This document shows, one piece after another, positions 1-52,303 of a stretch of DNA of 52,303 bases. Source of the stretch: a bacterium (GTDB taxonomy: Bacteria; Vulcanimicrobiota; Xenobia; Xenobiales; JADMJV01); contig JASBRJ010000165.1 of the NCBI GenBank assembly GCA_030149525.1, positions 1-52,303 on the forward strand, read 5' to 3'. The translations under genes were made by a program, and so were the position numbers. A model generated the notes under the pieces. It was not told where the DNA came from, did no database searches, and worked only from the letters and a program-made list of their open reading frames with translations. How positions within the stretch are numbered: position 1 is the stretch's first letter; each line of letters begins with the position of its first letter.

Positions 1-105
1 GGTTGTAGGCTCACCGGGTTTTCCGCGGCGTGCCTGGCCGCACGTGAGGAAAAATCGGTGAGGCTACGGCCGCCTCTGGGGCGGTCTCGGACCAAAATCT
101 TTACG
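1..105 (+). ncRNA. Possible 3' part of a structured RNA
   Basis: Bases 5-16 pair with 56-67 (12 positions, one G-G mismatch). Inside that, 19-24 (TTTTCC) pairs with 48-53 (GGAAAA) and 29-33 (CGTGC) with 40-44. A second hairpin follows, 70-74 with 80-84. No convincing ORF covers the stretch. The end (GGCGG then TCTCGG) faintly recalls the closing stem of 6S RNA, whose 5' half would lie outside the window, but that identity is a guess. There is no T-run after it. It could equally be a structured 3' end of the minus-strand gene that stops at 116. Confidence 0.25.
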
Positions 106-115
106 TGACAGACCA

Positions 116-1096
116 CTAGGGCTCGAGCTCCAGCTTATAAAGAATCCTGTTGGCCGTATTCTCTCGGTCCATCCAGGTCCACACCATAGACTTGCCGTCG
201 TGGGAAATCTTGGCTTCTGAGTTGCTCCCACCCTGGGCGGTGGTCACTTGAACCTGCTGTCCGTCGGCCAACATGTAGACGTTGGTATCGGCCGGAGACC
301 CTTTGCGAAAGTCCAGGCCCGTCCAGGTGACGGTTTTGCCGTCGCCTGAGAGGTCGCCCCAGGTTTCCTTGACGTTTCCCACTCCGGCCACCGTTTCCGT
401 GCGACCGGTACGATCGTCGTACTTCATCAGGTCTTCGTCGTCGCCGGATTGATCGGCGTAAATCACGGTTTGGCCGTCGTAGGAAAGAGACGGTCCGATG
501 ACGCTCCCTTTCTTTTCCACATAGGGCTTCACCACATTATTCTGGTCTTCGATGAAGATGGTGCTCTTGCCCTTACCGTAGCGTCGGAAAACCAGGCGCG
601 TTCCGTCGCCAGAGAGAACGGGGAAGAGATCCATGGACGGACTCTCGGTCACCTTCTCCCTCTTGCCGTCGACACTCTTGACGATGTCGTTCCCGCCGAA
701 TTTGCCGTCCACATCGTCGTCCCACACGATCACGCGACCGTCGTCGGAGATCTTGGGGCTCATTTCGTTGCCGATCTCCTGCGAGATCATCTTGATGCTG
801 TTGTCCTGCTGACTCCAGAGAGCGATGTCCCAATTCCCAACTTCTTTGGGGTCGTTGGTAGAGAATCGGGTGAAAACGACTTGAGACCCGTCGGCTGTCA
901 CATCGGCGTGCATGCTGGCATGGCCGTCGTTGGTAATTTTGACGGTATCTTCGCCTTCATGACGGTAGACGGCTGTCTCTCCGTCTTTAAATTTATTGTA
1001 AACGACAACTTTGCCGTTGGCTGAGATGGCCGGGCTTGAAACTTCGCCACGGGCGATCACGGTGAGTTTACCACGTAGGGTGGGGTTGATATTCAT
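116..1096 (-). CDS. TolB/PD40-type beta-propeller protein
   Basis: This 326-residue protein is made almost wholly of short repeats of the form [IVL]-S-x-D-G-x-x-[VL]-x-[WYF], for example ISDDGRVIVWD, LSGDGTRLVFRR and ISHDGKSMVWTW. Seven copies can be counted, which fits a six- or seven-bladed WD40-like (PD40/TolB C-terminal type) propeller. There is no signal peptide or membrane segment: the chain starts MNINPTLRGK and enters the repeats directly. It lacks the N-terminal domain of real TolB, so a Pal/TolB role is not implied. A good ribosome site (GGAGG, about 5 bases before ATG) supports the start. Function unknown; propellers of this kind bind proteins or carbohydrates. Confidence 0.8.
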   Translation of the reverse strand: MNINPTLRGKLTVIARGEVSSPAISANGKVVVYNKFKDGETAVYRHEGEDTVKITNDGHASMHADVTADGSQVVFTRFSTNDPKEVGNWDIALWSQQDNSIKMISQEIGNEMSPKISDDGRVIVWDDDVDGKFGGNDIVKSVDGKREKVTESPSMDLFPVLSGDGTRLVFRRYGKGKSTIFIEDQNNVVKPYVEKKGSVIGPSLSYDGQTVIYADQSGDDEDLMKYDDRTGRTETVAGVGNVKETWGDLSGDGKTVTWTGLDFRKGSPADTNVYMLADGQQVQVTTAQGGSNSEAKISHDGKSMVWTWMDRENTANRILYKLELEP

Positions 1097-1181
1097 AAGG
1101 CCTCCAAGGATGGAGCACGGGACGCGTTACTCTATCCGGGGAGGCCTCTTAGGGGGTTACAGTTTGGTTAACAGCGTGGAA

Positions 1182-1412
1182 TTAACCCAGGAAAGCTTTG
1201 ATGTTCGGGGTCTTCGGGGCGTGTTTCTCGGCTTGTCCAAAACGGGGCTTATTGAGAGCTACGCGGCTCGCACTGTTACCGTTGCTGCTGCCGAAACCCT
1301 GGAAGGCGGCGAAGGTGAAGCGAGCGAGATCGGGGGCCGGCATATTCCTGGCTGCGGCGGCGGGACGGGTGGAACGAAAGTTACCGTTTTTGAGATTGAT
1401 GTGTGAATGCAT
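1182..1412 (-). CDS. Small hypothetical protein, 76 residues
   Basis: An open frame of 76 codons lies alone in a 440-base gap. It starts at ATG (MHSHINLKNGNF) with an AGAGGAG ribosome site about 11 bases upstream on the minus strand. The product is basic, low in Cys, rich in Ala, Asn and Phe, and has no hydrophobic segment or known motif. Codons for a few more residues are open upstream, but no better start is seen. A plus-strand frame covers the same DNA but lacks a ribosome site and has unlikely composition. It may be a real orphan gene or a chance frame. Confidence 0.4.
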   Translation of the reverse strand: MHSHINLKNGNFRSTRPAAAARNMPAPDLARFTFAAFQGFGSSNGNSASRVALNKPRFGQAEKHAPKTPNIKAFLG

Positions 1413-1537
1413 AGCGACTTGGACTCCTCTAACTGCCTTCATTGTAAAGGAGGTCATGGCATGTTTGGTTGCAGATTTGTAAAGGAAATCCCACGACTTT
1501 TGTTACCTTTTGAGGACGTTTTCAGGATGATTCGGAG

Positions 1538-2614
1538 TCAGCCGTCGAGCGACTCAACAGTCCGCGCATCCAGTTGGCAGGTGACGGGAAGCCCTTTTTG
1601 GAGTTGGTAGAGCCCCAGCGCCGTCTGGGTCGACGGACCGATGGAGCCGTCGGCCGCCCCCGGGTCAAAGCCCAACTGTTTCAGTTTGTTCTGAATCTTC
1701 TTGATGGCGTGGGGGGGGCGCTGAAGGCGTATGGAAGCGAGATCTTCTCGTGTGAGGGTAGGGCCCACTATCTCAACTTTCGTACCCGCTCGGATCTCGG
1801 GATGAGAGAACATCTCGTCCATGTCCTCGTTGCGAAGACCGATACACCCCCAGGTCCAGTTGTAAGGAATGCCGTAGCCGTGAATCTGAATTTCTCCCCC
1901 AATATCGGGTGAGCCGATATTCATATGAGCCCGGGCAAAGTCGTAGCGGAAACGGTCGATGGCGGTGGGATAATCGATATCGAAAGCCTTGTGATAGGTT
2001 GCGTTGGGCTGGAGATTGTAAATGCGATAAAATCCCTCAGGCGTAGAGGCGTTGTCGCTATGGAGCTTACGATTCTTGGGCTTGCCCCCCAGGACCACAG
2101 GATATCTCTTGACGGCTCGTTCCCCCTCGCGGACCTCCAGATAATAGTGGATCTTATCGATAAGTATGGAGGGGTTCTGGAGAACGGGTAGGGGAGGATT
2201 GGGTGTTGTGATGGTCTGCCGGTTCAGGACCCGGTCTCCCTCCACCTGAAGATAGTAATAGGTGGCGTTGTGAGCAACCTGGTTATCCGTCACCTCGAGC
2301 GTGTTCAACGGGATTTTCACGACGGGGGCGTTTTGCTGGTTGGCGGAGACGAGCGGCGTGGTGCTTCTTAGGATAGAGCCCCGCCCGTGACTGGATATCC
2401 GGACCCCCTGGGGGGTGTTTTCCAGGGCAAACTTTGTCGACCTCTGAGTCTCCTTCGCCGGGGTAACCACCGTTGGGGTCACCGTCTCAGTGACGGTGGG
2501 TTGGGTGGAGGGCTCATCTGCCGCCGGTTGTTCTGCTCGGCATCCCCCGACAAATAGGAAAAGAACGAGAGTGAAAGGGAGAACGGGGAGTCGGTTGTTA
2601 AGCCGCTCCCACAC
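1538..2614 (-). CDS. L,D-transpeptidase (YkuD) lipoprotein with peptidoglycan-binding domain
   Basis: Predicted envelope enzyme of 358 residues that would cross-link peptidoglycan or attach protein to it. Residues 1-25 form a signal peptide ending in FVGGC, an acceptable lipobox, so it is probably a lipoprotein. A Thr/Pro-rich linker follows. The YkuD domain (about 130-285) has the HG...TWGCIGLRN signature, with the catalytic Cys in WGC. A C-terminal PG_binding_1 repeat (about 300-356, IKKIQNKLKQLGFDPG... DGSIGPSTQTAL) follows. The start overlaps the end of the upstream subtilase by 17 bases, which suggests translational coupling. It is the last gene of the minus-strand run that may begin at 8239. 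Confidence 0.88.
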   Translation of the reverse strand: MWERLNNRLPVLPFTLVLFLFVGGCRAEQPAADEPSTQPTVTETVTPTVVTPAKETQRSTKFALENTPQGVRISSHGRGSILRSTTPLVSANQQNAPVVKIPLNTLEVTDNQVAHNATYYYLQVEGDRVLNRQTITTPNPPLPVLQNPSILIDKIHYYLEVREGERAVKRYPVVLGGKPKNRKLHSDNASTPEGFYRIYNLQPNATYHKAFDIDYPTAIDRFRYDFARAHMNIGSPDIGGEIQIHGYGIPYNWTWGCIGLRNEDMDEMFSHPEIRAGTKVEIVGPTLTREDLASIRLQRPPHAIKKIQNKLKQLGFDPGAADGSIGPSTQTALGLYQLQKGLPVTCQLDARTVESLDG

Positions 2615-4049
2615 GACCGCTCTTCACAAATTCCAGAGCCTCCAGGGCGTCGACGATACCTCGGCCCTGGACATTCTCACCGTCCTGGGCCACCTTGTCT
2701 GCGGTCTCTCTAAGAAGGGCAAGAGAGGCTTCAGGAGTGATGTCTTTCTCTTCTTCCAAGCTTGCCAGGACTCCCGACACAAGAGGTGCGGCGAAAGAGG
2801 TTCCGGGGGCCGCTACCAGACCTGGTGCGGGTATGAAGGTGGGGGGAAGATTGGGCTTGACCAATTTTTCCACTTCTTCCGCCGGCATATCGACCACTTG
2901 GGGAGGCAGACCGAGACTCATAATGAGATCAGGGTTCTCCTCCAGCAGGCTCTTCAGAGCCGGAGCGGGCATGGCGCGCAACGCGACCACGACCTGGGCG
3001 GTCTGTTCGATTTCGCTGTTGGGAACGCTCCACCCGGTAATGAATTCGCCGGGGGCCATAACGTCGGGCTTCAAAAGGCCGCCTTCGGTGGGTCCGCGGG
3101 AAGAGAAGGTGCTGATATGCGAGGGGTTGAGAAGGGCACCGACGGCGATCGATTCAGGGGCTTCGGCAGGGCTTCCGATGGTCGTTTCTTTGGGCCCGGT
3201 GTTTCCGGCGGCGGCCACCACTGTCACTCCGCTTTCGGTGGCCAACTTGACCGCTCGATTGATAGGATGGAGTTCATCAGGAAATCCGTCCGGTCCGCCG
3301 CCCAGGGACATATTGATAATATCGATGTCGGCGCCGTTTTTGTTTTGTTCGAGGACGTATTTGATACCGGCGATGATATCGGACGGGCGACCGGAACCGT
3401 CGTCGGCCATAACTTTAACGGCTACGATTCCCGCGTCGGGCGCGGTCTTCAAAATATCCGAGGCCACATGGGTTCCGTGTCCGACTTTATCTACGGGAGT
3501 GGGGGAGCCGGTGACCACATCCTTCCAACCCGCTAGATGAAATCCAGGGCGCTGGAAACCGGAATCTAAGACAGCGACTTTCTGACCCTTGCCGGTTCGG
3601 CCCGCTTCATGAACCTGATCCGCTTTGAGCCACTCCACCGGCTTGATCTCCGGCATGCCGAAGTCGCCGGTGAGTTGATCGCTTAAAAGCGTGGCCTTGG
3701 GCATCCCCCACATGGGGCGAGGCGAGTTGTCGAAGACTTGGAAGCCGGACTCTTTGAGTTTGGCCGCTTGCTCAGGCGTTACCTGGGCCGTCACACCCAT
3801 GTCGTCGAAGTCGTCCTGAATGGAGTAGCCGTGAGCTTCCAGAGTCTCCGAGAGGTCGGTGTCGGCTTTAAAGATATTGTCGTGCGGTGCCAGAATCAGA
3901 ACGTCCTGCAGTTGCGGCTCTTTCTCGGGCTGCTTTTCTGCCGGGGCACTGGAGAATAGCCTTAAGTTGGCCTCACCGTTTCCGGTGACGGCATCTCTGA
4001 TGCTCTTCAGCTGGCCGGGAGTGAAGAAATTGGACGATATGCTGGACAT
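2598..4049 (-). CDS. Subtilisin-like serine protease (S8) with I9-type propeptide
   Basis: 483-residue subtilase. Residues about 45-120 look like an inhibitor I9 propeptide. The catalytic domain shows all three active-site motifs: VAVLDSGF (Asp), GHGTHVA (His) and GTSFAAPLVSG (Ser), plus AAGNTGP for the oxyanion Asn. Between DVMAPGEFITG and the Ser motif there are roughly 80 residues, much longer than in subtilisin, rich in Pro, Leu and Glu. No signal peptide is seen although relatives are usually exported. The ATG at 4049 is chosen because a CGAGGT ribosome site lies about 7 bases upstream; a TTG six codons earlier is less likely. The L,D-transpeptidase gene overlaps its 3' end. Confidence 0.88.
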   Translation of the reverse strand: MSSISSNFFTPGQLKSIRDAVTGNGEANLRLFSSAPAEKQPEKEPQLQDVLILAPHDNIFKADTDLSETLEAHGYSIQDDFDDMGVTAQVTPEQAAKLKESGFQVFDNSPRPMWGMPKATLLSDQLTGDFGMPEIKPVEWLKADQVHEAGRTGKGQKVAVLDSGFQRPGFHLAGWKDVVTGSPTPVDKVGHGTHVASDILKTAPDAGIVAVKVMADDGSGRPSDIIAGIKYVLEQNKNGADIDIINMSLGGGPDGFPDELHPINRAVKLATESGVTVVAAAGNTGPKETTIGSPAEAPESIAVGALLNPSHISTFSSRGPTEGGLLKPDVMAPGEFITGWSVPNSEIEQTAQVVVALRAMPAPALKSLLEENPDLIMSLGLPPQVVDMPAEEVEKLVKPNLPPTFIPAPGLVAAPGTSFAAPLVSGVLASLEEEKDITPEASLALLRETADKVAQDGENVQGRGIVDALEALEFVKSGRVGAA

Positions 4050-4116
4050 AGTAACCTCGGCCCACAAATTACTCTGAACGGGCCCGAGGAGATTTGAACG
4101 AAATATGAACGGAAGG

Positions 4117-4467
4117 CTAAAGCTCTGGATTCAGAGCGGCAAGATCCTGGTAGCTCATTTCCAGAGCCGTGAGGAGTTCTCCCAGGTAATTCACCTCGTC
4201 GAAGTGGAGTTTGCCGTCGGCAAGAGCCACGGACACAACCGTTTGCAAAACTCGACCCCGCTCGTCCATGGTGGGGAAGGCCGCTCTCAATTTTCCGGGT
4301 TGGAGGGTTTGAGGTTTGTTCAGCAGTTCGAGAGCGTCTGCTTTCTCTTCCACATTAAGGCGAGCCAGGATCCTCTCAAAAACCTTCACCTCGGCCTCCT
4401 GGATCGTTCGATCGGACTGAATGCAGGCGGCGATGGCTTGTAGGAGTTGCCATGTTTTGTCGGTCAA
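4117..4467 (-). CDS. TerB-like alpha-helical protein
   Basis: 116-residue all-helical protein matching the TerB/DjlA-type fold: an N-terminal helix (WQLLQAIAACIQSDRTI), then a second half with the typical VVSVALADGKLHFDEVNYL, where an acidic residue follows the small-residue helix. TerB-like domains occur in tellurite-resistance and stress proteins and may bind metals; a specific role here is unknown. The start is TTG, directly after the stop of yceH (TAG-A-TTG), so translation is probably coupled. No other in-frame start fits the domain. A second, diverged TerB-like gene lies at 46311-46688. Confidence 0.7.
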   Translation of the reverse strand: MTDKTWQLLQAIAACIQSDRTIQEAEVKVFERILARLNVEEKADALELLNKPQTLQPGKLRAAFPTMDERGRVLQTVVSVALADGKLHFDEVNYLGELLTALEMSYQDLAALNPEL

Positions 4468-4468
4468 T

Positions 4469-5116
4469 CTAGACCCGGCCTTCCAGAGCGCGTAGCCGTT
4501 CGTTGAGTTCGGCCACCAGATTCTCCAGTTGGGCCACTCGATTTTCTAAGGCCGAGGAGGGTCTTTTCACTTCTTCAAAGTCCTCATCGTTCGACGAATC
4601 GTCGAATTCGATTTCACCACAAAGAGTGTGGGCAAAGCGGGCTTCTCTTTTTCCCGGTTGACGAGGTAGTCTGACCACAATGGGCTCGCTTCCGCCAGAG
4701 AGACTTTCCAACACCGATTCCAGTTCTTCCAGGTCGGGAAAATCCACCATGCGGGTGGTTCGTTGGCGCAGTTCTCCTGCTGTCTGGGGACCCCGCAGCA
4801 TAAGTTCTGCAAGAACGGCCGACTGCTTCTCATTGAGATTGAGCTTCTGAGAGAGCTGCTCGTCGAACTTAGCCGTGCGGGAACCGGATTTTGAGAGCCT
4901 GAGCGACAGACCCTGGTTTCGTGTCGCTACCAGGGCGTCGTTGACCACATACTGGTCGTATTCGACAACAGGATCTCGATTGGAGGACTGGTTGCAAGCG
5001 TTGACCAGGGAGTTGAGAGTCAGGGGATAGTTGGCCGGCGTGCTCAGCTTTTTTTCTATAAGGCAGGCCAAAACACGCGCTTCGGAGGGATTCAAAAGAA
5101 TACTCATAGGCTGCAT
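4469..5116 (-). CDS. yceH: YceH family protein (UPF0502/DUF480)
   Basis: 215 residues, the usual size of the family. The start of the domain (LNPSEARVLACLIEKKLSTP) and the following NYPLTLNSLVNACNQSSNRDP are hallmark YceH motifs. The fold is two winged-helix domains: the second covers LNEKQSAVLAELMLRGPQTAGELRQR. A short coiled coil ends the protein (ENRVAQLENLVAELNERL). Biochemical function is not established. The gene sits 3 bases after the stop of the 1039-residue gene and 1 base before the TerB-like gene, so the three are probably co-transcribed. An ATG three codons further in (MSILL) is an alternative start; neither has a clear ribosome site. Confidence 0.88.
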   Translation of the reverse strand: MQPMSILLNPSEARVLACLIEKKLSTPANYPLTLNSLVNACNQSSNRDPVVEYDQYVVNDALVATRNQGLSLRLSKSGSRTAKFDEQLSQKLNLNEKQSAVLAELMLRGPQTAGELRQRTTRMVDFPDLEELESVLESLSGGSEPIVVRLPRQPGKREARFAHTLCGEIEFDDSSNDEDFEEVKRPSSALENRVAQLENLVAELNERLRALEGRV

Positions 5117-5119
5117 CAG

Positions 5120-8100
5120 TTAGTCATTGAAGGCTATCAAATCCTTCAACAAGCCTTCCCGGCGTTGGTCGTTTTGGGGAGAGGGGGTGATTTCCGCCAG
5201 AGTTGAGTGAGAGCCCTCCCATTCTCCTTGTTGAGTGAAGGCGAACCAACCGTGTCGATCCACTTGGATTGTAGCCAGAATCCGAGCCGACCGCAGGCTC
5301 AGAAGATCGATGAGGCCGGCTCGAGACCGCAGAGCCAGGTCGGAGTGACCGTCGCAAAAGAGCGCGCCCTGAACCTGGCCCGTCACTCTCTGAGCTCTCG
5401 ACCAACCTCTTTCCTCATCGGTTCGGTAGAGGAGCCCATCCACCAGAATGCACCTGTCGTTGCACCACCGAACTTCGCTACCCAACGTACCGAATCCGTC
5501 CTTAGATGAGTTTTCGTCATTGTTGAAATGCCAGAGCGGCCGGAGACTGTCGGAGCAGTAGAGAGTCTTTTGCCAGGGCGTTATCACGGCTAGATACCGT
5601 CCGCTCGGACTGGTGGTGAGCCAGCCTGTCGCTTTGTCGGCATTCTGAATTTTTGCATATCCATCTGTGAGGTCGAGAAGCTTCGGAGCACCGTCTCTAT
5701 CGAGAAAATAAAGTCGTGGCTCATGAGGATGGAGAGCGTAGCTTGAGGCCCGGCCGAGCATCCGCCAGGAAGAGCCCTTTTTGAGAGGGCGAGCGTAGAC
5801 TTTCAGGGGCTCTCTCAGCAGAGAGTTTTGTGTTTTGACAGCCCAGCGATGATTGACCTCCAGGCGGAACGCTCGAGTCGTGAAAAGACATTCGCCCGTT
5901 CCACAGCAAACGGCGGCCTTGCTATCGAGGCCTATGGGCATGATCTGGACCAGTGAGTGAGTGTGACCCTCTCGACTGAGATGGCGATGAGATCTCCAGG
6001 GGCCGTCGTTGAGGTGAAGAGGCCGCTTGGAGTCTCCTTGCAGGCTTTGAAAGATGACTCGTTTCTTCGTTTTCTTCGTGAGCAGGCTCTTGTAGAGACT
6101 CTGTCCGTCGAACTTTCGAGCAACTCCGGTCTCTCGGCTGACAACAACCGTGTCTTGCTCCACCTGCCAGGCAATTTGGGTGGGGGTCAAGGCCAAAGAC
6201 GGTTCTGTCATCCGATAGACTTCTTCCCAATCCTCTTTCCCCAGGGCGAGCAGTGTCTGCACATGATCCAACTCGTGGCTGCTTTTGAGAACAAGGAGAG
6301 GTTCACGGGGCCTCCCCGCCGGGGAACCGTCGAAGTTGAGAAGATTCGGTTTCCTGAAGATGGGGTGATACGGGTAGCTGTAGTGAACGAAACTGTTCAG
6401 AAAGCTGCCGCAAGGATTTTTGTTTTGAGCGATGACTCCCGAGTAGCTCACGCTGTAATGCTGCTCGACGCCCGCCGTTTCGAGGGGAACGAGTTGCCGG
6501 GAGTAAAAGGTGATCCGGCGTTTGCCGGTCAGGCCTCGCTGGGAGTGAGTCAGGATCCTCCCTTGACTATGAAAGCTCGGCAGGGTTCCCGGCACGCTTC
6601 GAACCTGTCCATTGAGCAAGTTGACCAGATAGCTCTGCTCGCCGTAGGAGAAGAGAGCGAGATCTTGGCAAGAGTTTATGTCCCACAAGATTGCTCCTGA
6701 AGGGAGCTTGAGTTTCGTCGGCTCCGAAGAACCATCCATCTTGAGCACCCGCCACTCGCTCGTGAGAGACGAAAGCAGAAGCACCTGGTGGCCGGCGCGG
6801 ATTCTATATGAGGCCGGCAGTAAGATCGGGTCAGAAAGAAGACCTCCTTCTCGGGCATCGACAAACCAGGCCTTGGAAACCTCTCGAACGGTTGTGACAA
6901 CCACCAGTCGGTTTTCGCTTCGGGCGAACATCACATCCCTTAGGCCCGGGAACGAACGGCCGAAGAGGCAGACTTTCTTTTGTTCATCCCAAACTTCCAG
7001 GTAGTTCAAAAACCTGACGGCGATGAGCGGCAGTAGAGGATGTCCGGACACCCCTTGCGGCGAGTTCTCCGGATAGCTTCGATGGTGAGCCGTGACTCCT
7101 GTGGGATGGAAGTAGAAGGACGAGACGCAAAACGGTTGACAAGAGACCACTCCTTGCAGGGTGCCGAAGTCCTGCCAGTCCTCCACAATGGCGTAGCCGT
7201 GGCGGAAATGATAGGGGTCTGTTTTGACATTCTCGTTCGGAAGCGTTCCCTGGAACTCGGGGAACTTGTCTTGGTGCTGGCAAAGGTAGCTTCTTAGAAG
7301 AGGTTCGGCCCCGTCGGCTTCTTGGCGAAAGGCGACCCTGACAGTTGTCACAACATCTCTTAAGAGTCGCATAAGGTTGTCGTTCACGACCAGGCGCCGC
7401 TGGGAGCCGTCCACTTGAAAGCGAGCGCTCCGGATAACCAGAACCAGGCCGGGAAAAAAGCTCTCCTCCAGTGTTAAGGAGTCTAGTCTCACCGGCTCTA
7501 AAGGCACGTAGTGCCGCAGTCCCACGACCGTCACGGAGTGACGATTGGGAAAGAGGGGCAGAAAGGCCTCGACCTCATAGTTTTCCTCCTCGTTGATCTC
7601 CGTCCACCAGAGAGACTGCCGTCTGGCCGCCTGTCTATAGCTCTTGACCAGAGGCGTGCCCTGCCAGGTCACCCCCACGGGAGACCAGCGAGCGGCCTCC
7701 CTAAGACGCTCCTTGCCCCAGGCCCGGGTTTGGGTGATGAAGATGACTTCCAGTTTTCCGATGGGGCCGGAAGCAGGCGACCGACTCCGCAGGGCCACCC
7801 CGGCTTCAGCCCAATCGAAGAGGAGAACAGCTTCCTCGCTGGTGAACCCCAAACGAATGTCGGTGGTGTCCCCCAAACCGAGTTGATAGAGTGCCAGAGC
7901 CATTCTTTTTAAGCCTGGATGGGCTCCGTCGTTCACAGCGGCAGGCAGTTGGGCGAGTTGTTCCGGCCGGAGCTTGCAGCCTGTAAGAATGAATCGATAC
8001 TCCCATCTTTTGGCTTTCAGAAAGGGGATATATCCGGGTAACTCCGTCTCGTGGACCTGGACCTGCCGGCATCCCCACAGACCGGCGGCGGCCAGGAAGT

Positions 8101-8239
8101 GAACGCCAAAGTCGTCTGGAATTTCTCGGAGAGTTTGAAGGGTTATCTCCCTCTGCCGTTTCAGGTCAATGGTGAAGGAGTCGGTTTCTGCCGAGGTGTT
8201 CAGATAGGCATCTTTGAGAAATTCTGAAAGCTCTTCCAC
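5120..8239 (-). CDS. Large protein: degenerate GHKL-like N-terminus plus C-terminal propeller
   Basis: 1039 residues, not a named family to me. Residues about 20-135 follow the layout of HSP90-like GHKL proteins: FTIDLKRQREITLQTL, then a hydrophobic helix, a strand pair, and LKRMALALYQLGLGDTTDI, the place of the usual LALGLNAAL helix. The Asn and Gly-rich boxes for ATP are not visible, so it is probably inactive. The next part (LREAARWSPVGVTWQGTPL) fits the segment after the ATPase in such proteins. The C-terminal half looks like a WD40-type propeller ending DRHGWFAFTQQGEWEGS, a closing motif of many such domains. The start is GTG with a weak ribosome site. There is no signal peptide, so it is probably cytoplasmic. 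Divergent from the glycosyltransferase; first gene of a run with yceH and terB. Confidence 0.6.
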   Translation of the reverse strand: MEELSEFLKDAYLNTSAETDSFTIDLKRQREITLQTLREIPDDFGVHFLAAAGLWGCRQVQVHETELPGYIPFLKAKRWEYRFILTGCKLRPEQLAQLPAAVNDGAHPGLKRMALALYQLGLGDTTDIRLGFTSEEAVLLFDWAEAGVALRSRSPASGPIGKLEVIFITQTRAWGKERLREAARWSPVGVTWQGTPLVKSYRQAARRQSLWWTEINEEENYEVEAFLPLFPNRHSVTVVGLRHYVPLEPVRLDSLTLEESFFPGLVLVIRSARFQVDGSQRRLVVNDNLMRLLRDVVTTVRVAFRQEADGAEPLLRSYLCQHQDKFPEFQGTLPNENVKTDPYHFRHGYAIVEDWQDFGTLQGVVSCQPFCVSSFYFHPTGVTAHHRSYPENSPQGVSGHPLLPLIAVRFLNYLEVWDEQKKVCLFGRSFPGLRDVMFARSENRLVVVTTVREVSKAWFVDAREGGLLSDPILLPASYRIRAGHQVLLLSSLTSEWRVLKMDGSSEPTKLKLPSGAILWDINSCQDLALFSYGEQSYLVNLLNGQVRSVPGTLPSFHSQGRILTHSQRGLTGKRRITFYSRQLVPLETAGVEQHYSVSYSGVIAQNKNPCGSFLNSFVHYSYPYHPIFRKPNLLNFDGSPAGRPREPLLVLKSSHELDHVQTLLALGKEDWEEVYRMTEPSLALTPTQIAWQVEQDTVVVSRETGVARKFDGQSLYKSLLTKKTKKRVIFQSLQGDSKRPLHLNDGPWRSHRHLSREGHTHSLVQIMPIGLDSKAAVCCGTGECLFTTRAFRLEVNHRWAVKTQNSLLREPLKVYARPLKKGSSWRMLGRASSYALHPHEPRLYFLDRDGAPKLLDLTDGYAKIQNADKATGWLTTSPSGRYLAVITPWQKTLYCSDSLRPLWHFNNDENSSKDGFGTLGSEVRWCNDRCILVDGLLYRTDEERGWSRAQRVTGQVQGALFCDGHSDLALRSRAGLIDLLSLRSARILATIQVDRHGWFAFTQQGEWEGSHSTLAEITPSPQNDQRREGLLKDLIAFND

Positions 8240-8338
8240 AGGCTGTATTTCTCTTTAACCGCAGCTTGAGACCTTCAGACACTGTTGGGGGCCGGTCTAC
8301 GGAGGGTTTTCCAGGAACTCAGGCAATCCTCAAGAGCC

Positions 8339-9517
8339 GTGAGAGTTCTTCATTTGTTGACCCAGAAGCCCGGTCAAACCGGCTCGGGAGTTTATCTCCA
8401 AGCCCTTATGGCTCAGGCTCCCTCGATGGGTATCGAGGCGGCCGCTCTGGTTGGAGTGGGTCCCGGCGACGACCTCCCCGCCGGTCACCTTTACCCGGTC
8501 AGGTTCGAGACCCGGGAACTACCTTTCCCCGTTGTCGGGATGAGCGATGTCATGCCCTATTCCTCCGCCCGGTGGAGCGAAATGAGCGAACGGCACTTTA
8601 CCCTCTATAGGAAGGCTTTCCAGGGCGCGCTTCGCGCTGCAGTGGAGTCTTTTCAGCCGGATATCGTTCATTGTCACCACCTTTGGCATCTCACCGCTTT
8701 GGCCCGTGAGTCTGTGGACGACCTTCCGGTGGTAGCCAGTTGCCACGGAACGGGGCTGCGCCAAAAACAACAGCTGGCTCACCAGTGGCGATGGATAGAG
8801 TCGTCTTTGACAAAGCTTGACCACATTTTCTGTCTAACCCCAGACCAACTATCGGAGGTGTCCCGTTTTCACGAGCGTTGTTCGGTGGTGGGAGCGGGAT
8901 TCGATCCCACCCTTTTTCACCCACATGGGCGCTCCCCAGAAAGTTCATCCACCGTCCTCTACGCCGGGAAGCTCTCCTTTTCCAAAGGATGTCGGGAGTT
9001 ATTAAGAGCGGTTGAGGAGGAACCGGCTCGTCTGAGTCTTGCCGGTTCGGGAGCGGGGACGGAGGCAGAGGAGATACGCGCTTTGGCGCAGACCGTCGGC
9101 GCCACTCTTTTGGGCCGGTTGGATCAACCCGCTTTGGCCGAACAGATGAGACAAGCTGAGGTTTTTGTTCTGCCCAGCTACTACGAGGGGTTGCCTCTGG
9201 TGGTGGCAGAGGCTCTCAGTTGTGGATGCAAGGTCGTGGTGACGGATCTTCCGGGCCTACGCGGCTGGTTCCCTGAGGAAGTGGTTGTGAGCGACTGGGT
9301 TCAACTGGTGGAGCTTCCTCCCTTGCAGTCGGTGGATCAGCCGAGAGAGTCGGCCTTGCCGGACTTCGTGCAGCGTTTGAAGGAGGCTTTGGGGCGGAGC
9401 CTTTCTTCTTCTCGAGAGCCTCCAAGAAGTTTGCACAGTTTCTTGAATCAGCACACCTGGGCAGGGGTTGCCGGGCGAATCCTCCGGGTTTACGAGCGTT
9501 TGGTGGCCAAGCGGTGA
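8339..9517 (+). CDS. Glycosyltransferase family 4 (GT-B fold)
   Basis: About 392 residues. The N-terminal Rossmann-like half begins VRVLHLLTQKPGQTGSGVYL, including the Gly-rich acceptor loop. The C-terminal half has the donor-site pattern VLYAGKLSFSKGCREL, FVLPSYYEGLPLVVAEAL and the conserved E of the E-x7-E motif (EGLPLVVAE). This is the standard arrangement of nucleotide-sugar dependent GT4 enzymes. The GTG start at 8339 gives the normal family N-terminus. An in-frame TTG at 8285 is possible, and a strong GGAGG at 8301 is too far from the GTG to decide. The stop overlaps the next gene by 4 bases (GTGA). The substrate is unknown; the sugar oxidoreductase partner suggests glycan or glycoside synthesis. 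Confidence 0.85.
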   Translation: MRVLHLLTQKPGQTGSGVYLQALMAQAPSMGIEAAALVGVGPGDDLPAGHLYPVRFETRELPFPVVGMSDVMPYSSARWSEMSERHFTLYRKAFQGALRAAVESFQPDIVHCHHLWHLTALARESVDDLPVVASCHGTGLRQKQQLAHQWRWIESSLTKLDHIFCLTPDQLSEVSRFHERCSVVGAGFDPTLFHPHGRSPESSSTVLYAGKLSFSKGCRELLRAVEEEPARLSLAGSGAGTEAEEIRALAQTVGATLLGRLDQPALAEQMRQAEVFVLPSYYEGLPLVVAEALSCGCKVVVTDLPGLRGWFPEEVVVSDWVQLVELPPLQSVDQPRESALPDFVQRLKEALGRSLSSSREPPRSLHSFLNQHTWAGVAGRILRVYERLVAKR

Positions 9518-10773
9518 GTCGACCTCTGACTGCTGTGCTATGCGGCGCGGGAAATCGCGGTCTCGACGGATACGGTTGGTGCGCTTCCCAAAGACGGGAC
9601 CTACTTGAGATCGTTGCCGTAGCCGAGCCCATTCCGTCGCGCCGTGCCCTAGCCTTGCAGAGGCACGCCATCGATCCCGCCATGGCCTTCCAGGATTGGG
9701 CGGAACTGGCCAAGGCCGAGAAGTTGGCCGAGGTTGCAATTGTGGCCACTCCCGACCGAGATCATGTGGAGCCGGCTCTGTCTCTTCTGGCCCGCGGCTA
9801 CCATGTTTTGCTGGAGAAGCCGATGGCCTTGAGTCTGGCGGATTGCTGGCGTTTGGTGGAGGCTGCCGAGTCGAGCGGTCGGTTTCTGGTGGTGGGCCAT
9901 GTGCTTCGGTATTCGCCCTATTTTCGGGCCATGAAAGCGTTTCTGCAATCGGGGAAACTGGGAGAGGTTATGACGGTGAGGCATCTGGAGCCGGTCAATT
10001 TCTGGCGTTTTTGCCACAGTTTTGTGCGAGGAAACTGGAGCGTTGCGGGTTTGTCGGCTCCGTTCATTATGGCCAAATCGTGTCATGACTTCGATCTTCT
10101 CTACTACCTTCTTGAGAAGCGTTGTCTGCGAGTGTCAAGTTTTGGGAGTCTTAAGCATTTCCGAGCCGAGAACCGACCAAGTCAGGCCGCCTCGCGATGC
10201 TGCCACTGTCCTCTGGCCGAATCGGAGTGCCCTTTTTCCGCCACACGATACTACGGCGATCTTCTCAGGGCCGGTGAACACGGTTGGCCGGTCAATGTGG
10301 TGATCAGTGATTTCACGGAGCAGGCACTGGCTGAGGCGCTTGCCGATGGGCCCTACGGCCGGTGCGTCTACGATTGCCCCAACGATGTGGTGGATCACCA
10401 AGTGGCCATTCTGGAGTTCGAGGAGGGGGTCACCGCCACGTTCACGGCCACTGCTTTCACCGATCACAGAGTGAGGGAGACGGAAATACACGGAAGCCTC
10501 GGAACCCTCAAAGGGGACGGCAGATTCTTAGAGTTCTCCGACTTTCGGAGTCGACAGGTAGAGCGGTGGGAGGTCCCTACCGAGGGTCGTCATCTAGGAG
10601 GAGATTGGGCCATGTTGGAAAGTCTCCAAAGAGCGATTCGGACCGGCGACGCGTCGCTTCTCGATACCGGACCGCGAGATAGCCTGGTCAGTCATGCTAT
10701 GGCTCTCGCCGTGGAAGAGTCGCGACTCAGGGCAAGCGTGGTTGAAGTCCAAGACGCTCAGGAAGGCTTGTGA
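9514..10773 (+). CDS. Gfo/Idh/MocA family oxidoreductase
   Basis: 419 residues. The N-terminal Rossmann domain is seen as AVLCGAGNRG, followed by VAEPIPSRR. The family hallmark EKPMALSL holds the catalytic Lys. The C-terminal dimerisation/substrate domain follows, with the HVLRYSPYFRAMK segment and a Cys cluster (CCHCPLAESECPF) that many members of this sugar-dehydrogenase subfamily share. It would oxidise or reduce a sugar or inositol with NAD(P). Translation starts at GTG inside the stop of the glycosyltransferase, so the two are surely coupled. Its 3' end overlaps the convergent P-type ATPase gene by 16 bases. Confidence 0.85.
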   Translation: MSRPLTAVLCGAGNRGLDGYGWCASQRRDLLEIVAVAEPIPSRRALALQRHAIDPAMAFQDWAELAKAEKLAEVAIVATPDRDHVEPALSLLARGYHVLLEKPMALSLADCWRLVEAAESSGRFLVVGHVLRYSPYFRAMKAFLQSGKLGEVMTVRHLEPVNFWRFCHSFVRGNWSVAGLSAPFIMAKSCHDFDLLYYLLEKRCLRVSSFGSLKHFRAENRPSQAASRCCHCPLAESECPFSATRYYGDLLRAGEHGWPVNVVISDFTEQALAEALADGPYGRCVYDCPNDVVDHQVAILEFEEGVTATFTATAFTDHRVRETEIHGSLGTLKGDGRFLEFSDFRSRQVERWEVPTEGRHLGGDWAMLESLQRAIRTGDASLLDTGPRDSLVSHAMALAVEESRLRASVVEVQDAQEGL

Positions 10774-13022
10774 AAAAGTAACCTCAGTCCGTTGAGGCAG
10801 ACCAGAACCGTGCTTCCCTCGTGACCGAGCACTCCCAGGGGTAGGGGAAGATGCGCTCCCAGTGAGCCGATGACGAGCACCACGATCACGCCCAGAGCGA
10901 AAGCCAAATTCGCGGTCACTACTCGTCGGGCTCGGCGACTGACGGAAAAGGCGTAGGGCAAGTGCTCCAGGCGTTCGCCCATAAACACCACGTCGGCCGA
11001 TTCCAGAGCCACGTCGCTACCGGCTGCTCCCATGGCAACCCCTAGATCGGCTGTGGCAAGAGCTGGGGCATCGTTGACTCCGTCGCCCACCATGGCAACC
11101 TTGTGCTGCTTTTTCAAAAGTTGGAGTTGGGCGACTTTATCCTGGGGCAAGAGTTCGGCAAAAACTTCATCTATGCCGGCCTGCCTGGCGATCGCCTCGG
11201 CCACTCGGCGATTGTCACCTGTGAGCATGACCAGTTTCCCGATCCCTGCTGCTCGCAACGCCTTCAAGGTCGCCACCGCGTCGGGTCTTAAAACGTCGGC
11301 CACCGCTACGATGCCGAGAACCTTCTCCTCATCGCCCATCAGCATGGCCGTCTTCCCCTGATTCTGAAGGTCTTCCAGGGCGTGTTCAAAGTCGGCCAGT
11401 CCTTGATGCTCCGTGAAGAGCTTGATCGATCCGATGGTGAGTTTGCGCTCACCCACAAAAGCCGTGGCGCCTTTTCCCGTGATGGCGGAGAATTCGGTGG
11501 GCTCAACAACCGCCAACCCGTGCGACAGAGCTTCTTGGACGATAGCTGTGGCCAACGGATGTTCCGACCGACTTTCCACCGAGGCCGCCAGAGTGAGGAG
11601 GTCCAGGGCCGATTGGGGAAGGTCTTGCTCTTTCGAGAACGACCCTTCGGCCACAACAATATCCGTGACCCGGGGCTTGCCTTCGGTGAGCGTACCGGTT
11701 TTGTCGAAGGCGATAGCGTTGATCTCGGAGGCGCGTTCTAAATGGGCTCCCCCTTTGAAGAGAACGCCTCTTCTAGCGGCTCCGCCGATAGCCGATAGAA
11801 TGGTGGCGGGAGTGGAGATCACAAGAGCGCACGGCGAAGCGACAACCATAACCGTTATGGCCCGGTAGAAGACAGCATCGAAAACCCCCCCCATGGCCAT
11901 GGGGACGGCGATGAGAAGAAGGGTGACAAGGATCACTCCGACCGCGTAATACTGCTCTGCCTGGTCGAGCCAACGTTGGGTAGAGGCTTTCTCGCTCTGA
12001 GCCTCTTCCACCATCTGAACCAGTTTGGCTATGGTGGAGTCTCTGGCCAGACGGGTAACCTCGAACTCGATACTCCCGGTCTGGTTTAAAGTTCCGGCGA
12101 AGATAGTGTCCCCGGGAACCTTCGATACGGGTAACGATTCGCCGGTGAGAGACGACTCGTCCAGACTCGTCTGACCCGACAGGATCACTCCGTCAAGCGG
12201 CACCGATTCCCCCGGTTTAACAACGACCTTGTCGCCCATAACGAGTTCTTCCAAAGGAAGATGCACCAACTCGCCGTCTCTTCGGACGAGAGCTTCTTCA
12301 GGGCGTAGCTTCATGAGGGCTTGAATAGCTTGCCGTGTGCGGTCCATGGCAAAGGACTGAAGCACATTGGAAAGGGAGAACAGAAAGAGGAGCACGGCCC
12401 CTTCCATGGGCGCGTTGACGTAAGCGGCCCCCAAAGCAGCCAGAATCATCAAGAGGTCGACGTCCACCGTGCCCTCACGCAGGGATTGCCAGGCGGCCTG
12501 GACACCAAAGGTACCACCGGTGAAATAGGCCACGCAGAGGGCTGGGAATCGAACGGCAGGCACCAGGTAGGCCGCGAGCATCGAAAGCAGAGTGACGACG
12601 GTAAAGACGAGTTCCACTTTGTCGCCGGTGGAGACCGATTCATCCCAGGAGGCCACCGGTGCCCCCTGTTCTTTGACCTGGTCCAGGAGCTTTTGGTCGT
12701 TGGTTTGGCCACCATCGAAGCTGATGCTCATGGTGCCGCCCAGGAAGGTGGCCGAGGCCCGGCGCACACCGGGCAAACGCTCTACCTTCTTCTCAAGCTT
12801 TAGGGCACAAGCCTCACAGGCACGGCCGTTGAGGCGAAACAGGCATTTCTCGAACTTCTGCGGCTCCAGGTGGCGTGCAAACTCCTCCACCTCATCATCG
12901 GTGAGTTTCTTGGGGTTGAAATCGATCTGAAGAGAGTCCTGATCGCTCAAGTGAACGCCGATGACTCCTTCGGGAGGGAGCATCTCTTCTTCGATCTCCA
13001 CAGCATCGCAGTGCTCTTTCAT
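10758..13022 (-). CDS. Heavy-metal P1B-type ATPase, SPC class with N-terminal metal-binding domain
   Basis: 754-residue membrane ATPase that exports a transition metal. An acidic/His N-terminus is followed by an HMA-type domain (about 60-115) with a CEAC site in GRACEACALKLE. The core shows the actuator motif SLTGES, the transport motif ASPCALVIS, the phosphorylation site DKTGTLTEG, and the hinge MVGDGVNDAPAL. The last helix has HEGSTVLVCLNGLRLL. SPC plus HEGST marks the P1B-4 subgroup (Co2+, Fe2+ and related ions), not the CPC copper/zinc types. A Cys-x2-Cys HMA domain in front of a P1B-4 core is less usual. No metalloregulator gene lies beside it. It converges on the oxidoreductase gene with a 16-base overlap. 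Confidence 0.9.
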   Translation of the reverse strand: MKEHCDAVEIEEEMLPPEGVIGVHLSDQDSLQIDFNPKKLTDDEVEEFARHLEPQKFEKCLFRLNGRACEACALKLEKKVERLPGVRRASATFLGGTMSISFDGGQTNDQKLLDQVKEQGAPVASWDESVSTGDKVELVFTVVTLLSMLAAYLVPAVRFPALCVAYFTGGTFGVQAAWQSLREGTVDVDLLMILAALGAAYVNAPMEGAVLLFLFSLSNVLQSFAMDRTRQAIQALMKLRPEEALVRRDGELVHLPLEELVMGDKVVVKPGESVPLDGVILSGQTSLDESSLTGESLPVSKVPGDTIFAGTLNQTGSIEFEVTRLARDSTIAKLVQMVEEAQSEKASTQRWLDQAEQYYAVGVILVTLLLIAVPMAMGGVFDAVFYRAITVMVVASPCALVISTPATILSAIGGAARRGVLFKGGAHLERASEINAIAFDKTGTLTEGKPRVTDIVVAEGSFSKEQDLPQSALDLLTLAASVESRSEHPLATAIVQEALSHGLAVVEPTEFSAITGKGATAFVGERKLTIGSIKLFTEHQGLADFEHALEDLQNQGKTAMLMGDEEKVLGIVAVADVLRPDAVATLKALRAAGIGKLVMLTGDNRRVAEAIARQAGIDEVFAELLPQDKVAQLQLLKKQHKVAMVGDGVNDAPALATADLGVAMGAAGSDVALESADVVFMGERLEHLPYAFSVSRRARRVVTANLAFALGVIVVLVIGSLGAHLPLPLGVLGHEGSTVLVCLNGLRLLFHKPS

Positions 13023-13114
13023 AATTTTAGCCTACCAATTCTCTGCTAAAAGCGCATCAATCTAAAGTCGGATCAGATTAGCTTCTCAGTCGGCGCTGTT
13101 GTTTGTCCCAAAAT

Positions 13115-13144
13115 GAAAAAAGCACCCGAAGCAGGTCGGGTGCT
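13115..13144 (-). terminator. Intrinsic terminator after the carboxypeptidase gene
   Basis: A perfect 9-bp stem (13121-13129 with 13136-13144, AGCACCCGA/TCGGGTGCT) with a 6-base loop is followed on the minus strand by six T residues (A-run 13115-13120). It lies 20 bases after the stop of the M14 carboxypeptidase gene. Confidence 0.88.
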
Positions 13145-13163
13145 TTGTCTGAAGGTGGGCTTT

Positions 13164-14426
13164 CTAGCCCTGCGCGGGTGGTTGTTCTCCGCCTTGCTCT
13201 GGAGGAGCAGTGTGCTTGGCCAGAACCTCGTCGATGAATACGGTTCCGGCACGCTTGGCACGGCCGACAATATCGGGCAGTTCCGATTCCCTAGGATGAA
13301 AGCTCTCACCGATTTCCATGGTGATGGAGAAGATTCCGTTGGCGTGATGCACATCGTGGGAGCCACCGGTGGTAGGATAGAGGCTAACACTCTGCATGAG
13401 ACGGTAGCTCTTATCGCCGATGGCTTCGTTCATCTTGGTTCCCACTCGACGGTACTCGTCGACGTTGTCCACCTGGCCGCGCTCGTTACCCCAAGGGTAA
13501 AGAATCATTCCACCGTAGGAGTGATAATCGAGCACACCTTTCACATTCCCGCGACCCAGTTCCAGGTTGAGCATGCTCTGAACTTCGATTTCCGAAGCAC
13601 CGTAAGGTCCACGGTAGGTATCTTGTCGGGGGTTATCCGAAGTGGCGCGCCCGTCGTCCCAGGTGCTACAAGGGCTGTCGCCTTTGGACCGGTAGATATG
13701 GGCGTGCTCGGGCTTACCGTCGGCGTAGTTTCGGTTGAGGTCCACACCGCGAATATCGCCGGTGATTTTCTCGCCGCACGGGGTTTTCTCCAGAGGACGG
13801 CGGTTTTTTCGCCACCAAGAGTTCTCCGTGCGGGAGAACGTATAGCCGTCGGGATTGACGAGAGGCACGAACCACAATTCTCCCTGGTCGACTCGCTTCT
13901 TGGCGGCAGGGTCGGTGTCGTAGGCTTCCAAGGTGTCGGTGGCTATGGTCAGCGGCACTTCACTGGTGGCCCATTCGCGAGCGTGGTGAACACCGGTAAC
14001 AACAACGGCAGGCTTCTCTTTGGTGCTCTCCGAGTTCACATCGCTGGAAACTTTCAGGGCCCAGATATCACGGCCTTCGTGGGTCTTCCCTAGAGAGACT
14101 TTCTTGGCTTTACCGGGATACTTCTCGGCCAACGAATCCATTTGAGCCGACAGCTCTTCATAAGTCTTGTAGGCGTTGACCGACTCGGGCATTTTGCCTT
14201 GCAGGTGAGTCTTGAACTCTTCCAGGATGCGAGCGTCGTTGTGACCGGGTCCGGCGTGACCGCAGAGGTCGCCGTTGTTTTCCAAGTAGTCCATAATCTC
14301 TTTGTCTTCAAGAGATCCGTTTTTGTTCACATCGATCAGCTGGGCTTCGGCCTGCCGTTTTTGATGAACGTTAAATATTTTGTCGTTCTGATTTAGGGTG
14401 AACGATGAAGCTGCAGAGAGCGCCAT
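13164..14426 (-). CDS. Zinc carboxypeptidase (M14) with EF-hand
   Basis: 420 residues. An N-terminal EF-hand loop (DVNKNGSLEDKE, about residues 33-44) suggests calcium binding. The M14 domain has the zinc site HHARE (first His and Glu), the substrate motif DLNRNYA, the third zinc ligand in LDYHSYGG and the catalytic Glu in TMEIGES. These fit a carboxypeptidase A/T-like enzyme. No signal peptide is present: the start MALSAASSFTLNQND has no basic region and no long hydrophobic run. A ribosome site (GTGAGGT) lies about 8 bases before the ATG. It is a single-gene unit closed by the terminator at 13115-13144. Confidence 0.88.
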   Translation of the reverse strand: MALSAASSFTLNQNDKIFNVHQKRQAEAQLIDVNKNGSLEDKEIMDYLENNGDLCGHAGPGHNDARILEEFKTHLQGKMPESVNAYKTYEELSAQMDSLAEKYPGKAKKVSLGKTHEGRDIWALKVSSDVNSESTKEKPAVVVTGVHHAREWATSEVPLTIATDTLEAYDTDPAAKKRVDQGELWFVPLVNPDGYTFSRTENSWWRKNRRPLEKTPCGEKITGDIRGVDLNRNYADGKPEHAHIYRSKGDSPCSTWDDGRATSDNPRQDTYRGPYGASEIEVQSMLNLELGRGNVKGVLDYHSYGGMILYPWGNERGQVDNVDEYRRVGTKMNEAIGDKSYRLMQSVSLYPTTGGSHDVHHANGIFSITMEIGESFHPRESELPDIVGRAKRAGTVFIDEVLAKHTAPPEQGGEQPPAQG

Positions 14427-14513
14427 GGGTAAAACCTCACTTTCGTCTGCCTTAGATTAAGTGATCGGAGCGCTTCAAAAGTAAAAAACATGTTACGAGA
14501 TGTGTTTTAGAGA

Positions 14514-16400
14514 CTATTCCATCTCTACCAGAATAACGCGATCATCGGGCCTCAACTTGAGGTCGGAGGGTGGGTTGAAAACCACTTCATCTCCGCGACA
14601 GTAACCCAGAGCTACCGCGTTTTCTTCCAGCAAAGTCTGCTGACACACGCGAAACGGTATTCCCGTCTTGTCCAAGCTTTCCGGCTTGCGCAGCCGCAGT
14701 TCGGCCCCCCCTTTGGTGAAAAGCTCTTCATAGATCCACATGAGGCTTCGATGAGTGGAGACCTGGGCCAGCAGGTGACTCAAGATCTCGCCTGTCATGA
14801 GAACGTCGGGCCGGCCGCCGGCCAGAAGCGGACGATTGTCTTCGTCGTTGAGCTCTACAACGATATCGGCCTGATGCTTTTTCTCTTCCAGAAGTCTCTG
14901 AAGAAGCACGTATCGCAGGACGTTCTCAGCGTCGGCTACCAGAGGTTCCTGATTCTGATCGGCCAGGAGTAACACTTTGCTGTAGTTCTCTAGCTGCATC
15001 CGCTCAAGAGCGTTGCGGTCGATGAGGGAGCTTTGATGAAACTCAAGCTTCAGGTTGGGCGTATTCTGCTCCAGTTCTTCCAGTCGGCTTCGTTCCGTGG
15101 GCCGATCGGTTTCCCACACAAGTGTTGCCCGGCATTCGACCTTCTCATTGGCACACAGTTCGGTGAGAAAGGTGAAGAGGTCGGTGCTCCAGCCGATGAC
15201 CAGAATGCGACCCTCCAGGCCCCGGCTCTCTCGGGGCATATATCGCCCGCCCTCGCTGCCGTTTGCCTCGGAGATCTCTCGAGCTTCTGAGGAGACGACA
15301 AGGACCACCAGATCTTCTTCGTTGAGTGTTTCATGGAGATGAAGCAGGTGAAGGCCTTTCTGACCTTCGGATTCTCTCAGGTATCCCACCGGCGTGCCCG
15401 AACGCAAGGTTGTTACGCATTCCACAAGCGGCTTACCGGTAAGTCCCAACTCACCAGCCCGTTGAAGAACGATGGTATAGCCGAAGGTGTCGGTGAGGAG
15501 ACGATGATAAACATGGGAGATACCGGGAAAACGGATGGCCTGGCAAAACAATCGGCCCATAATATCGTCGGCCACCACAGCCTCGGTACGGCCTCTCCAG
15601 CCCACGGACTCCAGCAAGAGCTTGTTTCCCGAGTTGGCGACTTCGACCACCACATTGGGAGGCTCTTCGATATCCGGAGTAAGAGCTTTCATGCTCATGA
15701 GGACCTTGGCCAGGGTGACGTCGGAGAGCGCTCGTTGAGACCTGACGCTCGATGCCGTTGAGATCAAAATAATGGCCCGGGCGTTGGCGAAGTCGACTCT
15801 CTCCAGGCTTTCTGCCTCCAGGGGGTTTCCGGACCGGATCAGAACCTGGCATTTTTCACGAACGCTGGGATCGAGCTTTTGCATCAACTCTCGGTGCATC
15901 TCAGGTTGATACGGGTCGCACAGAATGACGATGGAGCTATTTTTCTCGTGACGTTTGAAGCGCTCATTGGTGTGGACCACTTCTTCGATCAGTGCGTGAA
16001 TACGTTCGTTCCAGCCGATGATCAGAACATGCCCTTGCTCAAAGATGGGACTGCGCCCGGAGGCCAGAAATTTCAGCGAGCGATCAAGCCAGTTGGTCAT
16101 TAAGGCTACCAGCGCGCCTAGAAAGACCACATAGCCAGCCAGGGTGAGAAAGGTAGAGATAAGCCTTGGAAAAAAGCCCCGATCATCTCCCAAATAGCCA
16201 GGATCGGTGAGTCTGAGAAAGGCCCACCAGATGGCTTCAAGAGTGTTGGCATAGGCGCCGGGATTGGTGAAATGAACGAATAACCCGCCTCCCAAAGAGA
16301 GCAAGAGAATGACTCCGGCCACCAGCATCAATTGATATATGGGACTCCGGGTCAGGAGAGTTTCGGTCAGGTAATACAGCCGGTTGGCCAGACGGTGCAT
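14514..16400 (-). CDS. CASTOR/POLLUX-like ion channel with RCK domains
   Basis: 628-residue membrane protein. Helix one (about 21-43) and helix two (about 85-108) flank a pore segment with WWAFLRLTDPGYLGDD, the pattern of bacterial relatives of plant CASTOR/POLLUX/SYM8 channels. Two cytoplasmic TrkA-N/RCK-type Rossmann domains follow: the first starts HVLIIGWNERIHAL, the second ILVIGWSTDLFTFL. A TrkA-C-like end closes the chain (DDRVILVEME). It probably conducts K+ or another cation under control of a bound ligand. The ATG has an AGGAG just upstream. It follows a small hypothetical gene (stop 20 bases before) and may be the last gene of the lplA run. Confidence 0.85.
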   Translation of the reverse strand: MHRLANRLYYLTETLLTRSPIYQLMLVAGVILLLSLGGGLFVHFTNPGAYANTLEAIWWAFLRLTDPGYLGDDRGFFPRLISTFLTLAGYVVFLGALVALMTNWLDRSLKFLASGRSPIFEQGHVLIIGWNERIHALIEEVVHTNERFKRHEKNSSIVILCDPYQPEMHRELMQKLDPSVREKCQVLIRSGNPLEAESLERVDFANARAIILISTASSVRSQRALSDVTLAKVLMSMKALTPDIEEPPNVVVEVANSGNKLLLESVGWRGRTEAVVADDIMGRLFCQAIRFPGISHVYHRLLTDTFGYTIVLQRAGELGLTGKPLVECVTTLRSGTPVGYLRESEGQKGLHLLHLHETLNEEDLVVLVVSSEAREISEANGSEGGRYMPRESRGLEGRILVIGWSTDLFTFLTELCANEKVECRATLVWETDRPTERSRLEELEQNTPNLKLEFHQSSLIDRNALERMQLENYSKVLLLADQNQEPLVADAENVLRYVLLQRLLEEKKHQADIVVELNDEDNRPLLAGGRPDVLMTGEILSHLLAQVSTHRSLMWIYEELFTKGGAELRLRKPESLDKTGIPFRVCQQTLLEENAVALGYCRGDEVVFNPPSDLKLRPDDRVILVEME

Positions 16401-16419
16401 GGTCTCCTAAGCTTCTCAA

Positions 16420-16806
16420 TCAGTTCTGTGCCGCCTGCTGCGACGACTCAGACAGCCATCTCTCTAGTTCCTCGCTGAGATCGTCTGAGTTCCAACTGGG
16501 ACATCCCAGAGGGGAGTAATGGTCTAGAATCTCTTCTGCTCCGAGAAAAAGGGTAAAGAGATCGTCTTCGTTCCAACTCTTGACTCTCGCTCTTTCCTGT
16601 TCGGTGAGGTGGAGACCGAGGAGGCCGAGTTGAAGTTCTCTTGCCGTAAGGCGGGCCACAGTGTGGTGGGCGTCAAGCGTCAGGGTCAGAAGCCCGGGGT
16701 ATTTCTCGCGCAAGCAATGAGCAGCCTGGCAACTGAGTTCCTCGAAGCACTTCAGGTGTCGGTAACCGGTCTGTCCCAGCGAAGTGAGCTTCTCAAAGTC
16801 GTCCAT
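16420..16806 (-). CDS. Hypothetical protein, 128 residues
   Basis: Acidic, helix-rich cytoplasmic protein with four Cys that do not form a CxxC pair, and many Leu and Glu. No known motif is recognised. The start ATG lies one base after the stop of the SDR gene (TAA-C-ATG), without a ribosome site of its own, so translation is probably coupled to it. The context (lipoate ligase, SDR, channel) gives no firm function. Confidence 0.65.
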   Translation of the reverse strand: MDDFEKLTSLGQTGYRHLKCFEELSCQAAHCLREKYPGLLTLTLDAHHTVARLTARELQLGLLGLHLTEQERARVKSWNEDDLFTLFLGAEEILDHYSPLGCPSWNSDDLSEELERWLSESSQQAAQN

Positions 16807-16807
16807 G

Positions 16808-17695
16808 TTAGGTGAGTTTTTCCGCTAAACGCGTCACGGCTTGAAGGTTTTGGGGCAGGGGGTCCGCCTCCGGTTCGACGTCCGACAAAGATTCGCTCAA
16901 CATAGTGACCTGGGAGGTGGTGAGAAGCGGTTCCTTCATGGTCGACTCCATGATCAATGCGGCCAGACGGTGAGCAAAAACCGGAAGAGGAATCGTGGTG
17001 GGACGAATGTTGATTTTGTCGGCCACCAATTCCACCAGTTCCTTCAGGGTGAATCTCTCGGGTCCGACATAGGGATAAGTCTTTCCGAAGGTCGATGAGT
17101 CTGAGAGAACATCGACCATGGCTTTAGCCAGGTCTCCTACATAAACAGGGGAGATGGGGTGAGATTTCATGCCCACAAGGCCGAAAAAAGGGAAGCTGAG
17201 GATTGTCTTTTTCAGATGGGTGATGAACTGGTCGCCTTCGCCGAAGACGACGCCCGGTTTAAAGATCGTATAATCGAGACCGGCCTCTCGAATCATCTCC
17301 TCAGACTTCCATTTGGTGACATGATATGGCGAATCCAGCATCTGTCGGGCTCTCAGAAAGCTCACCATGATAAGCCTCTTCAGGCCCGTTTGACGGAAGG
17401 CTGAGAGAAGGTGTCTGGTCCCCTCTACATGGACACCTAAAAATGTCTGATCTCCTTGCTCTCGATTGATCCCCACACAGTGAAAGACGGCTTCACAGTC
17501 TTTGATGGCGCGCACGATACTGGGGGCGTTGGTGATGGGCGCTTCAATCAACTCGATGGAAGGATTGTCTTTGAGCGACTCGCTCCCCGTATTGACGCCG
17601 CGGGTGAGAACTCGAACCTCGTGGCCTGTGGCAGCCAGAGCCTCCACCAGGTGACGACCTATGAAACCGGTGCCGCCGGTCACCGCAACTCTCAT
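16808..17695 (-). CDS. NAD(P)-binding SDR protein, complex I NDUFA9-like
   Basis: 295 residues of the atypical/extended SDR class. The N-terminal dinucleotide motif is VTGGTGFIGRHLVEAL. The acid at the end of strand two is replaced by VLTRG, which suits NADP or a nucleotide. HVEGTRHLL, PYHVTKWKSEEMI and FKPGVVFGEGDQF are typical of the NDUFA9/YbjT-like branch, where the catalytic Tyr-Lys pair is changed: here a Tyr and a Lys remain in YHVTKWK. These proteins often sit near quinone or membrane complexes, but no such genes are close. The ATG overlaps the lplA stop by 4 bases (ATGA). Confidence 0.82.
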   Translation of the reverse strand: MRVAVTGGTGFIGRHLVEALAATGHEVRVLTRGVNTGSESLKDNPSIELIEAPITNAPSIVRAIKDCEAVFHCVGINREQGDQTFLGVHVEGTRHLLSAFRQTGLKRLIMVSFLRARQMLDSPYHVTKWKSEEMIREAGLDYTIFKPGVVFGEGDQFITHLKKTILSFPFFGLVGMKSHPISPVYVGDLAKAMVDVLSDSSTFGKTYPYVGPERFTLKELVELVADKINIRPTTIPLPVFAHRLAALIMESTMKEPLLTTSQVTMLSESLSDVEPEADPLPQNLQAVTRLAEKLT

Positions 17696-18717
17696 AATTG
17701 CTCTCCCAGCCAGCAGTAGAGCTCTCTCAGGATCTCCGGTTCCGCCGGTTGATGATCCAGATGACGCTTAAGCGCGAGTTGAACCCCTTCCACGGTGTAG
17801 GGCTGTCCTATAAGATAGCTCGAGACCTCGGTGATCATGTCTACCAGTAGGCTATCCGTGTACAGTTTCACATTTTTGAAATGTCCTCGTTCGGTGTCGA
17901 GGTGAAGTTCCACGCCCCCCCAACTGAATCTGTCCTGAAGTTTCAGCTCAAAATGGGGGGTCTTACCGAAGATCCAGTCCCACGATCTCAACTGATCGTG
18001 GTAGGACTTAATGGCCTCGATAGCTCTCAGACTTGAGGCGTCCAGGTGCTCGACGGGGACTCGAGTTTCGTACTTTTCAAAGAAAGCATCTATCAGAGCC
18101 GAACAAAAGCTCTCATGCCCGATCCGGGGAGCGATATCCACCAGGTTGAGAACCCTGGCCTTGACCGACTTAATCCCCTTGGCCTGCAGTTTCTTGCTGT
18201 CGGGAGTCAGGTAAGTTCCCAGTCTGGTCAGATCGACGTCCATCAACATAGTGCCGTGATGAAAACAACGATCTTTACTCTCCTTGAAGGCGCTGCCGGA
18301 GATCTTGAACGGTTGACCGTCACGCTCGACGATAAGATCGTTGCGCCCGGAAGCTTCTGCCTGAACACCCAGAGTTTTCAAGGCAGAGATGAGAATCTCG
18401 TTGTTACGCCGGTAGAGATCTTTGGTGGTCAAGCCCGGCTCCCGGCCACTCATGAAAGTGAAGCAGGTGTTGCCGAGGTCCTGATAGACCGCTCCCCCTC
18501 CGCTGTGACGTCGAACCACGTTGACCTCGTCTTGCTCGACCTTCTTGAGATCGCATTCCGACCAGACGTTCTGCCCCCGCCCTACAATGATGCTCCTGTC
18601 GTTTCTCCATAGAAAAAGGACCTTGGAGTGGGCCGACATGTCTCTGAAGATCCAATCTTCGGTAGCCAGGTTGAAATAAGGGTCGGTGGTGTCGGCAACA
18701 AGAACTCGTAGCTCCAT
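17692..18717 (-). CDS. lplA: Lipoate--protein ligase A
   Basis: 341 residues, the length of two-domain LplA. The lipoate-binding motif RRHSGGGAVYQDLGN and the catalytic-Lys region FKISGSAFKE are present, as is HHGTML. The C-terminal accessory domain (about 250-341, FSWGGVELHLDTERGHFKN) is fused, as in E. coli LplA. The enzyme would attach scavenged lipoate, via lipoyl-AMP, to 2-oxoacid dehydrogenases and GcvH in the cytoplasm. It is the first gene of a coupled run with the SDR and the hypothetical gene. The ribosome site (AGGAG) is somewhat far, about 13 bases before the ATG. Confidence 0.92.
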   Translation of the reverse strand: MELRVLVADTTDPYFNLATEDWIFRDMSAHSKVLFLWRNDRSIIVGRGQNVWSECDLKKVEQDEVNVVRRHSGGGAVYQDLGNTCFTFMSGREPGLTTKDLYRRNNEILISALKTLGVQAEASGRNDLIVERDGQPFKISGSAFKESKDRCFHHGTMLMDVDLTRLGTYLTPDSKKLQAKGIKSVKARVLNLVDIAPRIGHESFCSALIDAFFEKYETRVPVEHLDASSLRAIEAIKSYHDQLRSWDWIFGKTPHFELKLQDRFSWGGVELHLDTERGHFKNVKLYTDSLLVDMITEVSSYLIGQPYTVEGVQLALKRHLDHQPAEPEILRELYCWLGEQL

Positions 18718-18747
18718 GGAAACCGGCTTTCTCCTGCCGGTTGGGCC

Positions 18748-19641
18748 TCACCTTCGAATTTGAAGGCTGTTGCTGTCGCGTAAGTCGATCATACCGTCTA
18801 CGCCCATTTCACGAAAACGTTTCTTCTCGGCCTCCAGATCGTCGGGTAGGTAGCTTCGCGGATCGTTCCAGATGGAAACGCTTCCGTAGGGTTTCAGGGT
18901 GCGAACGGTCTGTTCGTCGACAAACTCTGCCCGTAGTGGAAAGGTAATGGGTCCCCCGATTTGGCAAGCCATGTCGATGACACTCGCCAGTTGCTCAGGC
19001 TTATATCGCGTACCTTGGGGCTGCTGGGCGGTGTAAAGCCCTAACGCTATGGTGGCCTTGGGGAACGCTCGTCTTAAACTCAACATCTCTTCTGTGTCGG
19101 ACCGAAAGTCTGTCAAGACGTCAAGCGCCCGTAGCTTTGGGCTGTTGTCCATTCCAGGCCCGAAAACAACATCGGCATTGAACACGAGCCTTTGCTCTGG
19201 AATGCCCGAACGGCGGACGGTCTCGATCAACTTCTCGATGGCGGCAGACTGTTTGATATCGAGCTTCACCCCCTTGCCCGACCGCTTGGCGATTTTCAGC
19301 CATTCGGCTAGGCTGAGACCGTCCACCGCAGTCGGTTCGTGGGCCATAATCGGTTCCCGGAACCGATCTAGGAGGGGAATCTGTCTGACCGCGCCTTCAA
19401 GCCAGACATCACCTTCGAGAAAGTTGAAGTTGCCCTGGAGCCCTTTTTGTAACTCCTCGGGAGTATTGGTGTAGTGGGCGTTATGGGCTAAGGAGAGAGA
19501 ATCACCGTCTCGCCATCGGAACGGCTTTTGCTCCTCGGAGCCGGCAAGCTCGCTGAGTCTTTCCAGTTTTTCCTGGGGTAGAGCCGGGTGAGCTACGAAT
19601 TTTCGGATTCTGTTGAATCTGTCTCTGAGGTGAACTTTCAC
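18748..19641 (-). CDS. FAM151/menorin-like (DUF2181) PLC-like protein
   Basis: 297 residues. The pattern LSLAHNAHYTNTPEEL, FLEGDVWLEG, PIMAHEP, LSLAEWL, GKGVKLDIKQS, LVFNADVVFGPG and ITFPLRAEFV follows the FAM151 (menorin, DUF2181) family, a PLC-like/GDPD-related TIM-barrel group better known from animals. Conserved His, Glu/Asp and Lys positions of a phosphodiesterase site appear to be kept, but no activity is proven for the family. There is no signal peptide. The start is GTG with a weak ribosome site; an exact start is uncertain. The gene stands alone, 30 bases upstream of lplA on the same strand. Confidence 0.7.
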   Translation of the reverse strand: MKVHLRDRFNRIRKFVAHPALPQEKLERLSELAGSEEQKPFRWRDGDSLSLAHNAHYTNTPEELQKGLQGNFNFLEGDVWLEGAVRQIPLLDRFREPIMAHEPTAVDGLSLAEWLKIAKRSGKGVKLDIKQSAAIEKLIETVRRSGIPEQRLVFNADVVFGPGMDNSPKLRALDVLTDFRSDTEEMLSLRRAFPKATIALGLYTAQQPQGTRYKPEQLASVIDMACQIGGPITFPLRAEFVDEQTVRTLKPYGSVSIWNDPRSYLPDDLEAEKKRFREMGVDGMIDLRDSNSLQIRR

Positions 19642-19703
19642 ACTCAGAGTTTATTCTATCTCTCTTTAACCGGGCTGGAATCGCTCTTGCCGGGGCGATT
19701 GTC

Positions 19704-19898
19704 CTATGAACCGTTCTTTAACGGGTCGTCACAACCGGAAAACCGGATTTCGAGACTAGCCGCCCCTCCGAGACTCTTCAAAAGATCGGAAACGGTTGCC
19801 TCTCGAGTCATTCTTCTCACCATTTGCTGAAGTGAGCGACTGCAGATCGGATGGTGTTGGAGATCGAGGATCACGTCTTTTTCGTTTTTGCTATTCAC
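19704..19898 (-). CDS. Possible small protein, 64 residues
   Basis: A 64-codon frame fills part of the 300-base gap between the sensor kinase and the FAM151-like gene. The start is GTG, and the nearby AGAAGG is too close for a normal ribosome site. The product is mostly helical and basic in the middle (QQMVRRMTREATVSDLLKSLGG). No homologue is recognised. The composition is plausible for a protein, but a chance frame cannot be excluded. Nothing else is seen in the gap. Confidence 0.25.
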   Translation of the reverse strand: MNSKNEKDVILDLQHHPICSRSLQQMVRRMTREATVSDLLKSLGGAASLEIRFSGCDDPLKNGS

Positions 19899-19942
19899 CT
19901 TCTAACTAACTGACATCTCACGAACGAGTTGCGTTTGTTCTG

Positions 19943-21169
19943 TTAGAAGTTTGTTATACATTCGCCTGGATGAGGGAACATCAACTTAAAGATGGCCCCG
20001 GGTCCGTCCAGTGGAAGAAGTTCGATAGACCCTCCAAGTCCTTCCATCACCCTTTGGACGATGGACAACCCTAATCCGCTCCCCGGCTTTCCTTTGGCCG
20101 AAGAGAGTCGGGTGAAGGCTTGAAAGAGCTTGTCTTTTTCAAAGTCCGGTATGCCTAAACCGTTGTCCTTAACAAGAACCGCGTGGTGCTCGTTCTCCTG
20201 GAGGTGCTCTATTTCAATTTGAAGCGGTGTTTCGGGGTCGCGATACTTAAGAGAATTGTGGAGCAGATTTTTGAACACTAATTGAAGCTGCCAGGAAACT
20301 CCGTTGATGGTGGGGAGCGGGCTTTTCCGGACGACGGCTCCCGTTGAAGCGATGTCGGGCGCGAGGTCGTGAAGGGTTGTTTCCAGGACTTTACTCAGGC
20401 AGATCGGCTCGGAAGACGCTCCGGTTCCCACCTTCATGAAGGTGAGCATGGAGTCGGTCAGTTCGCGAATGCGGCTCGAACTTTCCAGAATGTAGTCGAG
20501 GTATTGTCTCTCACCGGCATCGAGTTTGTGGGCAGCCGACTGCTTGAGAATTTTACTCAATCCACCCAGTGCTCTGATCGGTTGGCCGAGGTCATGGGAG
20601 AGGGCGTGAGCAAACGTCGTGAGTTGTTCGTTTCTCCGAGCGAGCTTTTTGTTGGATTGCTCCAGGGAGAGTGTGAGTTCTTGGAATTTCTGCTGGGAGA
20701 ATTTGCGTTCCAACTTTGAGATGATGAGAGAGCGGATGATGCGAAGGAGAGCCTTCTCCTTGTCGCTCCAGGGGGTGGGACGGGGCTTGGGGCTGGTGAA
20801 GTTGAGTGTCCCGTAGAGCCCGGTGGACAAGCGTATAGGCAGACCGATGTAGGTTTCCACAGGGAAGAAACCGTAGCAAGGGTGCCCGGAGTATTCCGAC
20901 TGACCTGCGTGAGAAATAGCCAGGAGGTCGTCGCTCTCAAGAGTGATGGAACAGAAAGTTTTTCCCAGATCAAATCTGTCCCCGGGTTTCACCACGTCGG
21001 ATGATCCGGCAACGCACTCAACGACATAGTCCTGACCGTCGATCCGACTTACGATACCCAGGGACGTGTCTAAAATTGTGTTAGCTTCCTGAAGAGCCTC
21101 CCCCAATCTCTGGGTGCCCGTGGCTTCCAGGTCGCTCGAAGCCTTCAGTAAGCTGGAGGCTTCCGTCAT
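19943..21169 (-). CDS. GAF-domain sensor histidine kinase
   Basis: 408 residues, cytoplasmic. A GAF domain (about 10-165) contains FCSITLESDDLLAI and GLPIRLSTGLYGTLNF. A coiled-coil segment leads to the HisKA helix with the phosphorylated His in FAHALSHDLGQPIRAL. The HATPase domain shows the N box (FKNLLHNSLKY), G1 (KDNGLGIP), F box (FQAFTRL) and G2 (GSGLGLSIVQ). The enzyme probably senses a small molecule or redox state. No response regulator is adjacent; the nearest is the lone receiver at 27010. The second ATG (21169) is preferred because AAGG lies about 9 bases before it, while it abuts the first ATG at 21178. Confidence 0.88.
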   Translation of the reverse strand: MTEASSLLKASSDLEATGTQRLGEALQEANTILDTSLGIVSRIDGQDYVVECVAGSSDVVKPGDRFDLGKTFCSITLESDDLLAISHAGQSEYSGHPCYGFFPVETYIGLPIRLSTGLYGTLNFTSPKPRPTPWSDKEKALLRIIRSLIISKLERKFSQQKFQELTLSLEQSNKKLARRNEQLTTFAHALSHDLGQPIRALGGLSKILKQSAAHKLDAGERQYLDYILESSSRIRELTDSMLTFMKVGTGASSEPICLSKVLETTLHDLAPDIASTGAVVRKSPLPTINGVSWQLQLVFKNLLHNSLKYRDPETPLQIEIEHLQENEHHAVLVKDNGLGIPDFEKDKLFQAFTRLSSAKGKPGSGLGLSIVQRVMEGLGGSIELLPLDGPGAIFKLMFPHPGECITNF

Positions 21170-21247
21170 TTTGTCCATACCTTCTTATAAAATACAACCA
21201 CACAGCGGACTTCACCGTAGTATATTCGTATCGAGGGCGCTGACCTG

Positions 21248-22438
21248 CTACACGAAAGCGCTCTGCCCGGTGATCGCGCGGCCTACGATAAGTGCGTTGA
21301 TTTCTCGGGTACCCTCGTAACTGTAGATGGCCTCGGCGTCGGCCACGAAGCGGCCTACATGGTGATCGAGCAAAATCCCGTTTCCTCCCAGAAGCTCTCT
21401 CGCCAGCCCCACCGACTCCCTCATTTTCACGGTGCAGAACATCTTGGCCAAAGAAGCGTGTTCTTCTTTCAGTTGACCCTGGTCCTGAAGTTGAGAAAGT
21501 CGAACCACCAGAGATTGAGCCGACACAAGATTAGCCAGCATCTGAGAAAGCCTATCCTGAACTAACTGAAAGCCGGCGATCGGTTTGCCGAACTGTTCGC
21601 GTTCCTTGCAATAGTTGAGAGCCAGGTCGTAAGCTCCCGCCATACAGCCTACAGCCTGCCAGGCGACTCCTGCCCGGGTCATTCTGAGAACCTTCGCCGT
21701 GTCGGCAAAGCTTCTGGCGTTGCTCAGGCGATGACTTTCCGGCACTCGACAGTCTTTGAGCTGAATGTTCGCGTTCTGAACCACTCGGAGCGCCATCTTG
21801 TGCTTCATCTTTTGAGGGTTGAAGCCGGGCGTGTCCTTCTCTACCAAGAAGCCTTTCACTTGACCGTCCGCAACGTCTCTCGCCCAAACCACCAAAACGT
21901 CGCAGAAAGTGGCGTTTCCGATCCATTTCTTCTCCCCATTAAGCACCCAATGATCGCCTTGGCGTTCAGCGGTGGTTGCGAGCCCCTTGGAGATGTCGGA
22001 GCCGTGATCCGGTTCGGTCAGTCCGAAGGCGCCGATAGCTTCCAAGTCCCTCAGTTTGGGGAGCCAGTACTCTTTTTGCTCCTCTGAGCCACAGAGAAAT
22101 ATGGAGCCCATGGCAAGGCCGTTCTGAACTCCGAAAAAGGTGCCGATGGAGCAGTCCACCTTGGAGATTTCAAGACTCAGAAAGCCTTCAAACAACCAGC
22201 CGTATCCGGCGCAGCCATAGCCTTTATAGGTTGAGCCCACAACTCCCAACTTGGCCATCTCCGGTAGCAAATGATGGGGGAACTCCTCTCTCGTCCAGTG
22301 ATCGTTGATGATGGGTCGAACCCGCTGCTCCATAAACTCTCGAACTCGAGCCAGATGTTCTCTCTGTTCATCGGGGAGTATCTCTTCGAATCGGTAGAAG
22401 TCGGTCGCCGGTAGTGTTTGCAAGATATTCGTGCTCAT
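21248..22438 (-). CDS. Acyl-CoA dehydrogenase, glutaryl-CoA dehydrogenase-like
   Basis: 396 residues, the normal size, with the three ACAD domains: an all-helical N-terminus, a beta middle domain with FGLTEPDHGSD and WVLNGEKKWIGNA, and a helical C-terminus with REQFGKPIAGFQLVQ. The catalytic base is in IYSYEGTREIN, the position used by glutaryl-CoA dehydrogenases and their ACX4-like relatives. It is an FAD enzyme that oxidises an acyl-CoA; the substrate cannot be fixed. The open frame continues over 100 codons upstream, but homology begins at the ATG of MSTNILQTLP, so 22438 is taken. It is divergent from the hrpB gene. Confidence 0.87.
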   Translation of the reverse strand: MSTNILQTLPATDFYRFEEILPDEQREHLARVREFMEQRVRPIINDHWTREEFPHHLLPEMAKLGVVGSTYKGYGCAGYGWLFEGFLSLEISKVDCSIGTFFGVQNGLAMGSIFLCGSEEQKEYWLPKLRDLEAIGAFGLTEPDHGSDISKGLATTAERQGDHWVLNGEKKWIGNATFCDVLVVWARDVADGQVKGFLVEKDTPGFNPQKMKHKMALRVVQNANIQLKDCRVPESHRLSNARSFADTAKVLRMTRAGVAWQAVGCMAGAYDLALNYCKEREQFGKPIAGFQLVQDRLSQMLANLVSAQSLVVRLSQLQDQGQLKEEHASLAKMFCTVKMRESVGLARELLGGNGILLDHHVGRFVADAEAIYSYEGTREINALIVGRAITGQSAFV

Positions 22439-22513
22439 AATCGGATTATTCCCCACTCCATCGGGCCGCACACGGTAACAGGCGAAACCACAGACCCTGG
22501 GAAAGGTGAAAGC

Positions 22514-24850
22514 ATGATTCTTCCCATCGAAAGTCTCAAAGAACGCTATATCGAGACACTTTCCAGCCTGGAAGAGGGAGGGCGATTCGTTCTCACGGCG
22601 CCCACCGGGAGCGGGAAATCGACCCGGATTCCCCTCTGGAGCGCTTCGGTTCAAGCGCCGGTTTTGGTGATTGAGCCTCGTCGCGTGGCCGCAAGAACTC
22701 TCGCTTGCTGGGTCGCCCGGACTTTGGGAGAAGAGGTAGGGTCGTCGGTCGGTTATAGTGTTCGTTTTGAATCGCAACACACGGAGGCGACCAGGATTCT
22801 CTTCGTCACTCCAGGGGTGGCCCGACGTTTGTTGGTAGACGGCAGCTTGGGCCGGTTTTCGGTTGTCATTTTCGATGAGTTTCATGAGCGGAGTTGGGAG
22901 ACGGACGCGCTGCTGGCCATCCTTGCGGCTCGAGCCGGAGGCCCCAAACTTGTTATTATGTCGGCCACTTTGGCGGCTTGCGAGTTGGCGAAGCGTTATG
23001 ACGCCAAGCTCCTGGAGGCTGACGGGAGAACCTTTCCGGTGACCACAGAATACGATGATGCCGGGCGTCAGGACTTAACGGTACCCTCCTACCGTGGGCT
23101 AGCCGAGAGAGTGGCCCGGGCTTGCAAGCGGGTTTGGACCGGTAGCTCGGAGGGCTCCATACTCTGTTTTCTGCCCGGCCTGGGGTCCATGCATGAAGTG
23201 GCCAATTCTCTAGGGAGCGTTCCCACGGTCTTACTTCATGGCACCTACTCTCAGAGGGAGCAGGCCCGGGCCTTCGACACCTCCTTGCGCAAGGTCGTTC
23301 TGGCCACCAATGTGGCCGAGAGCTCTCTTACCATCCCGGACATCACCACGGTGATCGATTCCGGGCTGGAGAAACGACAGATTCATCAATCAGGCTACGT
23401 GGCGTTGGCTACCGTTCCCATCGCTCTGTCTTCGGCTGACCAACGTAAAGGTCGAGCCGGGCGGGTTCGGTCCGGACATTGCATCAGGCTGTGGAGTGAG
23501 GAAGGTCGTTTGGAGGCCTCCCGTCCACCCGATATCTGTCGTATGGAGCTCGACGAACTGGTCCTCTTCATGTCGGCCCTGCCTCAGGGACTGGACACGC
23601 CCACCGAGTGGGTCGACGAGCCGCCCGAGTTCGCTTGGGTGAGAGCCCGACAGCGGCTCCAGGCTTTAGGGCTTATCGACCTCCAGGGCCGGCTTACCGA
23701 AGTTGGGCGAAAAGCTCAGCTGCTTCCGGTGGATGGCCAGTGGGGTCGCCTGCTCAGTCTTGCTCCGCACCACCTTAAACGTGACTTGTGCGATCTCTGT
23801 GCCCTGGCTTCGGCCCGTCGCAATCCCCTCAACTCCACTCGCTCGGAAGAGGTGGCACGAGCTCGCAGGGAAGACTGGGGTGACGATCTGTGGCAGCAAG
23901 CGCTGGGGATGCTTCGCGGAGGCGACCCTCAAAGGCACTCCTTAGAGAGCGAGAGTTTGGCTCATTGCCGCAAGATCGCAGCGGAACTGGCAGAGCATGT
24001 TCAGGCTGGAGAGGCCGTGACGACCTCCCAGCCGCACCCTGAGTTGAAGGCTTTTCTGGCCGAGAAGTGGCCGGCTCGGTTTTTTCTTTTGCGAAACAAC
24101 CGCAACGCCTGGGGAAACGGCGAAGTGGAGTGTCGCTTGGCCAGAGGAGAGGAGCTTCCGGAGGAGTTTACGGCCGCCTTTTTTCTCCAGGTGGAGCCTG
24201 TGGTGGCTCGAGGTCTTAAGGTGGATTTGCAGGCGCGATGGGGTTTGCCCGTGAGGCTGTCTCTGCTCCGAGAGGCCGGACTGGGAGAGCCCCGATTGAG
24301 CAAGATCCGGTGGAGAGAGGGAGTGCTCACGGCACGAGTCGTTTGCGAGCACGCCGGCAGAGAGTTAGGGAGTGGCGAGCAGGAGTTGAGGGGGAAGGCT
24401 CTGCGTCGCGGTTTGGTGACGCTGGCACTGGAGAGACGATGGAACGAGGAGTTGCTGGAGCGCTTGGAGGAGGAGCTCTTTTACCATCGTTTGGCGCGTC
24501 TATTGCAAGGCGAGGATGTGGAAGCGCCCGATCTGGGAGCGGTCCTACTCAGTCGCTTGGAGGAACTCGGAGTAGAGCAGTCCGCTGATCTCGAGTTGCT
24601 GGAAGAGGAAGATTTTCTCAGGCCAACCCTGGAGGGTTATGAGCTCGAGAAGATACAGAAAGAGTACCCGCGGCTTTATCGCTACGGGGGTATCACCTTT
24701 CTGATGGACTACTCTCCCAGGCTGAAGAGAGTTATTTTGAACTCTCTCAGCCAATCCAAAGGTGTCAAGGTCAACCCTCGACTGCTACCACGCTGGAACG
24801 GATGGAAAGTGGAACTCCATGAAAAGGGCCGGGTGACGCAACTCCGCTAG
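22514..24850 (+). CDS. hrpB: HrpB-like DEAH-box ATP-dependent helicase
   Basis: 778 residues. Motifs in order: Walker A TGSGKST, EPRRVAA (Ia), the DEFH box in FDEFHERS (motif II), SAT (III), LLHGTYSQREQ, TNVAESSLTIP and QRKGRAGRVRSG (VI). This is the HrpA/HrpB RNA-helicase-type core, and the short HA2-like segment plus FPVTTEY fit HrpB. The C-terminal part is diverged from the usual HrpB_C domain, though the length is near 800. The ATG at 22514 has an AAAGGTGA site; an in-frame upstream ATG at 22418 lies inside the divergent gene. Stop codons of this gene and argH share CTAG (24847-24850). Its cellular role is not well defined in bacteria. Confidence 0.83.
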   Translation: MILPIESLKERYIETLSSLEEGGRFVLTAPTGSGKSTRIPLWSASVQAPVLVIEPRRVAARTLACWVARTLGEEVGSSVGYSVRFESQHTEATRILFVTPGVARRLLVDGSLGRFSVVIFDEFHERSWETDALLAILAARAGGPKLVIMSATLAACELAKRYDAKLLEADGRTFPVTTEYDDAGRQDLTVPSYRGLAERVARACKRVWTGSSEGSILCFLPGLGSMHEVANSLGSVPTVLLHGTYSQREQARAFDTSLRKVVLATNVAESSLTIPDITTVIDSGLEKRQIHQSGYVALATVPIALSSADQRKGRAGRVRSGHCIRLWSEEGRLEASRPPDICRMELDELVLFMSALPQGLDTPTEWVDEPPEFAWVRARQRLQALGLIDLQGRLTEVGRKAQLLPVDGQWGRLLSLAPHHLKRDLCDLCALASARRNPLNSTRSEEVARARREDWGDDLWQQALGMLRGGDPQRHSLESESLAHCRKIAAELAEHVQAGEAVTTSQPHPELKAFLAEKWPARFFLLRNNRNAWGNGEVECRLARGEELPEEFTAAFFLQVEPVVARGLKVDLQARWGLPVRLSLLREAGLGEPRLSKIRWREGVLTARVVCEHAGRELGSGEQELRGKALRRGLVTLALERRWNEELLERLEEELFYHRLARLLQGEDVEAPDLGAVLLSRLEELGVEQSADLELLEEEDFLRPTLEGYELEKIQKEYPRLYRYGGITFLMDYSPRLKRVILNSLSQSKGVKVNPRLLPRWNGWKVELHEKGRVTQLR

Positions 24851-26181
24851 AGGCTGAGGATTTCGCGGGCGGATTCGAGTTGGCGCTTGACCGAATCAGG
24901 TCCGGCGGCACCGGGGTGGGCCCTCGACTTCAAGGCCTTCTCCAGGGTGAGTTCCGACCAGGCCGAGTCTACCTTTGACTTCTCCTCGCCCGACAGGTTG
25001 TCCGGGTCGGAGACGGTTCGTCCGGCCAGGTGGTGTGCTTCTGAGAAAGGGAGGCCTTGTCGAACCAGCACATCCGCCAGATCGGTGATGAGCAGGCCTT
25101 TGTCCTGAGCCGCGGCCTGCATGACCTGGGTCTTGAATTCCAGGGTAGCCATGGTACCGTTCATGACCTGAAGACAGGCGCTCAGCTCCTCCTTGCTGCG
25201 AAAGACGGGTGGCTTGTCCTGTTGAAGATCGCGATTGTAGGCCAGCGGCAGAGCTTTCACGGTGGTGAGCAGCTCCACCAGATTGCCTAAAAAGAGACCG
25301 GTTTTCCCACGAATCAGTTCGGCCGGGTCGGGGTTCTTTTTCTGGGGCATCAAGGAAGAGCCGGTGGACCAAGCGTCGTCGAATCGAACGAATCCAAATT
25401 CGCTGCTGCTCCACAGAACCAGTTCCTGGGCCATGCGCGAGAGGTGAGTAGCGCAGGTGGCGCAGCAGAAGAGAAACTGGAGGGCAAAGTCTCGGTCGCT
25501 GACCCCGTCCAGGCTGTTCTGCAGGATTCTCGAGAAACCCAGTTCTTTGGCCGAGATGGAAGGGTCTACAGGCCAGGAGCTTCCCGCTAGCGCCCCGGCA
25601 CCTAGAATGCAGCAGTCTGCCTCGTCGAAGCATTGCCCGAAACGCCGGTGGTCGCGCTCTAGAGACCAGAAATGAGCTAGCAGGTGGTGAGCCAAAAGAA
25701 CCGGTTGAGCTCGCTGAAGATGAGTGTAGCCGGGTAGACAACTCGATTTCGACTCCTCCGCTCGTCTGACGAGAGTTGCCTGCAATTCTCTCAGGAGCGC
25801 CTGGATTTCGCGGCACGCGGCCATGACATAGAGTCGAAAATCGGTCACCACGAGATCGTTTCGGCTGCGACCTATTCGAATGGAGCTGGCCAGCTCGCCG
25901 ACCCGCTCTTTCAGGATCCGCTCTACCCAGGAATGGATATCTTCATCGTCGCCTTCCACCGGACTGCCGGACTCAAGCTCGCTGAGCATCGTCTCAAGCG
26001 CGTCGGTGAGTTTGGCGGCTTCCACTTCAGGGAGAACGGATTGCTCCTTCAGCATCTTGATATGAGCCAGGCAGGTTTCGAGATCGTGGACAACCAGACG
26101 CTGGTCCGACTCAAGGCTCCGCCCAAATTCTTCGAAAACGGGATCGGTCGGCTTTTGAAATCTTCCACCCCAGAGCTTCAT
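24847..26181 (-). CDS. argH: Argininosuccinate lyase
   Basis: 444 residues. The start MKLWGGRFQKPTDPVFEEF is the family N-terminus. EDIHSWVE holds the conserved His, GYTHLQRAQP the Thr-His pair, and GSSLMPQKKNPDPAE the signature with the catalytic Ser. The enzyme splits argininosuccinate to arginine and fumarate in the cytoplasm. Odd: the highly conserved LHTGRSRND is changed to IRIGRSRND, so a usually invariant His-Thr is lost. The ATG at 26181 is set by a GAGGTGA site 6 bases upstream. No other arginine gene is near. It converges with hrpB, with interlocked stops. Confidence 0.9.
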   Translation of the reverse strand: MKLWGGRFQKPTDPVFEEFGRSLESDQRLVVHDLETCLAHIKMLKEQSVLPEVEAAKLTDALETMLSELESGSPVEGDDEDIHSWVERILKERVGELASSIRIGRSRNDLVVTDFRLYVMAACREIQALLRELQATLVRRAEESKSSCLPGYTHLQRAQPVLLAHHLLAHFWSLERDHRRFGQCFDEADCCILGAGALAGSSWPVDPSISAKELGFSRILQNSLDGVSDRDFALQFLFCCATCATHLSRMAQELVLWSSSEFGFVRFDDAWSTGSSLMPQKKNPDPAELIRGKTGLFLGNLVELLTTVKALPLAYNRDLQQDKPPVFRSKEELSACLQVMNGTMATLEFKTQVMQAAAQDKGLLITDLADVLVRQGLPFSEAHHLAGRTVSDPDNLSGEEKSKVDSAWSELTLEKALKSRAHPGAAGPDSVKRQLESAREILSL

Positions 26182-26292
26182 GAAATTCACCTCAAAATAT
26201 CTTTGCAAGCCACATTGGGGAAGGCGCTGTTTTGACCTCCCTTTTACATTTTGATTTCAACTTCACGGCTCAGGTCGTGGCAAACTGGTTGT

Positions 26293-26901
26293 ATGCAGAT
26301 CTCAGCCCATGCCAAGAACCCCTTAGCTGCAACGGCTTGGACCCATACCGGAGCCAACGGATGTTCGGTCGAGGAAGCCGACCCTGTCGATGTTTTTATG
26401 CCCACTGAACGAACTGAGGCCGATCGGCAGAAGTTGGGGGAGAGCTTGTGGAATCGCTATCTAGAGGGTCAGATCGATCTTCTACCCGTTCAAGTCAGCG
26501 GTCGAAATGACGGAGCGGACGCCCGTTCCAATATTGCCGACACCGCCATGGGTAAGATGGCTAAGCGCTCCTCCTACGAAAATGCTCCGGGAGGTCGCGT
26601 AGCTCTCTCTTTCTCGCTCCTGGAAGGTCTGCAGATCTTGAGCGAGGAGTTCAGCTTTCGATTGACAGCCCTTGCCGGAGGAAGTCACTCGAAACGTTCC
26701 CGACACTATTTAGGAGTTGGGATGGATGTCGATAAGATAGATGGACAACAAGTTGATAAGAACCATCCTCGCTTTCGGGAGTTTATGGACAAAGCTAGGG
26801 CACTCGGAGCAACCGAGGTTCTGGGACCGGGATCGAGGGGACATAACTATCATATCCATGTTGCCTGGCCTCGCGACGCGCGAGTGTCTCCCATCGGCTA
26901 A
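26293..26901 (+). CDS. Possible M15-like peptidase, unusual N-terminus
   Basis: 202 residues. The C-terminal part has SRHYLGVGMDVDKIDG, followed 40 residues later by HNYHIHVAWP. This His...Asp...His arrangement matches zinc-binding D-Ala-D-Ala peptidases and related amidases of the M15 type (SxHxxGxAxD and HxH). It could cut peptidoglycan stems. No signal peptide or membrane anchor is seen; the first 60 residues look disordered. The ATG at 26293 has no clear ribosome site, and a TTG 14 codons earlier is open. It is divergent from argH and 108 bases upstream of the response regulator. The catalytic assignment rests only on these two motifs. Confidence 0.5.
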   Translation: MQISAHAKNPLAATAWTHTGANGCSVEEADPVDVFMPTERTEADRQKLGESLWNRYLEGQIDLLPVQVSGRNDGADARSNIADTAMGKMAKRSSYENAPGGRVALSFSLLEGLQILSEEFSFRLTALAGGSHSKRSRHYLGVGMDVDKIDGQQVDKNHPRFREFMDKARALGATEVLGPGSRGHNYHIHVAWPRDARVSPIG

Positions 26902-27009
26902 AGGTCTTCAAGCCTTACACGAGAATCTTTTCCTGATGGGGAGTCAAGAGACAGGTGCTCTACACCGGTCTTTTGAAGTTTAAATGAAGAACCGTTACAG
27001 GAGTATCTT

Positions 27010-27381
27010 GTGAAGACTGTTTTGTTGGTGGACGACGAAGACGATATTCGCGAAGTCGCCCAGATGAGCCTCGAAGTGACTGCGGGCTGGAATATCGAGG
27101 GGGCCAATTGTGGGACGGCCGGCATCGAGAAGGCCAAAGAACTTAAGCCGGACGCCATTTTGTTGGATGTTATGATGCCCGATATGGACGGGCCCACAAC
27201 CTTTAAGACCATGCAAGGCATTCCTGAGCTCCAGGGAACGCCTGTCATTCTTATGACAGCCAAAGTCCAGGCTTCGGATATGGAGCACTTCAACGCCATC
27301 GGTGTATCCGGTGTCATCGCGAAGCCCTTTGACCCCATGTCTCTCGCCGAACAGGTGAAAGAGATTCTCAAGTGGGACTGA
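27010..27381 (+). CDS. CheY-like single-domain response regulator
   Basis: 123 residues, one receiver domain and no output domain. Acidic pocket VDDEDD near the N-terminus, phosphoacceptor Asp in LLDVMMPDMDG, conserved Thr in MTAK, and Lys in AKPFDP. The start is GTG with AGGAG 7 bases upstream. Single receivers act by binding partners or as phosphate relays. A lone sensor kinase lies at 19943-21169, but pairing is only a possibility. A bidirectional terminator follows. Confidence 0.92.
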   Translation: MKTVLLVDDEDDIREVAQMSLEVTAGWNIEGANCGTAGIEKAKELKPDAILLDVMMPDMDGPTTFKTMQGIPELQGTPVILMTAKVQASDMEHFNAIGVSGVIAKPFDPMSLAEQVKEILKWD

Positions 27382-27407
27382 CCCTGTTTCCGCCGAGCAC
27401 TCGAATC

Positions 27408-27440
27408 AAAAAAGCCCTCGAGAAACCTCGAGGGCTTTTT
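27408..27440. terminator. Bidirectional intrinsic terminator
   Basis: Perfect 9-bp stem 27414-27422 (GCCCTCGAG) with 27427-27435, loop AAAC. Five T follow on the plus strand and six T on the minus strand. It separates the convergent response regulator and GT2 genes. Confidence 0.92.
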
Positions 27441-27471
27441 CATTATCCGGTATGAAACCCGGACTTCGGCG

Positions 27472-28275
27472 CTAACCGGCCACGCGCTCGCTACGACCTT
27501 CGGAGTCAACCGATACCGAGGCAGGCGTTTCTACAGGGCCTGGTCCACGAACCGCTACCGGCCGACGGACGGCGATGGGGCGTTTGAGGACAACCCACTT
27601 GAACCAGAACTTCATCATATCCCGGAAGGTGCGTACGACGTGCTTCAAGCCGCCGCCCTTGGCGGTACCCTTGAGGCGGGGGTGGAATTTCACTTCCACC
27701 TCGCCGATGCTGTACCCCAGATAGTGAGCTTTGATAAGAAGTTCGGGAGAAACGAAAGAGGAACGACCCTCAATCTGAATCTGCTCGAACAGGGACCGGC
27801 GATGGAACTGCACGGTCTGGTAAGCTTTCAATTTGAGCGGGAAGAGAGTTCTGATCAGAGTCAGATTACCCAGCGTGAGCAGCTTCTGGTAGGGGTTGTT
27901 GGCGCTCAAGTCGGAACGGTATCCGCTAATGGAGTCGTATTGCTCCAGGTGGGGAACGATCCACTCCAGGTCTTCGGTGTTGAAGAAGGCGTCAACGGTG
28001 TTGTTGAAAACCACTTCTTTGGTAGCGTGCTGGAAGCCAACTTCAACGTTGGCGCCGTTTCCGAGGTTTCTACCTAAGCTTATGATATTGATTTGAGGGT
28101 ATTTATTGGCCCAGGCCTGAGCATATTCCACAGTTTTATCGGTGGACCCGTCGTCCACAAAGACGATTTCCCAGTCGTTGGTAACGGCGCTTAGATCGCG
28201 AATCGACTTCTCGAGGAACTCGTCTACCAGCTCATCCTCATTGAGTGCCGGTACGACCATTGATAGTGATAACAT
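27472..28275 (-). CDS. Glycosyltransferase family 2
   Basis: 267 residues with a GT-A fold: MVVPALNEDELVDEFL at the start, the FVDDGSTDKT motif, and LGRNLGNGANVEVGF, which resemble dolichyl/polyprenyl-phosphate sugar transferases. The usual DADLQ at the metal site is replaced around NNTVDAFFNTEDLEWI. Position 180 onwards (GEVEVKFHPRLKGTAKGGG) fits the catalytic C-terminal segment. A basic, proline-rich tail of about 40 residues follows, with repeats such as RRPVAVRGP. No transmembrane helix is found. A strong GGAGG precedes the ATG. It ends at the shared terminator. Confidence 0.85.
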   Translation of the reverse strand: MLSLSMVVPALNEDELVDEFLEKSIRDLSAVTNDWEIVFVDDGSTDKTVEYAQAWANKYPQINIISLGRNLGNGANVEVGFQHATKEVVFNNTVDAFFNTEDLEWIVPHLEQYDSISGYRSDLSANNPYQKLLTLGNLTLIRTLFPLKLKAYQTVQFHRRSLFEQIQIEGRSSFVSPELLIKAHYLGYSIGEVEVKFHPRLKGTAKGGGLKHVVRTFRDMMKFWFKWVVLKRPIAVRRPVAVRGPGPVETPASVSVDSEGRSERVAG

Positions 28276-28333
28276 ATTTCCTCCGTGCCTCGGGCCAATT
28301 TCCCCGAGTCAAGATACCGCATTTTACACAAAT

Positions 28334-29407
28334 TCAAGACGAATGCAAATCCGGGAGTGTAACACTTTTTTCAATTCGCTCGAGCTGCTCCCTGGTTAAG
28401 AAGCCAAGTTCTTCCAGAGCAGAAGCCAATTGGGCATAGTCGGAGTAGCTCCGGATGAGAGAATGATTGGGATCTGAGCCCGGTTGGCCTGGAGCGAGGC
28501 GATGAATGAAGGCTCTCCTGATGACGGGGGATTTCTTCTTTCTTAAGAGAGTCTCGGCCATGGCAAGGTCGCCCTGACCGGAATCGCCCAGAAAGATAAA
28601 TTGATGTTCGGGGTAGAGTTCTGCGTAGCTTGTGAGGGTGCGAGCTTTTTGGTCGGCCATTCGCTGATGGCCGAAAAGTCCGCCCACCCGCCCGCTCAAG
28701 ACGGTGCACCTCTTGATACCGAAGCGTTGAAGTTGGGTGTGGGTCAGTCGTTCAAACACCGAAGCCACCAGTTCCGGTCGCGCGGTCAAGAACACGGGAG
28801 GAGCCTGAGATAAAGCCGCGAGGACCTCCAGGGCCCCCGGATAGATGGTGCCTTTGGGGTAGCGGTTGTCGTTCAGCGAAGAGAAGAGAGTGTCGTCAAT
28901 ATCGCTCACCACCCTTAGAGTTTGGGGAACGCCCTGGGTTGACTTTTGAAAGTGCTGGACAATGTCGAAGCGAACATCGGCCGAGCTTATGAGATAGGTC
29001 AGGATGTGGAGAAGATCCCGACCGTCGGTGGCGCAATCCACCAGTAACTTGAGTTCCGTCAGTTGCTCTCCGGTCTCGGAGAGGAAAATCTCTCGAATGG
29101 CTTGCTCGGATTGGAGTTCCATAGTCACGGAGGCCAGGGCTCGGACCAACGACGCTTTCGCTGCTACGGTGAGCCGAGAAGCTTTGGGGAGGATTCTCAA
29201 GAATTCTTTGCGCGACTTGGGACCCCAGCGGCGGTCATCTAAAGCTTGAATGAGTCGGAAGAGATCGATGGTGTTCAGAACGCCGGAGAGACCTTCCTCG
29301 CAGAGCGGGCGCAAGAGAGAGAGTAGTCTTTCTTCCTCCTTGGAACCGGTTCGACGGCTCAGAATGCTCTGACTTTCGCTCAGGCTGTCGGTAAAGTCAA
29401 TGGCCAT
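28334..29407 (-). CDS. App1-like phosphatidate phosphatase domain protein (DUF2183)
   Basis: 357 residues. The C-terminal half carries HAD-type motifs: VVSDIDDTLFSS with the nucleophile Asp, FLTARPE, and IFLGDSGQGDLAMAE. This is the App1/DUF2183 catalytic domain, which in yeast is a Mg-dependent phosphatidate phosphatase. The N-terminal 150 residues are helical, without a known motif. No membrane segment is seen. The substrate in bacteria is unknown. Divergent from the small membrane protein gene with a 71-base gap. Moderately certain domain, uncertain role. Confidence 0.83.
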   Translation of the reverse strand: MAIDFTDSLSESQSILSRRTGSKEEERLLSLLRPLCEEGLSGVLNTIDLFRLIQALDDRRWGPKSRKEFLRILPKASRLTVAAKASLVRALASVTMELQSEQAIREIFLSETGEQLTELKLLVDCATDGRDLLHILTYLISSADVRFDIVQHFQKSTQGVPQTLRVVSDIDDTLFSSLNDNRYPKGTIYPGALEVLAALSQAPPVFLTARPELVASVFERLTHTQLQRFGIKRCTVLSGRVGGLFGHQRMADQKARTLTSYAELYPEHQFIFLGDSGQGDLAMAETLLRKKKSPVIRRAFIHRLAPGQPGSDPNHSLIRSYSDYAQLASALEELGFLTREQLERIEKSVTLPDLHSS

Positions 29408-29478
29408 GCGTTGTGGGTTAAGGGTCGCACTTTGGCTCTCCTCCAGGGATGCGGGCCTCGGTAGGGAAAATTTGCTTT

Positions 29479-29859
29479 ATGGACGGCGACGATCTCCCGG
29501 CGGCTATAAAGAAGAAGCCCTCACCTATAGCGGTTCTTCTGGTTTCCCTTTTCGGCTATCCCGGGGTGGGTCATCTGATGGTGGGCGCTCGAAGGCTCGG
29601 GGTGGCCATCATTGTTGTCTTCACGGCCCTGACCGTGGGAGTTCTCTACGAAATCTGGGCGCTTGTGACTCCCATTCTGGCTCTTTATTCTGAAGGGGTG
29701 CTGCTGGACCGTCTCGGAACCGAGGGGTTGTCGGCTCTCCCCATGCCGGAGTGGTGGCGAATAGGCCTCTGGCTTCTGGGAAGCGGCATTGTCTGGTTGG
29801 GCTCAGGGGTTCACTCCTACCAGCTGGCGGGGGCTTCTCAGAACGCCCCCGAGCAGTAG
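29479..29859 (+). CDS. Small membrane protein, hypothetical
   Basis: About 126 residues with two or three hydrophobic segments: 12-30 (PIAVLLVSLFGYPGVGHLMVG), 37-61, and near 96-113. The first, containing a GYPGVGHL turn, resembles the TM2/DUF5683 type of hairpin, but the family is not certain. The N-terminus is charged and cytoplasmic. The ATG at 29479 has AGGGAAAA about 11 bases before; an ATG at 29449 has no ribosome site. No function can be given. Confidence 0.65.
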   Translation: MDGDDLPAAIKKKPSPIAVLLVSLFGYPGVGHLMVGARRLGVAIIVVFTALTVGVLYEIWALVTPILALYSEGVLLDRLGTEGLSALPMPEWWRIGLWLLGSGIVWLGSGVHSYQLAGASQNAPEQ

Positions 29860-29868
29860 CGAACTACT

Positions 29869-29901
29869 ACTCGGAGACTGTTGTAAACTCGGGCTCCGAG
29901 T
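29869..29901. terminator. Possible hairpin between convergent genes
   Basis: An 8-bp inverted repeat (29869-29876 ACTCGGAG with 29894-29901 CTCCGAGT), loop 17 bases, lies between the stops at 29859 and 29907. It has no T-run, so it is a weak terminator candidate. Confidence 0.3.
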
Positions 29902-29906
29902 CTAGA

Positions 29907-30905
29907 CTAGAACGAGAACTGCCATCCTCCGGTGAGGACGTACTTGGTCTTCAGTTGAAACCCATCAAGTGATTGAGCGATGGGGAGACCACCCTCAATG
30001 GCTAGGCGATGACCGTCGCCAAAGTTGGCGTTGAGGCCCACGAGAAGATCCAGTCGAGAGCCCGCTCTGAGATCGGGATCGGCGGTGGGGATTATTCGTG
30101 GGTTGAGGCGTGCGTCGGAACCGGAGATGTTACCCCAGGTGGTCCCGTTGAGACGCAAGGACGTGCTGATCTTATCGTTCCACTTCCTAGCGCCCCAAAC
30201 GCTGAGATCACCGACGCTGCCCAACTTGTATCCGTTGCGATTTTCTCCCAGACGAAGCGTTCCCATGGCCTGAGCGCCCCAGGACCAGTTGTCGCTGAAG
30301 CCTGAGTAAGTCATGCCGGGCATGAGGTCGAGAGTTCCTGAGCCCAGTTGCATGGGGTAGGGGAGAAGTGAATTGGGACCCATGGGGGTGGCATCCCGCG
30401 CGTCGATGGTTCCTGTGGGTAGCGAGAATCCCGCATTGAAGTGCAAGCGATGATTCTCATTGCTCCATAGTTTCACAAGAGCCGAAAGTTTCACGTCTCC
30501 AATTCCGTTGGCGTTGGTTGTGAAGGAGCGACCTGTACGAGTGAGGTGCTTCATGGATTTGTTCATGAAGGGGAGCATCACCATGGCCGTCACGTTGTCG
30601 TTCGGGGCGTACATGAGGCCCAGCATATGGCCCGTCATGGTCATCTCCGTAGGGCTCACCATGAAGTTGCTCAAGACCTGTTGGGTGCTCACACTGTCGG
30701 AGCCGTTCAGATTGCCGTCCATCTGCATCAGCTTGAAACGATAGGAAACCATCCATTCGCCTTCTTTGTGGATATGATCTCCCATAACACCGATAGGAGC
30801 GTGGCTGTCCGGACGTGCCGAGTTCGGGGAGTCCGGTGTGTCCTGGTCGGCGCCGACTTGGCCGACCAAAAGGAATAGACATAGAAATAGCGCTTTGATT
30901 CGCAT
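29907..30905 (-). CDS. Outer-membrane beta-barrel transporter-like protein, Met/His-rich
   Basis: 332 residues with a signal peptide (MRIKALFLCLFLLVGQVGA). Mature residues contain APIGVMGDHIHKEGEWMVSYR and many Met and His (FMVSPTEMTMTGHMLGLMY). Alternating hydrophobic strands fill the rest, and the chain ends GGWQFSF, with a C-terminal Phe as recognised by the BAM complex. It resembles the phenol-degradation/MetA-type porins that are often found with copper or organic pollutant genes. A GGAGG ribosome site precedes the ATG. It follows the Cys-rich secreted gene by 40 bases on the same strand. Metal transport is an inference from composition. Confidence 0.75.
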   Translation of the reverse strand: MRIKALFLCLFLLVGQVGADQDTPDSPNSARPDSHAPIGVMGDHIHKEGEWMVSYRFKLMQMDGNLNGSDSVSTQQVLSNFMVSPTEMTMTGHMLGLMYAPNDNVTAMVMLPFMNKSMKHLTRTGRSFTTNANGIGDVKLSALVKLWSNENHRLHFNAGFSLPTGTIDARDATPMGPNSLLPYPMQLGSGTLDLMPGMTYSGFSDNWSWGAQAMGTLRLGENRNGYKLGSVGDLSVWGARKWNDKISTSLRLNGTTWGNISGSDARLNPRIIPTADPDLRAGSRLDLLVGLNANFGDGHRLAIEGGLPIAQSLDGFQLKTKYVLTGGWQFSF

Positions 30906-30945
30906 GATATTACCTCCAAAATTTGAACGAGATTTTATGTGGGAT

Positions 30946-31326
30946 CTAGCGTTCGGGAGGTGGTGGGAGAGGGGCGTCAGGAAGGCGAGGCGTCAGGTGG
31001 CTCACCAAAGCGTGGTAAGAGATGCCGGCGTTTCTCCGCCCTGAGCGCTTGGAGGAGAAGGTTGAGAGGAGCCGCTCAAGTTGGGGAGAGAGCATCTGCT
31101 CGGAAGTTCTCCAACTGGTTTCAGCTCCACCACAGATGAGGCTACTACAGCGACAAACGGTTTCACTGCAGCACGAGTGGCCGGCCGTCAGGCGACATTC
31201 TCTCATCTGCTTGATAACTCTCAACGGGGGCTGACCGCCTCCGCAAAACTCGTCGGCTACCGGAACGTCGGCGGATGCCGAGCCGGTGAGCAGCGCGAAG
31301 AGAAGTATCAACCAAAGCGGCCTCAT
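30946..31326 (-). CDS. Secreted Cys-rich protein, hypothetical
   Basis: 126 residues. Residues 1-19 (MRPLWLILLFALLTGSASA) are a clear signal peptide. The mature part has seven Cys in a short stretch, including HSCCSETVCRCSSLICGG. The end is proline-rich (LPDAPLPPPPER). No known family is recognised. The Cys pattern could bind a metal or form disulfides. It sits 40 bases upstream of the Met/His-rich barrel and downstream of the ALDH terminator, so a two-gene envelope operon is likely. The ATG has no strong ribosome site; upstream codons in the same frame would put charged residues in front of the signal peptide. Confidence 0.65.
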   Translation of the reverse strand: MRPLWLILLFALLTGSASADVPVADEFCGGGQPPLRVIKQMRECRLTAGHSCCSETVCRCSSLICGGAETSWRTSEQMLSPQLERLLSTFSSKRSGRRNAGISYHALVSHLTPRLPDAPLPPPPER

Positions 31327-31371
31327 CAGGGCTAAAACACTGCTCTTTTCGGAGCAAACTTCCTTGTCTTC

Positions 31372-31396
31372 AAAAAAAAACGCCTTACGGCGTTTT
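31372..31396 (-). terminator. Intrinsic terminator after the aldehyde dehydrogenase gene
   Basis: On the minus strand a 6-bp stem (AACGCC/GGCGTT, 31379-31384 with 31389-31394, loop of 4) is followed by at least seven T (A-run 31372-31378). It lies 24 bases past the ALDH stop. Confidence 0.85.
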
Positions 31397-31419
31397 CTCG
31401 AAATCACGCGGATTCTGCG

Positions 31420-32937
31420 CTAGTACAGGTTTCCTTCTCGCTTCTGACCCGTGTAGTCGATGTACACAGTTTTTAGCTCCGTGAAGAACTCAACGCCCTC
31501 GGTGCCCATTTCTCGTGCCCCCACGCCGGTAGCCTTCACTCCACCGAAGGGGAGTTGAGCCTCGCCACCCATGGTGGGAGAGTTCACGTGAGTGATGCCG
31601 GTTTCAATAAGGTCGAGGAAGCGGAAGACCAGATCCGTGTTCTTGGTATAGACCGAAGAAGACAGTCCGTAGGCCACATTGTTGGCTGCCTTGATCGCTT
31701 CTTCAAAATCCTTCACACGAATGACCGCAAGAACCGGTCCAAACAGCTCTTCCTGGGCCAAGAAGCTGTCGGGATCAACATGATCGAAGATAGTCGGGGG
31801 AAAGAACGTACCTTTGTCCAGAGGAGGTGTCATGGCTCTCTCTCCTCCCAGAAGAAGTTGGCCGCAGCGACTGTCGGCCTTGGCCTTTTCCACCCCTTCC
31901 ACCACAGACTGCATCTGACCATCGTCGACGATAGGACCCATATCGGTGTCGGCGTCCATCCCGTTCCCGATTCTAATGGTTTTGGCTCGAGCTACTAATT
32001 TCTTCACAAACTCGTCGGCGATAGCCTCGGTAACGATGGCTCTCGAGGTCGCTGTGCAGCGTTGACCTGTGCTGCCGAAGGCGCCCTGCGCGGTGGCTTC
32101 TACGGCAAGATCGACATCAGCGTCGTCTAGGACGACAATGGGGTTTTTGCCGCCCATCTCGCACTGAACCTTGATGCCTCGGGCCGCTCCGTCCTGATAG
32201 AGTTTTTGCCCAACGGGATTGCTACCGGTGAAAGAAAGCGCCATCACCTTGGGGTGGTGAACGATGGTTTCACCAACCGAAGAGCCGCGGCCGATGGTCA
32301 GCTGAAGAACTCCAGGAGGTAATCCGGCGTCGTTCAGCATCTCCGCTAACATGCAAGCGGTTTTCGTGGTGTTGGTAGCCGGTTTAAAAACGGCCGTATT
32401 ACCGGCGATAAGCGCCGGCAGCATCTTCCACACGGGAATTGCTACCGGGAAGTTCCACGGAGTGATGAGACCCACCACTCCAAGAGGTTGTCTGACCGTG
32501 TAAGCCAGGGTGTTCTCCATCTCAGACGGGATGGTTCGCCCACCGAACCGACGGCCTTCGCCCACCATAAACTCTACGATATTTATGGCTTTTTGGACTT
32601 CTCCGAGAGCCTCGGGATACCGCTTGCCTTCCTCTTCGGTCAACGCTCTTGCAAGTTCTTCTTTGCGCTCTTCCAAGATGAGTTGGAACTTGGCAAAAAT
32701 CTTGGCCCTTTTTGGTGCGGGTACCATTCGCCAGCTCTCAAAAGCTTTCAGCGCGCCCTGGATGGCTGCTTCGCACTGCTCGGCGGTCATAAGGTAGGTC
32801 TTTCCGACAACGCTACCGTCGGCAGGGTTGATATTGTCTATCGACTGGGCGCCGTCGATGTCGACAAATTTTCCGTCGACGAACGACATGAACTGATTTG
32901 TGATCTTACTTGCAGATTTTGCGGGTGTTTCCAACAT
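31420..32937 (-). CDS. Aldehyde dehydrogenase, possibly 2,5-dioxovalerate dehydrogenase type
   Basis: 505 residues. The NAD(P)-binding segment has ITPWNFPVAIPVWKMLPAL and FKPATNT, and LSFTGSNPVGQKL. The active-site Cys lies in FGSTGQRCTATSRAIV, and the Glu in CEMGGKNPIVVL. The GQRCTATSR pattern is typical of alpha-ketoglutaric semialdehyde (2,5-dioxovalerate) dehydrogenases and relatives of YcbD, but other substrates are possible. The ATG at 32937 has AGAGGAAA 6 bases upstream; 34 extra in-frame codons upstream have no family match. No sugar-acid genes are adjacent. Divergent from the LCP gene. Confidence 0.88.
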   Translation of the reverse strand: MLETPAKSASKITNQFMSFVDGKFVDIDGAQSIDNINPADGSVVGKTYLMTAEQCEAAIQGALKAFESWRMVPAPKRAKIFAKFQLILEERKEELARALTEEEGKRYPEALGEVQKAINIVEFMVGEGRRFGGRTIPSEMENTLAYTVRQPLGVVGLITPWNFPVAIPVWKMLPALIAGNTAVFKPATNTTKTACMLAEMLNDAGLPPGVLQLTIGRGSSVGETIVHHPKVMALSFTGSNPVGQKLYQDGAARGIKVQCEMGGKNPIVVLDDADVDLAVEATAQGAFGSTGQRCTATSRAIVTEAIADEFVKKLVARAKTIRIGNGMDADTDMGPIVDDGQMQSVVEGVEKAKADSRCGQLLLGGERAMTPPLDKGTFFPPTIFDHVDPDSFLAQEELFGPVLAVIRVKDFEEAIKAANNVAYGLSSSVYTKNTDLVFRFLDLIETGITHVNSPTMGGEAQLPFGGVKATGVGAREMGTEGVEFFTELKTVYIDYTGQKREGNLY

Positions 32938-33087
32938 AAACTTTCCTCTTCGGATGGTCCGACGCGCTTTCGCTCTTGACAGGTCGGCTCCTTTGAGTTC
33001 TCTTCGGTTCACAGGAAAGTTGTGACCGGTCACGGACAACTCTTTTTGACAAAAGTGGTTGGATTGGGTGCGCGATCGAACGGTTTG

Positions 33088-34302
33088 ATGAGAAAATGGA
33101 TTAAAAGGTTTCTTTTCGGCTTAGCCATGCTGGTGGTCTGTTTGGCTCTGGCTGTTCTTTTTTTGCCGGCTAGAGTTTCTCCCATCCCCGAACTAACAGC
33201 CCTGGTCCGCCCCGGCCAAACCGCCTTCGGGAACAAAAAGAGCCTGAATATCCTCTTGCTGGGGGTGGATTACAACTACGACAGTAAGGCCCAAAGGTAC
33301 ACCAAAGGCGCCCGCAGCGACACCATTCTCCTTCTGCGGGTGGAGCCATTGGGCAAGTCTCTGTCTATGATGAGTCTCCCCCGAGATCTCTATGTCGCTA
33401 TCGGAAAGAACGCCCTCTACGGTCATGAGCGAATCAACGCTGCGTTTTCCTATGGCGGAGTCCAACTGGCGAGGGAAACTGTGGAACAGGTGACCGGGCT
33501 CAAGATAGACCATCATGTTGTGGTGAAGTCGGATGTGGTGGCCGATCTGGTGGACGCCATCGGGGGCGTTCCCATCCATGTCGATAAGCAGATGGATTGG
33601 GACGACAACTGGGCCGGACTACATATTCATCTCAAGCCGGGAGACCAGGTGCTCTCGGGTACGGACGCTGTGGGGTACTGCCGTTTTCGCCGCGACGAAG
33701 AGGGCGACTTCGGACGCATACGCCGGCAGCAAAAATTCTTGGGAGCCCTCCTCAAAGAACTCAAGAAGAAAGAGCATTGGCTTTCCTACAGGAAACTCGC
33801 CGACATCGTGGCCGCTAAGATGCAGACCGACTTGAGCAATCAGCAAATTCTGGGATTGGCAAAGCTTTATCGCCGTTTCCCTCTGGATAATATGGTCAAG
33901 GGTCGCCCCGAGGTGGAGGATTACTTTGCTAACGGCGCGGCTCTTCTGATTCTCGCCCCGGGAGAGCCTCAGGCTACGATTCGTAAACTTTTCCCGCCTC
34001 TGCCGGATCCTGAGGTGGCCGACATCGCCGTTCTCATAAAGACTCCCAAGAGCTTGTTGGGCCACGCACGCGGAATTGCCGACAGGTTGAGGAGTCGCGG
34101 CTTTGGGCCTATCAGAACTCGAGTGCAAAAGAGCGTCGGGGATAACGAGCCGAATTCCGTCACATTCTACTCTTCGAACGATAAGGCGACACAGGCCGTG
34201 CGGGATACTTTCCCTCAAATAAAGGTTGTTAAAAAAGAAAACAAGGGCCGCTCGAAGCTGACCCTTGTTCTTCGTAAACCGCTTATGTTGAGCGGTGAGT
34301 GA
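33088..34302 (+). CDS. LytR-CpsA-Psr (LCP) family protein
   Basis: 404 residues. A basic start (MRKWIKRFLFGLAM) and one membrane helix (about 8-28) anchor it to the inner membrane. The extracytoplasmic LCP domain shows NILLLGVDYN, GARSDTILLLRV, SLPRDLYVAI, GHERINAAF, and RFRRDEEGDFGRIRRQQKFL, the conserved Asp and Arg residues for pyrophosphate-lipid binding. A LytR_C-like domain ends it. Such enzymes transfer polyprenyl-linked glycans to peptidoglycan. The ATG has no strong ribosome site; a frame continues upstream. Its stop directly abuts the stop of the next, convergent gene. Confidence 0.9.
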   Translation: MRKWIKRFLFGLAMLVVCLALAVLFLPARVSPIPELTALVRPGQTAFGNKKSLNILLLGVDYNYDSKAQRYTKGARSDTILLLRVEPLGKSLSMMSLPRDLYVAIGKNALYGHERINAAFSYGGVQLARETVEQVTGLKIDHHVVVKSDVVADLVDAIGGVPIHVDKQMDWDDNWAGLHIHLKPGDQVLSGTDAVGYCRFRRDEEGDFGRIRRQQKFLGALLKELKKKEHWLSYRKLADIVAAKMQTDLSNQQILGLAKLYRRFPLDNMVKGRPEVEDYFANGAALLILAPGEPQATIRKLFPPLPDPEVADIAVLIKTPKSLLGHARGIADRLRSRGFGPIRTRVQKSVGDNEPNSVTFYSSNDKATQAVRDTFPQIKVVKKENKGRSKLTLVLRKPLMLSGE

Positions 34303-34737
34303 CTATTTCACTCGCACGAGAATGTGGCGTCCGGGGCGCCGTTCCCCATCCAGGTAAGCGTATCCCTCATACCGGCCTTCATCCACCTTCTTGAGCTGGA
34401 ACCAGGCCACACCGAAGTGGTGCCAGTCGGAATGGAAACCCCAATTTTCACCGTCGTAGGTGTGAGCGAAGGTTCGAAAATCACTCTGAGGGAAGGTCAC
34501 CGGCGAGACGTCGTTGGCCTCGACCCGATAGTCTCCGTTGTCTTCTACGAAGGTGAAGGTTGCTAGATAGATCGGTTTCCCGTCGTCCATGACGAACTGT
34601 TGCCAGGTTCCGGCCGGGGACTCTAAGGTCGCACTCGCTTGAGAGGGGGCGAAAGCGTCGGTAGCCAGTTGGTAACTGCCCAGAGAGACGAAGAGAAACA
34701 GAAGGGACATTACGAGAGGTCGAAATTTTTGGCTCAT
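34303..34737 (-). CDS. Hypothetical secreted protein, 144 residues
   Basis: A hydrophobic segment at residues 8-27 (PLVMSLLFLFVSLGSYQLA) ending near DAFA is a signal peptide or anchor. The rest is a compact beta-rich domain with many aromatic residues (GTWQQFVMDDGKPIYLAT, GFHSDWHHFGVAWFQL) ending in a basic tail. No family is recognised. No Shine-Dalgarno precedes the ATG, but a promoter ends just 6 bases before it, so the message may be leaderless. The open frame continues upstream without support. Confidence 0.65.
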   Translation of the reverse strand: MSQKFRPLVMSLLFLFVSLGSYQLATDAFAPSQASATLESPAGTWQQFVMDDGKPIYLATFTFVEDNGDYRVEANDVSPVTFPQSDFRTFAHTYDGENWGFHSDWHHFGVAWFQLKKVDEGRYEGYAYLDGERRPGRHILVRVK

Positions 34738-34743
34738 AACATA

Positions 34744-34772
34744 AGTATAGAGCCTTTTCCGGAAGACCTCAA
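34744..34772 (-). promoter_or_regulatory. Sigma-70-like promoter, possible leaderless start
   Basis: Minus-strand TTGAGG (34767-34772), 17-base spacer, TATACT (34744-34749). Six bases separate the -10 box from the ATG of the 34303-34737 gene, so +1 would fall on or next to the A of ATG. Confidence 0.6.
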
Positions 34773-34792
34773 CCGCTTTGCTCGGGGAACTT

Positions 34793-36145
34793 CTATCTTT
34801 CCATGATTTCCGAGGCGAGTTCAGCCAGAGCCGAACGCTCACCCTTTTGCAAGGTCACATGGGCTGCGATCTTCTGATCCCGGAAACGCTCCACCACATG
34901 GGTTAAGCCGTTGGAGGTGGCATCCAGATACGGCGAATCTATCTGATAGGGATCGCCGGTGAGAACGAGCTTGGTACCATGACCTGCCCGGGTGACGATT
35001 GTTTTCACCTCGTGGGGGGTCAGGTTCTGAGCCTCATCTACAATGATGAACTGATGAGGTAAACTCCGGCCGCGAATGTAGGTAAGGGCTCGGATGTCCA
35101 AAACATTGCTGTCCACCAGATAGTCGAGCTTGGAAGAACCTCGACTCTTTTTGTCGCCTTCGTTGAGGAGAAACTCAAGATTGTCGTAAATCGGCTGCAT
35201 CCAGGGAGCTAGTTTCTCCTGCTCGGTGCCCGGCAGGTATCCGATGTCTCGGCCCATAGGTACGACCGGCCGATAGATAGAGAGTCGCCGATAGATCTTG
35301 TCGTTGACCACCTTTTGCAGTCCTGCGGCGATAGCCAAAATCGTCTTTCCGGTCCCGGCCTTACCGGCTAGAGTCACCAGGGAAATATTGTCGTCCAGCA
35401 AGACCTCGACGGCGTAGCGCTGCTCTCGGTTGAGAGGGCGGATCCCCCAAATGTCATGGCGGGGGTCGCGGAGCAACTCAAGGTTGGTGCCGTCGTACTT
35501 GGCAAGGGCTGTCACTGAGGGAGACTCTTTGCAGATGAGCATCAAGAATTGGTTGGGATAGAAGTTTATTCCGCCTTCTTCCGAGAGCAAGCCGTCTACC
35601 GGTAGAGTCTTATCCTTATAGAACTGGTCGATGAGTTTCTGAGACACGCGCACTTCGGCCTGACCGGTATACATTTCGGCCGGGTCCACGATCTGGTCGG
35701 CCTTGTAGTCCTCGGCTTGGAGGCCAAGGGCCTCCGCCTTGACTCGCATGTTGATGTCTTTGGTGACCAGAACCACCTTGGTATCGGGGTTCTCATTCTT
35801 GATCCCCACCGCGGTTGCCAGGATATGGTTGTCGGCGTTTTTCTCAAAACCGCTGGGAAGAGTCTGTTTGATACAGCGCTCATCCACGGTATCGACCTTG
35901 AGAGTTCCGCCTCCGTCGAGTTTGACTCCGCTGAAAATGGGACCGCGGCTTCGCAGTTCATCGAACATGGAGATGATACGGCGAGCATTCCTATTGATCT
36001 GCATAGAGCCGCGTTTGAAGGTATCCAGTTCGTCCAAAACCACGATCGGTATGACGACTCTATTCTCACCGAAGCTGAAAATTGACTCCGGACGATGGAG
36101 GAGAACGCTGGTATCCAGGAGGTAGATTTTGGGGGCTTCGGTCAT
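34793..36145 (-). CDS. PIN-PhoH fusion ATPase
   Basis: 450 residues. The N-terminal PIN domain begins IYLLDTSVLLHRPESIF and has VVLDELDTFKRG, with acidic residues for an RNase site. A linker leads to the PhoH domain: Walker A GKAGTGKTILA, Walker B FIIVDEAQNLTP, then TGDPYQID. This is the YlaK/PhoH2 type, an ATP-driven RNA helicase/RNase of uncertain physiological target. The ATG overlaps the fbp stop by 4 bases (ATGA), so it is coupled to fbp. A promoter for the next gene starts just after its stop. Confidence 0.9.
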   Translation of the reverse strand: MTEAPKIYLLDTSVLLHRPESIFSFGENRVVIPIVVLDELDTFKRGSMQINRNARRIISMFDELRSRGPIFSGVKLDGGGTLKVDTVDERCIKQTLPSGFEKNADNHILATAVGIKNENPDTKVVLVTKDINMRVKAEALGLQAEDYKADQIVDPAEMYTGQAEVRVSQKLIDQFYKDKTLPVDGLLSEEGGINFYPNQFLMLICKESPSVTALAKYDGTNLELLRDPRHDIWGIRPLNREQRYAVEVLLDDNISLVTLAGKAGTGKTILAIAAGLQKVVNDKIYRRLSIYRPVVPMGRDIGYLPGTEQEKLAPWMQPIYDNLEFLLNEGDKKSRGSSKLDYLVDSNVLDIRALTYIRGRSLPHQFIIVDEAQNLTPHEVKTIVTRAGHGTKLVLTGDPYQIDSPYLDATSNGLTHVVERFRDQKIAAHVTLQKGERSALAELASEIMER

Positions 36146-37173
36146 TCGCTTTGGGCTTTCGCTTTTCGATAGAATTCTTCGTACTTTTCCACTTCCCAAC
36201 GGCTGCCGATGACAAGGGGAACACGCTCATGGAGAGTGGTGGGCGTTAAGTCCATGATGCGTTTCTCTCCGGTGCTCGCCTTGCCGCCCGCTTGCTCTGC
36301 GATGAAGGCCAGAGGTGCAGCTTCGTAAAGAAGTCTCAGTTTGGGCCTCGGACGCCTGGGATTCTTAAAGTCGGTGGGATAGATAAAGACGCCGCCGGCC
36401 AACAGATTGCGATGGAAGTCCGCCACCAGTGAACCGATGTAACGATGAGAGTACGGTCGACCGGTCTCTTTGTCTTGCTCTTTCAGGAAGTTGACGAAAT
36501 CCTTCGTCCCCTGATCCCAAAAAAGCGAGTTGCCCTCGTTGATACTGTAGATCGTTCCCTTTTCCGGGCACTGGATGTTCTCGTGGGAAAGAAGAAATTC
36601 TCCCACCGACGGATCGAGCGTGAATCCGTGAACGCCTTGTCCGGTAGTGTAGACCAACATGGTAGACGAGCCAAAGATACAGTAGCCGGCAGCGACCTGC
36701 TTATGACCTGGTTGCAGAGCGTCTTCCAGGGTACCGTCACCACCCGGTTCGGTGACTCTCTTAAAGATGGCGAAGATGGTCCCGATAGAAACGTTCTTGT
36801 CGATGTTGGAGGACCCGTCGAGGGGGTCGAAGACCAGGACGTAGTCGCCTTTGCGGAATCGCGACGGAATCTTGATCAGGTTCTCGCACTCCTCGGAGGC
36901 CATGCAGCAAAGGTGCCCGCCGTGATCCATAGCTTTGAAGATCCTGTCGTCGGCGAAGCGGTCGAGTTTCATAACCGTCTCACCCTGAATGTTGGTGTCC
37001 GGCGTCTCTCCCAAAATGTTGACCAGACCGGCCTTCATCACTTCGCGAGATATGATTTTGAGTGCCAGGGTGAGATCCAAAAACATGTTGGAAAACTCGC
37101 CCCGTGATTCGGGAAATCTTCGCTGCTCTTCAATCAAATGCCGGGTAAGGGTCACCAACGTTCCGTCTGCCAT
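36142..37173 (-). CDS. fbp: Fructose-1,6-bisphosphatase class 1
   Basis: 343 residues, the usual length. FDPLDGSSNID is the metal-binding motif. GSSTMLVYTTGQGVHGF, DFHRNLLAGGVFIYP and APLAFIAEQAGG are further class-1 signatures, and the C-terminal HERVPLVIGS holds the conserved Glu. The enzyme removes the 1-phosphate of fructose-1,6-bisphosphate in gluconeogenesis. GGAGGAG lies directly before the ATG. It is the first gene of a pair with PIN-PhoH. A class 1 FBPase and not GlpX/FbaA-type is noteworthy only for taxonomy. Confidence 0.96.
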   Translation of the reverse strand: MADGTLVTLTRHLIEEQRRFPESRGEFSNMFLDLTLALKIISREVMKAGLVNILGETPDTNIQGETVMKLDRFADDRIFKAMDHGGHLCCMASEECENLIKIPSRFRKGDYVLVFDPLDGSSNIDKNVSIGTIFAIFKRVTEPGGDGTLEDALQPGHKQVAAGYCIFGSSTMLVYTTGQGVHGFTLDPSVGEFLLSHENIQCPEKGTIYSINEGNSLFWDQGTKDFVNFLKEQDKETGRPYSHRYIGSLVADFHRNLLAGGVFIYPTDFKNPRRPRPKLRLLYEAAPLAFIAEQAGGKASTGEKRIMDLTPTTLHERVPLVIGSRWEVEKYEEFYRKAKAQSE

Positions 37174-37236
37174 CTACTCCTCCAAAATGCTTGCCGATAC
37201 TTGCTTATCATGTCTATTAAACCCTTCTTCCGATTA

Positions 37237-37259
37237 TTGGTAGCCGAACGGCTAACCAA
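37237..37259. repeat. Inverted repeat in the fbp upstream region
   Basis: TTGG-TAGCCG-AA-CGGCTA-ACCAA forms a 10-bp palindrome with one extra base. It lies in the 230-base divergent gap between fbp and the 37406 gene. No T-run follows, so an operator is more likely than a terminator. Nothing else clear is seen in this gap. Confidence 0.35.
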
Positions 37260-37405
37260 AAGGAGGGAAAACAGGGGGTTAACTGACCTAATGTGCTACC
37301 GATACTATCCAGATACTACACGAATGTGCTAGAGGATTCAGGGTCGAATTATGGGAAAATCTTAAACAGTCGGGAGTGTGCTGTCATATTGAAAGGAACG
37401 TTCTC

Positions 37406-37870
37406 ATGAACAAGGACTATAGCGATCTACATCAATCCATCGCCGGCGACGTTACCGCAGCGGCCACAGCAGCATCACTGGTCGGTGGCAAGAAGCGGAA
37501 GAAGCTCCGATTGCGCGCTAGTGATCTGCCCAGTCTGGTGCCCGGTGGCTCTCAGGTTTCTATCGAGGCCGTTGCTGTGGGCAAGCTCAATATGGGCGAT
37601 ATCATCTGCATAAATCCCGGCAAAGGTGAAGGGCCCCAGGTCAGACGGTTCGTCAAGCTGAAAATTACGAAGGACGATACCTATCTGCTCACGGCGTCAG
37701 AAGGCGTCAGCACCAAGCAACCACTGCCCAAATCTGCTCTCGTAGGCAAAGTCGTTGAAGCCGAGGCCAACGGTAAAAAGTGGGATCCGACTCAGGAAAA
37801 TCCGCTAAAGAAGTTCTGGGGCAAGCTCACGGAGTACGGCACCCACAAGCCTTTCGGGCTCGGAAAATAG
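37406..37870 (+). CDS. Hypothetical protein with S24/S26-like fold, no active site
   Basis: 154 residues. The middle runs GGSQVSIEAVAVGKLNMGDIICINPG, then RRFVKLKITKDDTYLLTASEG and ALVGKVVEAE. This order (a beta roll, GDI, an exposed strand and a closing GKV) resembles the S24/S26 fold of LexA and signal peptidase I. The catalytic Ser-Met-x-Pro and the Lys region are not seen, so it would be inactive, or a binding protein. Basic N-terminus (KKRKKLRLR). There is no hydrophobic helix. The ATG has an AAAGGAA site 8 bases before. The fold call is inference only. Confidence 0.55.
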   Translation: MNKDYSDLHQSIAGDVTAAATAASLVGGKKRKKLRLRASDLPSLVPGGSQVSIEAVAVGKLNMGDIICINPGKGEGPQVRRFVKLKITKDDTYLLTASEGVSTKQPLPKSALVGKVVEAEANGKKWDPTQENPLKKFWGKLTEYGTHKPFGLGK

Positions 37871-37880
37871 AAAAGCGCGG

Positions 37881-38330
37881 CTACAGAGGCTGCTCTTGCC
37901 GCAAAAGCTGGGCGTGGAGTTTTCGGTCGTGAAGAACACGCCGGGTCTTCTGGGCTTGTGATATCAATTCTTCCAACTGGGAAGCTGCGGCATCTCTTCG
38001 AGTTTTATAGCTAGCCATCTCATGAGCCGAATACTGGCAACTGGGGCACTGCACGAATTCCCCCCAACCGATGTCTCGCTTCGTCGGCTCCTTCATTTCC
38101 GATCCGCAAACCAGGCAACGCTCGAACTTCTGAAATAGCTCGAACACCTGATCCGTTTCCAGATCCGGATCAAACTGAGTCGCTTCTTGAAGAGCCGTAA
38201 GGGTGAGAAGTTCCTCCTCTTGCAACATACGGATCTTCCGCTTCAATTGAGGAATAGTGAGCTTCAGGTCGTCGGCCAGCTCTTTTAGGCTTTTGTAGGG
38301 TTTCAGGTGTTTTCGGAGCGACAATCGCAT
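37881..38330 (-). CDS. HTH plus zinc-ribbon protein, hypothetical
   Basis: 149 residues. The N-terminal part, SLKELADDLKLTIPQLKRKIRML, looks like a helix-turn-helix. The middle has CLVCGSEM and CPSCQYS, two CxxC pairs that would bind zinc. A helical, basic tail (QLEELISQAQKTRRVL) may be a coiled coil. A DNA- or RNA-binding protein is likely. It stands alone between convergent and divergent genes, so no partner is implied. The ATG lacks an obvious ribosome site. Confidence 0.7.
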   Translation of the reverse strand: MRLSLRKHLKPYKSLKELADDLKLTIPQLKRKIRMLQEEELLTLTALQEATQFDPDLETDQVFELFQKFERCLVCGSEMKEPTKRDIGWGEFVQCPSCQYSAHEMASYKTRRDAAASQLEELISQAQKTRRVLHDRKLHAQLLRQEQPL

Positions 38331-38369
38331 GGAAGGGGGTTTAGACAGAGCGGATAGGAATCATTCTTC

Positions 38370-39449
38370 GTGCCTTACCGGATTGAAGATCTGAAGAGCC
38401 TCTTCGCCTTTCTCGACAGGGAGGGCTTCCGTGCCAGTCAGCGGCTTCCCCTGGTGGCTTCCCGCCAGTGGTGGCTCAGTGGGGAGATCGAGTCCTTGAG
38501 ACGCTTTGGTCAGGGCCGGCCAAATCTTCACGAAGTGGCCGTTCCAGCCTGGTACTGGGCCGTTCACCACAAGCACAATCGCTTTCTCTTCGAACGTCTC
38601 ACACTGGGCCGCGCCGACGAGAGCTGGAATCGACCTGAAGCGGTGGAGATCTTGTTCGACCGGGCTATACCCTCCGACTGGAAGCTTGATCTGTCATCGA
38701 TCGAGAGGGCGTCACCGTTATGGACAGTCGTGGCCAGATTCGACCGCTACATTCTTCGAAGCCACCCGGCCGTTGGGGGAGAGCATTTCGTTTATTTCGG
38801 CGACGATACACTCTTTCTCATGGAGCAAAGTCGCCGTCTTTTGGCCGAACTTGTTCAGGAGGGAGGCGAGTCGGTCCGTTGTTTGGACCTTTGCTGTGGC
38901 GGAGGAGGAGTTGGGTTGAGCCTGCCTCCTTTTGAAGGTAACCTTCAGGGCCTAGACTTGAATCCTGCCGCCGTTGCTTTGGCGCACTCGGCAGCAAGGG
39001 CTCAGGGTCTTTCGCACTACCATTATGAATGCACAGATATTCTCCAGGGAATAAAAGGCGAGTACGATCTGATCTTCGGCAACCCTCCCACCCTCGACCC
39101 GAAGCTCACGGGCCAGGATGTTTTCTACGCCACCGGGAGCCTGGATGTCCTGAACTCCATATTGGAGACATGTCTTGCCGCTCTGAGCCCGCGAGGCAGG
39201 GCCGCCATGACAGTCTTTAGTGCCGTTCGCGACGGGCGTGACGAGACGCTGGAGGTGATCAAGGAGGTTATCGGAGAGAGACGAGGTTTGACCTATACGG
39301 TCCGTCGAGAATTCGCTCTCAGAGAAGGTTTAAAGCTGCGTCACGCTTTGCTTATCTTGAAGCCCTCACGCAACAGGTCTCAAGAGGTTGTGGCCCTCTC
39401 TAAACCCGGCTGGAGGCTACCCGGCCTCAATTGGCGGCGTCCTCGTTGA
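38370..39449 (+). CDS. Class I SAM-dependent methyltransferase
   Basis: 359 residues. The SAM motif I is CLDLCCGGGGVGLSL, then the acidic end of strand two in GLDLNPAAV, and the catalytic motif LIFGNPPTLDP of the NPPY type. NPPY-type enzymes usually methylate N atoms of Gln, adenine or guanine, as in PrmC and RsmC/RlmG. The N-terminal 160 residues are not recognised. The start is GTG with a TAGGAA about 10 bases before. The 3' end overlaps the convergent Nudix-MBL gene by 23 bases. The substrate is unknown. Confidence 0.82.
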   Translation: MPYRIEDLKSLFAFLDREGFRASQRLPLVASRQWWLSGEIESLRRFGQGRPNLHEVAVPAWYWAVHHKHNRFLFERLTLGRADESWNRPEAVEILFDRAIPSDWKLDLSSIERASPLWTVVARFDRYILRSHPAVGGEHFVYFGDDTLFLMEQSRRLLAELVQEGGESVRCLDLCCGGGGVGLSLPPFEGNLQGLDLNPAAVALAHSAARAQGLSHYHYECTDILQGIKGEYDLIFGNPPTLDPKLTGQDVFYATGSLDVLNSILETCLAALSPRGRAAMTVFSAVRDGRDETLEVIKEVIGERRGLTYTVRREFALREGLKLRHALLILKPSRNRSQEVVALSKPGWRLPGLNWRRPR

Positions 39450-40755
39450 GGAGCCAGCCATTCTCTCTGTGAAAGACTTTGGCTTCCCTTTCGAGCTTCT
39501 TCAAGTAATGGTTGACGTTCACCTGAGCCGCCCCAACCAGTCTCGGGTCCAATTTTCCGTAGACTTTTTGCGTGATCGTTTCCACCGAGGTGGGTTCTGC
39601 GCTGAGGGTAGCAAGAACCTGACTCTCTCTTTTCTGCCGGTGTATTAAGGCGGTTCCGAAAGGGTCGCTGTCTCCGCCGAAAGGTGGCCCGTGGCTTGGA
39701 ATAACAAGACCTGCGTTGATCTGTCTCAGCCGCTCCAGAGACTCCAGGTAGTCTACCAGGCAACCGTTGTCGGCGGGAATGACGATGCTGGAGAGACTGC
39801 TTATCATATCCCCGGCCAGCAGCGTTCGTCGTTGCGGAATGTAGAAAGCCAGGTGTCCCGGCGCGTGCCCCGGACAGTATATGGCTTCAATGGTTAAGTC
39901 TCCCGCGATATTGAGAGAGTTTCCGTGCTCCAAGAGTCGGGGCTTCGGAAACTCAGAGGGTAGAAGCTCGGCTGTCTTAGGATGGCAGAACAAAGGAAGC
40001 TTATCGGCCTTGAGTTGGTGGTAGCCTTCAATATGATCCGGGTGATGGTGGGTGAGGAGAACCCCGCGCAAGTTTTGCCCCAGGGCGCTCCTCCGCGCCA
40101 TTTCCTCCCTCAGGTGATCTTGTTCAGGGCCGCCGGGATCAACGAGATAGTAGTCGCGTTCACCTAACAGAACCGTGTTGGTCCAAGCTGCGGGGGGAAG
40201 AGCGCTGGTTGGCAGAGGGATGACGCAAATGCCGTTTGCCATGGGCAACACTTTCTCGTTTCGTGCAGGCGGTTGGGCAAAAGCTGTCTCTTCGCTGGGA
40301 ATCGATGTGGCGTCTCGATTTTTCCATTGTTTGATTTGGCGATAGGTCGGGGGAGCTAATTGAATGTCACCTTGCCGGCGTTTCCAAAGAACTTCGTCCG
40401 GGGTCATCCAGTGACCGGCTATCAGTTCAAATCCATCCGGTTCAGGTTCTCGACCGGTCCCCAACTCCAGACTGTAAACCCTAACGTCGAATCGATACTG
40501 AGAGTAAGGTGGAGTGATGGCTCGGGAGAACGGTTGCAGCATACTTTCGTGGCAACGCAGACCGGTCTCTTCACTCAGTTCTCGGATGGCTGCTTGTTGA
40601 AACGTCTCGCCCTCATGGCATCCTCCACCCGGAAAGACGGAAAAGCCGGGGAGAAAGCGGACTTTCCCTCTCTGACCTAGCCAAATCTTGTCGCCCCGGT
40701 GGAGCAGGACAGCGGCAGCCGGAAGGACCGCCTGGGTGTCGGTAACCTCATGCAT
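39427..40755 (-). CDS. Nudix hydrolase fused to a metallo-beta-lactamase domain
   Basis: 442 residues. Residues 5-150 are Nudix, with the full Nudix box GGGCHEGETFQQAAIREL followed by SEETGL. The second half is an MBL-fold hydrolase: TNTVLLGERDYYLVDPGG, THHHPDHIEGY (zinc ligands), PGHAPGHLAFYIP, AGDMISS and SHGPPFGG. Then comes a winged-helix-like C-terminus, as in LACTB2. Related fused proteins occur in several bacteria. The Nudix half may clean up CoA- or nucleotide-type substrates, the MBL half an ester or RNA. Its substrate is unknown. The 3' end overlaps the methyltransferase gene. Confidence 0.88.
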   Translation of the reverse strand: MHEVTDTQAVLPAAAVLLHRGDKIWLGQRGKVRFLPGFSVFPGGGCHEGETFQQAAIRELSEETGLRCHESMLQPFSRAITPPYSQYRFDVRVYSLELGTGREPEPDGFELIAGHWMTPDEVLWKRRQGDIQLAPPTYRQIKQWKNRDATSIPSEETAFAQPPARNEKVLPMANGICVIPLPTSALPPAAWTNTVLLGERDYYLVDPGGPEQDHLREEMARRSALGQNLRGVLLTHHHPDHIEGYHQLKADKLPLFCHPKTAELLPSEFPKPRLLEHGNSLNIAGDLTIEAIYCPGHAPGHLAFYIPQRRTLLAGDMISSLSSIVIPADNGCLVDYLESLERLRQINAGLVIPSHGPPFGGDSDPFGTALIHRQKRESQVLATLSAEPTSVETITQKVYGKLDPRLVGAAQVNVNHYLKKLEREAKVFHRENGWLLNEDAAN

Positions 40756-40864
40756 GATGAACAGAACCTACCCCTTTCCGGGGAAGTTCATTCCAAAGTC
40801 TTAAGATTCCCTAAAGATGCCGCTTGGGCGTGGCGAGGGGCCGGATTGTAGGCCACAATAATTA

Positions 40865-40883
40865 AGAGAGAGCTTGTCTCTCT
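40865..40883 (+). other. Short stem-loop in the kinase gene leader
   Basis: AGAGAGA-GCTTG-TCTCTCT, a 7-bp stem with a 5-base loop, lies about 28 bases before the kinase ATG. The 155-base gap otherwise shows no clear promoter. Confidence 0.3.
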
Positions 40884-40910
40884 AACACACACCCGGAAGA
40901 GGAGCAGGTC

Positions 40911-42332
40911 ATGCTATCGGTTGGAGTTCAGCTCTCAGGCAGATATAGAATCGAGGACGTGCTTGGCCAAGGCGGTATGGGGGCTGTCTATCTCGCCACA
41001 ATGGAGTCGCTGGGGAACAAGAAGGTGGCTGTCAAAGAGATGGAGCTTCCCTCGACCCTGGATCGCGACAGCCAACAAGCTGTGGCCCAATTCCGCCGGG
41101 AGGCGACCTTTTTGGCTCATTTGGATCACCCGAATCTAGTCAAAGTCACCGACTTCTTTTCCGAAGGAGAGAAGCACTATCTTGTGATGGATTACGTGGA
41201 CGGAGAGACTCTTCAGGAGAAACTTCAAAAACGAAATAAACCGTTCTCCTGGCAAGAGTTGAAACCGGTGGCTCGCGACCTGGTCAAGGTGCTCTCCTAT
41301 CTTCATACGAGAACTCCCCCCATTCTGTTTCGAGACCTGAAGCCGGCTAATATTATGATCGACAGCCGCGGCAGGGTGAAGTTGATCGATTTCGGCATCG
41401 CTCGAACCGCCAACCCCGGTTTGCAGACCAGTACCTTTCTCAAGGGGACGGGCACCAACGGATTCTCGCCTATAGAGCAGTACGGTGCAGGGGAAACCAC
41501 CGACCAGAGATCGGATATCTACGCTTTCGGCGCGACGCTGTACTATCTGCTCACAGGCAAGCTGCCTCCAAGTGCTGTTTCTCGTGTGTCTTTAGGAACT
41601 GCCTTAGTTCCCGCCGACCAGCTCAATCCGAATCTTCCCCTCGGCCTGGAGAAAGCTCTGGCAAGGTGCTTGGAGGTTCGCCAGGATAAGCGGCCGGAGA
41701 GCATGCGGGAGGTAGCCAAGATGTTTGGTCGCCTTTCTACCCGGGCGGCGACGGCAGAGCAAAGGCGGAGGCAATTCGAACTCGAGCATGGGGTTCATAT
41801 CCACGCTCATCAAAGTTCCGGGAGAGGGGCCTGGGCCGCGGCACTCGCTGTCCTGGGAGTTGCCTGCGTTGCGACGGTTTCACTCTTCGTTCAAAATGTC
41901 GGGGAGCAGGTTAGCGGAGAAGCGTCGGCGGCCCAGGAGCTTGTTTCTAAGAAAGCACCCGTTTCCCGAGTGTATGCACCCGCCCCTCGCGCGGCAGAGC
42001 CGGTGAGGCCTGCAGCGGTCAGCGACGCGCCCGTTGGTGAAATCGAACTGTCTCCCCATCTGAAATCTCTAACTGCTGAGGAGTGGAGGCAGTTAAAAGA
42101 GCGCGGATATGTGGAGAAAGTGGTGAGAAAGCGGGTTGAGAAACCGGTTCTAAGCGTGGAGACCCCCCCGTCGTCGGCGGCCAGAAAGAAGTTCAGCCTG
42201 GGCGAGCTTGACTATCCCACCTACCAGCCCCGGAAACAGGCACCAAAGTCGCCACATCAGGGGTTCAAGCGAGAACATCTCAAGCTCAGAAACCGAGCCA
42301 CTGGAGGACTGCCTCCTCGCTACATCTTTTGA
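40911..42332 (+). CDS. Ser/Thr protein kinase with one membrane helix
   Basis: 473 residues. The kinase domain (about 10-275) has the glycine loop LGQGGMGAVYL, VAVKEM (Lys), the catalytic loop FRDLKPANIM (FRD in place of HRD), DFGIAR, and SPIEQYG of the activation segment. A membrane helix follows (about 305-325, AWAAALAVLGVACVATVSLF). The last 145 residues are an extracytoplasmic, Pro/Ala-rich and basic stretch without a known sensor domain. Eukaryotic-like kinases of this layout signal from the inner membrane. The ribosome site is GAGGAG. No cognate phosphatase is near. Confidence 0.9.
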   Translation: MLSVGVQLSGRYRIEDVLGQGGMGAVYLATMESLGNKKVAVKEMELPSTLDRDSQQAVAQFRREATFLAHLDHPNLVKVTDFFSEGEKHYLVMDYVDGETLQEKLQKRNKPFSWQELKPVARDLVKVLSYLHTRTPPILFRDLKPANIMIDSRGRVKLIDFGIARTANPGLQTSTFLKGTGTNGFSPIEQYGAGETTDQRSDIYAFGATLYYLLTGKLPPSAVSRVSLGTALVPADQLNPNLPLGLEKALARCLEVRQDKRPESMREVAKMFGRLSTRAATAEQRRRQFELEHGVHIHAHQSSGRGAWAAALAVLGVACVATVSLFVQNVGEQVSGEASAAQELVSKKAPVSRVYAPAPRAAEPVRPAAVSDAPVGEIELSPHLKSLTAEEWRQLKERGYVEKVVRKRVEKPVLSVETPPSSAARKKFSLGELDYPTYQPRKQAPKSPHQGFKREHLKLRNRATGGLPPRYIF

Positions 42333-42372
42333 CCCTAGCAAAGGTAGCGGACCCAAGAACGGTTCCGTCGCC

Positions 42373-43023
42373 TTATTCCCACTGAGGCTTGTAGCCCTCC
42401 CGGGAGAGGGATTCAAATCGACGCACGAGACGGCGCATGAACTCTTCCTCATCGCCACCCCAGTAAAGCGGTTCTCCCACAAACATGTCGCACAAGAACG
42501 GAACCAACAGCCCCTCGCCTCGCGGCAGCGCGCGTCCCAGTCCTTGAAAGTAAACCGGCACGACGGGAACTTCGGGATGGCGTTCGCTCAGGATCGCTAT
42601 ACCTCGCTTGAATCCTGTCATCTGCTCCGGTTCCCCACGAGAGCCTTCGGGAAAAAAGATGACAGCGGACCCCTCGTCGAGGGCTTGGGAGACAGGGTCG
42701 AGGGGATCCGAGCCTTCGGGGCGGTCCTCTTTGTTACGAAAAATGGGCACGATATTTAACACATGCCGGCTAAACCAAGTGAGGAACTTGCCTTTTAGCC
42801 AATAGTCGGCCGCAGCGACCGGTCTGAGATGGCGAAACAGAGACCGAGGGCAAGCTATCATTAAAACCATTGTGTCCAGATGAGAATTGTGGTTGGCAAC
42901 CAGAATCGCAGGGCCCTGTTTGGGAATAAGATTCCGGCGACGAATATTCACGCCCAGATAAAGAAAGACGACCGGCCGGATAAAAAAGTTGAAGAAAAGA
43001 AATCTTGCTGTCTTACCAAGCAT
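42373..43023 (-). CDS. plsC: 1-acyl-sn-glycerol-3-phosphate acyltransferase
   Basis: 216 residues. One N-terminal membrane helix (about 8-25), then the acyltransferase motif VANHNSHLDTMVL (NHx4D) and FFPEGSRGEP. The third motif is PVVPVYFQG. The enzyme esterifies lysophosphatidate at position 2 to make phosphatidate, the substrate of CdsA. GAGGAG precedes the ATG. The start lies 10 bases after the cdsA stop, so it forms an operon with cdsA and the CDP-alcohol transferase. Confidence 0.9.
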   Translation of the reverse strand: MLGKTARFLFFNFFIRPVVFLYLGVNIRRRNLIPKQGPAILVANHNSHLDTMVLMIACPRSLFRHLRPVAAADYWLKGKFLTWFSRHVLNIVPIFRNKEDRPEGSDPLDPVSQALDEGSAVIFFPEGSRGEPEQMTGFKRGIAILSERHPEVPVVPVYFQGLGRALPRGEGLLVPFLCDMFVGEPLYWGGDEEEFMRRLVRRFESLSREGYKPQWE

Positions 43024-43032
43024 GGTAGCTCC

Positions 43033-43995
43033 TCAATAACAGAAGTAATATACGTAGTGAAAGAATAGGGGGGCCGTGTAGGTGAGACTGTCCACTCTGT
43101 CTAGGACGCCACCATGGCCGGGAAGCATTTGGGAGGTGTCTTTGATGCCCAGATCTCTTTTGACGGCCGAGACACAGACGTCGCCCACAAATCCGAAGAT
43201 GCTGATCCCGATGCCGGCAAAGACTCCCTGGAAAAGCGTCATGGGCGTCATCCAAATACTGAGGACCGTGGCGAGCGTCGTGGTCGTCAGCATTCCGCCC
43301 AAGAGGCCTTCCCAGGTCTTGTTCGGGCTCACACTGGGCACAACTCGTCGTGAACCGAAGGCTTTCCCCCAGATAAATTGGGCCACATCGTTGAGTTGGG
43401 TCAGAATGATGAGATACAGAACGAGAGCGGGGCCCGAGCCGTACGGGTTTCTGTCGGTGGGGCCGAGCATCAGCAAAAAGGCCAGGTGTGAGAGGGAAAA
43501 AACCGTGGTCATCACGCCCCAGTGGAGGATACCCGCCGCCTTGAGGAAGTTGCTGGTGTTTCCCGAGAGCACCATCCGTAACGGAACGAATAGAAAAAGA
43601 TAAACCGGTACGAAGATGATGAACATTCCATACCATTCCAGGGCCGCCCATAGATATTGAACCGGGATGGAAAGGTAGATATAGAACAGAACATTGCGAT
43701 CCACTCGGCGAGTGGGGGCAAGTGTTAGGAACTCTTTGAGTCCTAAGAAGGAAATCAGAGCAAAAAAGATGAGCGACGTTTCCGAACTCAGCAGTATGGC
43801 TGACGACAGCAACAAAATGATCACCCACCAGGTGCGAAGGCGCTGGACGATTTCGTCGAATTCACCGGAGCCGCCCCGAGAGTGCAGGTAGTTGACGATA
43901 ATCGTGGCGCCAATAAGAATGACGAAGAGACAAACGAGAGCGTACACGACCACGGGGTTGTGGATGGCTGAGGACTCTCCGAGAAAGAGACTCAC
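43033..43995 (-). CDS. cdsA: Phosphatidate cytidylyltransferase
   Basis: 320 residues with about eight hydrophobic helices. The CdsA signature is near the end: SAVKRDLGIKD, then PGHGGVLDRVDS. KTWEGLLGG is another conserved stretch. The protein makes CDP-diacylglycerol from CTP and phosphatidate in the inner membrane. The start is GTG and overlaps the stop of the upstream CDP-alcohol transferase by 4 bases (GTGA), so translation is coupled. plsC follows. Confidence 0.92.
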   Translation of the reverse strand: MSLFLGESSAIHNPVVVYALVCLFVILIGATIIVNYLHSRGGSGEFDEIVQRLRTWWVIILLLSSAILLSSETSLIFFALISFLGLKEFLTLAPTRRVDRNVLFYIYLSIPVQYLWAALEWYGMFIIFVPVYLFLFVPLRMVLSGNTSNFLKAAGILHWGVMTTVFSLSHLAFLLMLGPTDRNPYGSGPALVLYLIILTQLNDVAQFIWGKAFGSRRVVPSVSPNKTWEGLLGGMLTTTTLATVLSIWMTPMTLFQGVFAGIGISIFGFVGDVCVSAVKRDLGIKDTSQMLPGHGGVLDRVDSLTYTAPLFFHYVYYFCY

Positions 43996-44597
43996 TGTTC
44001 AAGTTCCTCCAGACTTCGCCCTATTCGGCGCGCGATGGTGAGAACCGAAAGTAGGGCGCCGGCCCACATCAGTGCTGTGACCCAGAGGAAGCCGGGAAGC
44101 CCGTAGGCGAGCAAAAGTCCCACCAGTCCGAAGAGAAAGGCGCGGTCACTCTTTCCCATGGGTCCGTCGTATCGGCGACTGGCACCCTGACTCACCGCAA
44201 CAACCCCGGTGAATTCTGTGAGAACGGCGAGGCCGCAGAATAGGACTGTGGGATAGAGCGGGAAGTCGGCGCGGAAGGCCAACGGGAGATAGAGTGCGCA
44301 GTCGCTCAGGACGTCGCCCAGCTCGTTGAGAAACCCACCGAGAGCGGATTTTTGGTCGTGCTCTCGGGCCAGCATTCCGTCGATGGCGTTCAGAGCCATT
44401 CTCAGGAACAGCCCCAGGGGGAGCAGATAGAGTATCCGCGGGTCTGAAATCAGCCAGCAGGCCGCTCCGATTGCCACTGACAGAAAGAATGCTCCCACCG
44501 TAACACCGTTGGCGGTGACACCCGAACGGGCGAGTAGATTGGTCACCGGTCTCAGCAGATTCTGAAATCGACTCTTAAGTTGGTAAACGCTTGCCAT
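43992..44597 (-). CDS. CDP-alcohol phosphatidyltransferase family protein
   Basis: 201 residues, about six membrane helices. The CDP-alcohol motif is present as NAIDGMLAR, then eight residues, then GGFLNELGDVLSD. Compared with the canonical D-x2-DG-x2-AR-x8-G-x3-D-x3-D, the first and third Asp are Asn. I believe this occurs in the YnbA-like subgroup, which is linked to cdsA- and plsC-like genes, as here. The head group is unknown. ATG at 44597 (MASVYQLKSRF) is chosen over an upstream TTG. First gene of the phospholipid operon. Confidence 0.85.
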   Translation of the reverse strand: MASVYQLKSRFQNLLRPVTNLLARSGVTANGVTVGAFFLSVAIGAACWLISDPRILYLLPLGLFLRMALNAIDGMLAREHDQKSALGGFLNELGDVLSDCALYLPLAFRADFPLYPTVLFCGLAVLTEFTGVVAVSQGASRRYDGPMGKSDRAFLFGLVGLLLAYGLPGFLWVTALMWAGALLSVLTIARRIGRSLEELEQ

Positions 44598-44645
44598 GAC
44601 CTGCGCTTCGTTCCCCAACGAAGAGTTACTGCTGTTTTGAACTTT

Positions 44646-44672
44646 GTATAGGTTTTGCAGCGAAACCTATAC
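44646..44672. repeat. Perfect 10-bp inverted repeat
   Basis: GTATAGGTTT (44646-44655) and AAACCTATAC (44663-44672), loop of seven bases. It lies between the small RNA and the CDP-alcohol transferase gene. A related TTTGTATA block occurs at 44786-44793. It could be an operator or a leader hairpin. Confidence 0.5.
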
Positions 44673-44684
44673 ATTTAAGCAAAT

Positions 44685-44747
44685 AAAAAAGAGACGCAAG
44701 TGCCGCGGTGAGATGGGGGGACGTCAATTCCGCAGTGCTTACGTCTC
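44685..44747 (-). ncRNA. Predicted 63-nt stem-loop RNA with intrinsic terminator
   Basis: On the minus strand a near-consensus promoter (44754-44782) puts +1 at about 44747. From there the RNA folds at once: 5' GAGACGUAAG pairs with CUUGCGUCUC (10 bp with one G-U), a 2x2 internal loop follows, then UGCGG-type pairing (6 bp), and a 21-base loop. The loop holds GACGUCCCCCC. Directly after the stem come six U, then AUUU, a terminator. There is no ORF inside. It could be a trans-acting RNA, or an attenuator for the lipid operon that starts 88 bases downstream. I know no Rfam family that fits. Confidence 0.65.
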
Positions 44748-44753
44748 AACAGG

Positions 44754-44782
44754 ATAATAACACCGGCCCAAAGGCGTGTCAA
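44754..44782 (-). promoter_or_regulatory. Near-consensus sigma-70 promoter for the stem-loop RNA
   Basis: Minus-strand TTGACA (44777-44782), 17-base spacer, TATTAT (44754-44759). The -35 is perfect and the -10 matches in five of six. It drives the 44685-44747 RNA and possibly the phospholipid operon. Confidence 0.75.
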
Positions 44783-44789
44783 GCTTTTG

Positions 44790-44795
44790 TATACA
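44790..44795 (+). promoter_or_regulatory. Possible -10 box of the 44802 gene
   Basis: TATACA lies six bases before the ATG at 44802, with no purine-rich ribosome site between. No good -35 is seen at the normal distance; a leaderless start is possible but weakly supported. Confidence 0.3.
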
Positions 44796-44801
44796 TTTTG
44801 T

Positions 44802-46220
44802 ATGGATTTTTTTAGAGAAGGATGTTCTTCCAGGATTTTTGAGGGCGAAGAGGCAGTTGTCGAGGTGGCCCGCTCGAAGAAAATAAGACAACCGCTCAAC
44901 GGTTTAGTGCAAGGTCCGGACGCTAAGGGACGTTTTTTCCTGGAGGCTCCAGAGTCCAACAAGAGACTGCTTTTCTATGGAGGTGTCCCTGGCGAGCAAG
45001 CGGTTGTGCGGCGTGGTCGCAAAGGGCGGCGAGGGGAGCAGGGAGATCTTCTTGAGGTCCTCCAGCCTGCCTCCGCCCGACGCTATCCCCCGTGTCGCCA
45101 CTTTGGAGTCTGCGGAGGATGCACGCTGCAACATCTTCCAGAAGCTTACGCGCTTCACCTGAAGTCGGAGCCTCACTACGAAATGTTGAGAAGGTTTGCT
45201 CCGGAGGCGGAGCTCTTGCCACCGGTCCCCTCTCCACGCTCCTTTGCTTACAGAACCAAAGTCGAGCTGACCTTTATGGAGCAACCGGACGGAACAACGA
45301 GCCTGGGCTTTCACCGGCGGGGCCGCTTTGATCGCGGGGTTGATGTCGGTCGCTGTTGGCTGTCGCCGCTTCCCAGTTCTCTTTTATCCGGACTCAGACA
45401 ATGGATGAAGCGATGGGGGCTCAAGGGCTGGAACCCCAGATCCCACCAAGGAGACCTCCGATATCTGATCTATCGTTACTCCTTTTTCACCCAAAGCGAT
45501 CTTCTGGCTCTGGTGGTCAACGGCCATTCCGAGTTGTCTGGAGATTGTAGGGAGCATCTAGCAGCCGTTCTCAGGAGGGAAGGAGTGTCGGGGGCTCTGG
45601 TGATTTCCCAGACCTCGGTGGCAGGGGCCGTGGTTCCGGATGAGACAAGTCCTCTCTACGGACCCCAGCTTCTTACTGAAAGGCTGGGGGAGCTGCGATT
45701 CGAACTGGGATGGCAGTCCTTTTTTCAGGTGAATCCACCGGCTTATGAGCGTTTGTTGGAAACCATGTCCTGTTGGCGCCTTACCTCCCCGGGGAAACGA
45801 GTTCTCGATCTCTTCTGCGGTGTCGGTTCGATAGGCTTGAGTCTGTATCGTACAGGTGACCGCTTGATCGGTGTAGAGTTGGTGGAGCAAGCGGTCAGAG
45901 ATGCCAAAGAAAACGCTTCGCGAAACGGTATCGAGGCCGAGTTCGAGGTTCGGACCGCCGAGGACTGGGATAAGTTTGAGACCGACCTTCTCATTCTTGA
46001 TCCGCCTCGCTCCGGCTGCCATCCTCGTTTGGTCGAGCGACTGGCCAAAGAAGCTCCGGCCGCCGAATTGCTCTACGTGTCTTGTAATCCTCATCGTTTG
46101 ACCGAGGAGTTGCCGCAGCTTTCAGCTCGCTATCGACTGGTGAGAGCGCAGGCTTTCGACTTTTTTCCCCAGACTCACCATTGCGAGCTTTTGCTGCAGT
46201 TCGTCCGCCGGGAGGCTTGA
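44802..46220 (+). CDS. TrmA/RlmD-family 5-methyluridine RNA methyltransferase
   Basis: 472 residues. An N-terminal TRAM-like domain precedes an Fe-S site: CRHFGVCGGC plus a later Cys in VGRCWLS, four ligands as in RlmD. The SAM motif is VLDLFCGVGSIGLSL. DPPRSGCHP and the catalytic Cys in YVSCNP are present. The enzyme methylates uracil C5 of 23S rRNA or tRNA; which one cannot be decided here. ATG at 44802 has no ribosome site, and a TTG five codons upstream is open. Divergent from the small RNA. Confidence 0.9.
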   Translation: MDFFREGCSSRIFEGEEAVVEVARSKKIRQPLNGLVQGPDAKGRFFLEAPESNKRLLFYGGVPGEQAVVRRGRKGRRGEQGDLLEVLQPASARRYPPCRHFGVCGGCTLQHLPEAYALHLKSEPHYEMLRRFAPEAELLPPVPSPRSFAYRTKVELTFMEQPDGTTSLGFHRRGRFDRGVDVGRCWLSPLPSSLLSGLRQWMKRWGLKGWNPRSHQGDLRYLIYRYSFFTQSDLLALVVNGHSELSGDCREHLAAVLRREGVSGALVISQTSVAGAVVPDETSPLYGPQLLTERLGELRFELGWQSFFQVNPPAYERLLETMSCWRLTSPGKRVLDLFCGVGSIGLSLYRTGDRLIGVELVEQAVRDAKENASRNGIEAEFEVRTAEDWDKFETDLLILDPPRSGCHPRLVERLAKEAPAAELLYVSCNPHRLTEELPQLSARYRLVRAQAFDFFPQTHHCELLLQFVRREA

Positions 46221-46246
46221 GGAGACTGGGTCAAGCGACAGTCTCC
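46221..46246 (+). other. Stem-loop after the methyltransferase stop
   Basis: GGAGACTG (46221-46228) pairs perfectly with CAGTCTCC (46239-46246), loop of 10. It directly follows the stop codon. No T-run, so termination is doubtful. Confidence 0.4.
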
Positions 46247-46310
46247 CAGCTTCTCCTTGGAAGAGGTGATTCTACAGGAGGGTAGGGGGCCGTCCAGAAC
46301 CCCTCCACTT

Positions 46311-46688
46311 ATGGCAAACTCGACCCACGGCCTGGTCAAGGCTCTCTTTCAAATGGTTTGGGCTGATGATATCGTTAGTCCTGAAGAGGTGGAAGCTCTC
46401 ACCTCCATTCTTCGACAACTGGGCTTCTCGCTGTCCGAAGTGATCTGCCTTCTGGATAAGAATCTCTCCGAGCCCCCCGACGACCGTTCGCCGGTTCAGA
46501 TCGAAGAGATCTTTCCTAGTCGAGAAGATCAGAAGATGGCGCTTCAGGCCCTGATGACGATCTGCTTCTCAACCGGGTCTATCGATCCTGAACAGGTAGG
46601 CTACATTGAAGGCTTGGTCATGCGAATGGGTCTTTCGGCTCACGAGTTAGAAGAGCTTAGAAAACAAGCCACGGAGGCCACATGTTAA
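46311..46688 (+). CDS. TerB-like alpha-helical protein (second copy)
   Basis: 125 residues. The pattern LVKALFQMVWADDIVSPEEVEAL and LMTICFSTGSIDPEQVGYI matches the two halves of a TerB-type helical domain, with acidic residues after each helix. It is diverged from the copy at 4117-4467. The ATG at 46311 fits the domain start, but no ribosome site precedes it; a GTG at 46266 or TTG at 46257 in the same frame are alternatives. The stop overlaps the PilZ gene by 7 bases, so the two are coupled. Confidence 0.65.
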   Translation: MANSTHGLVKALFQMVWADDIVSPEEVEALTSILRQLGFSLSEVICLLDKNLSEPPDDRSPVQIEEIFPSREDQKMALQALMTICFSTGSIDPEQVGYIEGLVMRMGLSAHELEELRKQATEATC

Positions 46689-47578
46689 GTCGATTTCTAA
46701 AGAAGAAGCCTCAACTCATAGACAGAGATGGTGATCGCTACGACGTGTCCTTACGAGTTCTGTCCCGAGAGCTTCCGGGATATCGAGGGGTAACCTTGGA
46801 CTTGAGCCGTTCCGGCGTTCAGTTGGAGACCAACGGGTTGCTGGAGATAGGCTCTGAGCCTGAGTTGAAGTTTGAGTTTGATCGCGGAGAACTCGAGGCG
46901 TTCACTTGCAAAGCTAGAGTCGTTTGGTCCAAGCAGGAGGGAAACAACGAGCGAAAGTTTCGCTCAGGTCTCACCTTTATTCCAGTGACCGATGATGAGA
47001 AGCGCCAGTTGGCTAGGATGTCCACGGTACTTCAGACTCGCTCTGAGACAGACCTGAAGACTCTGCTCGACCAGGCCCGCAGAATCGACCCTGAACTGGA
47101 GCGAAGTTACCGAAATATTCAAACGAATCAACCGTTCTATCCAGCCCCCGGCGATTCGCCGATTCACCCTCCGTCCGTCGAAGGTGCTCCGCCGCCGCCT
47201 CCTGCTGTGTCGGCGGCTCCGGAAACGCCGGCTGTCCAGCAAGACGGACCGCCGCCACATCTCGGTGTCTATATCCCCCTAAACGTGATTTTAGAGGGTT
47301 ATACTTGGAGTCGGGCCTCGTGCACTCTGCATATCGGACTTCGAGAAGGGGATCAGGTGCACAACCTCTTTTTTCCTGATTGTCAGCTCTTTCAAGTTCT
47401 TGAGCCTACCGTGGACAAGACGATTGCCGGACTCTATACGACAAAGACTTCCCCCACCACACGGAAACTGAATCTGGCAGGTGACAGAGAGCATAAGCAC
47501 TATCGGTTTGTGGCTGAAGGCGGGGACGGGCTCATCGACATCGTTTCGAGTCCCTGTCGTTCGACTCCACAGGGCTGA
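46682..47578 (+). CDS. PilZ-domain protein with second beta domain
   Basis: 298 residues. PilZ domain at about 5-115: the Arg motif near RDGDRYDVSLRV and the DLSRSGVQLE motif for cyclic di-GMP, then KFRSGLTFIPV. A Pro/Ala-rich linker (about 150-195, with PPPPPAVSAAP) leads to a C-terminal beta-rich domain (GVYIPLNVILEGYTWSRA) of unknown family. It is probably a cytoplasmic c-di-GMP effector. GGAGG precedes the ATG. Coupled to the TerB-like gene. Converges with the 47589 gene over a 10-base gap. Confidence 0.82.
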   Translation: MLSRFLKKKPQLIDRDGDRYDVSLRVLSRELPGYRGVTLDLSRSGVQLETNGLLEIGSEPELKFEFDRGELEAFTCKARVVWSKQEGNNERKFRSGLTFIPVTDDEKRQLARMSTVLQTRSETDLKTLLDQARRIDPELERSYRNIQTNQPFYPAPGDSPIHPPSVEGAPPPPPAVSAAPETPAVQQDGPPPHLGVYIPLNVILEGYTWSRASCTLHIGLREGDQVHNLFFPDCQLFQVLEPTVDKTIAGLYTTKTSPTTRKLNLAGDREHKHYRFVAEGGDGLIDIVSSPCRSTPQG

Positions 47579-47588
47579 TCGGAGCTTT

Positions 47589-48362
47589 CTAGAACTGTCC
47601 GCGCTCAATCTGGTCTTGGCTTGCGTTGGTGACCAAGACGGTGGCGGCGCCACTTAAGTCCGGGTGAGCTGAGCTCTGAATCTCTATTCGAAAGAGTTTG
47701 GTTCCCAATTGAGTTTTGGGAGCTGTGTAGATGTAGCGGTCTCCCTCTCCCTTGGTGAGCTTTCCGTCTCCCACAAGCTTCCAGGTGACCGGTTCCGGTT
47801 CCATGTTCCGGAAGGCCGGCTTAAATTCCACGGTCCCACCGGGTTTGATCACTACGGCCTGAGGGCTGATGGCGATGCCCACATCAACATTCCTGGTGCT
47901 TGTGGCAACACTCACGTCTTTAAAGGCCTCAGGCTGCTCTTCGACCGTCTCTACCGGAGGTTTGAAAGCTTCCCAGGCTCGCCAACCGCCGTACTCTACA
48001 TGGATAAGAGGAGCCGCTTGGGCCACCGCTGAGCCGTTCTCATCGCTGGCATAGGCGACCAGGGTGTAGACGGCCAGGGGAAGATCGTCAAAGCTCAGCC
48101 TTTCGGAGCCTCTGCTGCCGTGGAAGAGCCACTTCTTGAGAGGCTCTTCGTTTAGAGTTTGATCGTGTCGGTACACGCTCACTGCCAGATGTTGTCCACC
48201 GATGGAGGAGATGTCGTAGGTGAGCGTCGCCCGCTGGGAGCGAGCCAGTTCGACCAGGCGAAACTTTCGGTTGATCAACACCAGGGGGGTTTTGGGTTGA
48301 GCCAGCACCCCTTCCGGAAAAAGAAAGAGGAGGACGGTCAACAGGAGTCCGATTCGTTTCAT
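47589..48362 (-). CDS. Hypothetical secreted protein with Ig-like domain
   Basis: 257 residues with a signal peptide (MKRIGLLLTVLLFLFPEGVLA, then QPK). The mature part is beta-rich. The last 90 residues (VVIKPGGTVEFKPAFRNM, WKLVGDGKLTKG, RIEIQSSAHPDLSG, VLVTN) look like a bacterial Ig-like fold. A Tyr/Trp-rich middle (VEYGGWRAWEAF) has no known family. It is probably exported. Upstream in-frame ATGs at 48374 and 48380 follow a TATAAA box very closely, so the exact start is open. Its neighbours do not suggest a role. Confidence 0.65.
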   Translation of the reverse strand: MKRIGLLLTVLLFLFPEGVLAQPKTPLVLINRKFRLVELARSQRATLTYDISSIGGQHLAVSVYRHDQTLNEEPLKKWLFHGSRGSERLSFDDLPLAVYTLVAYASDENGSAVAQAAPLIHVEYGGWRAWEAFKPPVETVEEQPEAFKDVSVATSTRNVDVGIAISPQAVVIKPGGTVEFKPAFRNMEPEPVTWKLVGDGKLTKGEGDRYIYTAPKTQLGTKLFRIEIQSSAHPDLSGAATVLVTNASQDQIERGQF

Positions 48363-48447
48363 GGCTCTCATCATAGACATACTTTATACCCAACCGGCGA
48401 GGGTTTGAGAAGTTCTTCCGGGGGGAATCTCGGTTTGAGAGATAAAC

Positions 48448-48523
48448 GTCGGACTATGGTTCGACCGTTTCGTTACGGGTAAAACAGAAAGGGGGACGTG
48501 TTGTGGTCTGAGGTTCGACCACG
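48448..48523 (+). promoter_or_regulatory. ispH leader with two similar hairpins
   Basis: Two copies of GGTTCGACC (48458-48466 and 48512-48520) lie in the 5' region of ispH. Each ends a hairpin: AAACG-TCG pairs with CGA-C-CGTTT at the first, and GTGGTC (48503-48508) with GACCAC (48517-48522) at the second. Between them is GGGGGACGT (48491-48499). This may be a regulated leader or operator pair; no known riboswitch is recognised. Confidence 0.35.
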
Positions 48524-48547
48524 AGACAGAACTTTATGGAGAGAAAC

Positions 48548-49507
48548 ATGAAAGTATTTCTAGCCAAGCCCAGAGGATTCTGTGCTGGCGTAGACCGAGC
48601 GATCGATGTCGTCGAGATTGCACTGGACATCTATGGCCCCCCCGTTTATGTGCGACACGAGATCGTCCACAACGACCACGTGGTCAGCGAGCTTCGTAAC
48701 AAAGGAGCCGTTTTTTTGGACGATGTCACGGAGATTCCCGAAGGAGCCGTCACCATCTTTTCCGCCCACGGTGTCTCCCCGGCCATTCGCCAGCAAGCCA
48801 AGGAGCGGAACCTCAAAGTGATTGACGCCACCTGCCCCCGGGTCACGAAAGTTCACCTGGAAGCCATACGATACGCCAAAAAGGGCTACACCATTGTCCT
48901 TATCGGTCACCGCAATCATGTTGAGGTTGAAGGCACTATGGGAGAAGCTCCCGAGGCGATGGTGCTGGTGGAGTCTCCCGCAGATGTGGCGGGACTCAAG
49001 GTGCCGGACGATCAGAAGATCGTCTATCTGACCCAGACCACTCTGTCAATTGACGATACGCAAGCGGTGATCGACGAGTTGAAGAAAAGGTTTCCCCATA
49101 TCGAGTCTCCTCCAAAGGACGACATCTGCTATGCCACCACCAATCGCCAAGCTGCCGTGAAAGAGATGACGGACAAGTGTGACATGATTCTGGTCATCGG
49201 TTCTCCCACTTCCTCCAACAGCAATCGCCTGGTGGAGGTGGCCAAGGCGAGAGGTTGCGAGGCGTATCTTATCAACGACAGCAGTCAGATGAATATCGAG
49301 ATGTTCAAGAATACCAGAAATCTTGGCATCACTGCCGGCGCGAGCGCTCCGGAGCATCTGGTTCAAGACGTGGTGCGCTGGTTGGAGAAGAATTCATCGA
49401 TCGAATTTGCCGATCTTGACGTGATTGAGGAAGATGTCCAGTTCACTCTTCCACGAGAGCTTCAGGCTCTCCGTCAGGAACAAAAGAAGGTAGCTGCTCC
49501 CCAGTAG
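48548..49507 (+). CDS. ispH: 4-hydroxy-3-methylbut-2-enyl diphosphate reductase
   Basis: 319 residues. The three Cys ligands of the Fe-S cluster are in RGFCAGVDRA, ATCPRVTKV and ICYATTNRQ. HGVSPAIRQQA, HRNHVEVEG and IGSPTSSNSNRL are the usual substrate-binding motifs. The enzyme makes IPP and DMAPP in the last step of the MEP pathway in the cytoplasm. GGAGAG lies 7 bases before the ATG. nth starts 2 bases after the stop. The long leader carries two stem-loops and may be regulated. Confidence 0.96.
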   Translation: MKVFLAKPRGFCAGVDRAIDVVEIALDIYGPPVYVRHEIVHNDHVVSELRNKGAVFLDDVTEIPEGAVTIFSAHGVSPAIRQQAKERNLKVIDATCPRVTKVHLEAIRYAKKGYTIVLIGHRNHVEVEGTMGEAPEAMVLVESPADVAGLKVPDDQKIVYLTQTTLSIDDTQAVIDELKKRFPHIESPPKDDICYATTNRQAAVKEMTDKCDMILVIGSPTSSNSNRLVEVAKARGCEAYLINDSSQMNIEMFKNTRNLGITAGASAPEHLVQDVVRWLEKNSSIEFADLDVIEEDVQFTLPRELQALRQEQKKVAAPQ

Positions 49508-49509
49508 CT

Positions 49510-50196
49510 ATGACGCGACAAGAGAAGGCTTCTAAGATCCTGGAGATTCTCGAGGACCTCTACCCCGAGACTCCCGTTCCGTTAGACCATCGCGATCCTT
49601 ATACTCTGGTTCTGGCCGTCTTGTTGTCGGCTCAGACAACGGACAAGAAGGTCAATGAGGTCACTCCCGCCCTTTTTGATAGGGCTCCCACTCCGAGCGA
49701 GATGGTGAAATTGTCGGTGGAGGAAATCAAGCACTACATCCGCCAGATCGGTTTGTCCGGTTCCAAAGCGAAGAATATACACAGGCTTTCGGAAATGCTC
49801 CTGGAGGAGTACGATGGCAAGGTTCCTGAGTCGATTGAGGAGTTGGAGCGTTTGCCTGGTGTGGGGCACAAGACCGCTTCCGTGGTGGCCGCTCAGGCTT
49901 TCGGGATTCCAGCCTTTCCTGTGGATACGCACATCCATCGCTTGGCTTACCGCTGGCGCCTCTCTAACGGGAAGAACGTGGTGCAAACAGAGGCCGATCT
50001 CAAAAAAGTGTTCCCTGTTGAGACTTGGAACAAGGTGCATCTTCAGATCATCTTCTTTGGTCGAGAGTACTGCCCGGCGCTCTACCACGACCTCTCCACC
50101 TGTCCCATCTGTAGCTGGGCGGCCCCTCGCGCCCAGTGGAAGGCCGAACAGAAGCGGAATCAAGAGATCAAAAAAAGGCCCTCGAAGAAGGCCTGA
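49510..50196 (+). CDS. nth: Endonuclease III (DNA glycosylase/AP lyase)
   Basis: 228 residues. HhH-GPD fold with LPGVGHKTASVV (catalytic Lys) and VDTHIHRLAYR (catalytic Asp). It removes oxidised pyrimidines and cuts AP sites. The Fe-S loop is unusual: GREYCPALYHDLSTCPICSW gives C-x9-C-x2-C, and the usual fourth Cys is absent. Related three-Cys loops occur in some bacterial Nth proteins. The gene begins 2 bases after ispH and is likely co-transcribed. The end overlaps a bidirectional terminator. Confidence 0.9.
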   Translation: MTRQEKASKILEILEDLYPETPVPLDHRDPYTLVLAVLLSAQTTDKKVNEVTPALFDRAPTPSEMVKLSVEEIKHYIRQIGLSGSKAKNIHRLSEMLLEEYDGKVPESIEELERLPGVGHKTASVVAAQAFGIPAFPVDTHIHRLAYRWRLSNGKNVVQTEADLKKVFPVETWNKVHLQIIFFGREYCPALYHDLSTCPICSWAAPRAQWKAEQKRNQEIKKRPSKKA

Positions 50197-50201
50197 TTTT
50201 T
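50169..50201. terminator. Bidirectional terminator between nth and obg
   Basis: AGGCC (50176-50180) pairs with GGCCT (50190-50194), with A-rich upstream and TTTTT downstream flanks. The stem lies in the last codons of nth. On the minus strand a run of T ends obg. The short stem makes it moderate. Confidence 0.6.
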
Positions 50202-50206
50202 CAGGG

Positions 50207-51986
<1,780 letters not shown>

Positions 51987-52054
51987 GGGGATTCCTCCAG
52001 TCTTCACGTAGATGGGTATTATACTCATCTTTGCCAAGAATGCAAGCCTTGCTG

Positions 52055-52303
52055 TTAGAATAATTCGGCCTGCTCGGCTCGTTTCAAAAGTTTGGTGTCG
52101 GAGGCTGTGTCTTTCAGGTCCCCAAAGTCCAGGTCGGTCAACCCCTCCAGTTTGGAGATCGGTACCTGGTACACCGACATCCCACCAACCTCGAAATCGG
52201 TTTTAAATAAGCTCTTGCCCAGATAGTCCTTTTGAGATTGAAGAAAGGCTGCTCCCTTCAACCCCTCCTCAGGGTCGTTCCAGGTGACCACTTTCCAGAA
52301 CTC
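52055..52303 (-). CDS. DNA/RNA non-specific endonuclease, C-terminal end
   Basis: The gene runs off the window, so only the last 82 residues are seen. They contain [23 protein letters not shown] and [20 protein letters not shown], which fit the C-terminus of NUC1-type nucleases (fold betabetaalpha-metal). The active-site DRGH region would be outside. It precedes rpmA on the same strand by 68 bases. The assignment rests on the tail motifs only. Confidence 0.6.

Follow-up and report, generated by a model that had tools for sequence, protein, structure and literature searches.

The hairpin upstream of a phospholipid operon in the 52,303-nt stretch of DNA analyzed here (the window) appears to be a divergent copy of a family of small RNA genes that carry a run of cytosines in the loop of a single hairpin. 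Comparison of related genomes shows a family of predicted autonomous genes for RNAs of 45–65 nt, as judged from the recurrence of its members, stems that covary, a loop that does not vary and a common promoter layout. The family is undescribed and unlisted in Rfam. The best explanation overall, in which we place somewhat better than even confidence, is that the window hairpin is a divergent copy of this autonomous C-loop family and that its members act as Hfq-assisted, trans-acting repressors.

The window hairpin and its promoter

On the minus strand, a reading of the sequence bears out all of the elements on which the original prediction of a small RNA was built. A −35 box, TTGACA (44777–44782), whose bases also belong to the third of three 11-bp repeats described below, is separated by a spacer of 17 nt from a −10 box, TATTAT (44754–44759), which is extended by TG at 44762–44761. 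The predicted start of transcription, G44747, lies six bases past the −10 box and is, as had been proposed, the first base of the hairpin. The 57-nt hairpin RNA (44691–44747), located by folding and as the best match in the window to the covariance model R2 introduced below, has a 10-bp outer stem, a 2×2 internal loop, a 6-bp inner stem and a 21-nt loop (44709–44729). This loop contains UUGAC (44727–44723), GU, CCCCCC (44720–44715) and AUC, and thus the predicted six cytosines after GACGU. The hairpin ends in the six-U tail of an intrinsic terminator (T6 at 44690–44685), followed by UUUUUUAUUU; the other copies also have U-rich tails. Together with its tail, the hairpin folds at −25.8 kcal/mol as compared with −11.9 ± 2.7 kcal/mol for shuffled sequences (z −5.08; 0 of 200 shuffles as good), and folding of the whole leader leaves one stable structure that begins at the predicted +1. 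The RNA had also been described as lacking an open reading frame, and our check of the locus found no convincing one; the sole frame running through it is a 95-codon TTG frame antisense to rlmD.

The pairing of promoter and terminator is rare by chance. The window holds 11 promoter-like sites that score at least 9/12, and 60 dinucleotide shuffles of the whole window average 9.5 such sites, with promoters of 11/12 arising 0.03 times per shuffled window. A terminator hairpin 4–9 nt past the site follows just one of the 11, which is the small RNA, and the 60 shuffles together produced one such pair. No Rfam model reached its gathering score in the window, and a sequence search with the hairpin found no second copy in its own genome. 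A DNA similarity search of 98 relatives with the hairpin also found nothing, because the stems are not conserved.

A family of C-loop hairpins in related genomes

A covariance model made from the window hairpin alone produced one marginal match, in a genome of the same family, which later proved to be a true member, with a C8 loop and its own TGGGCA-17-TATGAT, which ends seven bases ahead of the hairpin. A layout pattern taken from the window copy (U-run, C-run and −10 box) was run on the relatives and on the window's own genome, and it recovered hairpins with a UGAC(C)GA loop in several relatives as well as in that genome; a second pattern, built for this loop, recovered more copies. We read 43 copies, including that of the window. 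Of the other 42, 5 belong to the window's own genome, 25 were read in five genomes of the sister genus, and 12 come from two further families, namely f2 (G006) and f3, where genus g6 (G010–G013) carries them. The family is present in several copies per genome across the order. In the own genome, an 8.27-Mb assembly of 398 contigs that represents the sole species of its genus among the genomes compared, the copies lie at C152, C252 and C351, in tandem at C234 (two copies), and at C281, which is the window's. All of these counts are lower bounds, since the large model search scored only the best candidates per genome; for the same reason, the pattern searches and not the model detected the own-genome copies whose stems are longer.

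The model R2, trained on the sister-genus copies, reached E values down to 1e-18 in f1, 1e-10 in f2 and 1e-9 in f3 in a search of 149 genomes, and returned nothing convincing in other classes or elsewhere outside the order. The weak matches outside the order proved on inspection to be ordinary terminators or to lack the loop. Because the patterns that recovered the training copies came from the window copy itself, the loop and −10 features of these copies had in part been selected for; the stem covariation, the f2 and f3 copies, the promoter repeats and the Hfq co-occurrence are free of this selection. At 16 family loci, Rfam models at E ≤ 5 gave no match except one chance match to a snoRNA.

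The members share a layout of −10 box, single hairpin, UGAC(C)GA loop holding 7–10 cytosines, and U-tail, with one hairpin per promoter–terminator unit in the copies read. The loops are nearly invariant save for the number of cytosines, f3 having UGCC in place of UGAC, and the stems vary in sequence and length yet remain paired. Among 15 aligned sister-genus copies we count 34 two-sided changes against 14.8 ± 3.1 in shuffled alignments and at most 5 in slid controls, with 89.7% of cells paired in the real alignment. The −10 motif TANNNT stands upstream in 43 of 43 copies, its distance to the hairpin being 5–9 nt apart from two copies of G006, the TG before it is mostly conserved across the family, and further conserved positions occur about 25 and 36 nt upstream of it. 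The next downstream gene is convergent in 21 of the 42 other copies, often with its end no more than 20 nt away, so that these 21 cannot be leaders. We consider it highly likely on such comparative grounds that the family copies are autonomous RNA genes, not leaders. The covariance search of related genomes that had been proposed as a check therefore yielded a family with a conserved C-rich loop and covarying stems, and together with the conserved promoter it supports the main claim of the original prediction, a self-contained small RNA with its own promoter and a C-rich loop. The loop palindrome GACGUC, through which RNA dimers had been envisaged, is confined to the window copy, so dimerization gains no comparative support.

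Promoter repeats and membership of the window copy

Upstream of the window RNA, tandem direct repeats at 11-bp spacing (44773–44805, minus strand; CCATACAAAAT / GTATACAAAAG / CTTGACACGCC) form a candidate activator box. Autocorrelation at lag 11 gives z 4.1 in this promoter and z 5.0 over five own-genome paralogue promoters jointly, and the window box is identical to that of paralogue C234a at 18 of 24 positions without gaps, which none of 2000 shuffles equaled. These own-genome direct repeats are strong; an inverted-repeat reading of the sister-genus promoter element was tried and is weak. Tandem 11-bp repeats are the usual type of site for PhoB/OmpR-type response regulators, and the activator of the RNA genes is plausibly of this type. 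A degenerate pattern of the box finds 24 matches in the own genome versus 3 in a reversed control. Of the seven matches that are exact, four belong to C-loop RNA genes, and some of the remainder precede protein genes.

Whether the window copy belongs to the family has to be weighed against its departures from it. It has the family −10 box (TATTAT, an instance of TANNNT) 6 nt before the hairpin, a single hairpin from the predicted +1 followed by a U-tail, and at least six loop cytosines shortly preceded by UGAC (UUGAC-GU-CCCCCC). The exact loop consensus UGAC(C)GA is absent from it, as GU is inserted before the C-run and AUC replaces CGA. R2, which was trained without the window's genome, ranks the hairpin best in the 52 kb at 18.8 bits (E 0.022), with the loop skipped in the alignment. 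The 5′ arm moderately resembles those of four paralogues (p 0.005–0.04) and the 3′ arm shows no resemblance to paralogues. No orthologue of the window copy was found among the compared genomes, which include no second species of its genus.

We therefore had to consider that the window hairpin could be a terminator unrelated to the family that happens to have a C-run next to a promoter, the other copies alone forming a family. Its variant loop, its different stem and a canonical −35 spacing of 17 as compared with about 20 in the own-genome paralogues would fit such a coincidence. It would also, however, have to account for the UUGAC before the C-run that is common to the family, the equal spacing from −10 box to hairpin, the extended −10, the 11-bp repeats with their box identity to C234a, the top rank under R2 and the single comparable site in 60 shuffled windows, and we regard it as very improbable. 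Family membership is, by this sequence evidence, a conclusion we hold with considerable confidence. Because its loop departs from the consensus, we rate the window copy as divergent and not as a typical member; because it has the 11-bp promoter repeats in common with the paralogues and the 18/24 box identity, we rate it as a probable paralogue.

The downstream phospholipid operon

The hairpin lies about 90 nt upstream of a phospholipid operon on the same strand, with no other good promoter in between, and rlmD is divergent from the locus. The operon begins with a CDP-alcohol phosphatidyltransferase gene (43995–44597, minus strand; PF01066), which is accompanied by genes for a cytidylyltransferase-family enzyme (phosphatidate cytidylyltransferase-like) and an acyltransferase. 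Between terminator and operon lies an operator-like 14-1-14 inverted repeat (44645–44673; TGTATAGGTTTTGC/GCGAAACCTATACA), which is single-copy in the own genome and is not a family feature. Its half TTTGTATAGGTTTTG recurs beside the RNA promoter at 44786 (87%) and 44797 (80%), and one regulator may bind on both sides of the small RNA.

This arrangement invites the reading, also raised in the original prediction, that the hairpin acts in the operon's 5′ leader as a leaky terminator that controls read-through. The shared strand, the short distance, the lack of another good promoter and the operator-like palindrome after the hairpin are all consistent with it. A classical antiterminator, however, requires RNA upstream of the terminator, and in the window copy there is none that could form one, as the hairpin begins at the predicted +1. 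Nor does such a leader occur at the nearest orthologues of the lipid gene in the phylum, the closest one found being that of G015 (56%), which sits directly behind its own cytidylyltransferase gene. With a convergent gene downstream of half of the other copies, attenuation cannot be the function of the family; it may be a side effect at this locus. As an account of the window hairpin itself, we judge the attenuator to be quite improbable.

A proposed mode of action

The window's own genome encodes Hfq (G000:C144, E 1e-24). Within the order, Hfq is present in 11 of 11 searched genomes with the RNA and in 0 of 4 searched genomes without it, a co-occurrence that represents few independent lineages or losses. 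The genomes that lack Hfq are small and in part incomplete. G015, from another order, encodes Hfq and lacks the RNA. Because Hfq co-occurs with the RNA and the RNA has a U-tail, these observations suggest that the RNAs are Hfq-dependent.

Most likely, by analogy with mycobacterial 6C/B11 and Listeria LhrC, the members are Hfq-assisted trans-acting small RNAs whose C-run pairs with G-tracts. Each gene consists of an extended −10 promoter with a conserved upstream element and the hairpin, with transcription predicted to start at about its first base. We propose that a DNA-binding activator, plausibly of the PhoB/OmpR type, would read the 11-bp direct repeats and switch several copies on together. 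The stem and U-tail would stabilize the RNA and load Hfq, leaving the exposed C-run to repress a restricted group of mRNAs by pairing with their G-tracts. Stability or target choice might be tuned by the differences among stems and, in the window copy, by its variant loop. For Hfq-assisted pairing as the mechanism, taken by itself, we see the chances as evenly balanced.

That the C-rich loop might attack ribosome sites in general, as had been suggested, is not supported. Among 551 own-genome and 249 G001 genes, the Shine-Dalgarno consensus is the usual AGGAG/GGAGG, and ribosome sites show no enrichment of runs of at least five G. Exact complements of the loop outside the RNA loci were read and rejected; they form no hairpin and look like background. 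Searches for G-runs and for loop complements thus found no mRNA target, which leaves open either a few specific targets or a protein partner.

A protein partner is the basis of another explanation, in which the multicopy RNAs titrate a C-preferring protein (KH-domain, cold-shock type or Rho) that binds the C-run and its UGA/GA flanks. CsrB-type RNAs titrate CsrA in this manner. Such a decoy would make sense of a loop that is invariant, flanks included, while the stems vary freely, and of complementary sites that are not in excess in the searches above. It sits less well with a single site per RNA instead of many and with a C-run of variable length, it names no candidate partner, and the Hfq co-occurrence fits a pairing RNA; we consider it unlikely. 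A bolder proposal, toward which we are doubtful but less so than toward the decoy, is that one activator drives these multicopy, nearly structure-only RNAs lineage-wide, with an eight-C loop as their sole conserved information, and that they either titrate a protein that binds C or are a main client of Hfq. We know of no bacterium with a multicopy eight-C-loop RNA regulon of this design.

Relation to known small RNAs

Pairing through C-loops has precedents in other phyla. The 6C/B11 RNAs of Actinobacteria (Rfam 6C) are likewise short and structured, with C-runs exposed in hairpin loops, and B11 uses its C-loops to repress a reporter that carries the eccB4 leader with its six-G tract (PMC10470900). 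Whereas 6C is actinobacterial and has two C-loop hairpins, the window family has one hairpin in many copies, belongs to another phylum and appears linked to Hfq. In Listeria, the multicopy genes LhrC1-5 have a common promoter element and depend on the two-component system LisRK, and C-rich UCCC motifs in the LhrC loops bind mRNA (PMC4132741). The window family resembles LhrC in multicopy genes, common promoter element and C-rich loops, but LhrC has two stem-loops and three short CU-rich sites, as opposed to one hairpin and a putative activator here. The Yfr2 family of cyanobacteria is also a small RNA family of several members with a conserved motif (PMC6778093), although both motif and phylum differ. 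None of the Rfam models for 6C, LhrC and Yfr2 matches in the window (gathering score) or at the 16 family loci (E ≤ 5).

If our proposal holds, it would give a group of large-genome bacteria a new small-RNA family, together with its covariance model, promoter code and likely chaperone. The near-minimal layout of promoter, one hairpin, C8 loop and U-tail would also allow a clean test of how a C-run alone can select targets or partners.

Additional repeats and gene neighborhoods

Several further observations were made in the course of these searches. In the window, a short, strong inverted repeat with T-runs at 27398–27448 gives weak R2 matches on both strands and is probably an ordinary bidirectional terminator. 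G021, from another class, carries an interspersed repeat with TGACCCCCGAAAC...GTGCAG-GACTTTTT in at least six places (L276–L279), and this repeat was not observed to fold into the family hairpin. Triple 11-bp repeats of the CTTGAC/TTTGAC type also stand about 60–160 nt upstream of own-genome protein genes without assigned function (L369, L373, L375, L388 and L391, at C44, C323, C355, C288 and C339, respectively), which makes these genes and the RNA genes a candidate common regulon. Finally, each of the five sister-genus genomes (L263, L264, L266, L270 and L271) retains a tandem pair of C-loop RNA genes with different stems, about 130–240 nt apart and divergent from a gene that, from its sequence, we take to be squalene/phytoene synthase-like.
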